A DNA stretch of 64,000 nt from Azospira oryzae (GTDB lineage Bacteria; Pseudomonadota; Gammaproteobacteria; Burkholderiales; Rhodocyclaceae), in assembly GCF_004217225.1 (NCBI RefSeq), contig NZ_SHKM01000002.1, positions 1-64,000 of the forward strand, given 5' to 3'. Below the pieces are notes generated by a model. It had not been told where the DNA came from and searched no databases. It was given only the letters and a program-made list of their open reading frames with translations. Made by a program: the position numbers and the translations under genes. Below are positions 1 to 64,000 of the stretch, piece after piece (position 1 is the stretch's first letter; every line of letters begins with the position of its first letter).

Positions 1-80
1 ATCTTTGTGCAAGCGCTTGATTCATTTGTCCGACCTAAGCCGGAACACCCAACCAAGCACCTACACCTATCGGTTGTCCT

Positions 81-94
81 ATTTTTTAAAGAGC
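81..94 (-). promoter_or_regulatory. boxA-like antitermination element of an rRNA leader
   Basis: On the minus strand this reads GCTCTTTAAAAAAT, close to the boxA core TGCTCTTTA that recruits the NusB/NusE antitermination complex in rRNA leaders. It lies downstream of the two promoters at 295-322 and 152-180, as expected for an rrn leader. The end of 16S itself is not visible, so the rRNA gene is inferred to begin left of position 1. Confidence 0.65.
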
Positions 95-151
95 TTGCAA
101 ATCAAGACTTTATCTCAATTTGCCGCGCCGCCGTAGCAACGAAAGACGCGC

Positions 152-180
152 ATTCTACACAGAGAAAAACAAGCCGTCAA
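152..180 (-). promoter_or_regulatory. rRNA-type sigma-70 promoter (promoter-proximal of two)
   Basis: The minus strand reads TTGACG (175-180), a 17-base spacer, then TAGAAT (152-157), followed by GCGCG. The near-consensus hexamers, optimal spacing and GC-rich discriminator are typical of growth-rate and ppGpp controlled rRNA promoters. Transcription would run left, off the window. Confidence 0.75.
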
Positions 181-232
181 ACAATTTTCAAAAATAATCA
201 ACCTTGAAAACGAAGCTACGCTTACTCTGGCA

Positions 233-262
233 GTCGATAACAACTTATTGTTTTTTATCGAC
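233..262. repeat. Inverted repeat between the two rRNA-type promoters
   Basis: The arms GTCGATAA (233-240) and TTATCGAC (255-262) pair perfectly around a 14-base centre that pairs partly. It falls inside the transcript starting at the upstream promoter. It could be a leader hairpin or a protein site, and nothing in the sequence decides which. Confidence 0.4.
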
Positions 263-294
263 TTTCCCCCGCCGCAAAGCAGCGAGAGAGGCGA

Positions 295-322
295 ATTATA
301 CAGGCCAAGAAACGCCAGTCAA
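295..322 (-). promoter_or_regulatory. rRNA-type sigma-70 promoter (upstream of two)
   Basis: The minus strand reads TTGACT (317-322), a 16-base spacer and a perfect TATAAT (295-300), then TCGCCTC. An A/T-rich stretch at about 323-345 sits where an UP element would be. With the promoter at 152-180 it forms a tandem pair. Between 346 and the M23 start at 519 I see no further gene, only the divergent regulatory region. Confidence 0.75.
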
Positions 323-518
323 TACAAAAATAGAAACTTTTACCCAGAATTACTCACAAAACCAAAATTTCCCTAATAAATCCATGTGTTGAAAAAAACA
401 GGTCGATACACGCTGCCGCTCCAGCAAACCCCGTATTACGCAACGACCCAGCCACTGGGATAGCAATGCGCACCATGCTAGACTGCCGCAGTTAAAATAG
501 CAGGGCAGGACACGCATC

Positions 519-1871
519 ATGCACCAGCACCCCGGCAGCCAACACACCTCATCCTTATTGCCTCGCCACAGCCCGCTCTACCACCTAAAAAAACATCCGG
601 GAGCCGCCGCCGTATTTGGAGCCTTGGCCCTATTCAGTATGGTGGCTGCATTTGGCCTACAACCCCCCTCGCCAAGCACCACCGAGCTTATCCCCCGTCC
701 CGTTGTAGAAGACCTTGCGCTTGCACTCGCCCACCCTTTGGATTTGGGCAACCAAGCCTATCTAAGAGAAGAAAAGGTACAAAAGGGCGACAGCCTAGCC
801 AACCTGCTCAACAGACTCGGCGTTAACGATGCACCAGCCCTGGATTACATCAAGCAAACCCCTGCCGCACACCCCATCTTTCGCCAACTAGCCCCCGGCA
901 AGTTAGTCACGGCCAGCACCAGTGACTCCGGAGAATTGCTACTCCTCAGTTTCCCACTGAACAATCGCGCAGAGAACTTGCTGATCGAAAGACACGGCAA
1001 TACCTTCAGAACAAGAGAAGCGCCCCTGGCTCTTCAATCCCAACTGGAAATGAAATCAGGCGAAATTCGTAGCTCGCTGTATGGAGCGACGGATGACGCA
1101 GGAATTCCTGACGCCGTAGCCAACCAGTTGGCGGAGATTTTTGGTGCAGATATCGACTTCCACAGAGACTTGCGCAAGGGAGACCGCTTCACCCTGATCT
1201 ACGAAATGTACCGCCACCAAGGTCAAAGCATTCGTAGCGGACGAATTCTTGCTGCAGAACTTGTAAATGCAGGAAAAGTCTTCCGTGCCGTTTATTTTGA
1301 AGACCCGAAGAGCAGCATCAAGGGAAGCTACTACACACCGGAAGGCAAGAGTTTACGCAAGGCCTTCCTCCGCTCCCCACTTGAGTTCTCCCGGATCACG
1401 TCTGGATTCACCAATGCCAGACTCCACCCAATTCTCCAACAATGGCGAGCGCACAAAGGCGTCGACTACGGTGCACCAACGGGAACCAAAGTACGCGCCA
1501 CCGGGGACGGTACCGTGGAGTTTATCGGACGCCAAGGCGGATATGGGAATCTGATCATCCTCCGCCATCAAGGTCGCTACTCCACCGCATATGGACACCT
1601 GAGCAGCTTCACCCCCCAGCTGCGTAAAGGCTCTCGGGTCAGCCAGGGCGAGCATATCGGCAACGTCGGCGCCACCGGCTGGGCAACCGGCCCCCACCTA
1701 CACTATGAATTTCGCATTGGCGGCGAACAAGTCAATCCCTTAGCAGTCCAGTTGCCTGGCGCACCATCACTTGAAACGGCGCAACTGTTGCAGTTTCGTC
1801 AGAAGACCCAGGATCTTCTGGCCCAGCTGGAAATGTTGAAACAAAGCGACATGGTTGCCTTTCAGGAGTAA
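519..1871 (+). CDS. M23 family peptidoglycan DD-metalloendopeptidase
   Basis: Predicted periplasmic zinc peptidase that cleaves peptide cross-links of peptidoglycan (450 aa). One hydrophobic anchor lies at about residues 27-47 (GAAAVFGALALFSMVAAFGL), followed by an OapA/LysM-like region around 80-150 and the LytM/M23 domain from about 300. The zinc-site motifs are intact: HKGVD with H312 and D316, and GPHLHYEF with H393 and H395, so this copy should be active, unlike EnvC at 57478. The ATG at 519 follows a GGCAGGA-like ribosome site. The gene diverges from the rRNA leader and shares a terminator with erpA. Among betaproteobacteria this gene often neighbours erpA, which supports the family call. 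Confidence 0.9.
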   Translation: MHQHPGSQHTSSLLPRHSPLYHLKKHPGAAAVFGALALFSMVAAFGLQPPSPSTTELIPRPVVEDLALALAHPLDLGNQAYLREEKVQKGDSLANLLNRLGVNDAPALDYIKQTPAAHPIFRQLAPGKLVTASTSDSGELLLLSFPLNNRAENLLIERHGNTFRTREAPLALQSQLEMKSGEIRSSLYGATDDAGIPDAVANQLAEIFGADIDFHRDLRKGDRFTLIYEMYRHQGQSIRSGRILAAELVNAGKVFRAVYFEDPKSSIKGSYYTPEGKSLRKAFLRSPLEFSRITSGFTNARLHPILQQWRAHKGVDYGAPTGTKVRATGDGTVEFIGRQGGYGNLIILRHQGRYSTAYGHLSSFTPQLRKGSRVSQGEHIGNVGATGWATGPHLHYEFRIGGEQVNPLAVQLPGAPSLETAQLLQFRQKTQDLLAQLEMLKQSDMVAFQE

Positions 1872-1890
1872 GACCCCTCACACCCCAAAC

Positions 1891-1920
1891 AAAAAAGCCT
1901 CGCAGATGCGAGGCTTTTTT
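1891..1920. terminator. Bidirectional Rho-independent terminator
   Basis: GCCTCGC and GCGAGGC form a stem flanked by six A on the left and six T on the right, so it can end both the rightward M23 transcript and the leftward erpA transcript. Confidence 0.9.
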
Positions 1921-1941
1921 GAGAGCACAGACTGAAGCGCA

Positions 1942-2289
1942 CTATACGGAAAACGAGGAACCGCAGCCGCAGGTAGAGGAGGCGTTTGGATTCTTGATCA
2001 CAAACTGGGAACCTTCCAACCCCTCGGAGTAGTCGATCTCGGCACCGACCAGATACTGAAAGCTCATCGGATCGATCAGAAGGGTCACACCATTCTTGTC
2101 CAACACGGTATCGTCCTCGTTTGCCACTTCGTCAAACGTGAAGCCGTACTGGAAACCAGAGCAGCCACCACCGGTCACAAAAACCCGCAGCTTGAGCTCA
2201 GCATTACCCTCTTCTTCAATCAACTCCCGAACTTTGCTGGCAGCACTATCAGTAAAAACCAAGGGCAGACCATCAGCAACTGCATTCAT
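1942..2289 (-). CDS. erpA: Iron-sulfur cluster insertion protein ErpA
   Basis: A-type carrier (115 aa) that delivers Fe-S clusters to apoproteins in the cytoplasm, including enzymes of isoprenoid synthesis and respiration. The three cluster ligands are visible: C43 in [10 protein letters not shown] and C107/C109 in the C-terminal STCGCGSSF. Length and the VRELIEEEG / LRVFVTGGG pattern match the family. It is transcribed leftward alone, ending at the hairpin 1891-1920. Confidence 0.95.
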
Positions 2290-2333
2290 AACGCACTCCT
2301 AAACTAAAAACTTGAATCCTATTAGTACCGCCG

Positions 2334-2744
2334 TCAGTTACTTGAAGCTGCCAATTTAAGCTCGACAGTCTTCGCATTAGACTGATGAATCAGCCTTCCC
2401 TGAACCACAGCACCTTGCTGCATCTCCAGGCTGTTGTACTCCACGTCACCTGTGACCTTGGCACACGGCTGAAGTTCAAGGGTTTCGGTTGCATGCACCG
2501 GACCAATCACTGTCCCATTGATCACCACGTGCGCAACATTTATCACCCCTTCAATACGCGCATGCTCACTAACAACTAGGGTCGACGGCTGATCTTGGGC
2601 GGCCTCGACATTTCCCTTTATTTCACCATCAATGCGCAGGCCACCACTGAACTGAACATTACCTTCCAAGCGAGTACCAGCACCAATAAGACTATCAATA
2701 CGGTTCTGGGGCTTGCTAGCACCATTCTTCTTGCCACCAAACAT
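2334..2744 (-). CDS. Bactofilin (polymer-forming cytoskeletal protein)
   Basis: A 136 aa bactofilin. The central region, about residues 18-115, is built of short beta-helix turns (GNVQFSGGLRIDGEIKGNV and similar), flanked by short disordered ends, as in the family. Bactofilins polymerise without nucleotide and act as scaffolds for cell-wall enzymes or polar structures. It is the downstream partner of the membrane coiled-coil gene at 2765, separated by 20 bases, so the two are probably co-transcribed and may form one membrane-attached scaffold (inference). Confidence 0.9.
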   Translation of the reverse strand: MFGGKKNGASKPQNRIDSLIGAGTRLEGNVQFSGGLRIDGEIKGNVEAAQDQPSTLVVSEHARIEGVINVAHVVINGTVIGPVHATETLELQPCAKVTGDVEYNSLEMQQGAVVQGRLIHQSNAKTVELKLAASSN

Positions 2745-2764
2745 GGAGCCTCCTCACTTAGGTA

Positions 2765-3526
2765 TCAAAGCGACAGGGACTGCTTGGCACGCACGGAACC
2801 GTCCTGCACCAAACGCGCCTCTACCCCCTTAAGAACAGTACCTTTGGGGATAGAAAAATAACCTTCAGTCCGAAGGAACCGCTTGATTTCCAAACGGAAC
2901 TTCCCCGCCGCCGAGTCCCCCTCGGCGGGAAGAATCATCATAACATCTTTGCCCGCCTGCTGCACTTTGAGGTGGAACTGGAGAAGCCCTCGGAACTCCT
3001 TGGAACGAGCCCCCGACTCCATCGCAATCAATAGCCGGTATCGATAGCGCCCCTCCTCGCCTTCTGGCTCCACCCTCAACCGGCTAATCTTCAAACCATC
3101 CTCTGATGCCCCAACCCCAGGCACGATGCTTTCAAAGAAAGCCAAATCCTCTTTCAGACTGGCATTTTCCTGCTCAAGCTGAGCAACCTGGCGCAGAAGG
3201 CGCTCCTTCGCGGAACGCTCAATCTGAACACTGCTTTCCCCCGCCGCCGAGGACTGACGCAGCACAGCCAACTCAGTCTCCAGAGCCTCAGTTCGAGTCC
3301 GCAGAGACGATATCTCCCGATCGGACTCCCGGCTATGAAATCCTGCAAAGCGCCGCCCCACGTCATACACCCAGGCCGCAGCAGCCAAAGACAAGGATAG
3401 CAACGCCACAACCAACAAAAGCCGCCAGTACCAGGAAACATGAGTACGAACAGCCACTTTGGGCGCACTTATCCCAAACCGCTGCCGCAGACGCTTACGA
3501 ATCAATGATGTCGCCAACACGGCCAT
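2765..3526 (-). CDS. DUF6776-like membrane-anchored coiled-coil protein
   Basis: 253 aa with a basic N-terminus, one transmembrane segment at about 32-54 (WRLLLVVALLSLSLAAAAWV), a coiled coil at about 70-125 rich in E, L and R, and a periplasmic C-terminal domain of beta character ending in KQSLSL. The architecture fits the betaproteobacterial DUF6776 family found directly upstream of bactofilin genes. Function is unknown. The pairing suggests a role in bactofilin anchoring or cell-envelope organisation. Confidence 0.7.
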   Translation of the reverse strand: MAVLATSLIRKRLRQRFGISAPKVAVRTHVSWYWRLLLVVALLSLSLAAAAWVYDVGRRFAGFHSRESDREISSLRTRTEALETELAVLRQSSAAGESSVQIERSAKERLLRQVAQLEQENASLKEDLAFFESIVPGVGASEDGLKISRLRVEPEGEEGRYRYRLLIAMESGARSKEFRGLLQFHLKVQQAGKDVMMILPAEGDSAAGKFRLEIKRFLRTEGYFSIPKGTVLKGVEARLVQDGSVRAKQSLSL

Positions 3527-3665
3527 GGGTTCCCAAGCAACGGATTATCACCGCGCACCGCGGCGGATGAAGACAAATCCAGCGACAATCCTTTGAACCA
3601 ACACGCTGGACAGCGTCGAGCCATCTTAAACGCCCCAATCTTTACCAACAAGTCCGGATCAAGCA

Positions 3666-3691
3666 AAAAAAAAGCCGCCCAAGAGGCGGCT
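3666..3691 (-). terminator. Rho-independent terminator of rplM-rpsI
   Basis: AGCCGCC (3673-3679) pairs with GGCGGCT (3685-3691). On the minus strand the stem is followed by nine T, ending the ribosomal protein operon. Confidence 0.9.
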
Positions 3692-3708
3692 CTTTTTCAC
3701 AGCGCTGA

Positions 3709-4101
3709 TTAACGCTTGGAGAACTGCTTGCGGCGACGAGCCTTGTGGAAACCGACTTTCTTACGCTCAACTTCGCGGGCATCACGAGTCACGAACCCAG
3801 CCTTAGACAGAGCAGATTTCAGAGCAGCATCATAAGCAATCAACGCACGGGTGATGCCATGACGAACGGCACCGGCCTGACCAGATTCACCACCGCCAGT
3901 AACATTGACCTTGATATCGAAGCCAGCGACCTGCTCAACCAACTCCAGGGGCTGACGCACGATCATGCGGCCGGTTTCACGGGAGAAGAATTGGTCAACC
4001 GGCTTGCCATTAACAACGATGTTGCCGGAACCGCGCTTCATGAAGACGCGAGCAACAGCGCTCTTGCGGCGACCGGTGCCATAAAAATAGTTTTCAGCCA
4101 T
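3709..4101 (-). CDS. rpsI: 30S ribosomal protein uS9
   Basis: 130 aa. The N-terminal [16 protein letters not shown] and the basic C-terminal tail ending [17 protein letters not shown], which reaches the P-site tRNA, identify uS9. It lies 9 bases after rplM in the usual rplM-rpsI operon and ends at the terminator 3666-3691. Confidence 0.98.
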
Positions 4102-4110
4102 GACAGTACC

Positions 4111-4539
4111 TTAGATATCCAGGGTTTTGGGCTGCTGAGCGCTATGGGGGTGTTCAGCACCAGCGTAGCACTTCATCTTCTTCAGCATGGCGTAGCCGAG
4201 CGGGCCCTTGGGCAGCATGCCCTTAACAGCCTTTTCCAGCACACGAGCGGGGAAACGCTGCTGCAGCTTGGTGAAGTTAGTTTCATAGATACCACCGGGG
4301 TAACCGCTATGCCGGTAATACTTCTTGTCCTCGGCCTTGTTACCGGTGACACGAAGCTTCTCAACATTGGTCACGACGATGAAGTCGCCGGTATCAACGT
4401 GAGGGGTGTAAATTGCCTTGTGCTTACCACGCAGCCGGCGAGCGATTTCAGTGGCGAGGCGGCCGAGCACCTTGTCTGTGGCGTCCACCACATACCACTC
4501 GCGCTTCACCTCATGGGGTTTAGCGGAAAAAGTTTTCAT
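4111..4539 (-). CDS. rplM: 50S ribosomal protein uL13
   Basis: 142 aa from the ATG at 4539, which is preceded by AAGGAC and begins [20 protein letters not shown]. An open frame continues 40 codons upstream, but it crosses the promoter at 4576-4605 and lacks homology to the family, so it is not used. Conserved uL13 motifs include [19 protein letters not shown] and YRHSGYPGG. Confidence 0.97.
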
Positions 4540-4575
4540 CTGGGCCGTCCTTAGCCTAATCACAGAAAGCCGCGG

Positions 4576-4605
4576 ATTATATGGGGGCAGAACACCCCGT
4601 GTCAA
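4576..4605 (-). promoter_or_regulatory. Promoter of rplM-rpsI
   Basis: The minus strand reads TTGACA (4600-4605), an 18-base spacer and TATAAT (4576-4581), followed by the GC-rich CCGCGGC discriminator. It sits 37 bases before the rplM start and downstream of the hairpin at 4647-4670, so that hairpin is not part of the ribosomal mRNA. Confidence 0.85.
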
Positions 4606-4640
4606 TGCCTTCTTGGCAGACAACACAATCCAGCGCCAAC

Positions 4641-4755
4641 AAAAAAAGCGCGACTCCAAGGAGTCGCGCTAAATCCACACCAAAGGAGGAGGGTGGAGGA
4701 GACAAACTGCAAGCATGAGCCGCACCAAAACCTACGTACAACTCACACTCAAGTT
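4641..4755 (-). ncRNA. Candidate small RNA with tandem anti-Shine-Dalgarno motif
   Basis: On the minus strand a promoter TTGATT (4785-4790), 17-base spacer, GATAAT (4762-4767) predicts a start near 4755. The RNA ends at an 11-bp stem with a 2-base loop (4647-4657 paired with 4660-4670) followed by seven T. Between them, 4685-4701 reads CTCCTCCACCCTCCTCC on the RNA strand: two CUCCUCC blocks complementary to ribosome binding sites. No protein-coding gene lies on this strand here. The design resembles the Rfam family called Betaproteobacteria toxic small RNA, but I cannot run the covariance model. Confidence 0.7.
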
Positions 4756-4821
4756 GAGTTAATTATCACTAAAGGCAAGGTCGAAATCAAGTAATTTTTT
4801 GTGCGATGCACCAGTATTTTT

Positions 4822-4850
4822 TTGATTTGTCGATAATGTTTATGTATAAA
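4822..4850 (+). promoter_or_regulatory. Probable promoter of the OsmC-family gene
   Basis: TTGATT (4822-4827), a 17-base spacer and TATAAA (4845-4850), pointing right and divergent from the small RNA promoter. It would give a leader of about 180 bases before the GTG at 5040. The rest of the 500-base gap between rplM and this gene is accounted for by the rplM promoter and the small RNA. Confidence 0.5.
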
Positions 4851-5039
4851 ACACAACCCAATGTTTTGAATGATCAAATTCAATTTATCAGAAATTGATT
4901 TACCAATTCGTAATTTCACAACCACCTCAGAAGCAAGCCAACACCCCTTGCATTTGTGCGGCGCAACAATACGCACCACTCCCGGCCATCTGATAGAGCC
5001 CTTAGAATGCGCCCTTCCAATAAATGGAGAGGTCTCATC

Positions 5040-5456
5040 GTGGAATGCAAAGTTAAATGGGTTGATGGAATGGCTTTTCTGGCGGAAACAGGCAGCAACC
5101 ATACTGTGATGATGGACGGCGCCCCGGAAGCTGGAGGTCGCAACCTGGCTCCCCGCCCGATGGAGCTATTGCTGGCAGGCACAGGAGGATGTACTGCCTT
5201 TGATGTTGTCCTGATCCTGAAAAAAGGACGTCATGAAGTTAGTGACTGCGAAGTAACGCTCCATGCCGAGCGCGCCGCCACAGACCCCAAAGTCTTCACG
5301 AAAATTCATTTCGCCTTCAAGGTCACCGGGAAAAATCTCAAGCAAGCCGCAGTGGAACGGGCTATCGAACTATCCAAGGAGAAGTACTGCTCCGCCTCAA
5401 TCATGCTGGGCAAAACAGCCACCATCACGCACGAACTTGAAGTGGTCGAAGCATAG
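5040..5456 (+). CDS. OsmC family protein (YhfA-like)
   Basis: 138 aa from a GTG at 5040 preceded by GGAGAGG. The longer open frame from 4956 adds 28 residues without family similarity. The fold markers are two conserved cysteines, in AGTGGCTAFDVVLILKK and in KEKYCSASIMLGK, the thiol pair used by OsmC/Ohr proteins to reduce hydroperoxides. The YhfA subgroup has no firmly established substrate, so organic peroxide detoxification is inference from the family. Monocistronic and convergent with coq7. Confidence 0.85.
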   Translation: MECKVKWVDGMAFLAETGSNHTVMMDGAPEAGGRNLAPRPMELLLAGTGGCTAFDVVLILKKGRHEVSDCEVTLHAERAATDPKVFTKIHFAFKVTGKNLKQAAVERAIELSKEKYCSASIMLGKTATITHELEVVEA

Positions 5457-5462
5457 AATGCC

Positions 5463-5489
5463 TGCCCCAGGCCTACCGAGCCTGGGGCA
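5463..5489. terminator. Hairpin between convergent osmC-like gene and coq7
   Basis: TGCCCCAGGC (5463-5472) pairs perfectly with GCCTGGGGCA (5480-5489) around a 7-base loop. There is no clear T tract on either side, so it is a likely shared terminator or mRNA 3' stabiliser. Confidence 0.5.
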
Positions 5490-5493
5490 TACC

Positions 5494-6117
5494 TCATAGA
5501 TAGTAGGCAACCCCCGTCATCACTTTTGACGACAACTTCATCGCAAGCCTGACCGGACCGGGCAAGTCCACTCCTCCGAGACTAACAGCCGTCTGCGCAT
5601 GGCTCATCTCATCAAATTTCATCTGGCTCACAATGCTTCTTGAACGCTGATCAGCCAGGGGCAAGCGCCGTAAATGGCTATCAAGATGGCGTTCGACCTG
5701 GCGTTCTGTCTCAGCCAGAAATCCAAGATTCCACGAATCACCAGCCTTTCCCGCCACGCCCCCCAGCGCCAGCGACCCCGCATACCACAGCGGATTCAAA
5801 AAGCTTTTACGTCCGCCCAACTCCTGAATTCGCCTTTCGGTCCACGCAAGGTGCTCCGTTTCTTCCCAGGCCGCATGCTCCAGCGCCTGCTTGATCACCA
5901 CATTCTTCGACGTCAGTGCCTGCCCCTGATACAAGGCCTGGGCGCATATCTCACCACAGTGATTGACCCGCATCAGCGCCGCGGCGTGACGCTTCTCCTC
6001 CGGAGACAATTCAGGCATCGGCACATCAGATCCTGGAACAGAGCGGCGAGTCGGCGCAGGGGCGAATACGGCTCGAAGCGCTTTATCAAACTCGACAATC
6101 AGGCGATCAATGCTCAT
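5494..6117 (-). CDS. coq7: Demethoxyubiquinone hydroxylase Coq7
   Basis: 207 aa di-iron monooxygenase of ubiquinone synthesis that hydroxylates 2-polyprenyl-3-methyl-6-methoxy-1,4-benzoquinone. The carboxylate/histidine ligand set of the four-helix bundle is present: E56 in [12 protein letters not shown]86 and H89 in EETEH, E138 in AETERQ, and E170 and H173 in DEMSH. Length matches proteobacterial Coq7. It is the last gene of a leftward group with the CNP1-like, CBS and rppH genes. Confidence 0.95.
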
Positions 6118-6138
6118 TCAGCAGTCCTTAGCCGAAAG

Positions 6139-6705
6139 CTAGCGGGGCACATCCGGATGCCCACCTGCCTTCAATGCAGCCACACCCTCCTGGGCCGTTC
6201 GGATCGCCACACCCCCAGGACAAAAATACTCCCGGGAAAGCGCGGCATGGTGCCGGTTCACCATCTTGTTCTCCACAAGCCCCCATTGGTTGGAGCGAGC
6301 CTTTGACCAACTCCCATCCGGGCGGCCAAAAGCGTAGAGACGACGCTCCCGGGTATCACATCTCAAACCCTCATAACTGACGTTCCGAGCCCCCCCTTGG
6401 GCCACGACAACGAGCACATAGCGCACCACCCCATCAGACCCCACTGAAATGGTGGCTCCATCAACGCTGAACACCCCCTGGGCAGTGGGACTGACATAAA
6501 AGGGAATCAGAGTCTCTTCCCGGGGCGCGGGCGGCAACTGAGTCTCGACCTCCTGCCAAGGCTTCTTGTCGAACTCGTCGTCAAAGTTATAAACCGTCCC
6601 CTGAGGAGGGAAAAGAATGGCCGGCAAATCCGCCAAGACCTGCTGACTGAGACACAGCCCGAGGGCAGCCAGCAAACTGCACAGTTTGGAATATTTCACG
6701 AACAC
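6139..6705 (-). CDS. CNP1-like family exported protein
   Basis: 188 aa with a signal peptide (LCSLLAALGLCLSQQVLA, cleavage near residue 25), so probably periplasmic. The mature part has the pattern of the betaproteobacterial CNP1-like family: a FDDEFDKKPWQE region, two cysteines (in GLRCDTRERR and EYFCPGG) that may form a disulfide, and a RRLYAFGRPDGSW segment. Function unknown. It lies 21 bases upstream of coq7 on the same strand. Confidence 0.75.
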   Translation of the reverse strand: MFVKYSKLCSLLAALGLCLSQQVLADLPAILFPPQGTVYNFDDEFDKKPWQEVETQLPPAPREETLIPFYVSPTAQGVFSVDGATISVGSDGVVRYVLVVVAQGGARNVSYEGLRCDTRERRLYAFGRPDGSWSKARSNQWGLVENKMVNRHHAALSREYFCPGGVAIRTAQEGVAALKAGGHPDVPR

Positions 6706-6755
6706 TGCCTGTCACGTTAATAAGGACGGGGAACCGTCACTTAACCAGAAAGCCG

Positions 6756-7367
6756 CTATACCTCCGGCTGGGAAATCACAGCCTCGATTTCCGCAAAGGT
6801 ACGCGCCACCTCGGTGGTGTGCAAAGGAATGCCCAACTGGCGCGCGACTTGGGAGGCCGAGAACACCCCCCGAACCATCTGCCGCCCGCCCAGGGGATCG
6901 AAATCCACCACCAGCGCATGCTGACGCCCTGAGTATTTGAGCGTTTCGACGACATTTCCCACATCTGCGCGCAGGACGTCCCCGATATGCAGCACCTCGA
7001 TTTCATCCCGAGGCGTCATGATATCCGCCACTCGGACATCCTCATGCCGCACGCCCCGATTGCGCACGACCTGGAGCGGTCGCTCCCCTAGGATATCCCG
7101 GGCGGTCACCAGCCCGACGACATCCCCTCGGGCGTCGACAACCAGCAAGGAACGAACCCCCCGCACAATCATGGCCTGGTTGGCCACATCAATGTGGGTG
7201 GATGCCTCAATAGTGGCTGCAGCCACCAGCTTGAGATCAGTCATGACTTCAAGCGCCGGGGAATCAACCCGGACCGGCTGGGGAGAAAAATAGGTGGGTT
7301 GATGATAACCAGCCCCATCGGCCAGACGGGTTATTGGAAGCGGCTTGTACTCGGTTTTCGCGACCAT
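6756..7367 (-). CDS. CBS-domain pair protein
   Basis: 203 aa from the ATG at 7367, chosen because AAGGAG lies 6 bases before it; an in-frame start 11 codons upstream lacks such a site. Two CBS motifs are visible, at about 60-115 (VRGVRSLLVVDARGDVVGLV) and 125-190 (ADIMTPRDEIEVLHIGDVL). CBS pairs sense adenine nucleotides or S-adenosylmethionine, but a stand-alone pair gives no clue to its effector or partner. Same strand and close spacing to rppH suggest co-transcription. Confidence 0.85.
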   Translation of the reverse strand: MVAKTEYKPLPITRLADGAGYHQPTYFSPQPVRVDSPALEVMTDLKLVAAATIEASTHIDVANQAMIVRGVRSLLVVDARGDVVGLVTARDILGERPLQVVRNRGVRHEDVRVADIMTPRDEIEVLHIGDVLRADVGNVVETLKYSGRQHALVVDFDPLGGRQMVRGVFSASQVARQLGIPLHTTEVARTFAEIEAVISQPEV

Positions 7368-7421
7368 TGCTATCTCCTTGACTAGAGGACGACGGACCAC
7401 ACCTGCGAAACCAAAGAAAAC

Positions 7422-7946
7422 CTAATTCCCAATCTCCAGCGGGCGCCGAATGCGGCCGGGAGCCCGCCCACGATCGGCGTCAATATAACGGACCAGTTCG
7501 TTCAGCGCCTGCTGATAAACGCCACGCTTGAACTCGATCACTGCATCCAACGGAATCCAGTAATCGTTCCAGCGCCACGCATCAAATTCAGGGTGACTGG
7601 TTGCCCGGAGGCACACATCGCTGTCGCGGCCCACAAGGCGCAACAGAAACCAAATCTGTTTCTGCCCCTTGTAGCTGCCACGCCATTCGCGCTTGATCCA
7701 TTGCGTCGGCACGTCATAACGCAGCCAATCCTTGGTTCGACCGAGGATGCGCACGTGTTCGGGCTTTAACCCGACCTCCTCGTGCAACTCCCTGAACATG
7801 GCCTGCTCCGGCGTTTCGCCGCGCTTGATGCCACCTTGGGGGAACTGCCAGGAATGCTCACGAATACGCTTGCCCCAGAAAACCTCGTTTTTTGCGTTAC
7901 AAAGAATGATGCCGACGTTCGGGCGATAGCCTTCACGGTCGAGCAT
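7422..7946 (-). CDS. rppH: RNA pyrophosphohydrolase RppH
   Basis: 174 aa Nudix hydrolase that removes pyrophosphate from 5' ends of mRNA and so starts RNase E dependent decay. The complete Nudix box runs from G38 to L60 (E44, R52, E53, E56, E57). The N-terminal [17 protein letters not shown] and the WQFPQGGI segment are characteristic of RppH/YgdP. First gene of the leftward rppH-CBS-CNP1-coq7 group and divergent from proS, a common arrangement in betaproteobacteria. Confidence 0.95.
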
Positions 7947-8105
7947 GGAAAACCTGCATCAAATATTGGGTTGAAAGCATTCTTTCACAATTCCACATAC
8001 TTGGAAAGGAAGGCCATCGGCCGGAAACAAGCCAATACCCGGCATCCCATGACGGTCCGTCGTCTTGTAGAATTAGATTTTTAGCCCGTCAAAAGATTCA
8101 ATCCC

Positions 8106-9818
8106 ATGCGTACCTCCCAATTTTTCATTTCCACCCTCAAGGAAGCCCCCTCCGACGCGGAAGTGATCAGCCACAAGCTGATGCTTCGTGCCGGCCTCAT
8201 CAAGCGCCTGGCAGGCGGCATTTATACCTGGATGCCCCTGGGCCTGAAGGTACTGCGCAAGGTGGAAAAGGTGGTGCGTGAAGAAATGGATCGCGCCGGC
8301 GCCATTGAACTGCTGATGCCGGCCGTGGTACCCGCCGAGTTGTGGCAGGAAACCGGCCGCTGGGAAAAGTACGGACCGGAACTGCTGCGCTTCAAGGACC
8401 GTCACCAGCGGGACTTCGTCATCGGCCCCACCCACGAGGAAGTGATCACCGACGTGGTGCGCAAGGAAATCAAGAGCTACCGCCAGCTGCCCGTCCATTT
8501 CTATCAGGTGCAGAGCAAGTTCCGCGACGAGATCCGCCCCCGTTTCGGCGTCATGCGCGGCCGCGAATTCCTGATGAAGGACGGCTACTCCTTCCACACC
8601 TCCTTCGCCGACCTGGAGCGGGAATACAAGCACATGTACGACACCTACTGTCGTATCTTCACCCGCCTGGGCCTGCAGTTCCGCGCCGTGGCCGCGGACA
8701 CCGGCTCCATCGGCGGCACCGGCTCCCATGAATTCCATGTGCTGGCCGACTCCGGCGAAGACGCCATCGCCTTCTGCCCGGACTCCGACTACGCCGCCAA
8801 CGTGGAACTGGCCGAAGCCCTGGCCCCTGCCGCTGCCCGCGCTGCGGCCAGCCAAGCCATGACCAAGGTCGCCACCCCGGGCAAGACCCAGTGCGCCGAT
8901 GTGGCCGCCTTCCTTGGCGCCAGCGCTGAGCAGACGGTCAAGGCCGTGGCAGTGATGCGCACCGAAGGTGGCTTTGCCCTGCTGCTGCTGCGCGGCGACC
9001 ATGAATTGAACGAGATCAAGGCCGAAAAGATCATCGGCGAATTCCGCTTCGCCAAGGACGACGAAATCGTCGCCGCCCTCGGCTGCAAGCCCGGCTACAT
9101 CGGCCCGGTGGGCATCAAGGCGGACATCCCCGTGATTGCCGACCGCACGGTGGCGGCCATGGCGGATTTCATCTGTGGCGCCAACGAGGCCGAGCATCAC
9201 CTCACCGGCGTCAATTTCGGCCGCGACCTGCCCGAACCTGGCCAGGTGGCGGACATTCGCAACGTCGTAGAAGGCGACCCCTCCCCGGATGGCAAGGGCC
9301 AGCTGGGCCTGTGCCGCGGCATCGAAGTGGGCCACATCTTCCAGTTGCGCACCCGTTACTCCGAAGCCCTCAACTGCAAGTACCTGGACGAAAACGGCAA
9401 GGAACAGATCATGGAGATGGGCTGCTACGGCATCGGCGTCTCCCGCATCGTCGGCGCCGCCATCGAGCAGGGCAACGACGACAAGGGCATCGTCTTCCCC
9501 GCCGCCATCGCCCCCTTCGAAGTGGCCATCGTGCCCATGGGCTACCACAAGAGCGAGGCCGTCAAGGCGGCTGCCGACCAGCTCCTGGCCGACCTCAAGG
9601 CAGCCGGCATCGACGTGCTGCTGGACGACCGCAACGAGCGCCCCGGCTCCATGTTTGCCGACATGGAACTGATCGGCATCCCCCACCGCATCGTCGTGGG
9701 CGAACGGGGCCTGGCCGAAGGCAAGCTGGAGTACAAGGGCCGCCGCGATGCGGAAGCCCAGATGGTGGACGCCGCCGGCATCGTTGCCCTGCTGCAAGGG
9801 AAGCTGTGCGCCGCCTAA
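8106..9818 (+). CDS. proS: Prolyl-tRNA synthetase
   Basis: 570 aa class II synthetase of the bacterial type with an inserted editing domain. N-terminal [19 protein letters not shown], motif 2 region [18 protein letters not shown], editing (YbaK-like) insertion at about 225-400, and C-terminal anticodon domain starting near FEVAIVPMG. Cytoplasmic, charges tRNA-Pro and clears mischarged Ala-tRNA-Pro. The last 13 bases overlap the start of the transglycosylase gene. Confidence 0.97.
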
Positions 9819-10414
9819 AGGCACTGCTGCTGTCCGGCTGCCTGTGCCTGCCCCTGGCGGCGCAGGCAGGGGCTCAGAAGTATGAGCCCCTGTCGGCCAG
9901 CGTCCAGGCTGCCTTGTCCAAGTCGGTCGCCGACCAGAAGCCGCCCCAGAGTTCGTTCAAAGACCCGATTGCGGCGGCCAACTGGCTGACGGAAATGTCC
10001 CACCGGCTGGAAAAGCGCATCCCCAACCAGGAAAGCCGCCTCGAGCTCCTGCGCTCGGTGCACTACGAAGCCACCCGGGCCGGGCTCGACCCCCAGCTGG
10101 TGCTGGGCCTGATCCAGGTGGAGAGCGGCTTCAAGAAATATGCCGTCTCTTCAGCCGGCGCCCGGGGGCTGATGCAGGTGATGCCCTTCTGGGTCAAGCT
10201 GATCGGCGATCCCAGCCACAACCTCTTCAACCTCCGCACCAATCTTCGTTATGGCTGCACCATCCTGCGCCATTACCTGGACATCGAGCGGGGCGACCTG
10301 TACCGGGCCCTGGGCCGCTACAACGGCAGCCTGGGCCAGCCCGAGTACCCCAACCTGGTGAAGGGCGCCTGGCATGGGCGCTGGCTCTACAACGAGCAGG
10401 TGGCCCTGCATTAG
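9806..10414 (+). CDS. Soluble lytic transglycosylase, SLT family
   Basis: 202 aa from the GTG at 9806, with AAGGGA 5 bases upstream, overlapping the proS stop. It begins with a signal peptide ([18 protein letters not shown]). The SLT domain covers about 80-195: catalytic Glu106 in LIQVESGF, then the [10 protein letters not shown] and GRYNGSLG segments typical of family 1. It cleaves glycan strands in the periplasm to 1,6-anhydro products. The overlap implies translational coupling to proS. A start further upstream would lie wholly inside proS and lose the signal peptide position. Confidence 0.88.
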
Positions 10415-10732
10415 GGCGCACCAACGGCAATTGAGAAGAGAACCACGTATCTGATTTGCCGTCTCCGAGAGGGCGAACCGCCCTCTCCGAAGGGAATGGG
10501 TTCGCGCTGCTGGCGGCCATAAATAGCATTAGCCCAGAAGGCTGCAGGGACGGGCATGCCAGCTGTTCCATGCCGGAGAAGGCCGCCCTTACTGCCTCTC
10601 AGCCATGGTAACTTTCACCCCGCAACAGGAGCGGATTGGCGGCAAACACCCAGGGCCGGTCAAGCAGGCAATTCCAATAAAAAAAAGCCCCGGCACACGG
10701 GGCTTTTTTATTGCCGCAAGGGATGCGAAAGA
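10415..10732. other. Intergenic region between convergent transglycosylase and ffh genes
   Basis: A 318-base gap. It holds a perfect 9-bp hairpin GAGAGGGCG/CGCCCTCTC (10467-10487, 3-base loop, no T tract), possibly the end of the proS-slt transcript, and the ffh terminator at 10681-10709. No convincing reading frame or RNA gene was seen in the rest. Confidence 0.6.
10681..10709. terminator. Bidirectional Rho-independent terminator (ffh side)
   Basis: AGCCCCG (10686-10692) pairs with CGGGGCT (10698-10704), flanked by A on the left and T on the right, so it can stop leftward ffh transcripts and rightward read-through. Confidence 0.88.
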
Positions 10733-12088
10733 TCAGCGCATGCCCGGCATCATGCCCTTCATGCCCCGCATCAGCTTGGACAGGCCGCCCTTGGCGAAGG
10801 ACTTCATCATCTTCTGGGTCTGCTCGAACTGATTGAGGAGGCGATTGACTTCCTGCACCTGCACCCCGGCACCGGTCGCGATGCGGCGCTTGCGGCTGGC
10901 CTTGATCAGCTCCGGCTTGGCCCGCTCCGCCGGCGTCATGGAATTGATGATGCCCTCAATGCGGCGCACCGCCTTGTCTTCCGCACCGCCCTGCAGCTGG
11001 CCGGCGGCCTGGGCGAACTGGGCCGGCAGCTTGTCCATCAGGGCCGCCATGCCCCCCATGTTGCGCATCTGGGCGATCTGGTCCTTGAAATCGTTGAGAT
11101 CGAAGCCCTTGCCCGACTTGAGCTTCTTGGCCATGGCCAGGGCCTTTTCCTCATCGACCCCCTTGCGCGCCTCTTCCACCAGGGAAAGGATGTCGCCCAT
11201 GCCCAGCACCCGGGACGCCATGCGCTCGGGGTGGAAGGCCTCCAGGCCGCTCAGCTTCTCGCCGACGCCGACGAACTTGACCGGTTTGCCGGTCACATGG
11301 CGCACAGAGAGGGCGGCACCGCCCCGGGCGTCACCGTCCAGCTTGGTCAGCACCACACCGGTCAGGGGCAGGGCCTCATTGAAGGAGCGGGCGGTATTGA
11401 CCGCATCCTGGCCCAGCATGGCGTCGACCACGAACAGGGTTTCCACCGGCTTGATCGCCGCATGCAGCTGCTTGATCTCGGCCATCATGGCTTCGTCGAT
11501 GGCCAAGCGGCCGGCCGTATCGACCAGCAACACGTCGTGGTAATGCTTGCGGGCCCAGTCGATGGCGGCCAGAGCGATGGCTTCCGGCTTTTCCTCGGTG
11601 CTGGAGGGGAAGAAATCGACGCCGGCCTGGGCCGCCACCGTTTTCAACTGCTCGATGGCGGCAGGGCGGTAGACGTCGCAGGAAACCACCAGCACCTTTT
11701 TCTTCTGGGTTTCCTTGAGCAGTTTGGCCAGCTTGCCCACCGTCGTGGTCTTGCCGGCACCTTGCAGGCCGGCCATGAGGATGACGGCGGGCGGCTGGGT
11801 CGCCAGATTGAGGGCGGAATTGGCACCGCCCATCAACTGGGTCATTTCCTTGTGCACCACACCGATCAGGGCCTGGCCCGGGGTCAGGGAGCCAATGACT
11901 TCCTCGCCAAGGGCCTTCTCCTTCACGGCGGCAATGAAGTCCTTGATCACCGGCAGCGCCACGTCCGCCTCCAGCAAGGCGAGGCGGACCTCGCGCAGGG
12001 CGTCGGAAATATTGGATTCCGTCAGACGGGCTTCACCCCGGAGGGTCTTCATGACACCGGCGAGGCGTTGAGTCAGATTATCGAGCAT
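10733..12088 (-). CDS. ffh: Signal recognition particle protein Ffh
   Basis: 451 aa SRP54-type GTPase that binds signal sequences on the ribosome and delivers them with FtsY to the membrane. N domain at 1-90, G domain with P-loop GLQGAGKTTT (107-116), DTAGR and TKLDGDARGG, and a methionine-rich M domain after about 300 ending in GMKGMMPGMR, which binds signal peptides and 4.5S RNA. The 4.5S gene is not in this window. Divergent from the CcsA-like gene, as in many proteobacteria. Confidence 0.97.
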   Translation of the reverse strand: MLDNLTQRLAGVMKTLRGEARLTESNISDALREVRLALLEADVALPVIKDFIAAVKEKALGEEVIGSLTPGQALIGVVHKEMTQLMGGANSALNLATQPPAVILMAGLQGAGKTTTVGKLAKLLKETQKKKVLVVSCDVYRPAAIEQLKTVAAQAGVDFFPSSTEEKPEAIALAAIDWARKHYHDVLLVDTAGRLAIDEAMMAEIKQLHAAIKPVETLFVVDAMLGQDAVNTARSFNEALPLTGVVLTKLDGDARGGAALSVRHVTGKPVKFVGVGEKLSGLEAFHPERMASRVLGMGDILSLVEEARKGVDEEKALAMAKKLKSGKGFDLNDFKDQIAQMRNMGGMAALMDKLPAQFAQAAGQLQGGAEDKAVRRIEGIINSMTPAERAKPELIKASRKRRIATGAGVQVQEVNRLLNQFEQTQKMMKSFAKGGLSKLMRGMKGMMPGMR

Positions 12089-12133
12089 GGGCAGGAGGTG
12101 AGCTTAAGAGGTTGCTTGGTGTAAACTGCGGAA

Positions 12134-12973
12134 ATGCCGTCCATTTTACTGCACTTCCTGCCCCACTACCTGGCCAGCGCCCTTTATGCCCTGCTGGGTT
12201 TCCATTTCTGGCGCACCCGCTGGGCGGAAACTGACAAGCCCATGGTCACGGCGCCGATGCAACCCTGGGAGCGCTGGGCCATTCTCGGCACCATGCTGAT
12301 CCAGGGCATCGGCCTTTACGACGGCCTCTTCGGCACAGGAGAAATGCGCTTCTCCTTCAGCTTCGCCCTCTCCCTGATGTTGTGGCTGGCCGTCTTCATC
12401 TACTGGATGGAAAGCTTCAAGGCCCGCATGGAAGGCCTGCAGCCCATGGTGTTGCCGCTGGCCGCCGCCTGCGCCATCCTGCCGCCCCTCTTCCCCTCGG
12501 CCCACGTCCTGCCCCATGCCGATTCGGTCGGTTTCAAGCTGCATTTCATGGCAGCCATGCTGGCTTACAGCCTGTTCACCCTGTCGGCCCTGCACGCAGT
12601 CTTCATGGGGTTCGCCGAACGCAAGCTGCATCAGCGCTCCCTCACCAAGAGCCTGACCAGCCTGCCGCCTTTGATGACCATGGAAGCCCTGCTGTTCCGC
12701 ATGATCATCGTCGGCTTCATCCTGCTGACTGCCGCCCTCGGTTCCGGCGTGCTGTTCTCCGAAGCCCTCTTCGGCAAGGCCATGGCACTGGACCACAAGA
12801 CGGTCTTCGCCTTCATCTCCTGGGGAATTTTCGCCGCCCTCCTTGCCGGCCGCCATGCCTATGGCTGGCGTGGCCGCACGGCCCTGCGCTGGACCATGGC
12901 CGGCTTCCTGGTGCTCCTGATGGCCTATGTCGGCAGCCGCTTCGTGGTGGAAGTACTGCTGAACCGCCTCTGA
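12134..12973 (+). CDS. CcsA/YpjD-like inner membrane protein
   Basis: 279 aa with about eight predicted transmembrane segments, in the cytochrome c assembly (CcsA/HemX) superfamily and closest to the YpjD group usually divergent from ffh. I do not see the tryptophan-rich heme-handling motif of true CcsA/CcmC, so a role in cytochrome c maturation is only a family-level guess. Conserved histidines occur in the loops, for example in LHFMAAMLAYSLF and GRHAYGWRG. Confidence 0.8.
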   Translation: MPSILLHFLPHYLASALYALLGFHFWRTRWAETDKPMVTAPMQPWERWAILGTMLIQGIGLYDGLFGTGEMRFSFSFALSLMLWLAVFIYWMESFKARMEGLQPMVLPLAAACAILPPLFPSAHVLPHADSVGFKLHFMAAMLAYSLFTLSALHAVFMGFAERKLHQRSLTKSLTSLPPLMTMEALLFRMIIVGFILLTAALGSGVLFSEALFGKAMALDHKTVFAFISWGIFAALLAGRHAYGWRGRTALRWTMAGFLVLLMAYVGSRFVVEVLLNRL

Positions 12974-13248
12974 CGCAGCTGCAATGGCCGGGCACTGCCT
13001 CGGCCGGCGAGGCATCGCCCCCTCCTCAGCTAGGCGCCCCCTTGGGGGTACTGGCAGGCGATGGGCGCATACCGGCAACCAAGCAATTGCGTTGCCGAGT
13101 GTAAAAGTGCGAAAACACTTCGACTTTGCCATCCAAGCAACTGATCCGTCACAACTTTACAAAAAGACCCGCGGCGGGCATCATCAGCCCGATAACGACG
13201 GCATAGCTACCGCCCCACTTCAGTCCAACCCACGCAGATGCAGGAGTC

Positions 13249-14967
13249 ATGGCAGCTACTTTTCAGGTTCCCCTAAGTGGTCTTGCGCGCGCCATGGTCC
13301 AGGCTGGACGCCTCAAAGAGGCCGAAGCCGAAGCCTTCATGGCCCAAGCCAGCGAAAAGGGCACGACATTCATTGAGCAGGTGATCGCCGGCAAGCGGGC
13401 CAGCGCCAAGGAAATAGCCGTATTCGCAGGAGAAACGTTCGGCTACCCGGTCCTTGATCTGAGCGCTTTCGATGAAGCCAACATTCCGGCCAGCGCCATT
13501 GACCGGAAGCTCATCGCCACCCACCGCGTCATACCGCTGAACAAGCGCGGCAACCGGCTCTCGGTAGCGATAGCTGACCCAACAAATTTGCGGGCCTTGG
13601 ACGAAATTCGCTTCCAGACAGGCTTGGCAGTGGACTCCGTCGTTGTCGAAGAGCCCAAACTGGCACCGCTGGTCGTCAAATATTCGGAATCGGCAGAAGA
13701 AAACCTCAAGAATCTCACCAATGAGGACTTGAACCTCGAATTTGCGGAAGAAGAAGATCAGGCCAAGGCCGATGAAGCCGTATCCCTGGATGTGGATGAC
13801 GCACCGGTCGTCAAGTTCATTCAGAAAATACTGCTGGATGCGATCAACGATGGCGCTTCCGACATCCACTTCGAGCCGTATGAAAAGTTTTACCGCATCC
13901 GCTATCGCATCGACGGCGAGTTGCGGGAGGTTGCCAATCCGCCCCTGGCAATCAAGGAAAAGGTCGCTTCCCGCATCAAGGTCATTTCCCGGATGGACAT
14001 TTCCGAGAAGCGGGTCCCGCAAGACGGCCGGATGAAGCTGGTCCTTTCCAAAACCAGAGCCATCGACTTCCGGGTCAGCACGCTACCAACGCTGCATGGC
14101 GAAAAGATCGTCATGCGTATTCTGGATCCGTCCTCCGCCACGCTGGGCATCGAAGCGCTGGGCTACGAGCCGGAACAGAAGGAAGCCCTGCTCAACGCCA
14201 TCCACCGTCCTTATGGCATGGTTCTGGTAACCGGCCCGACCGGTTCCGGCAAAACCGTATCCTTGTACACCTGCCTCAACATCCTGAACAAGCCTGGCAT
14301 CAACATCTCCACCGCGGAAGACCCGGCAGAAATCAACCTGGCCGGCATCAACCAGGTAAACGTCAATGACAAGGCGGGCCTGACCTTTTCCGCCGCCCTC
14401 AAGTCCTTCCTGCGGCAGGATCCGGACATCATCATGGTGGGTGAAATCCGCGATCTGGACACAGCCGAAATCGCAATCAAGGCGGCCCAGACCGGCCACA
14501 TGGTGCTATCCACCCTGCACACCAACGATGCCCCGACGACACTGGAGCGCCTGAAGAACATGGGCGTCCCCACTTTCAACATTGCCTCGTCCGTCATCCT
14601 GATCACCGCCCAGCGGCTGGCCCGCCGTCTGTGCAACTGCAAGGTCCCGCTCCATGTCCCCACCGAAACCCTTCTGAATGCTGGCTTTACCGAAGCAGAA
14701 CTGGATGGCAGCTGGACACTCTATGGCCCCAACCCGGAAGGATGCGAGCGCTGCAAGGGAGGCGGTTTCAAGGGCCGGGTAGGCATCTACCAGGTGATGC
14801 CGGTTTCCGAGGAAATTCAGCGCATCATCATGGCCAATGGCAACTCCATGGATATTGCTGCCCAGGCCAAAAAGGAAGGGGTCAAGGACTTGCGTCAGTC
14901 CGGCCTGTTGAAAGTTAAGCAGGGAGTCACCTCCCTGGACGAAGTGCTGTCTACGACAAACGCCTGA
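13249..14967 (+). CDS. pilB: Type IV pilus assembly ATPase PilB
   Basis: 572 aa hexameric ATPase that drives pilus extension. N1/N2 region 1-160, then the GspE-type motor with Walker A GPTGSGKT (329-336, K335), Asp box near DPAEIN, Walker B DPDIIMVGEIRD, and His box (HMVLSTLHTND). A zinc tetracysteine is spread over RRLCNCK and CERCKGGG. The N-terminus lacks the RLG...Q repeats that bind c-di-GMP in MshE. AGGAG precedes the ATG at 13249. First gene of pilB-pilC-pilD; pilA is not here. The 275 bases upstream hold no clear promoter I could identify. Confidence 0.96.
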   Translation: MAATFQVPLSGLARAMVQAGRLKEAEAEAFMAQASEKGTTFIEQVIAGKRASAKEIAVFAGETFGYPVLDLSAFDEANIPASAIDRKLIATHRVIPLNKRGNRLSVAIADPTNLRALDEIRFQTGLAVDSVVVEEPKLAPLVVKYSESAEENLKNLTNEDLNLEFAEEEDQAKADEAVSLDVDDAPVVKFIQKILLDAINDGASDIHFEPYEKFYRIRYRIDGELREVANPPLAIKEKVASRIKVISRMDISEKRVPQDGRMKLVLSKTRAIDFRVSTLPTLHGEKIVMRILDPSSATLGIEALGYEPEQKEALLNAIHRPYGMVLVTGPTGSGKTVSLYTCLNILNKPGINISTAEDPAEINLAGINQVNVNDKAGLTFSAALKSFLRQDPDIIMVGEIRDLDTAEIAIKAAQTGHMVLSTLHTNDAPTTLERLKNMGVPTFNIASSVILITAQRLARRLCNCKVPLHVPTETLLNAGFTEAELDGSWTLYGPNPEGCERCKGGGFKGRVGIYQVMPVSEEIQRIIMANGNSMDIAAQAKKEGVKDLRQSGLLKVKQGVTSLDEVLSTTNA

Positions 14968-14991
14968 TAACCATTCAGAAAGAGGCCCCCC

Positions 14992-16236
14992 ATGGCCACT
15001 GCCGGCAAAAACACACAAAACACCAAGCGTGCCGACCCAAGCATCAAGGAGTTCGTCTTTGTTTGGGAAGGCAAGGACAAGACCGGGAAAATCATCCGGG
15101 GGGAATTGCGTGCCACCAGCGAAACGGTGGTCCAGGCAACCCTGCGGCGCCAAGGCGTGCTGGTTACCAAGGTATCCAAGCAGCGTTTCAAGAGTGGCGG
15201 CAAGATCACCGACAAGGACATCACCCTGTTCACCCGGCAGTTGGCCACCATGATGAAATCTGGGGTGCCGCTACTCCAGGCCTTCGACATCGTTGGCAAA
15301 GGCCACTCAAACCCCGCTGTCGGGAAACTGCTCCTGGATATCAAGGCTGATGTCGAAACGGGTAGCGCTCTGAACCAAGCTTTCCGCAAGTACCCACTTT
15401 ACTTCGACAGCCTATTCTGCAACTTGATCGGCGCCGGCGAGCAGGCCGGCATCCTCGATACACTCCTTGATCGACTCGCCATCTACAAGGAAAAAATCCT
15501 AGCCGTCAAAAGCAAGATCAAGTCAGCCCTGTTCTATCCAATTGCCGTCATTGTCGTAGCTTTTTGCATTACGGCTGTGATCATGATTTTTGTAATTCCT
15601 GCGTTCAAAGAGGTTTTCAAATCGTTTGGTGCGGACCTTCCTGCCCCGACACTGGTCGTAATAGCGATTTCTGACTTCTTCGTTGCCTATTGGTATTTGA
15701 TCTTCGGCATATTGGGAGGGGGTATCTATTCCTTCCTGGAGTCGTGGAAGCGCTCCGAGGCCGTTCAGATTGCCATGGACAAGGCATTGCTGAGGATGCC
15801 GATTTTCGGCCCCCTCATACGGAAATCGGTTATCGCCAGATGGACGAGAACCCTGGCAACCATGTTTGCCGCCGGCGTTCCTCTGGTTGAGGCATTGGAC
15901 TCAGTGGGCGGAGCCTCAGGCAACCACGTTTACAAAATGGCAACGCGTCAGATCCAAAGCGAAGTCAGTACCGGCACCAGCCTGACCAACTCAATGCAGA
16001 ATGTGAACCTGTTCCCCAACATGGTGATCCAGATGGTTGCCATCGGTGAGGAATCTGGAGCCCTCGACTCAATGCTGTCCAAGGTTGCGGACTTCTTTGA
16101 AGCGGAAGTGGACGATTCTGTTGCGGCCCTCTCCAGCCTGATGGAGCCAATCATCATGGTCATTTTGGGGGTTCTCATCGGCGGCATGGTGGTGGCGATG
16201 TACCTGCCGATCTTCAAAATGGGCTCCGTGGTCTAA
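14992..16236 (+). CDS. pilC: Type IV pilus inner membrane platform protein PilC
   Basis: 414 aa polytopic protein that couples PilB rotation to pilin insertion. Two GspF domains at about 75-200 and 280-400, each with the FTRQLATMMKSGVPLLQAF / RTLATMFAAGVPLVEALD signature, and transmembrane segments near 180-200, 230-250 and 385-410. Located 24 bases after pilB and 2 bases before pilD. Confidence 0.96.
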   Translation: MATAGKNTQNTKRADPSIKEFVFVWEGKDKTGKIIRGELRATSETVVQATLRRQGVLVTKVSKQRFKSGGKITDKDITLFTRQLATMMKSGVPLLQAFDIVGKGHSNPAVGKLLLDIKADVETGSALNQAFRKYPLYFDSLFCNLIGAGEQAGILDTLLDRLAIYKEKILAVKSKIKSALFYPIAVIVVAFCITAVIMIFVIPAFKEVFKSFGADLPAPTLVVIAISDFFVAYWYLIFGILGGGIYSFLESWKRSEAVQIAMDKALLRMPIFGPLIRKSVIARWTRTLATMFAAGVPLVEALDSVGGASGNHVYKMATRQIQSEVSTGTSLTNSMQNVNLFPNMVIQMVAIGEESGALDSMLSKVADFFEAEVDDSVAALSSLMEPIIMVILGVLIGGMVVAMYLPIFKMGSVV

Positions 16237-16238
16237 GT

Positions 16239-17093
16239 ATGGAATTTTTACTACTGGAAAGTCCCGCCCTTGCCTCTGCTGTGGCCGGAATCCTGGGCCT
16301 CCTGGTCGGCAGCTTCCTCAACGTCGTCATCCACCGCCTGCCACGGATGATGGAGCGGGACTGGCACCTGCAGTGCGCCGAACTGCGGGGGGAAACGGCT
16401 CCGGAAAAGGAACGGCTGAGCCTCGCCGCCCCGGCCTCCCGCTGCCCCCATTGCGGCCACGCCATCCGGGCCTGGGAGAACATCCCGGTCCTCAGCTTCC
16501 TGCTCCTCAAAGGCCGCTGTTCCGGTTGCCAGGCCCCGATTTCCCTGCGCTACCCGTTGGTGGAGGCCTTCACGGGCCTGCTCTCCGCCTTCACGGTATG
16601 GCACTTCGGCCCGACCCTGGCAGCAGCTGCCGCCCTGTTGCTGCTGTGGGCCATGGTGGCCCTGACCGGCATCGACTTCGACACCCAGCTGCTGCCGGAC
16701 TCCATCACCCTGCCCCTGGTCTGGCTCGGCCTGCTGTTCAACATCTCCGGCACCTTCACCGACATCAGCTCCGCCGTCATCGGCGCCATGGTCGGCTACC
16801 TGTCCCTGTGGAGCGTCTACTGGCTGTTCAAGCTGGCCACCGGCAAGGAAGGCATGGGCTACGGCGACTTCAAGCTGCTGGCGGCCATCGGCGCCTGGCT
16901 CGGCTGGCAGATGCTGCCCCTGACCATCCTGCTCTCCTCCCTGGTCGGTGCCGTCGTCGGCGTGGCCCTGATCGTGCTGGCCCGCAGGGGCCGCAACGTG
17001 CCCATTCCCTTCGGTCCCTATCTGGCTGCTGCAGGCTTGCTGGCCCTGTACTGGGGCCAGGAACTGACCCAGTCCTACCTGCGGCTGCTCTAG
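16239..17093 (+). CDS. pilD: Prepilin leader peptidase/N-methyltransferase PilD
   Basis: 284 aa membrane aspartyl protease that cleaves prepilins after glycine and methylates the new N-terminus. The cytoplasmic zinc-type motif C69-x-x-C72 ... C94-x-x-C97 is present. The aspartates of the active site lie in TGIDFDTQLLPD (144-154) and GYGDFK (D210), followed by several transmembrane helices. As the only such enzyme in the window, it probably also serves the MSHA prepilins at 46670-50051 (inference). Confidence 0.96.
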   Translation: MEFLLLESPALASAVAGILGLLVGSFLNVVIHRLPRMMERDWHLQCAELRGETAPEKERLSLAAPASRCPHCGHAIRAWENIPVLSFLLLKGRCSGCQAPISLRYPLVEAFTGLLSAFTVWHFGPTLAAAAALLLLWAMVALTGIDFDTQLLPDSITLPLVWLGLLFNISGTFTDISSAVIGAMVGYLSLWSVYWLFKLATGKEGMGYGDFKLLAAIGAWLGWQMLPLTILLSSLVGAVVGVALIVLARRGRNVPIPFGPYLAAAGLLALYWGQELTQSYLRLL

Positions 17094-17131
17094 CCGCTTG
17101 AATTCTCCGGGTTTCACCCCCATTTTCCCAG

Positions 17132-17158
17132 CCGGGGCCTGCATAAGGCCGGCCCCGG
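17132..17158. terminator. GC-rich hairpin after pilD
   Basis: CCGGGGCC (17132-17139) pairs with GGCCCCGG (17151-17158). There is no T tract, so it is a possible factor-assisted terminator of pilBCD. A TATAAT at 17165-17170 just after it may be the -10 element of the FmdB operon, but no matching -35 is evident. Confidence 0.4.
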
Positions 17159-17191
17159 TTCGGGTATAATTTCGCTTTTCCGGAGTTCCTC

Positions 17192-17464
17192 ATGCCGATT
17201 TACGAATACCGTTGCCCCGCCTGCGGCCATCAGCAGGACCACATGCAGAAGATGAGCGACGCCCCCCTGACCGCCTGCCCCCAGTGCGGCAAGGACGGCT
17301 ACGCCAAGCAGATTTCTGCCGCCGGCTTCCAGCTCAAGGGTTCCGGCTGGTACGCCACCGACTTCAAGGGCGGTAGCGGCGCCTCCCCGGCCAGCAGCAA
17401 AAAGGCCGACAACCCGCCGCCCTGCCAGGGCGGCGACGGAGCATGCGCGTGCGCGGGCAGCTGA
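17192..17464 (+). CDS. FmdB family zinc-ribbon protein
   Basis: 90 aa small protein beginning MPIYEYRCPACGHQ with a second CPQCGK, giving the CxxC...CxxC zinc ribbon of the FmdB/CxxC_CXXC_SSSS family, and a Ser/Pro/Cys-rich tail (CQGGDGACACAGS). Often annotated as a putative regulator, with no proven function. Its 3' end overlaps the DUF502 start by 22 bases, so translation is probably coupled. Confidence 0.88.
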   Translation: MPIYEYRCPACGHQQDHMQKMSDAPLTACPQCGKDGYAKQISAAGFQLKGSGWYATDFKGGSGASPASSKKADNPPPCQGGDGACACAGS

Positions 17465-18084
17465 TCAAACGCTATTTCATCACCGGGCTGCTGATCTGGG
17501 TGCCCCTGGCCATTACGGCCTGGGTGCTGAACCTGATCATCGGCACCATGGATCAGTCGCTGCGGCTGCTGCCGGAGGCGATCCATCCGCGCAACCTGTT
17601 CGGCTTCGACATTCCGGGGGCCGGCGCCATCCTCACCCTGCTGATCATCCTCGTCACCGGGGTGGCGGCGGCCAACTTCATCGGCGAAAAACTGGTGCGC
17701 TGGTGGGAAAAGCTGCTGGCCCGCATCCCGGTGGTCAATTCGGTCTATAACAGCGTCAAGCAGGTTTCCGACACCCTCTTCTCCCAGAGCGGCCAGGCTT
17801 TCCGCAAGGCCCTGCTGGTGCAATACCCGCGCCAGGGCTCCTGGACCATCGCCTTCCTCACCGGCCAGCCCGGCGGCGACGTGGTCAATCACCTGGTGGG
17901 CGACTACGTCAGCGTCTATGTGCCGACCACGCCCAACCCCACTTCCGGCTTTTTCCTGATGCTGCCGCGCAGCGACACCATCGAACTGGAAATGAGCGTG
18001 GACGAGGCCCTCAAGTACATCATTTCCATGGGCGTCGTCGCACCGCCGGCCCGGCACCTGCCGCCGCCCCAGCCCCATCACTGA
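17443..18084 (+). CDS. DUF502 family membrane protein
   Basis: 213 aa with two transmembrane segments, about 13-35 (ITGLLIWVPLAITAWVLNLI) and 62-82 (ILTLLIILVTGVAAANFIG), then a soluble domain containing IPVVNSVYNSVKQVSDTL. This is the DUF502 family usually found between fmdB and aspS in betaproteobacteria. Function unknown. The proline/histidine-rich tail (ARHLPPPQPHH) is low complexity. Confidence 0.85.
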   Translation: MRVRGQLIKRYFITGLLIWVPLAITAWVLNLIIGTMDQSLRLLPEAIHPRNLFGFDIPGAGAILTLLIILVTGVAAANFIGEKLVRWWEKLLARIPVVNSVYNSVKQVSDTLFSQSGQAFRKALLVQYPRQGSWTIAFLTGQPGGDVVNHLVGDYVSVYVPTTPNPTSGFFLMLPRSDTIELEMSVDEALKYIISMGVVAPPARHLPPPQPHH

Positions 18085-18114
18085 ACCACAAGAATCAACC
18101 CTTCTGGAATCACC

Positions 18115-19914
18115 ATGCGTACTCATTATTGCGGACAACTCAATTCCGGTCTGAACGGCCAGGAAGTCACCCTTTGCGGCTGGGCTCACCGGCGGCGCGA
18201 CCACGGCGGCGTCATCTTCATCGACCTGCGGGACCGGGAAGGCCTGGCCCAGGTGGTGTGCGACCCGGACCGGGCCGACATGTTCAAGGTGGCCGAGTCC
18301 GTGCGCAACGAGTTCGTGCTGAAGATCACCGGCAAGGTCCGCCCCCGCCCCGAAGGCACCGTGAACCCCAACATGGCCAGCGGCGAGATCGAAATCCTCT
18401 GCCATGAAATCGAAGTGCTCAACGCCGCGGTGACGCCCCCGTTCCAGCTGGACGACGACAACCTGTCCGAGAACGTGCGCCTGACCAACCGGGTCATCGA
18501 CCTGCGCCGGCCCCAGATGCAGAAGAACATGATGCTGCGCTACAAGACGGCCATGGCCTTCCGCCGCTTCCTCGACGGCCAGGGCTTCATCGACATCGAA
18601 ACCCCCATGCTCACCAAGAGCACCCCGGAAGGCGCCCGCGACTACCTGGTGCCCTCCCGCGTGCATCCGGGCCAGTTCTTCGCCCTGCCCCAGTCCCCCC
18701 AGCTGTTCAAGCAGATGCTGATGGTGGCCGGCTTCGACCGCTACTACCAGATCACCAAGTGCTTCCGCGACGAAGACCTGCGCGCCGACCGCCAGCCCGA
18801 ATTCACCCAGGTCGATATCGAGACCTCCTTCCTCAGCGAAGACCAGATCACCGCCATCATGGAAGAGATGGTGCGCTACGTCTTCAAGGAAGCCCTGGCC
18901 GTCGAACTGCCCGCCCCCTTCCCGCGCATGACTTACGCCGAAGCCATGAACCGCTTCGGCTCCGACAAGCCGGACCTGCGCGTCACCCTGGAACTGACCG
19001 AAGTCACCGACCTGGTGGCCGACGTGGCCTTCAAGGTCTTCTCCGGCCCGGCCACCAGCGGCGGCCGTGTCGCCGCCCTGCGCGTGCCCGGCGGTGCCAG
19101 CCTGACCCGGGGCGAGATCGACGAATACACCAAGTTCGTCGGCATCTACGGCGCCAAGGGCCTGGCCTACATCAAGGTCAATGACGCCTCCCAGCCCAAC
19201 GAGACCGGTCTGCAGTCCCCCATCGTCAAGAACCTGCACGAAGCCGCCCTCAAGGGCATCCTGGAGCGCACCGGCGCCCAGTCCGGCGACCTGATCTTCT
19301 TCGGTGCCGACAAGACCAAGGTGGTGAACGACGCCCTCGGCGCCCTGCGCGTCAAGCTCGGCCACGAGAAGGGCTACCTCAACGGCAAGGCCTGGGAACC
19401 CCTGTGGGTGGTGGATTTCCCCATGTTCGAGTACGACGAGGACGACAAGCGCTGGACCGCCTGTCACCACCCCTTCACCAGTCCCAAGGACGGCCACGAG
19501 GAGTTCCTCTTCACCGATCCGGGCAAGTGCCTGGCCAAGGCCTATGACCTGGCCCTCAACGGCTGGGAAATCGGCGGCGGCTCCGTGCGTATCCACAAGG
19601 CCGACGTGCAGGCCAAGGTTTTCGAAGCCCTCAACATCGGTGCGGAAGAACAGCAGATCAAGTTCGGCTTCCTGCTGGACGCCCTCAAGTACGGCGCCCC
19701 GCCCCACGGCGGCCTGGCCTTCGGCCTGGATCGCATCGTCACCATGATGGCCGGCGCCGAATCCATCCGTGACGTCATCGCCTTCCCCAAGACCCAGCGC
19801 GCCCAGTGCCTGCTCACCGACGCTCCCTCCGACGTGGACGAGAAGCAGCTGAAGGAGCTGCACATCCGCCTGCGCCAGAAGGTGGAAGCCCAGGTCGAAG
19901 TCAGCAAGGGCTAA
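18115..19914 (+). CDS. aspS: Aspartyl-tRNA synthetase
   Basis: 599 aa class IIb synthetase of the bacterial type: N-terminal OB-fold anticodon domain ([21 protein letters not shown]), motif 2 [18 protein letters not shown], a GAD insertion at about 285-420, and C-terminal motif 3 [11 protein letters not shown]. Many beta/gammaproteobacteria without an Asn synthetase use a non-discriminating form; which type this is cannot be decided here. It starts 30 bases after the DUF502 stop. Confidence 0.97.
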
Positions 19915-19929
19915 AGCAAGCCCGCCACC

Positions 19930-20322
19930 ATGCGCCGCTCCCGCCTCCTGTCCTCCCTGCTGGCCGGCCTGGCCCTGCTGGGCGGGCTGCTGGCGGGGCC
20001 GGCCGCGGCCCGGGAACCCAATCCCGGCCCGGCTTTCGGCGATACCAGCGTCTCCGTCCAGGAGCTGCCGGCCGAGGCCCGCAGCACCCTCAACCTGATC
20101 CATCGCGGCGGCCCCTTCCCCTACCCTAAGGACGGCAGCACCTTCGGCAACTTCGAACGGCGCCTGCCCCTGCAGCCCCGGGGCTACTACCGCGAGTACA
20201 CGGTGGACACCCCCGGCGCCCGTAACCGGGGCGCCCGCCGCCTCATCGCCGGCGGCCAGCCGCCGGTGGTCTTCTACTACACCGACGACCACTACCGCAG
20301 CTTCCGTCGTCTGCGGGACTGA
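19930..20322 (+). CDS. Secreted barnase-like ribonuclease (N1/T1 family)
   Basis: 130 aa with a signal peptide (LLSSLLAGLALLGGLLAGPAAA, cleavage near residue 27). The mature part follows the barnase pattern: KDGSTFGNFERRLP with the expected general base E76, GARNRGARRL with arginines at 98 and 103/104, and TDDHYRSFRRLR with catalytic H121. It is therefore likely an active guanyl-preferring endoribonuclease exported from the cell. The barstar-like gene begins 3 bases after its stop, the normal arrangement of toxin and inhibitor. Confidence 0.9.
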   Translation: MRRSRLLSSLLAGLALLGGLLAGPAAAREPNPGPAFGDTSVSVQELPAEARSTLNLIHRGGPFPYPKDGSTFGNFERRLPLQPRGYYREYTVDTPGARNRGARRLIAGGQPPVVFYYTDDHYRSFRRLRD

Positions 20323-20325
20323 ACC

Positions 20326-20772
20326 ATGACCGGCAAACCATCCCGCACGCCCGACTTTCCCGCCCTGCTGGCCAAGGCCGACCTGGCCGGCCCCTACCGC
20401 CTGCGCCCGGACCAGGCGCCGACCGCTCTGGCCGCCGCCCGGCAGCTGGGCCTGAGCGTGGCCGAGATCGGCCTGGACGGCGACTTCCTCGCCGAGCTGG
20501 GACGGCAGTTGCAATTCCCCGAACACTACGGCGCCAATTTTGACGCCCTCTATGACTGCCTCACCGACCTGGCGGCCAGCCCGGGCCAGGGCTGTCTGCT
20601 GCTGTTCACCGGCGCCCCTGCCGCGGGCGTGGATGAAGATGACGAGGGCAGCCCGGTGGACACCCTCATCGCCGTGCTGCAGGCCGCCGGCGACGAATGG
20701 CGGGAGCAGGGCCGCCCCCTGTGGGCCCTCTTCGCCGTCCCCGGCCTGGCCCTGGATTCCCTGCCGGCGTGA
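20326..20772 (+). CDS. Barstar-like ribonuclease inhibitor
   Basis: 148 aa cytoplasmic protein, longer than Bacillus barstar (90 aa). The core at 64-82 (FPEHYGANFDALYDCLTDL) matches the barstar binding helix. D73 and D77 align with barstar Asp35 and Asp39, which contact the RNase active site. No signal peptide. The roughly 45 N-terminal residues and the acidic loop VDEDDEGS are extras. It presumably protects the cell from RNase that fails to be exported. Confidence 0.88.
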   Translation: MTGKPSRTPDFPALLAKADLAGPYRLRPDQAPTALAAARQLGLSVAEIGLDGDFLAELGRQLQFPEHYGANFDALYDCLTDLAASPGQGCLLLFTGAPAAGVDEDDEGSPVDTLIAVLQAAGDEWREQGRPLWALFAVPGLALDSLPA

Positions 20773-21236
20773 GCGCCACCCCGGGCGAAACGCCCAAGCC
20801 CTACAAGCGGCCCGTTTCCGTCCTGGTGCTGATCCACACTCCGGAGCGGCAGATTCTCCTGCTCGAGCGCGCCTCCCACCCGGGCTACTGGCAGTCCGTC
20901 ACCGGCAGCCAGGAGGGCGACGAGCCCCTCGACGCCACGGCCCGGCGCGAGGTGCTGGAGGAAACCGGCATCGACATCGCCGGCGAAGGCCTGCCCCTGC
21001 GCAACTGGCAGCAGAGCCACGTCTTCGAGATCTTTCTCGAATGGCGCCATCGCTACGCCCCCGGCGTCACCCACAACACCGAGCACGTCTATTCCCTGGA
21101 GCTGCCGGCGCCCCGGCCGGTGACCCTGGCACCGGGCGAACACCTGGACTACTGCTGGCTGCCGTGGCAGGAGGCTGCTGACAAGGTCTTCTCCTGGACC
21201 AACCGGGACGCCATTCTCCAGCTGGCCCGGCCCTAG
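20769..21236 (+). CDS. nudB: Dihydroneopterin triphosphate diphosphatase NudB-like Nudix hydrolase
   Basis: 155 aa from the GTG at 20769, whose TGA overlap with the barstar stop (GTGA) implies coupling. A longer frame upstream lies inside barstar. The Nudix box GSQEGDEPLDATARREVLEE continues TGI. YKRPVSVLVLIHTPE at the N-terminus and WQSVTGSQE before the box are typical of NudB, which removes pyrophosphate from dihydroneopterin triphosphate in folate synthesis. Proximity to aspS is common for nudB, which suggests the RNase/inhibitor pair was inserted between them. Confidence 0.88.
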   Translation: MSATPGETPKPYKRPVSVLVLIHTPERQILLLERASHPGYWQSVTGSQEGDEPLDATARREVLEETGIDIAGEGLPLRNWQQSHVFEIFLEWRHRYAPGVTHNTEHVYSLELPAPRPVTLAPGEHLDYCWLPWQEAADKVFSWTNRDAILQLARP

Positions 21237-21404
21237 AGGCCCAAGGGACGGCCATCCCAGGCCGCTACTGCCGCAACGCACCACCACGCCTTGCCCTGCC
21301 GGCACCCCGGCTCGTCATGCCCGTCCCTTTTTGATGTCAGCCCTGGCGCTGCTGGTGGCCTTCGTGCTTCCATTGGTCATCGTCATTCCCGTCCCATCTC
21401 CGCC

Positions 21405-21749
21405 ATGCGCCGTCCCGCCCTGTTCTGCCTGCTGCTCCTCAGTTCCTCCCTGGTCCTGGCCCACGGCCATCCGGTGGCGGTGGCCGACGACCACCCGGAG
21501 GCGCCGCGCCTGAAGCTGTGCAACCGGGCCGAGGACGTAGCCCTGCAGGCCCTCGGCGACCGAGACAAGAGACGTCCCCTGCGCCCCCTGCCGGCCGAAG
21601 AGGCCCATGCCACTTTTCTCCAGTCCCTGGCGCGCCAGGTCTATGAGGAGCCCCAGATCCGCAGCCCCAAGTTCGCCCAGAGCCTGGCCCGGGGCCGCTG
21701 CAACGAGTACTGGGAAGCCCGCGGGGAGGGGCAGAACGCACGCCCTTGA
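21405..21749 (+). CDS. Small exported protein of unknown function
   Basis: 114 aa from the ATG at 21405, giving a good signal peptide (RPALFCLLLLSSSLVLA, cleavage before HGHPVAV). The mature part of about 95 residues has two cysteines (KLCNRAED and GRCNEYWE) that may form a disulfide, and is otherwise charged and helical. I do not recognise a family. The ribosome site is weak. The stop codon overlaps the sigma-32 promoter of hsp20. Confidence 0.55.
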   Translation: MRRPALFCLLLLSSSLVLAHGHPVAVADDHPEAPRLKLCNRAEDVALQALGDRDKRRPLRPLPAEEAHATFLQSLARQVYEEPQIRSPKFAQSLARGRCNEYWEARGEGQNARP

Positions 21750-21773
21750 AAAGTTTTTGCCATGCCCTATATA
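21745..21773 (+). promoter_or_regulatory. Sigma-32 (RpoH) heat-shock promoter of hsp20
   Basis: CTTGAAA (21745-21751), a 13-base spacer and CCCTATATA (21765-21773). The sigma-32 consensus is CTTGAAA and CCCCATNT with a 13-15 base spacer. It lies about 60 bases upstream of the small heat-shock gene. Confidence 0.8.
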
Positions 21774-21834
21774 GGAAACAGAAGGTGCCGTATGGATATG
21801 GCATCCGCCCTGAGTCCTTGAAGGAGAGATCATC

Positions 21835-22266
21835 ATGAGCAATCACCTGACCCGCCTCAGCCAAGCCGGACTGGACCCGCTCGACGACCTGTTCCGGGGT
21901 TTCTTCGTGCGCCCGGTGGAGTTTTCCAACCAGACCCAGGCGCCCAGCATCAAGATGGACGTCAAGGAAGATGAAAAGGCCTATCTGGTACACGCCGAAC
22001 TGCCGGGCGTGAAGAAGGAGGACATCCATGTCCATGTGGAAGGCAACACCGTGGCCATCAGCGCCGAGGTCAAGCAGGAGAAGGAAGTGAAGGAAGGCCA
22101 GCGCCTGCTGCGCTCCGAACGCTACTTCGGCAAGGTTTCCCGCTCCTTCCAGGTGGCCCAGGACATCGATGACGCCCAGGCTTCCGCCAGGTTCAACGAC
22201 GGCGTGCTGGAACTGACCCTGCCCAAACGGGCAGCCGCCAGCAGCAAGCGCCTCACCATCGACTGA
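21835..22266 (+). CDS. Small heat-shock protein, Hsp20/alpha-crystallin family
   Basis: 143 aa ATP-independent holdase. The alpha-crystallin domain covers about 40-135 (IKMDVKEDEKAYLVHAELPG onward), followed by a short tail. The conserved GVL motif appears in FNDGVLELTLPKR. AGGAGAG lies before the ATG. Its own sigma-32 promoter and terminator make it monocistronic. Confidence 0.95.
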   Translation: MSNHLTRLSQAGLDPLDDLFRGFFVRPVEFSNQTQAPSIKMDVKEDEKAYLVHAELPGVKKEDIHVHVEGNTVAISAEVKQEKEVKEGQRLLRSERYFGKVSRSFQVAQDIDDAQASARFNDGVLELTLPKRAAASSKRLTID

Positions 22267-22286
22267 GCCTGCACCGCTCCCCAGAC

Positions 22287-22315
22287 AGCCGGCAGCCACT
22301 GCCGGCTTTTTCTTT
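22287..22315 (+). terminator. Rho-independent terminator of hsp20
   Basis: AGCCGGCAG (22287-22295) pairs with CTGCCGGCT (22299-22307), followed by TTTTTCTTT. Confidence 0.92.
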
Positions 22316-22333
22316 CCGCCCCCCGGCGGGTAG

Positions 22334-23244
<911 letters not shown>

Positions 23245-23245
<1 letters not shown>

Positions 23246-23922
23246 TGGCCATGCCCCGGGGCTGGCGGCAGGGTGGCCAGCCGGTCTGGATCTTCGATCT
23301 GGACAACACCCTGCACAACGCCAGCCCCCACATCTTCCCCCACATCAACCGGGCCATGACCGCCTACATCCAGCGCCACCTGGCCCTGGACGAGGCGGCC
23401 GCCCAGGCCCTGCGCCAGGACTACTGGCACCGCTACGGCGCCACCCTGCTGGGCCTGATCCGGCACCACGACATCGACCCCCACCATTTCCTGCGGGAAA
23501 CCCACGACCTGGAGGTATTGCTGCCCGGCATCGTCTTCCAGCGGGGGGTCAAGGCCATGCTGCAGCGCCTGCCGGGGCGCAAGATCGTCTTCTCCAACGG
23601 TCCCCAGCACTACACCGAGGCCGTGCTCGAGGCCACCGGCATCGCCGGCTGCTTCGCCGCCGCCTATTCGGTGGAGCGGGTACGTTTCCGGCCCAAGCCC
23701 GAGAGCCACGGCTTTCGCCACCTGTTCCGGGCCGAGGGCCTGAATCCGCACCGCTGCATCATGGTGGAGGACAGCCTGCCGAATCTGGCCACGGCCAAAC
23801 GGCTCGGCCTGAAGACCGTCTGGGTGAGCACTGACTCCGCCGCCAGACTGCGCCAGCCGGCCTATGTGGACGTCACCCTGCGCAACATCCTGGACCTGCC
23901 CCGGGCCCTGCGCCAGCTATAA
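23245..23922 (+). CDS. Pyrimidine 5'-nucleotidase (HAD superfamily)
   Basis: 225 aa. HAD motif I is IFDLDNTLH (nucleophile D18, acid D20), followed by motif II VFSNGP, a lysine in RFRPKPE, and motif IV MVEDSLPNL. The DNTLH motif and length match the SDT1/PynA-like pyrimidine 5'-nucleotidases that clear noncanonical nucleotides. Translationally coupled to argB through a one-base overlap, as in many betaproteobacteria. Confidence 0.88.
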
Positions 23923-23954
23923 TTTCCCCACCAACAACAAGGGGGAGAAGCACC

Positions 23955-24551
23955 ATGGCCAGCAAGCCCGGCGAACGCAAGCTGCAGATTCTGCAAACCC
24001 TGGCGGCCATGCTGGAACAACCCCAGGGCGAGAAAATCACCACGGCAGCCCTGGCCGCCCGCCTCGAATGCTCCGAGGCCGCCCTCTACCGCCACTTCGC
24101 CAGCAAGGCCCAGATGTTCGAGGGCCTCATCGAGTTCATCGAGACCAGCCTGCTGGGCCTCATCAACCAGATCACGGCGGAAGAGGAAATGGGCCTGAAG
24201 CAGGTGGAACTGATCCTGCACCTGCTGCTGGGCTTTGCCCAGCGCAACCGGGGTATGACCCGGGTCCTCACCGGCGATGCCCTGGTGCACGAAAACGAGC
24301 GCCTGCAGGCCCGCATCAACCTGCTGCTGGAGAAGCTGGAGGCAGCCCTGCGGCAATCCCTCAAGGTGGCGGCCACCCAGGAGGGCCTGAGCCCCGCCAC
24401 CGACTTCGCCGCCCTGGCCAACCTGCTGCTGTGCCACGTCAGCGGCCGCTGGCAGCAATACGCCAAGAGCGGCTTCAGCCGGGAGCCCCTGGCCCAATGG
24501 CCCCAGCAATGGCCCATGCTGTACGGGGCCTGCCTCAGCCAGGCAGCCTGA
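23955..24551 (+). CDS. slmA: Nucleoid occlusion factor SlmA
   Basis: 198 aa TetR-fold protein. N-terminal helix-turn-helix at about 25-55 (TTAALAARLECSEAALYRHF) and an all-helical C-terminal domain. SlmA binds chromosomal sites and inhibits FtsZ assembly over the nucleoid. The N-terminal KPGERKLQILQTLAAMLE is characteristic. GGGGGAGAAG precedes the ATG. Ends at the terminator 24569-24604. Confidence 0.92.
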   Translation: MASKPGERKLQILQTLAAMLEQPQGEKITTAALAARLECSEAALYRHFASKAQMFEGLIEFIETSLLGLINQITAEEEMGLKQVELILHLLLGFAQRNRGMTRVLTGDALVHENERLQARINLLLEKLEAALRQSLKVAATQEGLSPATDFAALANLLLCHVSGRWQQYAKSGFSREPLAQWPQQWPMLYGACLSQAA

Positions 24552-24568
24552 CTTCCAATCGCCATGGA

Positions 24569-24604
24569 CAATGAAAAAGGGCGCCGCAGCGCCCTTTTTC
24601 ATTG
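24569..24604. terminator. Bidirectional terminator between slmA and hemB
   Basis: A 16-bp perfect stem with a 4-base loop (24569-24584 with 24589-24604), including A5/T5 tracts. It is shared by convergent slmA and hemB. Confidence 0.93.
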
Positions 24605-24618
24605 GAGTAAGCGACCGC

Positions 24619-25710
<1,092 letters not shown>

Positions 25711-25716
25711 GAACGC

Positions 25717-25820
25717 AGATGGCTCACACCGTCTCCCGCTTTACCTCCCTGAGCGGGTGCCTTAATCAAGTTAATTAAGGCATTTCGGCCCCCGGTTACC
25801 CCTTTACCGGGGGCTTTTTT
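25717..25820 (+). ncRNA. Candidate small RNA convergent with engB
   Basis: Three consecutive hairpins on the plus strand: CCCGCT/AGCGGG (25735-25757) with an 11-base loop containing ACCTCCCT; GCCTTAAT/ATTAAGGC (25759-25781); and GCCCCCGGT/ACCGGGGGC (25788-25814) followed by TTTTTTA, a Rho-independent terminator. No gene on this strand precedes it to need a terminator, since hemB runs away to the left. The exposed ACCUCCC loop could pair with ribosome binding sites. Location and direction match Spot 42 in enterobacteria, convergent with the 3' end of engB. The 5' end is a guess from the promoter. Confidence 0.5.
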
Positions 25821-26577
25821 ATTTCTGTGCCGGAGCCTTGGCCGGCTTCGGTTTGGCCGGCTTGCCCCCCGCCAGCACGGCTTTCTTGTTGCCCGGGGCG
25901 TGGGTCCGGTTCTGCTTGGCGCCGGCGGCGCTCTTGGCCGAACGGATCGGCCGGGGCGGCGGCGCCGGGCGCGGCGGCGGCACTTCCATGCCCATCCAGC
26001 CGGCGATCACCTTCTCCGCTTCCTCGACGCCGGTCTTCTTCAGGCTGGAGAACAGCTGGACGGTGCAACGTTCCCCCAGATCGGCCATGGCGGCCTTGAC
26101 CTGACGCAAAACCAGGGACTGTTCCTGCCGCGTCAGCTTGTCCGCCTTGGACAGCATGATGTGCAGGGGCTTGCCCGTGGCGGCAAACCAGTCGATCAGG
26201 TTCTGGTCCAGCTCCGTCAGGGGATGGCGGCTGTCCATGATCAGCACCAGGCCGGACAACGGCCCGCGATGCTGCAGGTAGGGGCCGAGCAGGCCCTCCC
26301 ACTGGGAACGGATTTCCTCCGGCGCCTTGGCATAGCCGTAGCCGGGCAGGTCCACCAGGAACTTGCCCTCTTCCAGCTTGAAGAAGTTCAGGTGCTGGGT
26401 ACGGCCGGGGGTTTTGGAAACGAAAGCCAGCCGGGTGTGGTTGGCCAGGGTATTGATGGCGGACGACTTGCCGGCGTTGGAACGACCGGCAAAAGCCACC
26501 TCCGCCAGGGCGTCCTCGGGCAGATCCCGCAAATGGGCGACGGTGGTTAAAAAAACCGCCTTTTGAAACAGGGCCAT
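25819..26577 (-). CDS. engB: Ribosome biogenesis GTPase EngB/YsxC
   Basis: 252 aa TRAFAC GTPase needed for 50S assembly. G1 [13 protein letters not shown]3 [12 protein letters not shown]4 SKADKL. The GTPase domain ends at about 200. The remaining 50 residues are a proline/alanine/lysine tail ([14 protein letters not shown] then lysine-rich), well beyond the usual length near 200. The tail is probably disordered and basic, perhaps binding rRNA (inference). The stop codon overlaps the T tract of the convergent small RNA terminator. Confidence 0.93.
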
Positions 26578-26803
26578 GGTGGGCCTTCTCCTTTTTCCGC
26601 TCCTCGCTTCGGAGCACCGAAGTGATATAGAATAGCAGGGTTTCGGCTTTTGCTTTCACGGGGTTCAGCCCCCAGGCGAGGCAAACTCCGGCCGCAGCAA
26701 TGCTCAAAGAATAACCCTGGCCTCCCGGGAGGGGCCGCGCGATCCCGCTCCGGCGGCCTAGCGTCTATACCGAATTTTTTGGATCGATAGAAGGAGTTTG
26801 GAC

Positions 26804-27445
26804 ATGATTCGCACCACGGCTCTGGCGCTTCTGCTCGCCGCCAGCTTCACCGCCCACGCCAACCCGGAAGCTGCTGCCAAACCGGACCCCGCCAAGGGCA
26901 AGCCCATTGCTGAAGCCGTCTGCGGCGCCTGTCACGGCACCGACGGCAACAGCCTGGCTGCCGCCAACCCCAACCTGGCCGGCCAGATCCCCGAATACAT
27001 CGTCAAACAGCTGTCCAACTTCAAGCCCGGTGCCGACGGCAAGGCGCCCCTGCGCAACAACGCCATCATGGCCGGCATGGCCGCCACCCTGGCCACCGAA
27101 GACGACATGAAGAACGTGGCCGCCTACTTCGCCGCCCAGACCCTGAAGCCCCAGGTGGCCAAGGACGAAAAGCTGGTGGCCCAGGGCCAGAAGCTGTGGC
27201 GCGCCGGCGACGTGAAGAAGGGCATCCCCGCCTGTGCCGGCTGTCACGGCGCTGCCGGTGCCGGCCTGCCCGCCCAGTTCCCCCGTCTGGCCGGCCAGTG
27301 GGCTGAATACACCGAGAACCAGCTGAAGACCTTCCGCTCCGGCGAGCGCGGCAACGATCCGGAAAAGATGATGCGCACCATCGCTGCCAAGATGAGCGAT
27401 CAGGAAATCAAGGCCGTGGCCGAGTACGCTGCCGGCCTGCGCTAA
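26804..27445 (+). CDS. Cytochrome c4 (di-haem)
   Basis: 213 aa from the ATG at 26804, with AAGGAG 7 bases upstream. Signal peptide (ALALLLAASFTAHA), then two cytochrome c domains: C40-x-x-C43-H44 (CGACHG) and C144-x-x-C147-H148 (CAGCHG), with methionine ligands in IMAGMAATL and KMMRTIAAKM. Periplasmic electron carrier, usually donating to terminal oxidases. Adjacency to engB is typical in proteobacteria. The 226 bases upstream hold a TATAGAAT at 26626 that may be a -10, with no clear -35. Confidence 0.94.
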   Translation: MIRTTALALLLAASFTAHANPEAAAKPDPAKGKPIAEAVCGACHGTDGNSLAAANPNLAGQIPEYIVKQLSNFKPGADGKAPLRNNAIMAGMAATLATEDDMKNVAAYFAAQTLKPQVAKDEKLVAQGQKLWRAGDVKKGIPACAGCHGAAGAGLPAQFPRLAGQWAEYTENQLKTFRSGERGNDPEKMMRTIAAKMSDQEIKAVAEYAAGLR

Positions 27446-27466
27446 GCCGCACTCCCAGCAGCACCG

Positions 27467-27500
27467 AAAAGGGTGGCATTTGCCACCCTTTTCTTTTTCC
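27467..27500 (+). terminator. Rho-independent terminator of cytochrome c4 gene
   Basis: AAAAGGGTGGCA (27467-27478) pairs with TGCCACCCTTTT (27481-27492), followed by CTTTTT. Confidence 0.92.
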
Positions 27501-27562
27501 GCGGCATTTTTTCCGGCGCCGGCGGTCCTACCGCCAGCCACGGAAATTATTTGTCGCCGGAG

Positions 27563-27589
27563 GGAATTGGCGGCCGGGGATTTCCGTAT
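27563..27589 (+). promoter_or_regulatory. Candidate ECF-sigma promoter of the lipoprotein-sigma-MsrPQ unit
   Basis: GGAATT (27563-27568), a 16-base spacer and CGTAT (27585-27589) resemble ECF-type promoters with GGAA at -35 and CGT at -10. It is 34 bases before the lipoprotein start. Autoregulation by the ECF factor encoded two genes on would be usual. Confidence 0.45.
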
Positions 27590-27622
27590 ATCCGTATGCA
27601 ACATCACCCTACGGAGATCACC

Positions 27623-28006
27623 ATGAAAATCCACACCTGCATCGCCGGCATCGTTCTCGCCACCGGACTGGCCGCCTGCGCCAGTTACGGCGGCGGCCCC
27701 GCTCCAGCCATGGTCGCCCAAGACGCCCTCACCGGCAGCAACGGCATGACCCTCTACGTCTTCGACAAGGACCCGGCGGACGGCAGCAAGAGCGTCTGCA
27801 ACGGCCCCTGTGCCAGCAACTGGCCGCCCCTGTTCGCCAACGAGATGGACCGGGCCAACGGCCACTTCAGCGTCCTTACCCGGGACGACGGCAAGAAGCA
27901 GTGGGCCTACCGGGGCAAACCCCTCTACTACTGGATCAAGGACCAGAAGCCGGGAGACCGCAGCGGCGACGGCGTAAACAACGTCTGGCACGTGGCCAAG
28001 CCCTGA
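27623..28006 (+). CDS. Small lipoprotein, secreted-repeat family (Lipoprotein_15)
   Basis: 127 aa from the ATG at 27623, with GGAG upstream. Lipobox LAAC with the lipid-bearing C19. The mature part contains two repeat-like units: NGMTLYVFDKDPADGSKSVC with CNGPCASNWPPL, and KKQWAYRGKPLYYWIKD. This is the family called secreted repeat of unknown function, frequently encoded before an ECF sigma factor. It is not methionine-rich, so it is not the MrpX peptide known from Azospira. The stop is 3 bases before the sigma gene. Confidence 0.85.
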   Translation: MKIHTCIAGIVLATGLAACASYGGGPAPAMVAQDALTGSNGMTLYVFDKDPADGSKSVCNGPCASNWPPLFANEMDRANGHFSVLTRDDGKKQWAYRGKPLYYWIKDQKPGDRSGDGVNNVWHVAKP

Positions 28007-28009
28007 ACC

Positions 28010-28510
28010 ATGGAGGAAGCGCCGCTCCTGGCCGAGATTCCCCGGCTACGCCGCTACGCCCGGGCCCTGGTGGGCGACCGGGCGGCGGCGGACGACCTGG
28101 TGCAGGACACCCTGGAACGAGCCTGGAGCCGGCGCCACAGCTGGCAGGATGACCGCCCGCTACGTCCCTGGCTGTTCTCCATCATGCACAACCTGCGCCT
28201 GGATCAGCTGCGCCGCCCCGGCATCGCCCCCCAGTCACTGGACGAGCGAATCCCGGAACCGGGTACCCGGCCCACCCAGAGCGACGCCCTGGAACTGGCC
28301 GACCTGGCGGCAGCCCTCTACCGCCTGCCGGAGGAGCAACGGGCGGTGATCCTGCTGGTGGCACTGGAAGACATGAGCTACGACGCCATTGCCCAGACCC
28401 TGGCCATCCCCCGGGGCACCGTCATGTCGCGCCTCTTTCGCGGCCGCGAGCATCTGCGCCGCCTCATGGCGCCGGAGTCCGGCGTCACCCATTTGAGGGT
28501 CGTACCATGA
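28010..28510 (+). CDS. ECF-family RNA polymerase sigma factor
   Basis: 166 aa. Region 2 at about 10-75 (DDLVQDTLERAWSRRHSW, PWLFSIMHNLRLDQLRR) and region 4 at about 105-155 (LPEEQRAVILLVALEDMSYD, ALAIPRGTVMSRLFRGREHL). Regions 1 and 3 are missing, as in ECF factors. Translationally coupled to the anti-sigma gene by an ATGA overlap. The target is probably its own operon. Confidence 0.93.
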   Translation: MEEAPLLAEIPRLRRYARALVGDRAAADDLVQDTLERAWSRRHSWQDDRPLRPWLFSIMHNLRLDQLRRPGIAPQSLDERIPEPGTRPTQSDALELADLAAALYRLPEEQRAVILLVALEDMSYDAIAQTLAIPRGTVMSRLFRGREHLRRLMAPESGVTHLRVVP

Positions 28511-29283
28511 CGCCCCAACCCATTCACGAAGACGAACTCCAGGCCTGGGCGGACCGGCGCCTGCCCGCCGAGCGGCAAACTCAGGTGGAGTCGTACCTGG
28601 AACAACATCCCGACACCCACGCCCGACTGCAGGCCTACCAGGCCCAGAACCGGGCCCTGCAGTCCCTCTTCCAGCCGGTGCTGGAGGAGGACATTCCGGA
28701 GCACCTGCAGGAACTGCCGCGGCCGGCGCCCCTCCTCCGGCAGCGCTTCCTCACCTGGCCCTGGCAGAGCGCCGCCGCGGTACTGCTGGTGCTGTCGGGC
28801 GCCCTGGCCGGCTGGCAGGCCCATACCTACCTGCCGTCGCCCAGCCTGGCTGCAGCCCTGCCCCGCCAGGCGGCCATCGCCCACGCGGTGTATACACCGG
28901 AGGTGCGCCACCCGGTGGAAGTCGGCGCCGACCAGGAAACCCATCTGGCCGCCTGGCTGTCGAAACGGCTCGGCGCCCCCCTGCGCCCGCCCCGCCTCGG
29001 CGCCCAGGGCTTCGAACTGGTGGGCGGGCGCCTGCTGCCGGGCGGCCAGGGCCCTGTGGCCCTGTTCATGTACCAGGACGGGGGCGGCCAGCGCCTGACC
29101 CTCTATGTCAGCGGCGAAGGCAGCGGCAGTGGCGACACCTCCTTCCGTTTCAGCCGGGAAGGGGACGTCAGCGTTTTCTACTGGGTGGACGGTGGCTTCG
29201 GCTATGCTTTGTCCGGCACGCTGGACAAGGCAAGCCTGGGCACCATCGCCACCCAGGTCTATCAACAACTGGAAGCCCGCTAG
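28507..29283 (+). CDS. Membrane anti-sigma factor
   Basis: 258 aa. The N-terminal cytoplasmic helical region of about 80 residues begins [18 protein letters not shown], the layout of an anti-sigma domain but without the HxxxCxxC zinc site. One transmembrane helix lies at about 87-104, followed by a periplasmic domain of about 150 residues with beta character ([19 protein letters not shown]). Sensing is therefore probably periplasmic and not through a zinc thiol switch. Partner of the ECF factor by overlap and context. Confidence 0.85.
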
Positions 29284-29329
29284 GCCGGCCCGCCCCGAGC
29301 CTGCCCAATCCTCACCTCCGGAGCCGCCC

Positions 29330-30268
29330 ATGCTGATCCGCCGCCCCCCCGACCTGCTGCCATCCGAGATTACGCCGGAGCCCCTGGCCCGGGGTCGCCG
29401 TGCCCTGCTCAAAGGCCTCGGCGCCGGCGCCGCCCTGGCCGGTCTGGGGCTGCCCCAGATCAGCCAGGCCGGCAGCCTCGGCACCCTGCGCCCCAGCCCC
29501 TTGAGCAGCGACGAAAAGCTGACGCCCCTCAAGTCGGTCACCGGCTACAACAACTTCTACGAGTTCGGCACGGACAAGGAAGACCCGGCCCGCCACGCCC
29601 CCGGCCGCCTCAAGACCCAGCCGTGGACCGTCACCGTGGAAGGGGAGATCAAGCGACCCCGCACTTTTTCCATCGACGACCTGCTGAAGCTGGCGCCCCT
29701 GGAAGAGCGCATCTACCGCATGCGCTGTGTCGAAGGCTGGAGCATGGTGATTCCCTGGGTCGGTTTTCCCCTGGCGGAGCTGATCCGCCAGGTGGAGCCC
29801 AACGGCCAGGCTCGCTTTGTCGAATTCGTCACCCTGGCGGACCCCCAGCAGATGCCCGGCGTCCGCTCGCCCCTGCTGGACTGGCCCTATGTGGAAGGAC
29901 TGCGCCTGGACGAGGCCCAGCACCCCCTGACCCTGCTGGCCGTCGGCCTCTACGGCGAGGTGCTGCCGGCCCAGAACGGCGCGCCGATCCGTCTGGTGGT
30001 GCCGTGGAAGTACGGCTTCAAGAGCGCCAAGTCCATCGTGCGCATCCGCTTTGTCCGCGAACAGCCCCGCAGCACCTGGATGAAGGCCGGCCCCAGCGAA
30101 TACGGCTTCTACTCCAACGTCAATCCGGCGGTGGACCATCCCCGCTGGAGCCAGGCGACGGAGCGCCGCATCGGCGAATTCATCAAGCGCAAAACCCTTC
30201 CCTTCAACGGTTACGCCGACCAGGTGGCCGGCCTCTACAGCGGCATGGACCTGCGCCGCTTCTTCTGA
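29330..30268 (+). CDS. msrP: Periplasmic methionine sulfoxide reductase, molybdopterin subunit MsrP (YedY)
   Basis: 312 aa from the ATG at 29330, with GGAG upstream. Tat signal with twin arginine R23-R24 in [11 protein letters not shown], so it is exported folded. The molybdenum-ligating cysteine is C133 in [15 protein letters not shown], and the cofactor region [15 protein letters not shown] is present. It repairs oxidised methionines in envelope proteins using electrons from MsrQ. Its place behind an ECF/anti-sigma pair suggests induction by oxidants such as hypochlorite. Confidence 0.95.
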
Positions 30269-30280
30269 CATCTTCCGCCC

Positions 30281-30982
30281 ATGACCTTCCAGCCCACCCC
30301 ACGCCAACTTACCGCCATCAAGGCCGCCCTGTTCCTGCTCACCCTGCTGCCGGCCCTGCACTATGCCCACGGCCTGTGGTCGGACAGCCTTGGGGCCAAT
30401 CCCATCGAAGCCCTGACCCGGGGCATGGGCATCTGGACCCTCAACTTCCTCTTTCTCACCCTGTGCGTCTCGCCCCTGCGCAAGCTCTCCGGCTGGCACT
30501 GGCTGCTGCGCCTGCGCCGCATGCTGGGGCTGACGGCCTTCGCCTACGGTTGCCTGCACTTGCTCACCTACCTCTGGCTGGATCAGTTCTGGGACGTGGA
30601 CGCCATCGCCCGGGACATCTGGAAGCGCCCCTTCATCACCGTCGGCGCCACCGCCTTCCTGCTGATGCTGCCCCTGGCCCTGACCTCCAGCCACGCCGCC
30701 ATCCGCAGCCTCGGCGGCAAGCGCTGGCAGAGCCTGCACCGGGCCGTCTATGCGGTAGCGATCCTGGGGGTGGTGCATTACCTGTGGCTGGTGAAACGGG
30801 TGGCCCTGCTGGACCCCATCATCTACGCCCTGGTCCTGGCCATCCTGCTGGGATGGCGCGTGGTGGAACGCATCCGGCTGAACGGCCCCTGGCCGACCCG
30901 CAGCACGCCGCCGGCAGTGCAGCCTGTCGTCTTCATGAAGCGGGACGCGGCGGCGGCCCTGGGGGTGCCGAAGAAGCGCTAA
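30281..30982 (+). CDS. msrQ: Haem-binding membrane subunit MsrQ (YedZ)
   Basis: 233 aa with about six transmembrane helices of the ferric-reductase-like type. Conserved segments are GIWTLNFLFLTLCVSPLRK, RRMLGLTAFAYGCLHLLTYL and LHRAVYAVAILGVVHYLWL, whose histidines bind haem b. It passes electrons from the quinone pool to MsrP. Starts 12 bases after msrP. Confidence 0.95.
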   Translation: MTFQPTPRQLTAIKAALFLLTLLPALHYAHGLWSDSLGANPIEALTRGMGIWTLNFLFLTLCVSPLRKLSGWHWLLRLRRMLGLTAFAYGCLHLLTYLWLDQFWDVDAIARDIWKRPFITVGATAFLLMLPLALTSSHAAIRSLGGKRWQSLHRAVYAVAILGVVHYLWLVKRVALLDPIIYALVLAILLGWRVVERIRLNGPWPTRSTPPAVQPVVFMKRDAAAALGVPKKR

Positions 30983-30988
30983 AACAAA

Positions 30989-31018
30989 GGGCCCTGGGCA
31001 CTCGTGCGCCCAGGGCCC
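30989..31018. terminator. GC-rich hairpin between convergent msrQ and bioC
   Basis: GGGCCCTGGGC (30989-30999) and GCCCAGGGCCC (31008-31018) form a perfect 11-bp stem with an 8-base loop. No T tract on either side. Confidence 0.55.
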
Positions 31019-31051
31019 GCCAGTATCGGGAAGATGGGGAAGGCTTGACCG

Positions 31052-31954
31052 CTAGGGGCGGTTTCGATCGAAGCGGACGATGCTGCGCCCGTCGGCAGTC
31101 TTCTTCGGCGCAGTTTTCCAGGCGTGGCCGTAGACCACCTCCAGCGTCACCGGCACCCGGCCGTCCCTGGCCTTGGCGGCAAAGGCGGCGGCTGCCTGGC
31201 GCCACAGACGGGGCGTCATCAGGCCGTGGCGGCGCGCCGTCATGGCGACGGTGTCGCCGGCGGCCTTCAGTTCGGCAGCCAGGGCGTCAAAGTCCGGATA
31301 GGTCAGGGTGAGGATTTCCATATCCATCACCGGATCGGCGAAACCGCAATGGACCAGCAGATCGCCCCAGTCGTGCATGTCGATGAAGCGCTGGGTGTGG
31401 GCGTAGCCATCACCGAAGGCGGCCCGCAGTTCCTTCAGCGTATCCGGGCCGAAGGTGGAAAACATCAGCAGCCCCCCGACTTCCAGGGTGCGATGCAATT
31501 CCTTGAGCACCGGTTCCGGGTCATTCACCCAGTGCAGCATGAGGTTGGACCAGAGCAGGGAGAAACTGCCGCCGGCAAAGGGCAGCCGGGCCGCCTCGCC
31601 GCCCGCCAGGGCCGGCCCCCGGGAGCCACCGCCGAGCCAGGCGGGAAGCCGGGAAAGCAACGGGCCGCTGGCCGGATGCTGGCGCCGGGCCTGGTCCAGC
31701 ATGGCCGGCACGGCGTCCACACCAACGGTAAGGGCCTGGGGATAGCGGGCCTGGAGAGGCGCCAGGTCGGCGCCGGTGGCGCAGCCCAGATCGAGGATGC
31801 GCGCCGGTTCCAGGCGCACGTAGTCGAGACGTTCGGCCATGCGGCCGCCCACTTCCCGGGCGACAAAGGCGGCGCCGTCGTAGCCGGCGGCGGCACGCGC
31901 AAAGGCGCGCCGCACCTGGCGGTCGTCCACCAGGGGAGCCGCGGCCTGTTCCAT
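31052..31954 (-). CDS. bioC: Malonyl-ACP O-methyltransferase BioC
   Basis: 300 aa from the ATG at 31954. An open frame extends far upstream, but only as an antiphase reading of bioB. SAM-dependent methyltransferase with motif I RILDLGCATGADLAPL, LLWSNLMLHWVNDPE and GGLLMFSTFGPDTLKELR, typical of BioC. It methylates malonyl-ACP to start pimelate synthesis for biotin. It lies 5 bases after bioB on the same strand. Confidence 0.93.
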   Translation of the reverse strand: MEQAAAPLVDDRQVRRAFARAAAGYDGAAFVAREVGGRMAERLDYVRLEPARILDLGCATGADLAPLQARYPQALTVGVDAVPAMLDQARRQHPASGPLLSRLPAWLGGGSRGPALAGGEAARLPFAGGSFSLLWSNLMLHWVNDPEPVLKELHRTLEVGGLLMFSTFGPDTLKELRAAFGDGYAHTQRFIDMHDWGDLLVHCGFADPVMDMEILTLTYPDFDALAAELKAAGDTVAMTARRHGLMTPRLWRQAAAAFAAKARDGRVPVTLEVVYGHAWKTAPKKTADGRSIVRFDRNRP

Positions 31955-31959
31955 GGGAT

Positions 31960-32967
31960 TTAGACGGGCTTGAGGCCGAGCTTGGCGAACATGGCGTCGT
32001 CCTGGTCGGCCTGGGAGTTGCCGGTGGTCAGGAGCGCTTCGCCGTAGAAGATGGAATTGGCACCGGCCAGGAAGCACAGGGTCTGCAGTTCCTCGCTCAT
32101 CTCGTGGCGACCGGCGGAGAGGCGCACATAGGAGGTGGGCATGGTGATGCGGGCGGCGGCGATGGTGCGCACGAACTCGATGCCGTCCACCGGATTGACG
32201 TTGGCCAGGGGCGTGCCGGGAATCGGCACCAGGTTGTTGATGGGCACGGATTCCGGTGCCTTGGGCAGGTTGGCCAGCTGGGCGATGAGGGCCGCCCGGT
32301 TCTTGCGGGTCTCGCCCATGCCGATGATGCCGCCGGAACAGACGTTGATGCCGGCATCCCGCACCTGCTCCAGGGTGTCGATGCGGTCTTCCTGGCAATG
32401 GCTCTTGATCACCTGGCCGTAGAATTCCTTGTCCGTGTCCAGGTTGTGGTTGTAGTAGTCGAGGCCGGCATCCTTCAGCTTTTCGGCCTGGCCGTCCTTG
32501 AGCATGCCCAGGGTGACGCAGGTCTGCAGACCCAGGGCCTTGACGGCGGAAATCATTTCGGTGACCTTGTCCAGGTCCTTGTCCTTCGGACCGCGCCAGG
32601 CGGCGCCCATGCAGAAGCGGGATGCGCCCCGGTCCTTGGCGGACTGGGCGGCCTTGAGCACGTCATCCAGGGGCAGCAGGGCTTCCCGCTCCACGTCGGT
32701 GCTGTAGCGGGCGGACTGGGAACAGTAGCCGCAGTCCTCGGAACAGCCGCCGGTCTTCACGGAGAGCAGGGTGGAACGCTGAATCGCATTGGGGTCGAAG
32801 TTTTCCCGGTGCACCTGCTGGGCGCGGAAGACCAGGTCCATGAAAGGCAGATCGAACAGGGCCTGCACCTGCTCCAGGCTCCACACCGGCTTGTCGGTGG
32901 CAGCATGGGCGGAAGCACTATTGGCGGCGGGAGAAGTGGTGGAAACGGCGGCTGCGACTGCATTCAT
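31960..32967 (-). CDS. bioB: Biotin synthase
   Basis: 335 aa from the ATG at 32967 (AAAGG upstream). The ATG at 33003 would add 12 residues but would sit at the palindrome and has no ribosome site. Radical SAM enzyme with the C75-x3-C79-x2-C82 cluster in [19 protein letters not shown] motif and [12 protein letters not shown]. It inserts sulfur into dethiobiotin. The first 30 residues are alanine/serine/threonine rich and not conserved. Confidence 0.95.
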
Positions 32968-32999
32968 GGCAAAACCTTTGCGAAAAACCCTACTGGCAT

Positions 33000-33059
33000 C
33001 CATACTATTAAGTATGGCTCATAATTATGAATAATCCCGGAGCACGGGTGAAATGTCAA
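33000..33059 (-). promoter_or_regulatory. bioB promoter with 18-base palindromic candidate operator
   Basis: The minus strand reads TTGACA (33054-33059), a 17-base spacer and GATTAT (33031-33036), with a start near 33024. Just downstream lies the perfect inverted repeat CCATACT-ATTA-AGTATGG (33000-33017), well placed to block bioBC transcription. It does not resemble the BirA operator half-site TTGTAAACC that I know. The -35 overlaps the comF start codon on the other strand. Confidence 0.55.
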
Positions 33060-33778
33060 TTGTAGCCCAAAGCCGGAAAGTCCTCGGGCGGGCCTGGAAA
33101 TTCGCTTTGAATTCAGTGCTTCCGGCCAGTTGCCTGCTGTGCCACAACCGCTGTGAGGAAGGCATGCTGTGCGCCGCCTGCCATGACGACCTGCCGCTGC
33201 TCGGCGCCAATGCCTGTCCCCGCTGCGCCGAACCCGGCACCGGCGGCCTGACCTGTGGCCACTGCCAGAAGCAGCCTCCCCACTTCGACCGCGCCTGGGC
33301 CCCATGGCGTTACGAGCATCCCGTGGACCGGCTGATCCAGGCCTTCAAATATCAGGGCCAACTGGGGCTGGCACCCCTCTTCGCCGAAGGGCTGGCGCGA
33401 CAGCTGGCACCCCTGGCCGACCAGTGGGACGCCATCGTGCCCCTGCCCCTGCATGGGGAGCGGATGGGCGAGCGGGGCTTCAACCAGAGTCTGGAACTGG
33501 GCAAGCACCTGGGCCGGCTGCTGAACCTGCCGGTCCTGTCCCAGGTCTGCCAACGGACGCGAGCGACAACGGCCCAGGCAGAACTGCCCATCGACAAGCG
33601 CCACGCCAACGTCCGCGGCGCCTTTCATTGCACCGCCGCCCTCGACGGCCAGCGGCTGCTCCTGCTTGACGACGTCCTCACCACCGGCGCCACCCTCTCA
33701 GAATGTGCCAGAACCCTGAAACTGCATGGCGCACGACAGGTGGATGTAGGCGTCATTGCCCGCACCTGTCATCATTAG
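33053..33778 (+). CDS. comF: ComF family phosphoribosyltransferase-like protein
   Basis: 241 aa. N-terminal double zinc ribbon with CLLCHNRC, CAAC, CPRC and CGHC pairs (residues 27-71), then a PRT domain with PRPP loop LLLLDDVLTTGATL. Needed for natural transformation where tested. Here it is near a type IV pilus system and divergent from bioB, a common betaproteobacterial layout. ATG at 33053 with GGAG upstream. Confidence 0.93.
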   Translation: MSIVAQSRKVLGRAWKFALNSVLPASCLLCHNRCEEGMLCAACHDDLPLLGANACPRCAEPGTGGLTCGHCQKQPPHFDRAWAPWRYEHPVDRLIQAFKYQGQLGLAPLFAEGLARQLAPLADQWDAIVPLPLHGERMGERGFNQSLELGKHLGRLLNLPVLSQVCQRTRATTAQAELPIDKRHANVRGAFHCTAALDGQRLLLLDDVLTTGATLSECARTLKLHGARQVDVGVIARTCHH

Positions 33779-33799
33779 CCTTTTTTCGCAGCCGCCCCG

Positions 33800-35614
33800 A
33801 TGTCCTTTTCCTATCAGCGCCATCTGCAGTGCAGCCTGTTCCTGGTCGGGGCCATGGCCTGCCTGCCCTTCCTCAATCCGCACCACTACAACCCCATTCC
33901 CTCCTTTTATGCGGAGTGGTGGGCCGGCCTGCTTGGCCTGTTGGCCAGCAGCCTGTTCCTGCGGGAGCCGGCACGCCAGGATCTGCGCCTGCCCCTGGGC
34001 GCCCTGATTCCCTTTGCCCTCATTGCCCTGTTCCTGTTTCAACTGGTTGCCGGCAAAGTCCATTTCCTGCACCAGGGACTGCTCTTTTGCCTCTACCTCA
34101 TCTGGGCCTGCCTCATGCTGCTGCTGGGCCGGGTGCTGGTCAGGGAAGCCGGCCTGGAACGCCTGACGCAGACGCTATCCATCGGCTTTCTCTGCGGCGG
34201 CCTGATGAGCCTCCTCATCGTCGGCCTGCAGTTGTATCGTCCCGACTGGCTGGGCCTGGAATTCATTTTCCCCACCCGCAATGGCCAGGTCTTTGCCAAC
34301 CTGGGGCAACGCAACCAGTTCGCCGACTATCTTTGGCTGGGCGTCCTCTCCGCCATCTATCTCCAGGCCCGGCAGCGCCTGCGCCTGTGGCAGTTCCTGC
34401 TGGCCGCCATACCCCTGGCTCTGTGCGCCGTCTTCACGGCCTCCCGCTCCGTCTATCTGTACATCGCAGCCACGGCCATCCTGAGTTTTGCCGTGGGCTA
34501 TCGGCAGTCCGACTTTGCTTCGATTCGCAGAGGTACCGGGTGGGTCATCGCCGCCGCATTGCTGGTGGAGCTTGCCAAGCACTTCGGCAACGTGAGCGAC
34601 GTTGCCATGGTCACGGCCGGTGAGCGCCTGTACAGCGACCCCGGCGGCATTTCCACCCGTTTTGCCTTGTGGCTGATCGCCTGGAACAGTTTCCTCCAGG
34701 CTCCCCTGCTGGGCGTCGGCCTGGGCGGTTTCTCCTGGCAGACCTTCGTCCTGGCCGGCTCCGTCCCACCGGGCAGCCTGCCGGGTGCGGCGGAACACGC
34801 ACACAACCTTTTCGCCCAGCTGCTGGCCGAATTCGGCATCGCCAGTTTGCTGACCCTGATGCTCGTCGGCGTGGCGCTGTGGCGCGAATTCCGGAAGCAG
34901 GCATGGGGGCATGGGCATTGGTGGGGACTGGCCGCCATCACCATCATCGGACTGCACAGCCAGCTGGAATACCCCCTGTGGTACGCCTTCTTCCTCGGCC
35001 CCATGGCCATCCTCCTGGGAGCGCTGGCCCCCAGGCCCATTTCCATAGACCTGGGCAAGCTCGGTCCCCGGGCAATGGCGCTGCTGCTGCTGGCCGGCAT
35101 CTGGGTCATGGGCAACCTGTATCGGGACTATTCCCTGCTGGAGGACACCATGCACTGGCGGGATATCGACACGACCCAGCAGGCCTCCTGGCCGGAAGTG
35201 CATACCCGCTTGAGCAAGCTCTACGGCGAGTCCCTGTTCCCCCACTACGTCCAGCTCTACTACGCGCTGGCCGCCCCCATCAGCCCGGACAATCTGGAGG
35301 AAAAACTGGCAATCACCGCCGACAGCCTGTTGTTCTCGCCGGTGGATCGACTGGTCTTCAAGTACCCGGCCCTGCTGGCCCTGGCCGGGCGCCAGGATGA
35401 GGCCCAACAGATGCTGCAGCTGGCCATCCTCGCCTATCCCGCCCGGGTGCCAGCGGCACTGGGTCAGGTTCGGGTGCTGGCCGACAACTATCCGGAAATC
35501 AGGACGCTGGCAGCTTCCCTGGAAAAGGCCGAGGCGGCCGCCAGGCAGCCCCCCGGATTCAGCGCAGGCGCTGCTCCACAAACGCCGCCATCTCCGGTGT
35601 CAGGGAACCGCTAG
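33800..35614 (+). CDS. PglL-type O-oligosaccharyltransferase (Wzy/WaaL superfamily)
   Basis: 604 aa with 11-13 predicted transmembrane helices in the first 450 residues, a periplasmic loop with AEHAHNLFAQLLAEFG (about 331-346) carrying the conserved histidine, GQRNQFADYLWLG and FTASRSVYLYIA, then a soluble C-terminal region of about 150 residues with TPR-like helices. This matches PglL_A/Wzy_C pilin O-glycosyltransferases. It lies next to the MSHA cluster and converges with mshN, overlapping it by 56 bases at the 3' end. Pilins here are the likely acceptors, although O-antigen ligase cannot be excluded. Confidence 0.82.
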   Translation: MSFSYQRHLQCSLFLVGAMACLPFLNPHHYNPIPSFYAEWWAGLLGLLASSLFLREPARQDLRLPLGALIPFALIALFLFQLVAGKVHFLHQGLLFCLYLIWACLMLLLGRVLVREAGLERLTQTLSIGFLCGGLMSLLIVGLQLYRPDWLGLEFIFPTRNGQVFANLGQRNQFADYLWLGVLSAIYLQARQRLRLWQFLLAAIPLALCAVFTASRSVYLYIAATAILSFAVGYRQSDFASIRRGTGWVIAAALLVELAKHFGNVSDVAMVTAGERLYSDPGGISTRFALWLIAWNSFLQAPLLGVGLGGFSWQTFVLAGSVPPGSLPGAAEHAHNLFAQLLAEFGIASLLTLMLVGVALWREFRKQAWGHGHWWGLAAITIIGLHSQLEYPLWYAFFLGPMAILLGALAPRPISIDLGKLGPRAMALLLLAGIWVMGNLYRDYSLLEDTMHWRDIDTTQQASWPEVHTRLSKLYGESLFPHYVQLYYALAAPISPDNLEEKLAITADSLLFSPVDRLVFKYPALLALAGRQDEAQQMLQLAILAYPARVPAALGQVRVLADNYPEIRTLAASLEKAEAAARQPPGFSAGAAPQTPPSPVSGNR

Positions 35615-36683
35615 CCCGGGCCGTCTGGAAGGCCGTACGCGCTTCTGCCCCGTTGCCCTGGGACTCCAGGGCTAGGCCAAGGCCGATCCACCAGCGGCCG
35701 TCATTGGGGCTGAGGCGCAAAGCCGCCCGGTAGTGCTCGGCGGCATCCTTGCCATTGCCCAGCCGCTGCAGGACATTGCCGGCCAGCCCCTGGTAATCGG
35801 CGTTGTTGGCACCCGCCCCCATGGAGGCCTGCAGGCTCTGCCAGGCTCCTGCCGCATCCCCCTTTTCGATCTGCAGCCGCGCCAGGGTCATGGCCCATTG
35901 ATAGCGTCCGGGCTGAAGTTGTACCGCCTCGGACAGCAACTCCCGGGCCTCATCATAGGAACGCTGCTCCAGCAATGCTTTGAGTAGCAACTGCCGGGCG
36001 GCTGCGTGAGTGCCATCGACCTTCAGACAGGAGCGCAGTGCATCCATGCCGGACTTGAGCTGTCCCTGGGCCAGCAGGGCAGCACCGCGCCGGTACTCGG
36101 ACTCGGCACGCTCCTGGGGAGTGGCCTGCAGGGGCGTTTTTTCGATGTGAACAGGTCCATCCCGCGTATCACCTTTGCTCGCAACACTGGCAGCAACCCC
36201 GCTCGCAGCTTTGGCAGGGACGGCTTGTGGCACGGCCACAGGAACTGGTGCAACCGCAGGGCTCTCCTTCGCCAGCGGCACACTCCGGTTTTCCTGGGGA
36301 ACGGATGATTGCCGCGGATGGGGCATCGAAAGCACATCCGACAGCCGCAAGGGCATGGGCTCCGCGGCAGCTGGGGCCGGTACCGGGGCCTCTATCGGCA
36401 CGCCGCCCCCCGCGGATGGGGCAACCGCGGGCTCACCCGTCGGAATTCCAGGGGGAGAGACCACGGCCACGGCCACAGGCGCTGCCCCACCTTGCGTTGC
36501 CAAAGGCAGGTAAAAATAAATGGCTGCCGTCGTCAGGGCGATACTGCCGCCGGCGATAACCCAAGGCAGAATGGAAGAACGACGGCTCGGAGGAAGGGAA
36601 CGTACCTCGTTGGGCAGGGCCCGCTGCACTTCTCCTGCCTGGCGCTGGTCCAGATCCTGCAGCATCTGATTGATCAGGCTCAT
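35559..36683 (-). CDS. mshN: MSHA biogenesis protein MshN (TPR protein)
   Basis: 374 aa. Short cytoplasmic N-terminus MSLINQMLQDLDQRQ, a transmembrane helix at about 40-60, a proline/alanine/valine-rich linker to about 190, and C-terminal TPR repeats (about 200-370, EYRRGAALLAQGQLKSGMDA onward). This layout matches MshN, which helps connect the inner membrane assembly to the secretin. Last gene of the MSHA transcript. Confidence 0.85.
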   Translation of the reverse strand: MSLINQMLQDLDQRQAGEVQRALPNEVRSLPPSRRSSILPWVIAGGSIALTTAAIYFYLPLATQGGAAPVAVAVVSPPGIPTGEPAVAPSAGGGVPIEAPVPAPAAAEPMPLRLSDVLSMPHPRQSSVPQENRSVPLAKESPAVAPVPVAVPQAVPAKAASGVAASVASKGDTRDGPVHIEKTPLQATPQERAESEYRRGAALLAQGQLKSGMDALRSCLKVDGTHAAARQLLLKALLEQRSYDEARELLSEAVQLQPGRYQWAMTLARLQIEKGDAAGAWQSLQASMGAGANNADYQGLAGNVLQRLGNGKDAAEHYRAALRLSPNDGRWWIGLGLALESQGNGAEARTAFQTARASGSLTPEMAAFVEQRLR

Positions 36684-36693
36684 GGCAACCTTT

Positions 36694-37524
36694 CTACCAC
36701 CAGAGACGGAGCGAGCGGGTGCCTTCCGTATCCCGGGCGGCAGCCTTGATGTGCTTACCCCTTACCTGGAAGTGTCCCTCGCCGAATACGGCCAGCAGGG
36801 CCTTGTGGGCCAGGATGTTGATCAGGCGGGGCGTACCGCGGCTGGCGCGGTGCAACCCCTTGATGGCGCCGGAGGAAAACAGCTCTTCGCCCCGATAACC
36901 GGCCACCCGCAGGCGGTGGGCCACGTAGGCCGCCACCTCGCGACGCCCCAGTCCGGGCAGGCGGTAATGGAAGGCGATCCGCTGTCGCAGTTGCCGGATT
37001 TCCGGCATGCCCAGTTTTTTGTCCAGCTCCGGCTGTCCCAGAATGACCCACTGCAGCAGTTTGCGTTTTTCTGTTTCCAGATTGGAAAGCAGGCGCAGGG
37101 CCTCCAGACTCTCCAGCGGCATGGCCTGGGCCTCGTCGATGCAGACCACGGTGGACTTGCCCTCCCGGGCGATATCCAGCAAACGCTTGTTGAGGGACTT
37201 GAGCAAGTGGTACTGATCGATATCCGGCGCCACCTTCAACCGCAATTCCTCAGCCAGGGCCAGGTAGAGGGTACGGGGCTCAAGGTTGGGGTTGGGCAGA
37301 TAGGCGGTAACGAACTTGTCGCCCAGATTCTGCAGGAGACGGCGGCAGAGCAGCGTCTTGCCGGTGCCGACCTCCCCGGTGATCTTGACGAATCCTTCTC
37401 CCGCGCGAAGCGCCACCAGAAGGGTATTCAAGGCCTCCTGGTGGCCGGTGGTGGCGTAGACAAAACTGGTGTCGGGCGTAATCCCGAACGGATACTCCAC
37501 CAATCCGAAATGCTTCAGATACAC
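36694..37524 (-). CDS. mshM: MSHA biogenesis ATPase MshM (ExeA-like AAA)
   Basis: 276 aa. Walker A GEVGTGKT (50-57), Walker B CIDEAQAMP, and an arginine-rich sensor region TPRLINILAHKALLAVFGEG. The ExeA/GspA family uses ATP to help secretins assemble through the peptidoglycan. Starts MYLKHFGLVEYPFGITPD, typical of the family. Lies between mshL and mshN. Confidence 0.9.
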   Translation of the reverse strand: MYLKHFGLVEYPFGITPDTSFVYATTGHQEALNTLLVALRAGEGFVKITGEVGTGKTLLCRRLLQNLGDKFVTAYLPNPNLEPRTLYLALAEELRLKVAPDIDQYHLLKSLNKRLLDIAREGKSTVVCIDEAQAMPLESLEALRLLSNLETEKRKLLQWVILGQPELDKKLGMPEIRQLRQRIAFHYRLPGLGRREVAAYVAHRLRVAGYRGEELFSSGAIKGLHRASRGTPRLINILAHKALLAVFGEGHFQVRGKHIKAAARDTEGTRSLRLWW

Positions 37525-37549
37525 AGCGCCCCCCCGGCTCCGGCAGATG

Positions 37550-39253
37550 TCATTGGGGCAGGGTTCTCCGGGGATCGAAATCGTCGATGCGGGACTGGGT
37601 GTTCTGCAGATCGGACTGCCAGTCGGATTCGTTCTGGATAACCGTGGGCTTGAGCAGGATCACCAGCTCCCGCTTGTTCAGGGCCTTGGATTTCTGACCG
37701 AACAGGTTGCCGAGAACCGGGACCTGATGGATACCTGGCAGACCGTTACTGGTATCGGACTGGTCCTGGGTCATCAAGCCACCGATGGCCACGATCTCCC
37801 CGTCGCGAACCCGCACGATGGTATCGGACTCGTTGATCCGGCTGGTGGCCAGGGGCAGGGTCATGGCCAGATCCGTACCCAGGCTCAGACTCTTGTTCTT
37901 CTCCGTCACCACGCTGATGGAGGGGTGGATGTGCAAGGTGATCAGGCCACTCTCGTTGATCTGGGGCGTCACATCCAGGGCAATGCCGGAGAAGAACGGC
38001 TGCAGCGTTACCGTCGGGGTGGTGGTGGTGGTGGTGGAAGCAATGGTGGTGGAACTGACGTTGGTCACATAGTATTCGTCGGTACCGACCTTCAGCACGG
38101 CCTTCTGGTTATTCAGGGTGGCGATGCGGGGGCTGGACAGCACCTGGGTATTGCCCTGGGTCTCCAGGAAATTCAGCAGCGCGGCGAAGCTCTTGGTGCG
38201 GAATGCCAGGCCGAAGAAACCGTTGGTACCAACCGACCCCAGATTTCCATCGGTCCCCGGACGAATGGAAGCATTGTCAGAGGTCAGCGCCCCTGACGGA
38301 GACAGGGATGTGCCATTGGCAGCCACGCCAATGGTCGTGTGGCCACTGAAGGACGCCCAGTTGATGCCCGACTGATAGGCATCGCTCAGGGCCACATCGA
38401 TGATCTTGGCCTCGAGCATGACCTGGCGCTCGATAATGGCCTGGGTGGCCCGCAGATACTGCTCCACATTGCGCAACTCACCGGGCATGGCACGCACCAG
38501 AATGACGCCGGAGTGGGAGTTGATGATGACACTACGCCCGTCTTCCGTCCCGACGATGGCTCCCAGAGCCGTCTTCAATTCCGTCCAGAAGTCAGCATCC
38601 TGCGAGGTGTAGACACGGCTACTGTCCTGGGCGCGGGTTGCGCCGGCACCAGCACCGGTGGTGCCGGAGGCAGTGGCAGCCTGAGCCTGGGCGGAAGAAG
38701 TCGAACTGCCAGAGGAACTGGCACCAGGGGAAACCACACTGATGGAACTGGAAGTCACCCGCACATCGCTGGAACCCTGACGCCGGCCGGCCAGGTAATT
38801 AACCTGGAAGACCCGGGTCTGCATCGCATTGGACATGACGGTGATGCGATTGCCCTGCACCCGGAAGTCGTAACCATACAGGTCCCGCAGGCTTTCCAGC
38901 GCCTCCCGCAGGGTGACATTTTTCAGATTGACCGTGATCGAGCCCGCCACTTCCGGCGGCACCAGCATGCTGTAGCGGGTACCGGAAACCAGCGCCATGA
39001 AGACCTGGGACGCAGGAGCATTGGTCACCGCCAGGTCAAAGCGAGGCTCAGCCGGCGGCGCCTTGGGCACATCCAGTTGCAGCGGCGGCAGCAATGCCTG
39101 ATTCACAGCATCGGCACTGGCGGAGCGATTGGCATCCACCGCACCTTTCATCTCGCTCTGGATACGCTCATACGTGGCACCCGGTTTCCCTCCCGAGGTA
39201 ACGCAACCGCCGAGAAACAGGGAGGCCAGAATGCCGATCAAGGCTCGCTTCAT
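37550..39253 (-). CDS. mshL: MSHA outer membrane secretin MshL
   Basis: 567 aa lipoprotein secretin. Lipobox LGGC with C17. N-terminal STN/N0-like domain about 70-150, N1-like (RAMPGELRNVEQYLRATQAI) about 250-280, and the secretin core about 300-550 (LSSPRIATLNNQKAVLKVGT, GLMTQDQSDTSNGLPGIHQV, RELVILLKPTVI). Serine/alanine/threonine-rich linker near 175-210. Forms the pilus pore. Overlaps mshK as ATGA. Confidence 0.93.
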   Translation of the reverse strand: MKRALIGILASLFLGGCVTSGGKPGATYERIQSEMKGAVDANRSASADAVNQALLPPLQLDVPKAPPAEPRFDLAVTNAPASQVFMALVSGTRYSMLVPPEVAGSITVNLKNVTLREALESLRDLYGYDFRVQGNRITVMSNAMQTRVFQVNYLAGRRQGSSDVRVTSSSISVVSPGASSSGSSTSSAQAQAATASGTTGAGAGATRAQDSSRVYTSQDADFWTELKTALGAIVGTEDGRSVIINSHSGVILVRAMPGELRNVEQYLRATQAIIERQVMLEAKIIDVALSDAYQSGINWASFSGHTTIGVAANGTSLSPSGALTSDNASIRPGTDGNLGSVGTNGFFGLAFRTKSFAALLNFLETQGNTQVLSSPRIATLNNQKAVLKVGTDEYYVTNVSSTTIASTTTTTTPTVTLQPFFSGIALDVTPQINESGLITLHIHPSISVVTEKNKSLSLGTDLAMTLPLATSRINESDTIVRVRDGEIVAIGGLMTQDQSDTSNGLPGIHQVPVLGNLFGQKSKALNKRELVILLKPTVIQNESDWQSDLQNTQSRIDDFDPRRTLPQ

Positions 39254-39639
39254 AAATTACCCCTTTGGTTCCTGCGCCCGACGGGCTTGGGAACTTCAAC
39301 TACCGTCTTCTTGTTCACATCGGGAGTCATGCGTAATACCTCGCTCCCCAAAGGCCCTTTCAGGACCACTTCATTTTCTTTTATCTTGACCAGAATGCTA
39401 TCGCCCACTTTGCCGCCCAGGGGGACCATCGCACCGCTGATGACTGCCACCGGAGTTCCCTGCCGGCGCAGCACGACTGACTGCAGGACGGGGCCGGACA
39501 CCGCCGCACCGCCTTCCGGAGAGACATGAACCCAGGCCTCCGGTGGCCGGGTAGGATCAGGCAGAGCACTATCGTCAGCGATGGCAGGCATCATCGCCAA
39601 ACAGCCACCCCAAAACACCAGGCATTTGATTCGTGTCAT
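39250..39639 (-). CDS. mshK: MSHA biogenesis protein MshK
   Basis: 129 aa from the ATG at 39639, chosen because its ATGA overlap with the mshJ stop matches the neighbouring junctions; another ATG 4 codons upstream exists. Signal peptide, then DPTRPPEAW and a beta-rich C-terminal half (LQSVVLRRQGTPVAVISGAM), similar in role to the PilP/GspC-type periplasmic proteins next to secretins. Confidence 0.85.
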   Translation of the reverse strand: MTRIKCLVFWGGCLAMMPAIADDSALPDPTRPPEAWVHVSPEGGAAVSGPVLQSVVLRRQGTPVAVISGAMVPLGGKVGDSILVKIKENEVVLKGPLGSEVLRMTPDVNKKTVVEVPKPVGRRNQRGNL

Positions 39640-40289
39640 AGGACCAACCACGCCTTATCCAGGCTGAGGGTATAGACCCGCAGGGTCAGAATGGAACGGG
39701 GATACACATCAACCTTCAGTTCCGCCCCCTCCCATAGCAGCCGCTCCGGTGCCGACTCCAGATCGGCCAAATAGCCAAGGAGGTCTCCATAGCTGCCGGC
39801 CAGGCGTATCTCGATACCGTGGCGGTAAAGATTCAACTCGGGAGTGCTGGCAGCACTCGGACCATCGATGGCCGGCACCGGCGCCACGGTACGCAGACCC
39901 AGCATCTGCAGGCTCTTGCGACGCCCCATCAGGCGTTCCAGCAGGGCCGGAGCAGCCTGGGGGGAAACGAGGGTGCCATCAAACGATTTCAGTTGTCCAT
40001 CCAGGTTGGTAACCCGGCTCTTCAGGGTCTGCAGAACCTGGGCGCGATTCGCCGCACTGTTCGCCAGTTCCGACTGCACATCCTTGAGCTGCAGGGAAAG
40101 GCTGGCCGCCTCGCTTTCACGCTGCTCCGCCAGGGCAGTCTGAGCCCGGACCCGAATCAGAGGAGATGAAAGCAGCAAGGCATCGCCAACAAACAGCACC
40201 AGAACAACAGCAGCCACCGCTCCGATGGTCCTCTCCCGCTTGTTGCGAGCATCAAACCATGCCAGCCAGGCCAAAAACTGCCCCTTCAT
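39636..40289 (-). CDS. mshJ: MSHA biogenesis protein MshJ (PilO-like)
   Basis: 217 aa. One transmembrane helix at about 23-43 (AVAAVVLVLFVGDALLLSSP), a coiled coil at about 55-100, and a periplasmic ferredoxin-like domain (HGIEIRLAGSYGDLLGYLAD). This is the GspM/PilO layout of the inner membrane alignment complex. ATGA overlaps on both sides. Confidence 0.87.
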   Translation of the reverse strand: MKGQFLAWLAWFDARNKRERTIGAVAAVVLVLFVGDALLLSSPLIRVRAQTALAEQRESEAASLSLQLKDVQSELANSAANRAQVLQTLKSRVTNLDGQLKSFDGTLVSPQAAPALLERLMGRRKSLQMLGLRTVAPVPAIDGPSAASTPELNLYRHGIEIRLAGSYGDLLGYLADLESAPERLLWEGAELKVDVYPRSILTLRVYTLSLDKAWLVL

Positions 40290-40984
40290 TGCCCACTCCC
40301 CTTGCTCTCGGTTGCGTCCCGCTCCCCGGCAGAGGAAGAGCGCAAAGGTTTCAAGACAAAATTCACGTAATTCTGGGAAGGCCTTGCGGCCGGCTCGGAC
40401 GGTTTGGCGGCACCAGCCTGCGGCACATCGGGCGCATCCGGCAGGCGGACATCCAGAGCGGCAAACTCCCGTCCGACAAAAACCGGCTCCCGGTTGAGGC
40501 GACGAATGTATTCGGGCAGCAGGGACTGGTCCGTCATGCGCCCGCGAATTTCCAGCCCTTTACCCCCTGCCCCCAGGGAAAAGCCGGTAAGCCACAGACC
40601 AGGCAAGGATTGACGGGCCAAGCCGCGGAAATAATCGGCAAAACCCTGGCCCTCCTTGGGCGAACCCTGCTCCAGCAAGGCCAGCACCTGTTCGCGCTCG
40701 GTCACGGCGCGCTGCAGGCGGGATAGTTCGGCATCCTTGTCCACCGGGACCTTGGCGGCCGCCAGTTGCTGGCTGGCCTCCTGCAGTTTTGCCTTCAACT
40801 GGGAGACAGATTGCTCAGCAGCCCTGGCCCGTTCAGTGGAAGACGCCAGACGGTAATGGGTCACGCCGGCAGCAACGAGGAAAAATACCAAAAGACCGGT
40901 AACAGCGAGGGCCAGATTGCGCCCGGTAATCCACTCTTTCTCAGGAAGCAGGGAAGGATGGAACAAATTAATTTGCTGACTCAC
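40286..40984 (-). CDS. PilN-like MSHA biogenesis protein
   Basis: 232 aa. Begins MSQQINLFHPSLLPEKEW, whose INLF element is the PilN segment that docks on PilM-type proteins. A transmembrane helix lies at about 25-45, then coiled coil (50-100) and a small periplasmic domain. It is the expected partner of MshI (PilM-like) upstream and MshJ (PilO-like) downstream, and would correspond to the second MshI or PilN of other MSHA loci. Confidence 0.85.
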   Translation of the reverse strand: MSQQINLFHPSLLPEKEWITGRNLALAVTGLLVFFLVAAGVTHYRLASSTERARAAEQSVSQLKAKLQEASQQLAAAKVPVDKDAELSRLQRAVTEREQVLALLEQGSPKEGQGFADYFRGLARQSLPGLWLTGFSLGAGGKGLEIRGRMTDQSLLPEYIRRLNREPVFVGREFAALDVRLPDAPDVPQAGAAKPSEPAARPSQNYVNFVLKPLRSSSAGERDATESKGSGQ

Positions 40985-40993
40985 ACCACCCCC

Positions 40994-41941
40994 TTAACGC
41001 ATCGCACAACCGAGCAACTTCAGGCACTGGGCCTGACGCTCGGGATGGCGCAACTCGGGAATACCCGGGAAATGCAGAACGTTCTGCAAGTCCAGGGTTT
41101 CGACCGGCACATAAACATTGGGGGCCAGGGTGGCCTTCAGCCCATCACCACCGGGCACCTGGGCCAACCAAAGCTGCCCCATGGGGACGAAACTATACTG
41201 GCGATCAAACGTGTCCAGGGTCCGCTGGACCTCAAGCACGATGCGGTCGAATAGCTGCTCACGACGTTCGTCCGCAGCCCCTTCCAACGCCTGGCGACTG
41301 ACATCGATGCGGCGGCTGACATACAACTCGCCCTGAGCGCTGACCGTCAGCAGGCCGCCATCATCGTCGAAAGTCAGGAGAGCGACGGCCCTGTTGTCCT
41401 TTTCCAGCAAGGCGGCGATATTGCGCTGCCCCATATCGGGAACATCAATGGCTTCCAGTTTGAGTCCGGCGCCGGCCACTGCCGCAGCCAGCGGCGACAG
41501 CACAGCATTGGCCGCAACTACCACCAGCACCTGTTGCGCCCGCCCACTGCCCTGCTGACCGGGAACATCCAGCACATCCAGGGTTGCCGCCTCTACGGGA
41601 TAGTCCAGCATGTCCTTGATCTGCCAACGCAAGGCTTGCCGCCGCTCGTCGAGAGGCACACTGGGCGCCTCGACCTGCAACACCTGGAAGTCACCGGAAT
41701 TGAGCATGACCACGCAACGATGGGAATGCAGGCGCTTTTCCTTGCGCAAACGCTGCAAGGCCCCCTGCAAATCGCCTCCCGTGGCGTAGGACTCGAGCAG
41801 AACGACCTCGGGCATCTGTCCGGGAGCCTGCTGCACATGGGCCAAATCCACCCGATCCTTCAGGCAATTTATGGCCAGCCAACCATCCGACCGTTTGGCG
41901 GATGCGCTAGAGATAGAGGGGGCGGACAGGGAGATGGACAT
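40994..41941 (-). CDS. mshI: MSHA biogenesis protein MshI (PilM-like)
   Basis: 315 aa, no signal or transmembrane helix. Actin-like PilM/GspL fold suggested by DGWLAINCLKDRVDLAHVQQ at the N-terminus, VAANAVLSPLAAAVAGAGLK in the middle and LLTFDDDGGLLTVSAQGELY. Forms the cytoplasmic ring with the PilN-like protein. The 67-base AT-rich gap before it is the widest in the cluster and could hold an internal promoter, though none is clear. Confidence 0.83.
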   Translation of the reverse strand: MSISLSAPSISSASAKRSDGWLAINCLKDRVDLAHVQQAPGQMPEVVLLESYATGGDLQGALQRLRKEKRLHSHRCVVMLNSGDFQVLQVEAPSVPLDERRQALRWQIKDMLDYPVEAATLDVLDVPGQQGSGRAQQVLVVVAANAVLSPLAAAVAGAGLKLEAIDVPDMGQRNIAALLEKDNRAVALLTFDDDGGLLTVSAQGELYVSRRIDVSRQALEGAADERREQLFDRIVLEVQRTLDTFDRQYSFVPMGQLWLAQVPGGDGLKATLAPNVYVPVETLDLQNVLHFPGIPELRHPERQAQCLKLLGCAMR

Positions 41942-42008
41942 AGACGTCTTGATATTTCACTAAAAGATAACAATATATGGGCCTAATTACTATGAATTTT
42001 TACCCACA

Positions 42009-45000
42009 TCAGTAGTTCTCCCGGTAATACAGGTAGGCCCCCCGGTTCAGGCCAAACGCCGCTCTGGCTGACGGATCCCGGTCAAACAAGGCACTGCCAT
42101 CCCAACGCCCTGTCATATAACTCATGGCAGCAGAGCTAGTTGCCGCACAGTTGGCATCGCCCCCCAAATCCACACAGACACGGAAAGTGGAGCGCAAACC
42201 GGGAGAGGCAAAGCGCAAGCGCCCCTTGCCTGAGGCAACCTGCGTCACGGTTGGCGCCCCCAGGGTCGCAGAGGTGTCACCAGCCACCCTGACCGAGGCT
42301 ACGTTGGCTGGCTGAATCGCGGTGCAGTTGTCCTGGGCATTGAGCACGAAGGCCAGGCCGTTCCAGAACCGGGCTTCCATGCCGACAGACAGGGGCAGCA
42401 ATTCGGAGCCATAGGCCGTCGTCAGTTGCAGCAAGCCGAAACGGACCGCCGTCGTCGCCAACTTGGCCCGCTCATTGCTGCCGGACTGGTCGGCATCCAG
42501 ATTCAGCGCCGTCGCTGCCAGCGAAACACCATCCTGGTCCCGGGGAACTGCGCCAATGGTGAAGCTCGCGTAGGGCCCGTCAGCGGTTGCCGCGCGATTC
42601 AATACGAGGTTGCCGGTAATCGTTGCAACCCCGGCACACCACCGATTGGTCGGAGACCCGCTGCAGGCAGTAGAGACTGTGCCGGGCGTAAAACCGAGGC
42701 GGGTTCCGCCCCCCCCGGGAAAGACCGTGGCACTCCCGGTGGCAGGATTATCCAAGGCCCAGAGATTGAAGTTGTTGCTATCCAGGGGGGTGGCGCCGGC
42801 TGCCGCCAGCCAATTACCCATGGTCAAGCGGGAATAGCCGCGGCCAAAGTCGTAGTTCTCCGTAGTAGAACCGCCAACAGCCTTGGCCGCTATGGAGAAG
42901 CCAAGTCCGATGGGTTCCCCCATATAGGTGAAACCATCCAGGTTCCGGTTGCTGCAGGTCGTCAGTTCGCTGCGGTTATCAAGAGCAACGGCCGACAACT
43001 CGAAATGATCGGGGATGAAACGCCCCCAACTGGTGGCGGACGGCGTCCCGATGTTGCAGCCGTACTTGCCGTTACTCAGCGTATTGGAGGTGCTATTGAC
43101 GATACAGTCATCCCGCCCGTTTTGGTCAACGGTCGTGAAGGTATTATCGATCAGCGCATCCACCGGCAAGGAGAAATAGCCAACTTCCCGATACTGACAG
43201 GTACCACTGGCAGTTCCCGAAGAAGTGTCTGCCGCTGAAAACGCGCACGACAGGGGTGCAGGGGAAATGGCACCACTACTGGCCACATCGACGACATTGG
43301 CGGTGACGATACTGGGGGTTCCGCTGTAATTGCTACTCGGACTGGCCGTCGCCGAAAGGGAAAAATCTGAGCCGGCCTTCACGGTCATGGCTGCACCGGC
43401 CCCATTGCTTGAAGCCACCAGATCCGTGCTGCCAACCTTGGCTGTAACGTTGGTCAGCGAAAGGGGGCGGATGGCAAAGGTATCGGAGGAGCAGGCAGTG
43501 GTCGTGCTGTCCTTCATCCGGACCAGGACGTTGCTGTAAGCCGAATTGATCTTGAAAGTCGGCGACAACTTGAAGCCCTTGTCGGTCGAAGTAAACGACA
43601 TCGTCGTCGAGGCAAAACTGGACTTGGCCGAACAAGTTGCCGCCTGGTTGGCCGTCGTACTGTTGTCGATCAACTCCACGGTGACAGTCTTGTTGGAGGT
43701 CAGCGCGTAGTTGGAGTCGATACCGGTCCCAGCACTATTCAAGACGGCGATATTCAATGCGAAATCAACGCCGACAAGCTTGGTATAGATGTGGGCGCCG
43801 GCCTGCTGCACATTGATATCCGTTCGGGCCATGGCGCTGTCGATGGCATTGAATCCGCTTGCTGTAGTGCCATTGGGCGGGATGATGGTTTGAGCGCAGA
43901 CCCGCAGACCGGATATTTCATGGATATTGGTTGAGGACCCGGTGGAGCCGGTAAAGGATATCTGCCAGTTGTCCGGCACCGGGACCTGGGCAGTGGTCGG
44001 GGTAAAACCTGGGGCATAGGCATCAAAGGGGGCCAGAAGATTTACATAACCAGTGGTCGGACAAAAATCGGTACTGCAACTGGTATCCCGATTCACCTGA
44101 ATCTGGGCCGTCTTGTTGGCTGTCGTGTAGTTTCTGGCGTCAATGACCACTTGATAGTAGTACCCGCGGGACGCCACCGAGGATGTGCGGTTGTCAATGG
44201 TATTGCTTCCGCTCTGCACTGCAGAGCGGGCCAGATAGGGGTAGCCCAGGCTGTAGAGATTGGCCGGCGTAGTCGCAGCGTACGAACCGCGTACGGCAAC
44301 CACTTGGCTGAAGTAGCCCGGTCCATCTATACGCCCCTCAGTGGGATTGGTGTAGTTGCCAAACTCGTCGAAGCCGACGCCGATCCAACCTCCGGCAAAG
44401 CCAACGATCCCAGACTTCTGTGCATACCCCAGAGAACCACCAAACGCTCCCGGATTCGGCGCCACACTGTAATCGGACAGAGTGACGGCCAGACCATCCG
44501 CACCGCTACCGTTATAGGCAAACTGCCGGAATTCCACGGATATGTAGTTACCGGCCGCAGGGAAAATGGCCCCCAGGGTTGCGGAGGTAGCCTCGTTGGT
44601 ATTGTTGTCCGTCAGGCGCAAACGGCCACTGACAAATGACGGCGTATAACTGCGCGGCCCCAGCGTACTGACCGTCCACTTGGAATTGAAGATACCGGAG
44701 GTCAGATTGGAACCGGTGAAACTGTCGCAATAGCAGGTGACGCCGGACGGGACAAACGGGGGAACAGAGCACTGCCCCGGATTGGGAGAGCCGGGCTGGC
44801 CGGTCACGAAACTGCCGAACAGCGTAAGCCCGGACAGGCTGACGCTGTTCGCCGTATAGGAACTCAAGGCCAGCACCGGAGATGTCCACGCACCGCTGGT
44901 GTACCTGCTTCCAGCGAAAGTGGACACCTGGGCCCCACCCAGAATATCGGCAGCAACAAACTGGAAAGTTGCATTGTAGGACCCGCCGCTGGGTAGGGAG

Positions 45001-46643
45001 GTAAGAGTGTCTCCGGTAACGCCAAGAGTCCAGTAGCGATTCACATCCATCAGGGGATTGATACCGGAGGTGTTGATCTGGGGATGCTGTCCCTTGGTCG
45101 TGCTCCCGGTCAGGGTGCCGCCGCCGATACCGGCAAACCAGGGGAAGTCAATGGTCATGGGGGCATAGGCGCTAGTATCGCCAATGGGATAGATGCAGGT
45201 GGCGTTATAGGGCGGGAAGCTCAGGCGCAGATTGCCGATGACGTAGCTGGCGGCGCTGCCGCCGCTGATGCTGGCCGGGCAATAGGTTCCGGTAACAGCC
45301 AGCACATAGCTGCCGGCAGTGATGTTTCCCGAAGTCAGGGTCAACGTGCCGGGCACCGTGACATTGCGGCTCAAGGTCACACCGGCGCTGTTGTTCATGG
45401 TCATGTTGCCCAGGCTGGAATCCGAGCTGCCGCCAATGGTCTGGGCCGAGGTGCCATTGAAGATCCAGCTGGTATTGGGCAGGGCGATACTGCCGTTATT
45501 GGTCAGCGCCCCCTTGATGTTCAACGTCGAGTAGTTGGATGAAGAAACCGTGCTGCCGCTATTGACGGTAAAGTTGGTCACCACATTCTGGCTGTTGTAG
45601 AACGTGGCGGCCTGGGTACCCGCTTTCTGAAAAACCAGATTGGTGACGGTCAGCGCATTCGAACTGGTCAGGTCGCCACCGACATTGAAAGTCGTAGCCG
45701 TTAATGGCGCATTGGAAGTGGCAGTCCCGCTCACCGTCATGGTGCCGGCCGCCAGTCCGGCGGCACCGCTGTTATTGAGATTGCCACTGACGGAGAGGGC
45801 AGTGCGCACTGTCAGCGGACTACTACTGGTCACATTCCCCGTCACCGTCAGATTGTCGACGGTAAAGGCTGACCCCGTATTGGAAACGCTACCGCCGGCA
45901 GTAATGTCGAAACTGCCATTACTGCCGTTATCCAGGATGGAGCCGGAATTGGTGATATTGCCATTCACCGTCAGCGCCCGCGTCCCAGTTCCTGTCTGGG
46001 TCAGGGAGCCGGAATTGATGGTCAGAGAGGCAACCGTACTGCTGGTGTTGAAGGAAACCGCGTGGTTGTTAATGGTGGCGCTGTCAATACTGGTAGGGGG
46101 GCCGTCACCCGAACTTACACAATTCCAGGTGGCGGCTGCACTCCAATCCCCTGCATTGGCTGAAACACAGTTTCGTGGAGCCACAATAATGGCGCCAACT
46201 AACGTATAGGTTGGACTCGCACCGCTAGAACAGCCATCATTGTCGTAGGCGATCGCATAGACGTTGTACGTCCCTGGCGATGCAGGGGCAGTGATATTGA
46301 ACGTCTCGCTGTAACTGCCTGAAGAATTATGATTTGGATTGTCATAACAGGCATATGCGGAGGCGGCAGGCGCCGATGCCGCAATAGCCCAACGTGTACC
46401 ACGCCAGCGGGAATTGGACCACCAATCGGAATTTGTAGTTACGCTCACCGTCAGTGAGACCGTGGCCCCGGAAGCAACGACAACACTGCCGGCAGAGTTC
46501 ACCGTGGCCCCAGTAATAATCCGATCCGCCCACGCGAGGTCAACGACAAAAAATGAGGCGAGAACGAGCAACAGGCACTTAAGTGCCTGCATCCATTGCC
46601 CCAAGAAACTGGACTGAGTTCGCCTCAAAGCGGTCTGTTTCAT
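42009..46643 (-). CDS. mshQ: MshQ-like giant adhesin with lectin-like domain and DUF6701
   Basis: 1544 aa exported protein; signal peptide to about residue 39 (CLLLVLASFFVVDLAWA). About 165-480 is a Ser/Thr/Asn-rich series of short beta repeats (SLTINSGSLTQTGTGTRALT, GNITNSGSI and alike) suggesting a beta-helix stalk. About 650-915 resembles bacterial L-type lectins: DGLAVTLSDYS, GGSLGYAQ and GFAGGWIGVGFDEFGN. About 920-1544 is the DUF6701 region that defines MshQ, ending DRDPSARAAFGLNRGAYLYY. AAGGTG precedes the ATG. Likely displayed at the pilus tip by the minor pilins just upstream, with a role like PilY1 (inference). Confidence 0.85.
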   Translation of the reverse strand: MKQTALRRTQSSFLGQWMQALKCLLLVLASFFVVDLAWADRIITGATVNSAGSVVVASGATVSLTVSVTTNSDWWSNSRWRGTRWAIAASAPAASAYACYDNPNHNSSGSYSETFNITAPASPGTYNVYAIAYDNDGCSSGASPTYTLVGAIIVAPRNCVSANAGDWSAAATWNCVSSGDGPPTSIDSATINNHAVSFNTSSTVASLTINSGSLTQTGTGTRALTVNGNITNSGSILDNGSNGSFDITAGGSVSNTGSAFTVDNLTVTGNVTSSSPLTVRTALSVSGNLNNSGAAGLAAGTMTVSGTATSNAPLTATTFNVGGDLTSSNALTVTNLVFQKAGTQAATFYNSQNVVTNFTVNSGSTVSSSNYSTLNIKGALTNNGSIALPNTSWIFNGTSAQTIGGSSDSSLGNMTMNNSAGVTLSRNVTVPGTLTLTSGNITAGSYVLAVTGTYCPASISGGSAASYVIGNLRLSFPPYNATCIYPIGDTSAYAPMTIDFPWFAGIGGGTLTGSTTKGQHPQINTSGINPLMDVNRYWTLGVTGDTLTSLPSGGSYNATFQFVAADILGGAQVSTFAGSRYTSGAWTSPVLALSSYTANSVSLSGLTLFGSFVTGQPGSPNPGQCSVPPFVPSGVTCYCDSFTGSNLTSGIFNSKWTVSTLGPRSYTPSFVSGRLRLTDNNTNEATSATLGAIFPAAGNYISVEFRQFAYNGSGADGLAVTLSDYSVAPNPGAFGGSLGYAQKSGIVGFAGGWIGVGFDEFGNYTNPTEGRIDGPGYFSQVVAVRGSYAATTPANLYSLGYPYLARSAVQSGSNTIDNRTSSVASRGYYYQVVIDARNYTTANKTAQIQVNRDTSCSTDFCPTTGYVNLLAPFDAYAPGFTPTTAQVPVPDNWQISFTGSTGSSTNIHEISGLRVCAQTIIPPNGTTASGFNAIDSAMARTDINVQQAGAHIYTKLVGVDFALNIAVLNSAGTGIDSNYALTSNKTVTVELIDNSTTANQAATCSAKSSFASTTMSFTSTDKGFKLSPTFKINSAYSNVLVRMKDSTTTACSSDTFAIRPLSLTNVTAKVGSTDLVASSNGAGAAMTVKAGSDFSLSATASPSSNYSGTPSIVTANVVDVASSGAISPAPLSCAFSAADTSSGTASGTCQYREVGYFSLPVDALIDNTFTTVDQNGRDDCIVNSTSNTLSNGKYGCNIGTPSATSWGRFIPDHFELSAVALDNRSELTTCSNRNLDGFTYMGEPIGLGFSIAAKAVGGSTTENYDFGRGYSRLTMGNWLAAAGATPLDSNNFNLWALDNPATGSATVFPGGGGTRLGFTPGTVSTACSGSPTNRWCAGVATITGNLVLNRAATADGPYASFTIGAVPRDQDGVSLAATALNLDADQSGSNERAKLATTAVRFGLLQLTTAYGSELLPLSVGMEARFWNGLAFVLNAQDNCTAIQPANVASVRVAGDTSATLGAPTVTQVASGKGRLRFASPGLRSTFRVCVDLGGDANCAATSSAAMSYMTGRWDGSALFDRDPSARAAFGLNRGAYLYYRENY

Positions 46644-46669
46644 CTCGACACCTTAGTCATTCATCTGCG

Positions 46670-47146
46670 CTACGGACACGCTGGCGTCACACCATCAACT
46701 ACACAGCCGGTGGTCACCGTGACTTTCCGTTCCACATAGTCATTACCAACGGCAGCGGTATCATCACAAGAGCCAGAGTTGGGAACGTTACAAGCCGTTG
46801 ACGTGATCTCATAGACCCTAACGGCGGAACCACTTTCGTCGTCACTGGCAACACGTGTGCAGACCACACTAGCCACAAACCCGGCAAGCTCCGTCCCGGC
46901 AAAAGCAATGTCGGTCCCGGCGCCGCACTGACCGCCCCGCAACAACTGAAACAGCCCCCACTCTGCCCCAGCCCGGGCCGCCTGGTATGCCCGCGCCCCT
47001 TGCACATCCTGGGCGCTGCCCCGGTTCTGGGCCGAGGTCAGCCACAGAATGTAGGTGGACAGGGCGGCAAATAAAATCAGCAGGAACACCGCGGCGATGA
47101 TCGACACCCCACGTTGCCGCTGGCGACCAGGCAGAATCGGCTTCAT
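46670..47146 (-). CDS. mshP: MSHA minor pilin-like protein MshP
   Basis: 158 aa. Prepilin-type start RQRG then VSIIAAVFLLILFAALSTYI: cleavage after glycine gives Val at +1 and Ala instead of Glu at +5. PilX/GspK-type pilins at the tip also lack Glu5. Four pairs of cysteines in the C-terminal part suggest disulfides. Overlaps mshO by ATGA and precedes mshQ by 26 bases. Confidence 0.83.
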   Translation of the reverse strand: MKPILPGRQRQRGVSIIAAVFLLILFAALSTYILWLTSAQNRGSAQDVQGARAYQAARAGAEWGLFQLLRGGQCGAGTDIAFAGTELAGFVASVVCTRVASDDESGSAVRVYEITSTACNVPNSGSCDDTAAVGNDYVERKVTVTTGCVVDGVTPACP

Positions 47147-47967
47147 GGCACGTTGCTCACATGCACTTGATGCAACAGGGTCACTGACTCACCGGCTTCC
47201 TCCAGCGTCAGGGACATGGAAACGACGCCCATGCGGGTATTGGCCACATTGGCATCGTAGGTCATGGTGCAGGCATTGGCGCGATTGGCTACCCGATCGG
47301 CAAGCAGTACCGGCGCCACGCCGGGAGGGGTGGGCTGAGCCGTCCCCACCAGGGCGTAGCCCGAATAGCGGCGCAGCAACCCGGCATCCGGATTACATTC
47401 ATAGGTCACGCGCTGGTTCACGATGAAGAAGCGGGCGCCGGGAGAAGGAACCGGAAAACGGAAGGCTGCAAACTGAACCACGCCGGCTGGGGTAATGCCC
47501 GTGATGGGCACCATATTGTTGCCGGTATAGGCATCCGCCCCCGAACCCGTCCCCAGATTGGCAATGGCGACATGGTCCCCCGCCTGAAAGACCGGTGGAG
47601 TGCCCAGCACGTCGAAGCCGTTGGTGTCCGCAATGCCAAATTCCAACGGATTGCCACCACCTGCAGCAGTCGGATCGGTACGATAGCGCCCGCCAGCCCG
47701 GGTCTGCAGAAACTCGAGGTAACGCACGTTACCGACTGCAGTTACGCGGATGCTGTTGGGCAGGGCTAGGCGTAAATCCCGCGCCATGCGGCGCAAGGCG
47801 GTGTCCGCAGTGTCCGTCAGACGGGCCCGGCGCTCCGTATCGAAATAGCCTTCGATGGGAATCCGGATGAACATGCCCACCAGCGAGCCGGCAATCCCCA
47901 GCAGTACCATGGCGACAATGGCTTCGATCAGGGTGAAGCCCCGCTGACGATGACGCGCCTGACTCAT
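47143..47967 (-). CDS. mshO: MSHA minor pilin MshO
   Basis: 274 aa from the ATG at 47967, which overlaps the mshD stop as ATGA. A farther in-frame start inside mshD is less likely. Prepilin sequence SQARHRQRG followed by FTLIEAIVAMVLLGIAGSL with Glu5. Large PilW/GspJ-like minor pilin. Confidence 0.87.
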   Translation of the reverse strand: MSQARHRQRGFTLIEAIVAMVLLGIAGSLVGMFIRIPIEGYFDTERRARLTDTADTALRRMARDLRLALPNSIRVTAVGNVRYLEFLQTRAGGRYRTDPTAAGGGNPLEFGIADTNGFDVLGTPPVFQAGDHVAIANLGTGSGADAYTGNNMVPITGITPAGVVQFAAFRFPVPSPGARFFIVNQRVTYECNPDAGLLRRYSGYALVGTAQPTPPGVAPVLLADRVANRANACTMTYDANVANTRMGVVSMSLTLEEAGESVTLLHQVHVSNVP

Positions 47968-48557
47968 GGCGACACCCGCGGCGCATGACGGGTACGGAAA
48001 CCATCGAGGCTGATCCACGTGTTGTTGGGCCCCGTCACCGTGACATTGACCAGCAGAGACTCCGTCGCCGAGATGCCGGCGATACCGAGTTCAGAAATGG
48101 TCACCGAGGCCTGATAGCCTGCGGGTGCGGCAATACCGGAAGAAAGATCGGTTGCGGCAATGTTCTTCGGCGTACCAAAGGCATCAACATAATCATTGAC
48201 GTTGTCGAACGGACGCGCCTCGGTCACTCCGGAGAAAGTATCCGGCCCCACACTCTCGATCAGTGCGGGAGTGCACTGGGCCGTGTTGGTGGCCGAAAGA
48301 AAATTGGGATCCTGGGGTTGGCAAAAGGTGAATCCGGCGGAGGTGATTTCTTCCATCAGGGATTCGGCCAGGGCCAGGGCCTGCTTTTGTGGCAGGGGGT
48401 CGGCGCTAAAACGGATGGCTGTGCTCATGGCCGAAAGCAATCCGGCCACGCCGATGCCGACCACCAGCAGGAAAACGATGGTTTCAATAAGCGTAAAGCC
48501 GCCCAGGCGGCGGCTCACGGAACAACCAGAAGGAATCGGGAGCTCAACGATGGACAT
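47964..48557 (-). CDS. mshD: MSHA minor pilin MshD
   Basis: 197 aa. Type IV prepilin peptide ending SRRLGG, then FTLIETIVFLLVVGIGVAGL with Glu5. PilV/GspI-like minor pilin. Its start overlaps the end of mshC by 14 bases. Confidence 0.87.
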   Translation of the reverse strand: MSIVELPIPSGCSVSRRLGGFTLIETIVFLLVVGIGVAGLLSAMSTAIRFSADPLPQKQALALAESLMEEITSAGFTFCQPQDPNFLSATNTAQCTPALIESVGPDTFSGVTEARPFDNVNDYVDAFGTPKNIAATDLSSGIAAPAGYQASVTISELGIAGISATESLLVNVTVTGPNNTWISLDGFRTRHAPRVSP

Positions 48558-49020
48558 AGCCGCTTTCGCCTTCCACCGTCAAAGTGAAACCGCCCTCCTG
48601 CCCGCTGACGTTAACGGTCACGCTGGTTGTCGGCGACAGACGCCCCAGAGGATCGAAATTCAATTGCATCGGCGCCAGCACCACACCATCGGGAATCGCC
48701 AGAATGTAATCGCCCGAGGCATTGGGATGGGCCAGGGAAGTATTGCAGGCATCGCCGGAGAAGGCTGACTTGCTAACACTGACCGTTGCCCCCGCCACAA
48801 CCACACACACCTGCCGACGCTGGGCGACGGCGGTGCGGCGGGCATCCTGCAACAACACCTGCAACTGGTCGGAAAACCCCCGCCCTTCAAAGCCATGACG
48901 CCCGGTGAACCTGGGCGCCGCATAGGCCGCCAGGATACCGAGCACGATCATGACCACAACGAGTTCGGGCAGGGTAAAGCCCCGGGAGGAAGAGAGGGGG
49001 CACCGGCCGTAGCGGACCAT
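48544..49020 (-). CDS. mshC: MSHA minor pilin MshC
   Basis: 158 aa from the ATG at 49020, which has GGAGAGGAGGG upstream; an ATG 8 codons earlier lacks a ribosome site. Prepilin peptide ends SSSRG, then FTLPELVVVMIVLGILAAYA: Pro4 and Glu5. FimT/GspH-like minor pilin with a C-terminal beta domain and two cysteines. Confidence 0.87.
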   Translation of the reverse strand: MVRYGRCPLSSSRGFTLPELVVVMIVLGILAAYAAPRFTGRHGFEGRGFSDQLQVLLQDARRTAVAQRRQVCVVVAGATVSVSKSAFSGDACNTSLAHPNASGDYILAIPDGVVLAPMQLNFDPLGRLSPTTSVTVNVSGQEGGFTLTVEGESGYVHR

Positions 49021-49043
49021 CAGGCCCTCCTCTCCATCATGCA

Positions 49044-49490
49044 TCAGCAGCCGCTAGTGACGACCGTGTAGGTGGGCTGGGTGTTGGCGCCAGCGGGTTG
49101 ATAGGTCACCTTGCAACTGGCCGGAGTGGCTGCGTTCTTGTGACGGATACCACTGGTACCGTCCATCTCGAAATCAGACGCCGGGCTCAGGTCCATCACG
49201 GAACTCAGGGCAGCGGCATTTGCAGCGTAGCCGTAGACCACGTTGACGTTGACGGCATTGGTGGCGGAGATGGTGGTGGGACCGGCGCCCAGAGCATTGC
49301 GGGCGGCAGCCTTGCCGTAAATCATGACGTTGGCGGAACGCATGGAAGCTTCCACACCACGGATCACGCCGGCACGGGCATCACCGCTCAGGTCGATGAA
49401 CTTGGGCAGGGCGGTCGCAGCCAGGATACCCAGAATGACGATCACCACGATCAGTTCGATCAGGGTAAAACCTTTTTGTTGGCTTTTCAC
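49044..49490 (-). CDS. mshA: Major MSHA pilin MshA
   Basis: 148 aa. Short leader MKSQQKG, then [20 protein letters not shown], with Glu5. C-terminal cysteines (PASCKVTY and TVVTSGC) form the expected disulfide loop. The strong GTAAAGGAG-type start region and central cluster position support the major subunit. Paired with the similar pilin 24 bases upstream. Confidence 0.9.
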   Translation of the reverse strand: MKSQQKGFTLIELIVVIVILGILAATALPKFIDLSGDARAGVIRGVEASMRSANVMIYGKAAARNALGAGPTTISATNAVNVNVVYGYAANAAALSSVMDLSPASDFEMDGTSGIRHKNAATPASCKVTYQPAGANTQPTYTVVTSGC

Positions 49491-49514
49491 AGTAAAGACT
49501 CCTTTAGAAAAAAA

Positions 49515-50051
49515 TCACAGACATTCGGAATTGGCAGTTGCGGTGCCGATGACCGGCGCGATGACCGTAGTGGTACCGGACATCTGTGCAGACTGGTAGG
49601 TAAACTGGCAGTTGGTGCCGGTGCCGCCGGGGACCACAATGGTCAGGGTGTTGGCAGCACCGGAGCCACCACCACTGGTCACATAATCCACTCCGGCGCC
49701 GGCAGCAGCCCCCGCCAACAATCCGGCAGCGGCGACAATACCATTGGCATCGGCCGTCGGATACTGGGCGACCCCGGTAATATTCACGCCTTCCATCGGA
49801 ATATTGATTACGGTGGTGCCATCGGCAGGACAGCTTCCGCCGGTACCGGCACGAGCCAGGCAAGTGGCGTGGAACAGAGCGGAGGCGGCACGCACGGAGG
49901 CTACCGCCCCCTGCAACTTAGCCTGGCGCGCCTGGACCTGCAGATTGACAAAACGGGGCAAAGCCGTAGCCGCCAGGATGCCCAGGATGATGATCACAAC
50001 GATCAGTTCGATAAGGGTAAAGCCCTTCTGCTGGGCCCGGATCAACTTCAT
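49515..50051 (-). CDS. mshB: Second MSHA-type pilin (mshB position)
   Basis: 178 aa from the ATG at 50051, with GGGAGAGAG upstream. The frame opens 19 codons earlier inside mshF, without a ribosome site. Leader [10 protein letters not shown], then [20 protein letters not shown], almost identical to MshA in the N-terminal helix but different beyond residue 45, with a glycine/alanine-rich middle. Its start overlaps the mshF stop as TAATG. It could be MshB or a second MshA; order favours MshB. Confidence 0.8.
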
Positions 50052-50593
50052 TACTCTCTCCCTGCGGGTGAAGCCGCGTAATGTTTTGGCAACCACCCGC
50101 ACGCACATTGGCCGGTGATACGCATGCCCTCAAATACTCGCCCATGCGACGGGGACTCCCGGTACACGGCGTCGATTGTGAACTCTACGCTTTCAGACGT
50201 AATTTCGTTTGTGAAAAAGTTCTCGGAATACCTTGGGCGATAAAGGATTTTCTTTCGCTCCGCATCAAAGTACCAGCCCCCGATTTGTAAATTTCCGTAA
50301 TCCCCGGCAATTACCCCGGCATAGGCCGGAACAGCGCCATGCAAGGCAGGAAAGGGATTCTCGGTTTCCAGACGAGCCAGGGCTCCATCTCCTTCCGTTC
50401 CGATACGGGCGGCCGCTTCCAGCCACACGCCTGCCCGTATTGTATCCAGCACAGAAATCACGGCGGTTCGCTCCACCGCCATCTGCACTTCCCTCAACCG
50501 GTGCAGCAACCCTGCCAACAACACTAAAGCAATCACCAAAACGACCAGCAACTCGAAACGGGATGCCCCCCTGATCCGGCGGTCCATCGCCAT
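50051..50593 (-). CDS. mshF: MshF-like MSHA biogenesis protein
   Basis: 180 aa. Pilin-like N-terminal helix [20 protein letters not shown] without a clear glycine cleavage site, then a periplasmic domain ([19 protein letters not shown]). Position between mshG and the pilin genes and this shape match MshF. ATGA overlap with mshG. Confidence 0.72.
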
Positions 50594-51822
50594 CAGCGCT
50601 TGAAGGCAACCTTGCCCAGGTCCCAGATCGGCAGAAAGATGCCCAACGCCAGAACCAGCACCAAGATACCAAGGGCCACGATAAGAATCGGCTCGATCTG
50701 CTGGGAGAGGTTTTTCAGTTCGTACTCGACCTCACGCTGATACATGTCCGCCACTTCTTCCATCATGTCGTCCAGGGCGCCGGATTCCTCGCCGACAGCC
50801 ACCATCTGCAACACGATAGGGGTGAATACCCGGGCGCTGATGGCAGTACGCAGGACGGACTCGCCCCGCTCCACGCCTTCGCGCATTTTCTCGATCTTGT
50901 CCGCGATGAAGACATTGTCCACCGTCTGGGCCACCACGCTCATGGCCTGCACCACCGGCACACCACTACGCACCGCCAGGGCGAAGCTGCGGGAAAAGCG
51001 CGCCAGCGTGGCCTTTTCCACGATCTTCCCGGCAATGGGAACCCGTAGCTTGGTCCGGTCCCACAGGTAGCGCCCCATGGGCGTCGCCACCCAGGCGCGG
51101 AAGGCGAATATGATCCCGACCAATCCCGCCAGCAGATAGGGCCAGTCGGCCACCATGAAATCGGAGAAATTGATGAGCAACCGGGTCATGAAGGGCAACT
51201 CTGCGTTGAAGCCCTTGAACACCTGGGCGAAAGCAGGAATCACCCAGATATTCACCACCACGATGGCAATCGCCATGGCCGCCACAACAAAGCTTGGATA
51301 ACGCAGGGCCGACTTCACCTGGTTGCGCATGAACTGCTCGAAATCCAGGTGGTAGAAGAGACGGAGGAATATCTCCTCCAGCCGACCGGTCATTTCCCCC
51401 ACCCGCACCATGGAGAGATAGAACGGGGGGAAAACAGTCGAGTGACGCGCCAGAGACGCGGACAACTCACGGCCGGAATCCAGGCTCTCCCGCACTTCCT
51501 GCAGCAACCGCTTCATGGCGCCGTTGCTGCTGGATTCCTGCAAGCCGGCCAAGGCGCGCATGATCGGCACGCCGGCCTTGAGCAGGGTATAGATCTGGCG
51601 GCTGAAAAGCAGCACGTCCACATGACGGACTTTTTCCGCAAACAGGGTCAGGTTGAACTTGAGGCCGTCCCCGTTCTCCTGCTTGGGAGCCGGCTTGATT
51701 TCCAGCGGCGTAATTCCCTGCAACAACAGTTGATCGGCCACGGCCGAGGCAGACATGGCCTCCAGGGAGCCATTGACCAGGCCACCGCCGCTGCTGCGGC
51801 CCCGATAGCTGAAATTGGCCAC
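50593..51822 (-). CDS. mshG: MSHA inner membrane platform protein MshG (PilC/GspF family)
   Basis: 409 aa from a GTG at 51822, directly after the mshE stop. Two GspF domains with LLFSRQIYTLLKAGVPIMRA (about 75-95) and FSRSFALAVRSGVPVVQAM (about 275-295), and transmembrane segments at about 170, 225 and 380. Equivalent of PilC for the MSHA pilus. Confidence 0.93.
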   Translation of the reverse strand: MANFSYRGRSSGGGLVNGSLEAMSASAVADQLLLQGITPLEIKPAPKQENGDGLKFNLTLFAEKVRHVDVLLFSRQIYTLLKAGVPIMRALAGLQESSSNGAMKRLLQEVRESLDSGRELSASLARHSTVFPPFYLSMVRVGEMTGRLEEIFLRLFYHLDFEQFMRNQVKSALRYPSFVVAAMAIAIVVVNIWVIPAFAQVFKGFNAELPFMTRLLINFSDFMVADWPYLLAGLVGIIFAFRAWVATPMGRYLWDRTKLRVPIAGKIVEKATLARFSRSFALAVRSGVPVVQAMSVVAQTVDNVFIADKIEKMREGVERGESVLRTAISARVFTPIVLQMVAVGEESGALDDMMEEVADMYQREVEYELKNLSQQIEPILIVALGILVLVLALGIFLPIWDLGKVAFKR

Positions 51823-51824
51823 GC

Positions 51825-53531
51825 TCAGTCTTCCGTCTGGCTGGCCACGCGCATGGCCTCGTCAATGGTGGTGCGGCCCTGACGGGCCAGGCGTACCGCA
51901 TCCCGGCGCAGGGTGTTGCCGCCCATCTGCTTGCGGGCTGCCTGCATGAAGATGGAAGGATCGTCCTGATTGGTGGCTTCCACCACCTCGCTGGTCATTT
52001 CAAGCATTTCCCATACACCGGTACGCCCCTGGTAGCCGGTTCCGCCGCAGTGGGGGCACCCGGTACCCTTCTTGAAGTGGTGACCGTCGAGCTGCTCGCC
52101 CAGTTCATAACGCAGCCACTCGCGCTCGTGGGGCTCCGGCACATGGGGCGCGGCACAGGAATCGCAGATCACGCGCACCAGACGCTGGGCCAGGACCAGT
52201 TGCAGGGACAGGGCCACCATGTAGCGCGGCACCCCCATGTCGAGCAGGCGGATGGGCGTGGAGATGGCATCGTTGGTGTGCAGGGTGGAAAGCACCAGGT
52301 GGCCGGTCATGGCGGCCCGCATGCCGATTTCGGCCGTCATCTGGTCGCGCATTTCGCCCACCAGGATGATGTCCGGATCCTGGCGCAAGGCCGTACGCAG
52401 CACCCGGTCGAAGGAAAGGTCGATCTTTTCGTGCACCTGCACCTGATTGATGCCCGGCAGCCGGTATTCCACCGGGTCTTCCACGGTGATGACCTTCTTT
52501 TCCGTGGTATTCAGTTCGGACAGGGCCGCATACAGGGTGGTGGTCTTGCCGGAGCCGGTGGGTCCGGTGACCAGGACGATGCCGCTGGGGCGGTGGATGG
52601 CATGCCGCAGACGGTCCAGGATATGGGCCGGCATGTGGATGTTGTCGAGGCCGAGGATACCGTTGGACTGGGCCAGTATCCGCATCACCACCGACTCGCC
52701 GTACTGGGTGGGCATGGTGGAAATACGCACGTCCACCGGATTGTTGCGCACCTTGATGTTGAAGCGTCCGTCCTGGGGCAGGCGCTTTTCGGAGATGTCC
52801 AGGCCGGACATCAGTTTCAGGCGCAGGGCCACGGCAGTGGCGATTTTCGGGTCGGCCTCGGTCTGGATGTGCAGCACGCCGTCGATGCGGAAGCGGATGC
52901 GCAGGCGCGCCTCCTGGGGCTCGATGTGGATGTCCGACGCGCGGGTGCGCAGCGCTTCCTCGAACACGGTCTGCAGCAGCTTCACCACCGGCGCATCTTC
53001 GGCGCCCGGGGTCAGCCCCAGCAGCTCGCCGAATTCGATGGGCATGTCGCCCAGCTCAGCCTGCAGTTCCTTGGCCAGGCCGGAGATTTCCTCGGTGCGC
53101 CGGTACAGGCGGTCGATCGTGACCAGCAGCTGGCTCTCGGTCACCACCGCCAGCTCGATATCCCGCCGGACGAGGCGGACGATTTCGTCGTAGGCCAGCA
53201 GGTCGGTGGGATCCACCAGACCCACCAGCAGGGCGCTGCCCCGGTCTTCCAGGGGAATGGCGCGGAAGCGGCGAGCCTGGGCCTCGGGCAGCAGCTTGGT
53301 GAGGTCCGGCTTGACGTTGAAGGTCTTCAGGTCGAAGAAGGGGATGCGCAACTGGCGGGCCAGCGCCTGGGAAATCTGCTCCTCGCTGACGTACCCCCCA
53401 TCCACGAAAATGCGGCCCAGCTTGCGGCCAGTCAGCTTTTGCTCTTCCAGGGCCAGCTTGAGCTGCGCTTCGGTCAGCAGCCCTTGCTGAATCAACAGGT
53501 CACCGAGTCGGATTTTCTCCGGCCGCGCCAT
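51825..53531 (-). CDS. mshE: MSHA extension ATPase MshE with c-di-GMP-binding N-domain
   Basis: 568 aa. The N-terminus carries two tandem MshEN motifs: R8-L9-G10 to Q31 (RLGDLLIQQGLLTEAQLKLA) and K37-L38-G39 to Q60 (KLGRIFVDGGYVSEEQISQA). MshEN binds cyclic di-GMP in Vibrio MshE; in the second motif the leading arginine is lysine. The motor has Walker A GPTGSGKTTTLY near 323-334, Walker B DPDIILVGEMRD and a zinc tetracysteine (CDSC, CPHCGG). First gene of the leftward MSHA transcript. A weak TTGGGT-N18-TATAGT lies upstream on this strand. Confidence 0.94.
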   Translation of the reverse strand: MARPEKIRLGDLLIQQGLLTEAQLKLALEEQKLTGRKLGRIFVDGGYVSEEQISQALARQLRIPFFDLKTFNVKPDLTKLLPEAQARRFRAIPLEDRGSALLVGLVDPTDLLAYDEIVRLVRRDIELAVVTESQLLVTIDRLYRRTEEISGLAKELQAELGDMPIEFGELLGLTPGAEDAPVVKLLQTVFEEALRTRASDIHIEPQEARLRIRFRIDGVLHIQTEADPKIATAVALRLKLMSGLDISEKRLPQDGRFNIKVRNNPVDVRISTMPTQYGESVVMRILAQSNGILGLDNIHMPAHILDRLRHAIHRPSGIVLVTGPTGSGKTTTLYAALSELNTTEKKVITVEDPVEYRLPGINQVQVHEKIDLSFDRVLRTALRQDPDIILVGEMRDQMTAEIGMRAAMTGHLVLSTLHTNDAISTPIRLLDMGVPRYMVALSLQLVLAQRLVRVICDSCAAPHVPEPHEREWLRYELGEQLDGHHFKKGTGCPHCGGTGYQGRTGVWEMLEMTSEVVEATNQDDPSIFMQAARKQMGGNTLRRDAVRLARQGRTTIDEAMRVASQTED

Positions 53532-53619
53532 AAAATCTCCAATCTGCTTTAAGATTGACGCTTAATTTTTTGAACTATATCGCTTTTTTACCAACCAACC
53601 CAAGCCGCATTGTGCCTTC

Positions 53620-54084
53620 GTGACCGCCATCATTCTTTACCAGCCCGAAATCCCGCCCAACACCGGTAACATTATTCGCCTTTGCGCCAATACTGGCTGT
53701 GAATTACATCTCATCGAACCTTTGGGATTCGATCTTTCGGACAAACAATTGCGGCGGGCGGGACTGGACTACCACGAATATGCCAAAGTCACACGCCATG
53801 GAGACTGGCAGAGCTGCCTGGCGGCCATGGCGGGACGGCGCATCTTCGCCCTATCCACCCGCGGCGGACAACGTTACGACACGGTGCGATATCGGCAAGA
53901 CGATGCCTTCGTTTTTGGTCGGGAAACGGCAGGTTTGCCTGAGGAAATCCTGGGCCAGTTTGCCCCGGAGCAGCGACTGCGCCTGCCGATGCTGCCGGAC
54001 CAGCGCAGTCTCAATCTTTCCAATGCCGCCGCCGTGATGGCGTTTGAAGTTTGGCGGCAACTGGACTTTGCCGGCGGCCGTTAG
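53620..54084 (+). CDS. trmL: tRNA (cytidine(34)-2'-O)-methyltransferase TrmL
   Basis: 154 aa from a GTG at 53620. SPOUT-family knot with IILYQPEIPPNTGNIIRLCA at the N-terminus, FGRETAGLPEE and LPMLPDQRSLNLSNAAAV at the C-terminal knot. Methylates the wobble base of tRNA-Leu isoacceptors. Divergent from mshE and convergent with gpsA. Confidence 0.93.
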   Translation: MTAIILYQPEIPPNTGNIIRLCANTGCELHLIEPLGFDLSDKQLRRAGLDYHEYAKVTRHGDWQSCLAAMAGRRIFALSTRGGQRYDTVRYRQDDAFVFGRETAGLPEEILGQFAPEQRLRLPMLPDQRSLNLSNAAAVMAFEVWRQLDFAGGR

Positions 54085-54096
54085 GTCAACGGCAAA

Positions 54097-55092
54097 TCAG
54101 CCCTGCTCGGGCTTGGGGTCCCGGGAAAGCAGCTGGCTCACCGCCTCGGCGGCCGGCAGGTCGTGGTGCAGCACCGCATCCACCGCGGCAGTGATGGGCA
54201 TGTCGATGCCCAGGCGACGGGCCAGTCCGGCCACCTCGGCGGCCGTGCTGACGCCCTCCGCCACATGCCCCAGATCCACCAGGGTCTGGGCCAGGGTCTT
54301 GCCCTGCCCCAGGGCCAGGCCGACCCGGCGGTTGCGGGACAGGTCGCCGGTACAGGTAAGGATCAGGTCACCCATCCCCGCCAGACCCATGAAGGTTTCC
54401 CGCCGCCCGCCCAGGGCCTCGCCGAGACGGGCGATTTCGGCCAGCCCCCGGGTCACCAGGGCCGCCCGGGCATTGAGCCCCAGGTCCAGGCCGTCGGCGA
54501 TGCCGGTGGCGATGGCCAGCACATTCTTCACCGCACCGCCCACCTCCACCCCCACCACATCATCGTGGGCATAGATGCGCAGGCGCTGCGTATGCAGCTG
54601 CCGAGCCAGGCGGGCCGCCAGTTCCCCATCGGCGGAAGCCAGGGTGATGGCCGTCGGCTGCTGCCGCGCCACTTCATCGGCAAAGCTGGGGCCGGAAAGG
54701 GCGCCGCAGGGATGATCGGCGCCCAACTCTTCCGCCACCACCTGGTGCGGCAGCTTGGCAGAGCCAGCCTCCAGGCCTTTGCAGGCCCACAGCACGGGCA
54801 CCGTGCCGGCCAGGCCGGCAGCCTTGAGGCTGCGCAGGGTGGGACGCAGACCGACCAGGGGCGTCGCCACCAGCAACAGGTCCGCATCGGCGGCCGCCCA
54901 GGCCAGGTCGGAGCCGACCTCCAGCCCCTCGGGGAACGAAGCACCCGGCAGGTAACGGCTGTTGGCCCGCTCCCGGGCCATGATCTCGGCCTGGGGCTGC
55001 TCCCAGGACCACAGACGGACCCGGTGGGCCGGAGCAAAGGCGATGGCCAGCGCGGTTCCCCAGGCGCCGGCACCTAGAACGGCAATATTCAT
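54097..55092 (-). CDS. gpsA: Glycerol-3-phosphate dehydrogenase [NAD(P)+]
   Basis: 331 aa. N-terminal Rossmann motif [18 protein letters not shown], substrate region [14 protein letters not shown] and catalytic-lysine segment [20 protein letters not shown]. Makes sn-glycerol 3-phosphate for phospholipids. Last gene of the leftward arsR-rhodanese-grxC-secB-SH3-gpsA row. Confidence 0.95.
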
Positions 55093-55106
55093 GGATGGAT
55101 CAATAC

Positions 55107-55580
55107 TTAAAGGCCCCAGACCTGGTTGGCCCGGAGATAGCCGGTCTGGCCGTCCCGATGCCGGACTTTGGCCCAGCCGGCCGGACCTGCTTCGAGAAGC
55201 TCGAGGGCAACCCCCTTTTCCGCCTGGAACGCCAGGGGCGAGGCGGTATCGGCGGCCTGGTGCACCTCGGCCCGGTCCGCCGTCACCTGCAGGGTACGGC
55301 GATCGGCCAGGGCCGCCCGCTCAATCCAGGCCAGCCCGCCGGCCGCATCCCGGACCTTGGCCCAGCCTTCCAGATTGACCACCACTTCCACCGGGGTATA
55401 GCGGCGGATGATGAACTGGGGCACCCCCTTCTTCGAGGGCGAATCGTAGAGGATGGCGGCAGCCGAGCCTTCGCCCGGCTCCACCGAACGGTAGTCAGCC
55501 GCCTGGACGGCCAGGGCCGGCAGGCAAAGAAGCAGGGCACGCGACAAAACCGTCATCCAAGAAGATACGCGCTGGCACAT
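55107..55580 (-). CDS. Exported SH3-domain protein
   Basis: 157 aa with a signal peptide ([16 protein letters not shown]). Two bacterial SH3 domains, about 30-85 ([40 protein letters not shown]) and 95-155 ([40 protein letters not shown]). Such SH3 modules bind cell-wall peptides. It lies between secB and gpsA, 14 bases before gpsA. Confidence 0.85.
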
Positions 55581-55605
55581 GTCCTACCTCCGGCTGCCGG
55601 TTGAA

Positions 55606-56070
55606 TTACTGGATGGGAACTTCGTTGGCACCAGCCTGCTGGGCTTCGGCCTGACGGGCCATGTAGAGGGCCTCGAAATTGACCGGCTGCAGCACCACGG
55701 GGGCAAAGCCGGCACGGGCGATGGCGCTGGAAACCACTTCCCGGGCATAGGGGAAGAGCACATTGGGGCAGGCGATGGCCAGCAGGGGCTCCAGGTTTTC
55801 TTCCGGCACGTTGCGGATCTGGAACACGCCGGCCTGGCCGGCTTCCACCAGGAACACGGTCTTGCCGTCTTCCAGCTTGGCGGTGACGGTGACGGTCAAC
55901 ACCACTTCGAACATGCCGTCGCCCAGACCGGAGCCTTCGCTACGCAGCTGGATGTCCACCTGGGGGGAGGTCTGCTCCAGGAAAATCTGGGGCGCATTCG
56001 GCACTTCGACGGACAGATCTTTGACGTACAGCTTTTCGATGGCGAAAACGGGGGATTCGGCTTGGCTCAT
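55606..56070 (-). CDS. secB: Protein-export chaperone SecB
   Basis: 154 aa from the ATG at 56070. An open frame continues upstream through grxC in another phase and is not coding. FAIEKLYVKDLSVEVPNAPQ, QAGVFQIRNVPEENLEPLL and CPNVLFPYAREVVSSAIARA are diagnostic. Tetrameric holdase delivering preproteins to SecA. Follows grxC, the usual order. Confidence 0.97.
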   Translation of the reverse strand: MSQAESPVFAIEKLYVKDLSVEVPNAPQIFLEQTSPQVDIQLRSEGSGLGDGMFEVVLTVTVTAKLEDGKTVFLVEAGQAGVFQIRNVPEENLEPLLAIACPNVLFPYAREVVSSAIARAGFAPVVLQPVNFEALYMARQAEAQQAGANEVPIQ

Positions 56071-56105
56071 GGTTTGGATTTCCAGTGATTCGGTTGAAGG
56101 GAGAC

Positions 56106-56372
56106 TCAGGACTCGTCGGCCAGCAGGGGCACCAGCCCCCCGGCACGGTCCAGGGCATAGAGGTCGTCGCAGCCGCCGACGTGGGTGTCGCCGATGAAAA
56201 TCTGGGGCACGGTACGCTTGCCGCCGGTCTTTTCCATCATTTCCTCGCGGCGGGCCGGCTCCAGGTCCACCCGGACCTTCTCGATTTCGGCCACGCCCTT
56301 GCTCTTGAGCAGTTGCTCGGCGCGGATGCAGTAGGGACAAACGGCGGTGGAATACATCAGAACACGTTTCAT
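56106..56372 (-). CDS. grxC: Glutaredoxin 3
   Basis: 88 aa from the ATG at 56372, with GAGGAG upstream. Active site C12-P-Y-C15 in YSTAVCPYCIRAE, cis-proline TVPQIFIGDTHVGGCDDL. Reduces disulfides with glutathione. Lies 10 bases after the rhodanese gene. Confidence 0.96.
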   Translation of the reverse strand: MKRVLMYSTAVCPYCIRAEQLLKSKGVAEIEKVRVDLEPARREEMMEKTGGKRTVPQIFIGDTHVGGCDDLYALDRAGGLVPLLADES

Positions 56373-56382
56373 GACGGACTCC

Positions 56383-56796
56383 TCAGGCCTTGCCGCGGGA
56401 CAGGGGCAGGCCGGCCTGGGTCCAGGTGCCGACACCGCCGGAGAGATTCACCACCTTGGCAAAACCGACCTTGCGCATCTGCTCGCAGGCCTTGGCGGAA
56501 CGGATGCCGGAAGCGCAGCAGACCACGATGGCCCGGTCCTTGTACTGGTCCAGGGAGGCCAGGTGTTCGTCCAGCTTGTTCAGGGGCGTGTTGCGGGCAT
56601 TGGGCAGGTGGCCGGTGGCGAACTCGGCCGGATCGCGCACGTCGATCACCAGGGCATCTTCCCGGTTGATCAGCAGGGTGGCGTCGGTGGCGGAAACGGC
56701 CTTGCTGCCATTGCCGCGCAGCAGGGAAACCACCAGGGCCAGGCCACTCGCCAGGACCAGACCGACCAGAAAAGCGTTCTGCTTAATAAAATCCAA
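56383..56796 (-). CDS. Membrane-anchored rhodanese-like sulfurtransferase
   Basis: 137 aa. One N-terminal transmembrane helix (about 8-26, AFLVGLVLASGLALVVSLL), then a rhodanese domain: NREDALVIDVRDPAEFATGH and active loop VVCCASGIRSAKA with the reactive cysteine. YibN-like. It carries persulfide sulfur in the cytoplasm near the membrane. Follows the ArsR-family gene by 75 bases, which fits control by a sulfur sensor. Confidence 0.9.
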   Translation of the reverse strand: MDFIKQNAFLVGLVLASGLALVVSLLRGNGSKAVSATDATLLINREDALVIDVRDPAEFATGHLPNARNTPLNKLDEHLASLDQYKDRAIVVCCASGIRSAKACEQMRKVGFAKVVNLSGGVGTWTQAGLPLSRGKA

Positions 56797-56871
56797 ACCA
56801 GACTCCGTAAGGGGTGATGAGGGGAAAACGACTCGGGGAGATTACCGCAACCACGCCCCCCAGGGGTGATT

Positions 56872-57198
56872 CTAGTGGCCGCTGCCCTGGGGCACGCCGC
56901 AGAAGACCTCGCGCATCATGCCGATCAGTTGCAGGGTACGGGCGTCGCCCACCCGGTAATAGACCCGGTTGGCATCCTTGCGCGTCAGCAGCACGCCCTT
57001 CTCCCGCAGGATGGCCAGATGCTGGGAAATATTGCTTTGGGAGGTACCGACGGCATCGACGATTTCCTGCACGCAGGCTTCCTGATCGCCGACCACGCAG
57101 AGTATCTTCAGGCGCAAGGGATGGGCGATCGCCTTCAGCGCCCGGGCGGCCAGTTCGATATGTTCCTGCTTTTCAATCAAGTTAAAGGAAGCTTCCAC
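56872..57198 (-). CDS. ArsR/SmtB-family repressor, SqrR/BigR-like
   Basis: 108 aa winged helix protein. Helix-turn-helix about 43-63 (VQEIVDAVGTSQSNISQHLA). No CVC metal motif of ArsR and no zinc-type C-terminal histidine cluster. Instead C34 (RLKILCVVG) and C100 (MREVFC) are 66 residues apart, the same spacing as the persulfide-sensing pairs Cys41/Cys107 of SqrR and Cys42/Cys108 of BigR. C42 is an additional cysteine. The rhodanese gene next to it supports sulfane-sulfur sensing (inference). Confidence 0.8.
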   Translation of the reverse strand: MEASFNLIEKQEHIELAARALKAIAHPLRLKILCVVGDQEACVQEIVDAVGTSQSNISQHLAILREKGVLLTRKDANRVYYRVGDARTLQLIGMMREVFCGVPQGSGH

Positions 57199-57285
57199 CG
57201 CGGCACTTCTCCAGTAAAACCCGGGCTGGCGAACGGCTGCGTCGGGCGCGGAAGCTCCGGACAGGCTCGTGGCTGGGGCGAAATC

Positions 57286-57345
57286 ATTATAAAATAATCC
57301 ATTAATCTAGCCTACCGAGTGCCGGCTCGATTTAATCCACATCAA
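57286..57345 (-). promoter_or_regulatory. Candidate arsR promoter with operator and FNR-type site
   Basis: The minus strand has a perfect TATAAT (57286-57291) without a good -35. An AT-rich inverted repeat ATTAT-AAA-ATAAT (57286-57298) covers it and could be the repressor site. At 57332-57345 lies TTAATCCACATCAA on the plus strand, a 9 of 10 match to the FNR/Anr box TTGAT-N4-ATCAA, centred about 60 bases upstream of the expected start, near a class I position. The rest of the 279-base gap to envC holds nothing I recognise. Confidence 0.4.
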
Positions 57346-57477
57346 CCGTCTTTGCAGTAGTGCGGTCAAAAAATCCTCTCCCCACCCCCAATCTGGCCAC
57401 AGCCCCATGTACAGGACCGCACCGCCGCAGCGCCCCCTGACCTGCCCCACTCTCCACTTTTCGCGGGTAATACCAGG

Positions 57478-59016
57478 GTGAGCGGCACGCGGCATTCCGG
57501 CACATCCACCTCGCCACGGCCAAGCGGCCTCGGGCGAACCCTTCTGCTGGCCCTGTTGGGCGGCCTGGCCCTGTACCAGTCCGCCACTCTGGCCGCCACG
57601 CCGGCGACCAAACCCGCCGCTTCCAGCAAAACGCCAGCCAAGGTGGTGGTACAGAAGGCGCCGCTGAAAAAGTCGGCACCGCCGACCAAGGCGCCTGCCA
57701 AAACCACGGCCAAGCCTGCGACCAAGGCCGTGCCGGGCAAAGCCCCGACCAAGACCGCCAGCACGCCGCGCAAGGCGGCGGCTGCCGCCGCCGGCGTGAC
57801 GGCCGGCGCCGTTGCCAATCCGGAGCATCAGGCGGAAAGCAGCAAGGCCGACCTGAAGGAGCTGCAGGGCCGCATCGACAGCCTGCGCAAGGAAGTGGCC
57901 ACCGCCGAGGAATCCCGGGCCGACGTGGCCGACCAGCTGAAGGATGCGGAAAAGGGCATCTCCAACCTGTCCCGGGACCTGCGCCAGCTGTCCGGCCAGC
58001 GGGGCAACCTGCAGAACACCCTGCAGCAGCTGGCCAGCCAGGCTCGGGAACTGGAAGGCACCCTGGCGGGCCAGCGCACCCAGCTGGAGCAGCTCCTGAT
58101 CCGTCAGTACATGGAAGGGGGCGAGGGTTCCGACTCCCTGCGCCTGCTGCTCAACGGCGACAACCCCAACCAGATGGCGCGGGACCTCTACTACCTGTCG
58201 GCCGTGGCCAAGGCGCGCACGGCCCTGCTGCAACAGATCGGCAGCACCCTGAAGCAGAAGAAGGCCCTGGCCGAAGACACCCGCAACCGGGAAACCGAGC
58301 TGGCCGAGGTGGAAGCCAAGCAGAAGGAGCAGCACCAGCAGCTGCTGGCCCAGAAGAACCAGCGCCAGGCCACCCTGGCCAAGATTTCCCAGCAGATCGA
58401 ATCCCGCCGCAAGGAAATCGGCGCCCTGCAGCAGGACGAAAAGCGCCTGACCCGCCTCATCGACGGCCTCTCCCGCATCATCGCCCAGCAGAAGGCCCGG
58501 CCGCCCAAGCCCGAAACCAAGCCCCGGGCGCCGGCGGAACGGCCCGCCGGAAGTGGCGGTCAAACACCCGGCATCGACAACGACAAGACCCCCGACGCAG
58601 GCCTGGCGCGCTTCTCCGGGGACTTCGCCCGCCTCAAGGGCTCCCTGCGCCTGCCGGTGCGGGGCACCGTCAGCAACCGCTTCGGCACTGCCCGCCAGGA
58701 AGGCAGCACCTGGAAGGGCCTCTTCATCCGGGCCGCCGCCGGGGGTGACGTCCATGCCGTGGCCGCCGGCCGGGTGGTCTTCGCCGACTGGATGCGGGGC
58801 TTCGGCAACCTGCTGATCCTGGACCACGGCGACGGCTATCTGACCATCTACGGCAACAACGAATCCCTCTACAAACACGTGGGGGAAACGGTGAAGCCGG
58901 GCGAGGTTGTCGCCGTCATCGGCAACAGCGGTGGCAACCCGGAATCCGGTTTATACTTTGAACTTCGCCATCAAGGCCAGCCGCTCGACCCGCTCAAATG
59001 GGCGAGCTTGAAGTAG
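57478..59016 (+). CDS. envC: Murein hydrolase activator EnvC
   Basis: 512 aa. Signal-like N-terminal helix (LLLALLGGLALYQSATLAA), an alanine/lysine/proline-rich linker to about 115, a long coiled coil about 120-330, a second linker, then a degenerate LytM domain about 385-512. The histidines needed for zinc are replaced (WKGLFIRA, SGLYFELRHQG), as in EnvC proteins that activate amidases AmiA/B at the septum. The GTG start at 57478 has no good ribosome site, so the true start is uncertain. gpmA, often upstream of envC, is absent here. Confidence 0.9.
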   Translation: MSGTRHSGTSTSPRPSGLGRTLLLALLGGLALYQSATLAATPATKPAASSKTPAKVVVQKAPLKKSAPPTKAPAKTTAKPATKAVPGKAPTKTASTPRKAAAAAAGVTAGAVANPEHQAESSKADLKELQGRIDSLRKEVATAEESRADVADQLKDAEKGISNLSRDLRQLSGQRGNLQNTLQQLASQARELEGTLAGQRTQLEQLLIRQYMEGGEGSDSLRLLLNGDNPNQMARDLYYLSAVAKARTALLQQIGSTLKQKKALAEDTRNRETELAEVEAKQKEQHQQLLAQKNQRQATLAKISQQIESRRKEIGALQQDEKRLTRLIDGLSRIIAQQKARPPKPETKPRAPAERPAGSGGQTPGIDNDKTPDAGLARFSGDFARLKGSLRLPVRGTVSNRFGTARQEGSTWKGLFIRAAAGGDVHAVAAGRVVFADWMRGFGNLLILDHGDGYLTIYGNNESLYKHVGETVKPGEVVAVIGNSGGNPESGLYFELRHQGQPLDPLKWASLK

Positions 59017-59026
59017 GAGACTTTTT

Positions 59027-60430
59027 GTGAAGATGGGCAAGCCGTTGAAACAGGTGGGACTGATCGGGGTCGGCATGGTGGCCGGCATCCTGCTGTCGGT
59101 CCAGATTTCCGCCATCGCCGACAAGGAAACCCGGGCCGGGCTGCCCGTCGAGGAGCTGCGCACCTTCGCCGAAGTCTTCAACGCCATCAAGCAGGGCTAT
59201 GTGGAGCCGGTGGAAGACAAGAAGCTGATCACCAATGCCATCTCCGGCATGCTCTCCAATCTGGACCCCCACTCCTCCTACCTGGATGCGGATTCCTTCA
59301 AGGAACTGCAGGTCGGCACCCAGGGCGAATTCGGCGGCCTCGGCATCGAAGTCGGCATGGAAGACGGCTTCGTCAAGGTGGTTTCCCCCATCGAGGACAC
59401 CCCCGCCTTCCGCGCCGGGCTCAAGGCCGGCGACCTGATCGTCAAGCTGGACGACACCCCGGTCAAGGGCATGACCCTCTCCGACGCCGTCAAGCGCATG
59501 CGCGGCAAGCCCAAGACTCCCATCACCCTGACCATCGTGCGCAAGGGCGAGCAGAAGCCCATCGTCGTCACCCTGAACCGGGAAGTGATCAAGGTGCAGA
59601 GCGTCAAGTCCAAGCTGGTGGAACCGGGCTACGGCTACGTGCGCGTCACCCAGTTCCAGGAAAACACCGGCCCATCCCTGGTCAAGCACCTCTCCGACCT
59701 GTACAAGGACGGCGCCCTCAAGGGTCTGGTGCTGGACCTGCGCAACGACCCGGGCGGCCTGCTCAACGGTGCCGTCGGCGTTTCCGCCGCCTTCCTGCCG
59801 GCCAAGGCCCTGGTGGTGTCCACCGACGGCCGCACCCCGGACGCCAAGCACCAGTACTTCGCCAGCGCCGAGGACTACCTGCGCGGCAGCCGCGACGACT
59901 ACCTGAAGAACCTGCCCGCCGAAGTGAAGAAGGTGCCCCTGGTGGTGCTGGTGAACGGCGGCTCCGCCTCCGCCTCCGAAATCGTCGCCGGCGCCCTGCA
60001 GGACCACAAGCGCGCCGTGGTGCTGGGCACCCAGACCTTCGGCAAGGGCTCGGTGCAGACCGTGCTGCCCCTGCCCGGCAACACCGCCATCAAGCTCACC
60101 ACCGCCCGCTACTACACGCCCAACGGCCGTTCCATCCAGGCCAAGGGCATCGTGCCGGACATCAATGTGGAAGAGTCCGCCAACGGCGCCTCTCCGGAGC
60201 GCCTGCGGGAAGCCGACCTGGAACGCCACCTGATCAATGACAAGGAAAAGGAAGCCACCGCGGCGCCCAAATCCAAGGATGGCAAGGCCAACGGCAAGAA
60301 CAAGGGCAAGGAAGAGGATGAGAAGTCCGAACTGCCGGCGCCGGCCGAATTCGCCTCCAAGAGCGACTACCAGCTGAACCAGGCCCTCAACCTTCTCAAG
60401 GGTCTGCAGATCATGCAGAATAAGCCGTAA
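59027..60430 (+). CDS. Carboxy-terminal processing protease CtpA (S41)
   Basis: 467 aa from the GTG at 59027, with TAGGAGA 6 bases upstream; the ATG two codons later is possible. N-terminal signal/anchor (VGLIGVGMVAGILLSVQISA), PDZ domain about 95-175 (GLGIEVGMEDGFVKVVSPIE), protease core with S315 in NGGSASASEI and K340 in GTQTFGKGSVQT, the Ser-Lys dyad at the usual spacing of 25. Charged lysine-rich region about 405-440. Periplasmic protease for cell-wall enzymes. 10 bases after envC, so co-transcribed. Confidence 0.95.
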   Translation: MKMGKPLKQVGLIGVGMVAGILLSVQISAIADKETRAGLPVEELRTFAEVFNAIKQGYVEPVEDKKLITNAISGMLSNLDPHSSYLDADSFKELQVGTQGEFGGLGIEVGMEDGFVKVVSPIEDTPAFRAGLKAGDLIVKLDDTPVKGMTLSDAVKRMRGKPKTPITLTIVRKGEQKPIVVTLNREVIKVQSVKSKLVEPGYGYVRVTQFQENTGPSLVKHLSDLYKDGALKGLVLDLRNDPGGLLNGAVGVSAAFLPAKALVVSTDGRTPDAKHQYFASAEDYLRGSRDDYLKNLPAEVKKVPLVVLVNGGSASASEIVAGALQDHKRAVVLGTQTFGKGSVQTVLPLPGNTAIKLTTARYYTPNGRSIQAKGIVPDINVEESANGASPERLREADLERHLINDKEKEATAAPKSKDGKANGKNKGKEEDEKSELPAPAEFASKSDYQLNQALNLLKGLQIMQNKP

Positions 60431-60463
60431 CGAGCCTAACAGCAGAACCTCGGGGAGAGGGCC

Positions 60464-60886
60464 ATGAAACGAGTCGCCGCCAAGTTGTCGCGCCGTCTGG
60501 ATACTCAAAAGAAGCGGGAAATCCTGTTTTCCCGCTTCCCCCCGGGGCAAGTGCCTGAAGCCGCCGATCTGCTGACCGGCCTGGAAAACCTGGACGCCGT
60601 ACCCGAGACGGAAAAGCGGGCCGTGGCCGTCGCCTACGACCTCACCGACTACACCTACCGGGGCCTGGAAGAAGGCCTGGTGGACCAGGGCTTCCACCTT
60701 GACAACACCCTCATGAGCAAGCTGATGCGGGCCCTCATCTACTATGTCGAGGAAACCCAGCTGCACAATCTGGAAGCGCCCGAACGGCCTCTCAAGTCCT
60801 CCTCCAAGGCCTACGCCCAGGCCTGGGAACGCCACCCTCACGGGGACCACGACGAAACCCCGCCCGAATGGCGGGAATACAAATAG
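60464..60886 (+). CDS. Conserved-looking protein of unknown function
   Basis: 140 aa, soluble, no signal peptide or membrane segment. The N-terminal basic segment KRVAAKLSRRLDTQKKRE is followed by a mixed alpha/beta region (AVAVAYDLTDYTYRGLEEGL, MSKLMRALIYYVEETQLHNL) and a charged His/Glu/Asp tail (ERHPHGDHDETPPEWREYK). The pattern of one beta-alpha-beta unit recalls HMA-like ferredoxin folds but has no CxxC. I do not recognise a family. Good ribosome site (GGGGAGAGGGCC). Placed 33 bases after ctpA. Confidence 0.7.
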   Translation: MKRVAAKLSRRLDTQKKREILFSRFPPGQVPEAADLLTGLENLDAVPETEKRAVAVAYDLTDYTYRGLEEGLVDQGFHLDNTLMSKLMRALIYYVEETQLHNLEAPERPLKSSSKAYAQAWERHPHGDHDETPPEWREYK

Positions 60887-60905
60887 GCCGCACCGGCCAC
60901 GCCCC

Positions 60906-60934
60906 AGGGGCCGCAACAGCGGCCCCTTTGTTTT
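60906..60934 (+). terminator. Rho-independent terminator of the envC-ctpA unit
   Basis: AGGGGCCGC (60906-60914) pairs with GCGGCCCCT (60919-60927), followed by TTGTTTT. Confidence 0.85.
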
Positions 60935-60980
60935 GCCCCGCCGCCCCGACGGCCCTTCTAGCCACGCCCAGCCCCTCGCC

Positions 60981-61730
60981 ATGAACGACCAGCAACTGCT
61001 CCGCTACAGCCGCCACATCCTCCTCGACCCCATCGGCATCGAGGGCCAGGAACGCTTTCTCGCCGCCCGGGCCCTGGTCATCGGCGCCGGCGGCCTGGGC
61101 TCGCCGGCGGCGCTGTACCTGGCTGCTGCCGGCGTCGGCACCCTGGCCCTGGCCGACGGCGACACGGTGGACCTGACCAATCTGCAGCGCCAGATCCTGC
61201 ACACGGAAGCCTCCGTCGGCCGGCCCAAGGCCGAATCCGGGCGGGACGCCCTGCAGCGCCTCAATCCGGAAACCCGGGTGGAAGTGATCGCCCGCCGCCT
61301 GGAAGGGGCGGACCTGGAGGCGGAAGTGGCCAAGGCCGACGTGGTGCTGGACTGCTGCGACAACTTCGCCACCCGCCACGCGGTGAACCGGGCCTGCGTC
61401 AAGCTGGGCAAGCCCCTGGTCTCCGGCGCCGCGGTGCGCTTCGACGGCCAGATCAGCGTCTTCGACACGCGCCAGCCCGGGGCGCCCTGCTACCACTGCC
61501 TCTTTCCCGAAGGCGAGGACGTGGAGGAGGTGCGCTGCGCCACCATGGGCGTCTTCGCCCCCCTCACCGGCATCATCGGCACCCTGCAGGCGGCCGAGGC
61601 CCTCAAGCTGCTGGCCGGCTGCGGCCAGACCCTGGGCGGGCGGCTGCTGCTGCTCGACGCCCTGACCATGGAATGGCGCACGGTGCGCCTGCAGAAGGAC
61701 CCGGGCTGCCCGGTATGCGGGAGCCGATGA
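60981..61730 (+). CDS. ThiF/MoeB/HesA family adenylyltransferase (E1-like)
   Basis: 249 aa from the ATG at 60981. N-terminal QLLRYSRHILLDPIGIEGQE, nucleotide motif VIGAGGLGSPAALYLAAAG, acidic loop ADGDTVDLTNLQRQ, and two zinc pairs CYHC and CPVC. It activates a sulfur-carrier protein (MoaD or ThiS). The sequence alone does not separate MoeB from ThiF, and no carrier gene is adjacent. Confidence 0.9.
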   Translation: MNDQQLLRYSRHILLDPIGIEGQERFLAARALVIGAGGLGSPAALYLAAAGVGTLALADGDTVDLTNLQRQILHTEASVGRPKAESGRDALQRLNPETRVEVIARRLEGADLEAEVAKADVVLDCCDNFATRHAVNRACVKLGKPLVSGAAVRFDGQISVFDTRQPGAPCYHCLFPEGEDVEEVRCATMGVFAPLTGIIGTLQAAEALKLLAGCGQTLGGRLLLLDALTMEWRTVRLQKDPGCPVCGSR

Positions 61731-61752
61731 AGGGCAGCTGAAAGCACCTGGC

Positions 61753-61821
61753 CTGAAAGGCAATAGGGACGCCACTTTCCGCCGTGCATAGGCGAAGGAT
61801 GGCGTCCCTATTGCCTTTCAG
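61753..61821. repeat. 69-base element with perfect 22-bp inverted arms
   Basis: The left arm 61753-61774 (begins CTGAAAGGCAATAGGG) is the exact complement of 61800-61821, around a 25-base centre that contains a further CGCC/GGCG pairing. Located between the convergent ThiF-like and ribD genes. There is no T tract, so it is not a standard terminator. It looks like a REP/BIME or small MITE-type element, but copy number is unknown and only one copy is in the window. Confidence 0.65.
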
Positions 61822-61854
61822 TGACGCTGTATTTTGGGAATATCCGCCGCCGGC

Positions 61855-62952
61855 TCAGGCCAGGCGGGCCAGGATGCGCAGGTCGCCGCCCACCTGGCGC
61901 AGGTCGTGCCACCGCAGGCGTTGCTGCTGCTCCAGGGAGGTCAGCTCGGGCAGGCCGAAGAGGCCCAGAGCCGGGTTGCCCAGCAGGGTCGGCGCCAGGT
62001 AGAGCAGCAGTTCGTCCACCAGCCCGGCGGCCAGCAGGGCGCCGTTGAGGCCGGCACCGCCTTCCACGTGCAGTTCGTTGATGCCCCGCCGCCCCAGCTC
62101 CAAGAGCAGGGCGGCCAGATCCACCCGGCCGGCGGCGTCGGGCAGCAGCAGCACTTCGGCACCTTGGGCCGCCAGGGCCGCGGCCTTGGCCGGGTCCGGG
62201 TTGGCGGTGGCGATGAGAACCGGGCGGCCGTCCAGCAGACGGGCCGTGGGCGGGGTTTGCAGGCGGCTGTCCACCACCACCGGGCGGGGCTGGCGCTCCG
62301 TGTCGACGCCCCGCACATTGAGCAGGGGATCGTCGGCCAGCACGGTGCCGCTGCCGCTGAGGATGGCACAGGCCCGGGCCCGCCAGCGGTGGCCGTCCTG
62401 GCGCGCCTCGACCCCGGTGATCCACTGGCTCTGGCCGTTGGCCAGGGCCGTCCTGCCGTCCAGGCTGGATGCGGCTTTCAGGCGCACCCAGGGGCGCCCT
62501 CTGGTCATGCGGGAGACGAAACCGATGTTGAGTTCCCGGGCCTCATTGGCCAGCACGCCGGCACAGACTTCGATACCGGCCTGACGCAGGATGGCCAGGC
62601 CGCGGCCGGCCACCAGAGGATTGGGGTCTTCCATGGCCGCCACCACCCGGGCGACACCGGCGGCCACCAGGGCTTCGGCGCAGGGCGGGGTGCGGCCGTG
62701 GTGGCTGCAGGGCTCCAAAGTGACGTAGGCGGTGGCGCCCCGGGCGGCTTCGCCGGCGGCGCGCAGGGCATGGACTTCGGCATGGGGCTCACCAGCCCGC
62801 ACATGCCAGCCTTCGCCGACGACGACGCCGTCCCTGACCAGGACGCAGCCGACCCGGGGATTGGGGGAGGTGGAGTACAGCCCCTGTTCGGCCAGGGCCA
62901 GGGCCCGGGCCATGTGGGCGTGGTCGGCAGCGGTGCCGGGGGCGGCGGGCAT
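61855..62952 (-). CDS. ribD: Bifunctional riboflavin deaminase/reductase RibD
   Basis: 365 aa. N-terminal deaminase about 1-145 with zinc site HAEVHAL and PCSHHGRTPPCAEAL, then reductase about 150-365 (RGRPWVRLKAASSLDGRTAL, VEGGAGLNGALLAAGLVDEL). Converts diaminohydroxyphosphoribosylaminopyrimidine to the ribitylamino uracil precursor of riboflavin. 15 bases after nrdR. No FMN riboswitch is seen at this junction. Confidence 0.96.
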   Translation of the reverse strand: MPAAPGTAADHAHMARALALAEQGLYSTSPNPRVGCVLVRDGVVVGEGWHVRAGEPHAEVHALRAAGEAARGATAYVTLEPCSHHGRTPPCAEALVAAGVARVVAAMEDPNPLVAGRGLAILRQAGIEVCAGVLANEARELNIGFVSRMTRGRPWVRLKAASSLDGRTALANGQSQWITGVEARQDGHRWRARACAILSGSGTVLADDPLLNVRGVDTERQPRPVVVDSRLQTPPTARLLDGRPVLIATANPDPAKAAALAAQGAEVLLLPDAAGRVDLAALLLELGRRGINELHVEGGAGLNGALLAAGLVDELLLYLAPTLLGNPALGLFGLPELTSLEQQQRLRWHDLRQVGGDLRILARLA

Positions 62953-62967
62953 GAGATGAGGGGAGAA

Positions 62968-63447
62968 TTACTCGTCGCGGGGGCGACGCACAGGCTTGCC
63001 CGGGGTCACTTCGCGCACGGCGTGGGAGAACTCGTCCACGTCCTCGAAGTTGCGATAGACCGAGGCAAAGCGGACGTAGGCGATCTTGTCCAGCTTCTTC
63101 AGTTCCCGCATCACCATCTCGCCCACCTTTTCGGAGGGGATTTCCCGCTCGCCCAGGGCCAGCAGTTTTTCTTCGATGCGGGTAATGGCGCCGTCCACCG
63201 CCTCGGTGGTCACGGGCCGCTTGCGCAGGGCCAGCCACAGGCTGGCGGAGAGCTTGTCCCGGTTGTAGTCCACCCGGGAGCCGTTTTTCTTGACCACCTG
63301 GGGCAGGCGGATTTCCGCCCGCTCATAGGTGGTGAAACGCTTGTCGCAGTTGAGGCAGCGGCGGCGGCGGCGCACGATGTCGCCGTCTTCGTTGATGCGG
63401 GTGTCCACCACCGTGGTGTCCATCGCTCCGCAGAAGGGGCATTTCAT
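62968..63447 (-). CDS. nrdR: Transcriptional repressor NrdR
   Basis: 159 aa. Zinc ribbon CPFC (C3/C6) and CLNC (31/34) with [20 protein letters not shown], followed by an ATP-cone about 50-140 ([20 protein letters not shown]). Senses ATP/dATP and represses ribonucleotide reductase genes through NrdR boxes, none of which lie in this window. Between glyA and ribD as in most betaproteobacteria. Confidence 0.97.
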
Positions 63448-63468
63448 CGCTGCGCCGCCTTGGCCGTC

Positions 63469-64000
63469 TTACTTGCCGTAGACCGGGAACTTGGCGCAGA
63501 GGGCGGCCACCTTGGCGCGCACTTCGGCCAGCTTGGCTTCGTCGTTCGGCGCGTCGAGCACGTCGGCCACCAGGTGGGCGATCTGCTCGGCTTCGATCTC
63601 GGTGAAACCGCGGCTGGTCATGGCCGGGGAACCGATACGGATGCCGGAGGTGACGAAGGGCTTTTCCGGGTCGTTGGGAATGCCGTTCTTGTTCACGGTG
63701 ATGTGAGCCTTGCCCAGGGCGGCTTCGGCTTCCTTGCCGGTGATCTTCTTGGCGCGCAGGTCGATCAGGAAGACGTGGGACTCGGTACGGCCGGAAACGA
63801 TGCGCAGACCGCGCTCCTCGCCCAGGACCTTGGCCATGACGCGGGCGTTGTTGATCACCTGCTCCTGGTACTTCTTGAACTCGGGGGACGCAGCTTCCTT
63901 GAAAGCCACGGCCTTGGCGGCGATGACATGCATCAGGGGGCCGCCCTGGAGGCCGGGGAAGATGGCGGAGTTGAGGGCCTTCTCGTGCTCGGCCTTCATC
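63469..64000 (-). CDS. glyA: Serine hydroxymethyltransferase, C-terminal part (cut by window edge)
   Basis: Only the last 176 or so codons are inside the window; the gene continues to the right. Segments [39 protein letters not shown] and the C-terminal [12 protein letters not shown] are diagnostic. PLP enzyme interconverting serine and glycine and loading tetrahydrofolate. The lysine binding PLP is beyond the edge. The internal Met at the edge is not the start. Confidence 0.95.

Follow-up and report, generated by a model that had tools for sequence, protein, structure and literature searches.

On the minus strand of the Azospira oryzae window (the whole 64,000-nt stretch of contig NZ_SHKM01000002.1 that was analysed) lies, upstream of rplM, a small RNA of the RF02278 family, and 7 bp upstream of the −35 box of its promoter, TTGATT, is a perfect match to a published operator motif of PhaR, the repressor that senses the stored bioplastic PHB and moves from DNA to its granules. 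This operator, which was absent from the first-pass annotation of the locus, points to carbon storage: the sRNA is, we believe, most likely repressed by PhaR and released upon PHB formation. The RNA family is already known; the PhaR/PHB switch at its promoter is a new proposal, for which we found no earlier report.

The sRNA and its structure

A minus-strand transcription unit without a protein had been described here, and both of its ends were located by scan: a TTGATT-N17-GATAAT promoter (hexamers at 4790–4785 and 4767–4762, 17-nt spacer, 9/12 consensus letters) and an intrinsic terminator (Table 1). The start is predicted near 4754, giving an sRNA of about 114 nt where about 115 bases had been estimated, and CTCCTCC does occur twice within 17 bases. 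The terminator needs one correction: the run of seven T is as described (4647–4641, with the first T inside the stem), but scan and fold both give 10 pairs and not the 11 of the first-pass annotation. Promoter and terminator matches alone are weak evidence (2 promoter matches by scan vs. 0.6 expected, and 1 terminator vs. 0.7 expected). As a prediction from sequence, the transcription unit first described in 4641–4790(−) is confirmed as real. A 15-codon open reading frame, seen by eye to run through the core, was considered as a conserved peptide and set aside: it ends in TAG, where many relatives have CAG or other letters.

Table 1. Features of the sRNA locus and its surroundings (window coordinates), with the phasin-linked RNAs found in other genomes.
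Feature	Position	Strand	Basis
RF02278 double-hairpin sRNA core	4640..4704	−	cmscan, fold, alignment
Predicted primary transcript, about 114 nt	4641..4754	−	promoter and terminator scan, fold; inferred start
Two CTCCTCC anti-Shine-Dalgarno blocks (4701–4695 and 4691–4685)	4685..4701	−	sequence; nearly invariant alignment columns
Intrinsic terminator with a 10-bp stem and a T run ending at 4641	4647..4670	−	scan; both-side changes in stem pairs
sRNA promoter, TTGATT-N17-GATAAT	4762..4790	−	promoter scan
Proximal PhaR-type operator, 17/17 match to YTKNTGCRNYGCANMAR	4798..4814	.	motif scan, motif from PMC12849132
Distal PhaR-type operator, 17/17 match, osmC side	4953..4969	.	motif scan
rplM (ribosomal protein L13)	4111..4539	−	PF00572
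Separate rplM promoter, 12/12 consensus, TTGACA-N18-TATAAT	4576..4605	−	promoter scan
osmC, divergent neighbour	5040..5456	+	PF02566, ORF list; start by reading, mechanical ORF from 4956
coq7	5494..6117	−	PF03232
Phasin-linked CU-rich RNAs with terminator: L123, L129, L130, L132, L133, L346, L353, L355, L359			

By cmscan, RF02278 (“Betaproteobacteria toxic small RNA”) matches 4640–4704(−) with 66.2 bits against a cut-off of 50, at an E value of 3.9e-11 over the whole window, which bears out the suggested membership in the betaproteobacterial toxic sRNA family and supports the assignment to a known kind of RNA. The fold of 4641–4704(−) has z = −6.9, with 0/200 shuffles equally stable; taken together, this z and the RF02278 E value place the structure beyond chance. 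Fold and pair counts give the layout of the family: two hairpins, of which the second is the intrinsic terminator, and CU-rich unpaired blocks; the 5′ leader contributes a third hairpin in the fold of the predicted transcript 4641..4754. Across 34 aligned loci, 33 of them distinct, both partners have changed in 9 of the 10 terminator pairs, and the two helices together hold 80 cells with such two-sided changes vs. a shuffled mean of 28.8 (0/500 shuffles as high). The CU-rich 5′ part of the core is nearly invariant, and both CTCCTCC blocks and the terminator are kept in most of the aligned relatives, so that the poor conservation which would have spoken against the first-pass reading is not seen.

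The genome itself has one RF02278 copy over the cut-off; no further copy was found there, the next-best match scoring 22.2 bits against the cut-off of 50. Four other families were tried at the locus and rejected: MmgR (RF00519; 19.4 bits, cut-off 41, E 0.16) and NmsRb/RcoF1 of Neisseria (RF02877; 35 bits, cut-off 52), the latter also a CU-rich sRNA, as well as ncS54 and anti-hemB, both scoring under their cut-offs. Elsewhere in the window, at 25732–25822(+), there is a match to RF02837 (anti-hemB, Burkholderia RNA 7) with 76.2 bits (cut-off 49.5); even with one mismatch allowed, no PhaR-type site lies near it.

PhaR-type operators at the sRNA promoter

A recurring TGC-N3-GCA palindrome was noticed in the upstream sequences of the sRNA relatives. 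The published PhaR motif of R. eutropha is YTKNTGCRNYGCANMAR (PMC12849132), and that of PhbF in H. seropedicae TG[N]TGC[N]3GCAA (PMC3206438). The window holds two perfect sites of the PhaR motif vs. 0.03 expected, and the same two when one mismatch is allowed (0.66 expected); the distal one lies outside osmC if osmC starts, as we read it, at 5040. Six perfect sites occur in the whole 3.45-Mb genome: the two at the sRNA, one upstream of a phasin gene, and three inside coding-looking open reading frames. Relaxing the search to one mismatch raises this count to 67, compared with 2 when the pattern is reversed.

The genome encodes one PhaR (PF07879, 108 bits) and four phasin-family genes. At the phasin promoter the palindrome stands 6 bp before TTGACA, vs. 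7 bp before TTGATT at the sRNA; that one operator motif stands at both the sRNA promoter and a phasin promoter in this genome would place the sRNA in the PhaR regulon. Two one-mismatch PhaR-type sites on contig C1 of this genome (L093 1501–1517 and L092 1501–1517) lie between open reading frames, one of them upstream of an acyl-CoA-synthetase-like frame (named by reading), and may mark further PhaR targets.

Operator and PhaR across genomes

RF02278 matches at E 1e-4 or better were obtained for 56/61 genomes in the host's family, 44 of them exceeding the cut-off, and for 109/200 in its order, 74 of them exceeding it; at least 120 stretches in the species collection contain the exact core 27-mer. 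The set of fetched loci numbers 140, from 123 genomes: within the host's family, one second copy over the cut-off (G049:C22:199531) is uncounted and some sub-cut-off matches are included; from the order scan, loci of 70 of the 74 genomes over the cut-off were used (not G079, G154, G200, and G231); and outside the host's family, second copies and nearly all sub-cut-off matches were left out. For each locus we scored the strict site, TGCRNYGCA, within 200 nt upstream of the sRNA, and for each genome of a fetched locus the presence of PhaR by a search for a single Pfam domain, PF07879; draft genomes may miss PhaR.

The strict site is present in 89/119 loci from genomes with PhaR vs. 0/21 loci from genomes without a PhaR match, where shuffles give means of 4.8 and 0.4, respectively. 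Counted by genome, the figures are 77/102 vs. 0/21, and for the rplM-linked loci alone 53/68 vs. 0/7. Besides shuffles, other blocks of the same loci served as controls: the strict site occurs in 53 of 1416 other 200-nt blocks of the PhaR-bearing loci and in 4 of 68 first-100-nt stretches after the core. The 200 nt downstream of the core were rejected as a motif control, because they cover rplM coding sequence; several loci have one- or two-mismatch matches there.

Relatedness of the genomes inflates this association. An rplM tree of 75 loci shows about four changes of PhaR, too few independent ones for a paired test to reach significance, and the Fisher value (2.4e-11) is therefore unfit as a probability. 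Three families contain both kinds of genome, and in these the sites number 40/55 vs. 0/2, 3/4 vs. 0/1, and 1/1 vs. 0/3 (with vs. without PhaR). Two genomes in which PhaR was not matched still have an imperfect site, with one mismatch in G012 and two in G101; of the 102 genomes with PhaR, 25 show no strict site at the copies fetched. Among the matches listed for the exact 27-mer (80 loci), 76 have 200 nt or more of upstream sequence, and 62 of these carry the strict site within 200 nt; PhaR is present in all 50 genomes checked out of the 80. In 17 named loci inspected closely, six showed no TGC-N3-GCA within the 450-nt upstream region looked at; these include three of Cupriavidus and one of Ralstonia, even though the motif was defined in R. 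eutropha.

The upstream sites gather around three places, −90 to −80, −30, and −260 to −230. In the host's family, 28 of 39 rplM-linked loci have the proximal site, 21 a distal one (−300..−200), and 16 both, while among copies without these neighbours a site lies at −45 to −20 in 14/32.

Three side observations belong to this survey. The RNA is also present in genomes without a PhaR match, at 21 loci (L064, L072, L138, and L142 among them), and TCCATCC stands at the core in 17 of these 21 vs. 13 of the 119 loci with PhaR. Genome G044 has five RF02278 copies within about 3.5 kb (L099 1501–1771, L102 1501–2064), and a palindrome stands about 38 nt ahead of four of these copies. Finally, in G126 (C1:2180464–2181647), a sub-cut-off RF02278 match and the phaR gene are about 1 kb apart, on opposite strands.

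Phasin promoters and phasin-linked RNAs

The same strict site is found in 17 of 28 phasin upstream sequences (13 genomes; 24 of 33 phasin matches plus the four of the host genome), and 12 of these 17 have two sites 55–60 bp apart. The RNA itself also turns up at phasin genes: five weak RF02278 matches start 12–42 nt past a phasin stop codon, the phasins being confirmed by Pfam. A search with TGTCTCCTCCTCC in 62 genomes of the family gave 17 matches in 13 genomes, of which eight, in seven genomes, lie 9–42 nt after a phasin-like open reading frame and are followed, by eye, by hairpin-like repeats and then a T run; the other nine have no phasin preceding them. G056 adds a ninth phasin-linked RNA, in which the first letter of TGTCTCCTCCTCC is changed, so that 8/62 genomes of the family carry the phasin-linked double-hairpin RNA in total. 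All nine cases have a strict site ahead of the phasin open reading frame. These RNAs, possibly sRNAs derived from the mRNA 3′ end, link RNA of this kind to PHB granules by a second arrangement. The six genomes G008, G017, G022, G032, G045, and G056, which are among the 25 PhaR genomes without a strict site at a fetched copy, all carry the phasin-linked form. In G014 (L124, L352), two RF02278-like RNAs stand about 100 nt after a LysR-type regulator-like open reading frame (named by reading), and no PhaR-type site was found upstream of them.

These sites bear on a reading in which PhaR is not the controller: the sRNA would be an ordinary RF02278 member that is under growth-phase control, or is bound at its palindrome by some other regulator of similar site preference. 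A motif match differs from binding, a quarter of the PhaR genomes lack the strict site at their fetched copies, and shared descent could explain why genomes without PhaR lack it; on the other hand, the palindrome is the same at the phasin promoters, the strict site is missing in every fetched locus without PhaR, and perfect sites are rare, with 3–10 per genome in 12 genomes (9 of them picked for a perfect sRNA site) where the reversed pattern gives 0 or 1. We regard this reading as unlikely, if by no means negligible, and retain PhaR as the probable controller.

Comparison with known relatives

Burkholderia cenocepacia has four RF02278 “double-hairpin” RNAs, ncS03, ncS05, ncS27, and ncS62; the three that were measured are up in biofilm, starvation, and glucose medium (PMC5688073). 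The sRNA of the window is like them in passing the covariance cut-off and in its two hairpins and CU-rich blocks, and differs in being the sole copy over the cut-off in its genome. S17 of Bordetella pertussis is a closely similar Hfq-bound RNA that has coq7 nearby, as has the sRNA of the window; it is made as a long form from a promoter of its own, and a short form processed by RNase E, which starts at a C/U-rich stretch, is abundant (PMC11722255). Its candidate targets include many transporter genes, and one regulator gene is directly repressed (PMC11722255). S17 is reported to depend on BvgA~P and to be enhanced by it, not by PHB, which counts against the PHB link that we propose for the sRNA of the window; its authors speculate that a repressor of the S17 promoter must exist (PMC11722255). 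The exact 27-mer of the window occurs in two Bordetella loci by osmC and coq7, and may correspond to the conserved 27-nt element with which the short form of S17 begins at its 5′ end; rplM was not found within the stretches examined. By eye, the palindrome in each of these loci, which belong to Bordetella genomosp. 2 and 12, overlaps a −35-like hexamer that is followed after 17 nt by a −10-like one (TTGCAT-N17-TATGAT and TTGCAA-N17-TACTAT), and the published S17 promoter hexamer pair has no exact match in either.

The CTCCTCC blocks presumably resemble the tail of 16S rRNA, and the sRNA might then act mainly as a mimic of that anti-Shine-Dalgarno tail, a general sink or block of ribosome binding, which would account for its toxicity and for its place by ribosomal protein genes. 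The family was indeed named for toxicity in E. coli (PMC5688073), but its relatives repress defined gene sets, and S17 overexpressed in E. coli leaves exponential growth unimpaired (PMC11722255): “toxic” is an overexpression label from the literature that is not valid for every relative. Many copies, moreover, are away from rplM, 65 of the 140 fetched loci having no same-strand rplM in the fetched stretch, and we judge a general mimic improbable.

The nearest working analogue of the switch that we propose is MmgR of Sinorhizobium meliloti (RF00519, suhB/mmgR, alpha-r8), which by covariance model belongs to another family (see above): a CU-rich, Hfq-dependent sRNA tied to PHB, whose promoter is a target of binding and repression by PhaR (AniA) (PMC12542648) and which lowers phasin levels (PMC8401924).

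Genomic context

The sRNA lies between coq7/osmC and rplM-rpsI (rpsI named by reading). In the fetched stretches osmC is present in 84/140 RF02278 loci and coq7 in 60/140, and rplM follows downstream on the same strand in 75/140; the position adjoining rplM is conserved, and nothing found links the function of the sRNA to ribosomal protein genes. That it is a leader or attenuator of the rplM-rpsI operon, as its place upstream on the same strand might suggest, we dismiss as very improbable, because a separate 12/12 promoter for rplM follows the terminator (so the first-pass annotation was right that the hairpin is no attenuator) and RF02278 copies occur away from rplM, and relatives are free sRNAs on Northern blots (PMC11722255, PMC5688073).

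A proposed PhaR-gated brake on carbon intake

We consider it probable that PHB-stored carbon frees the sRNA from PhaR, with the phasin co-derepressed and the translation of uptake and catabolic genes lowered. PhaR would sit at the operators of the sRNA promoter and repress the sRNA; when PHB is formed, PhaR would be titrated to the granules and leave the DNA, and phasin and sRNA would be derepressed together. The CTCCTCC blocks of the sRNA may then pair with the Shine-Dalgarno sites of uptake and catabolic mRNAs, which would be translated less, a brake on carbon intake and growth during storage. Shine-Dalgarno pairing is proposed because of the CTCCTCC blocks and the published work on relatives. 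Duplex energies against 66 open reading frame starts of the window (mechanical frames, not all genes) ranked osmC 4th and rplM 21st; phasin mRNAs were not singled out, with ranks 21 and 11 of 66.

Our literature search, which was incomplete and covered mostly open-access papers, found no report joining PhaR with RF02278, ncS27, or S17. PhaR goes unmentioned in the text, as far as available, of PMC5688073, PMC10987360, PMC11722255, PMC4603805, and PMC7011215; in the first of these, a common upstream motif of the double-hairpin RNAs is in the supplement, outside the text searched. Conversely, the searched text of PMC12542648 does not mention RF02278, ncS27, or Bordetella, and a 2021 review describes the riboregulation of PHB in Cupriavidus necator as undeciphered (PMC8401924).

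Overproduced members of RF02278 slow growth, as ncS27 does in B. cenocepacia (PMC5688073), yet no repressor is named in the text of the papers searched. A PhaR operator offers a testable answer and links the RNA to PHB production: control by PhaR would fit the rise of RF02278 members in glucose medium and starvation (PMC5688073), and makes PhaR a candidate for the repressor that the authors of S17 speculated on (PMC11722255). More broadly, and with a confidence that only leans towards it, the anti-Shine-Dalgarno RNAs of RF02278 across the Betaproteobacteria may be the RNA arm of the PHB-storage response, with PhaR coming off their promoters upon granule formation and being the unnamed repressor of S17; several genera of the host's family would carry the RNA in the 3′ end of a phasin mRNA, obtaining the coat protein and the uptake brake from one transcript, and the RNA would be the counterpart of MmgR, of separate origin or diverged beyond recognition. 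If the proposed switch is true, carbon storage could itself switch on a brake on feeding and growth.
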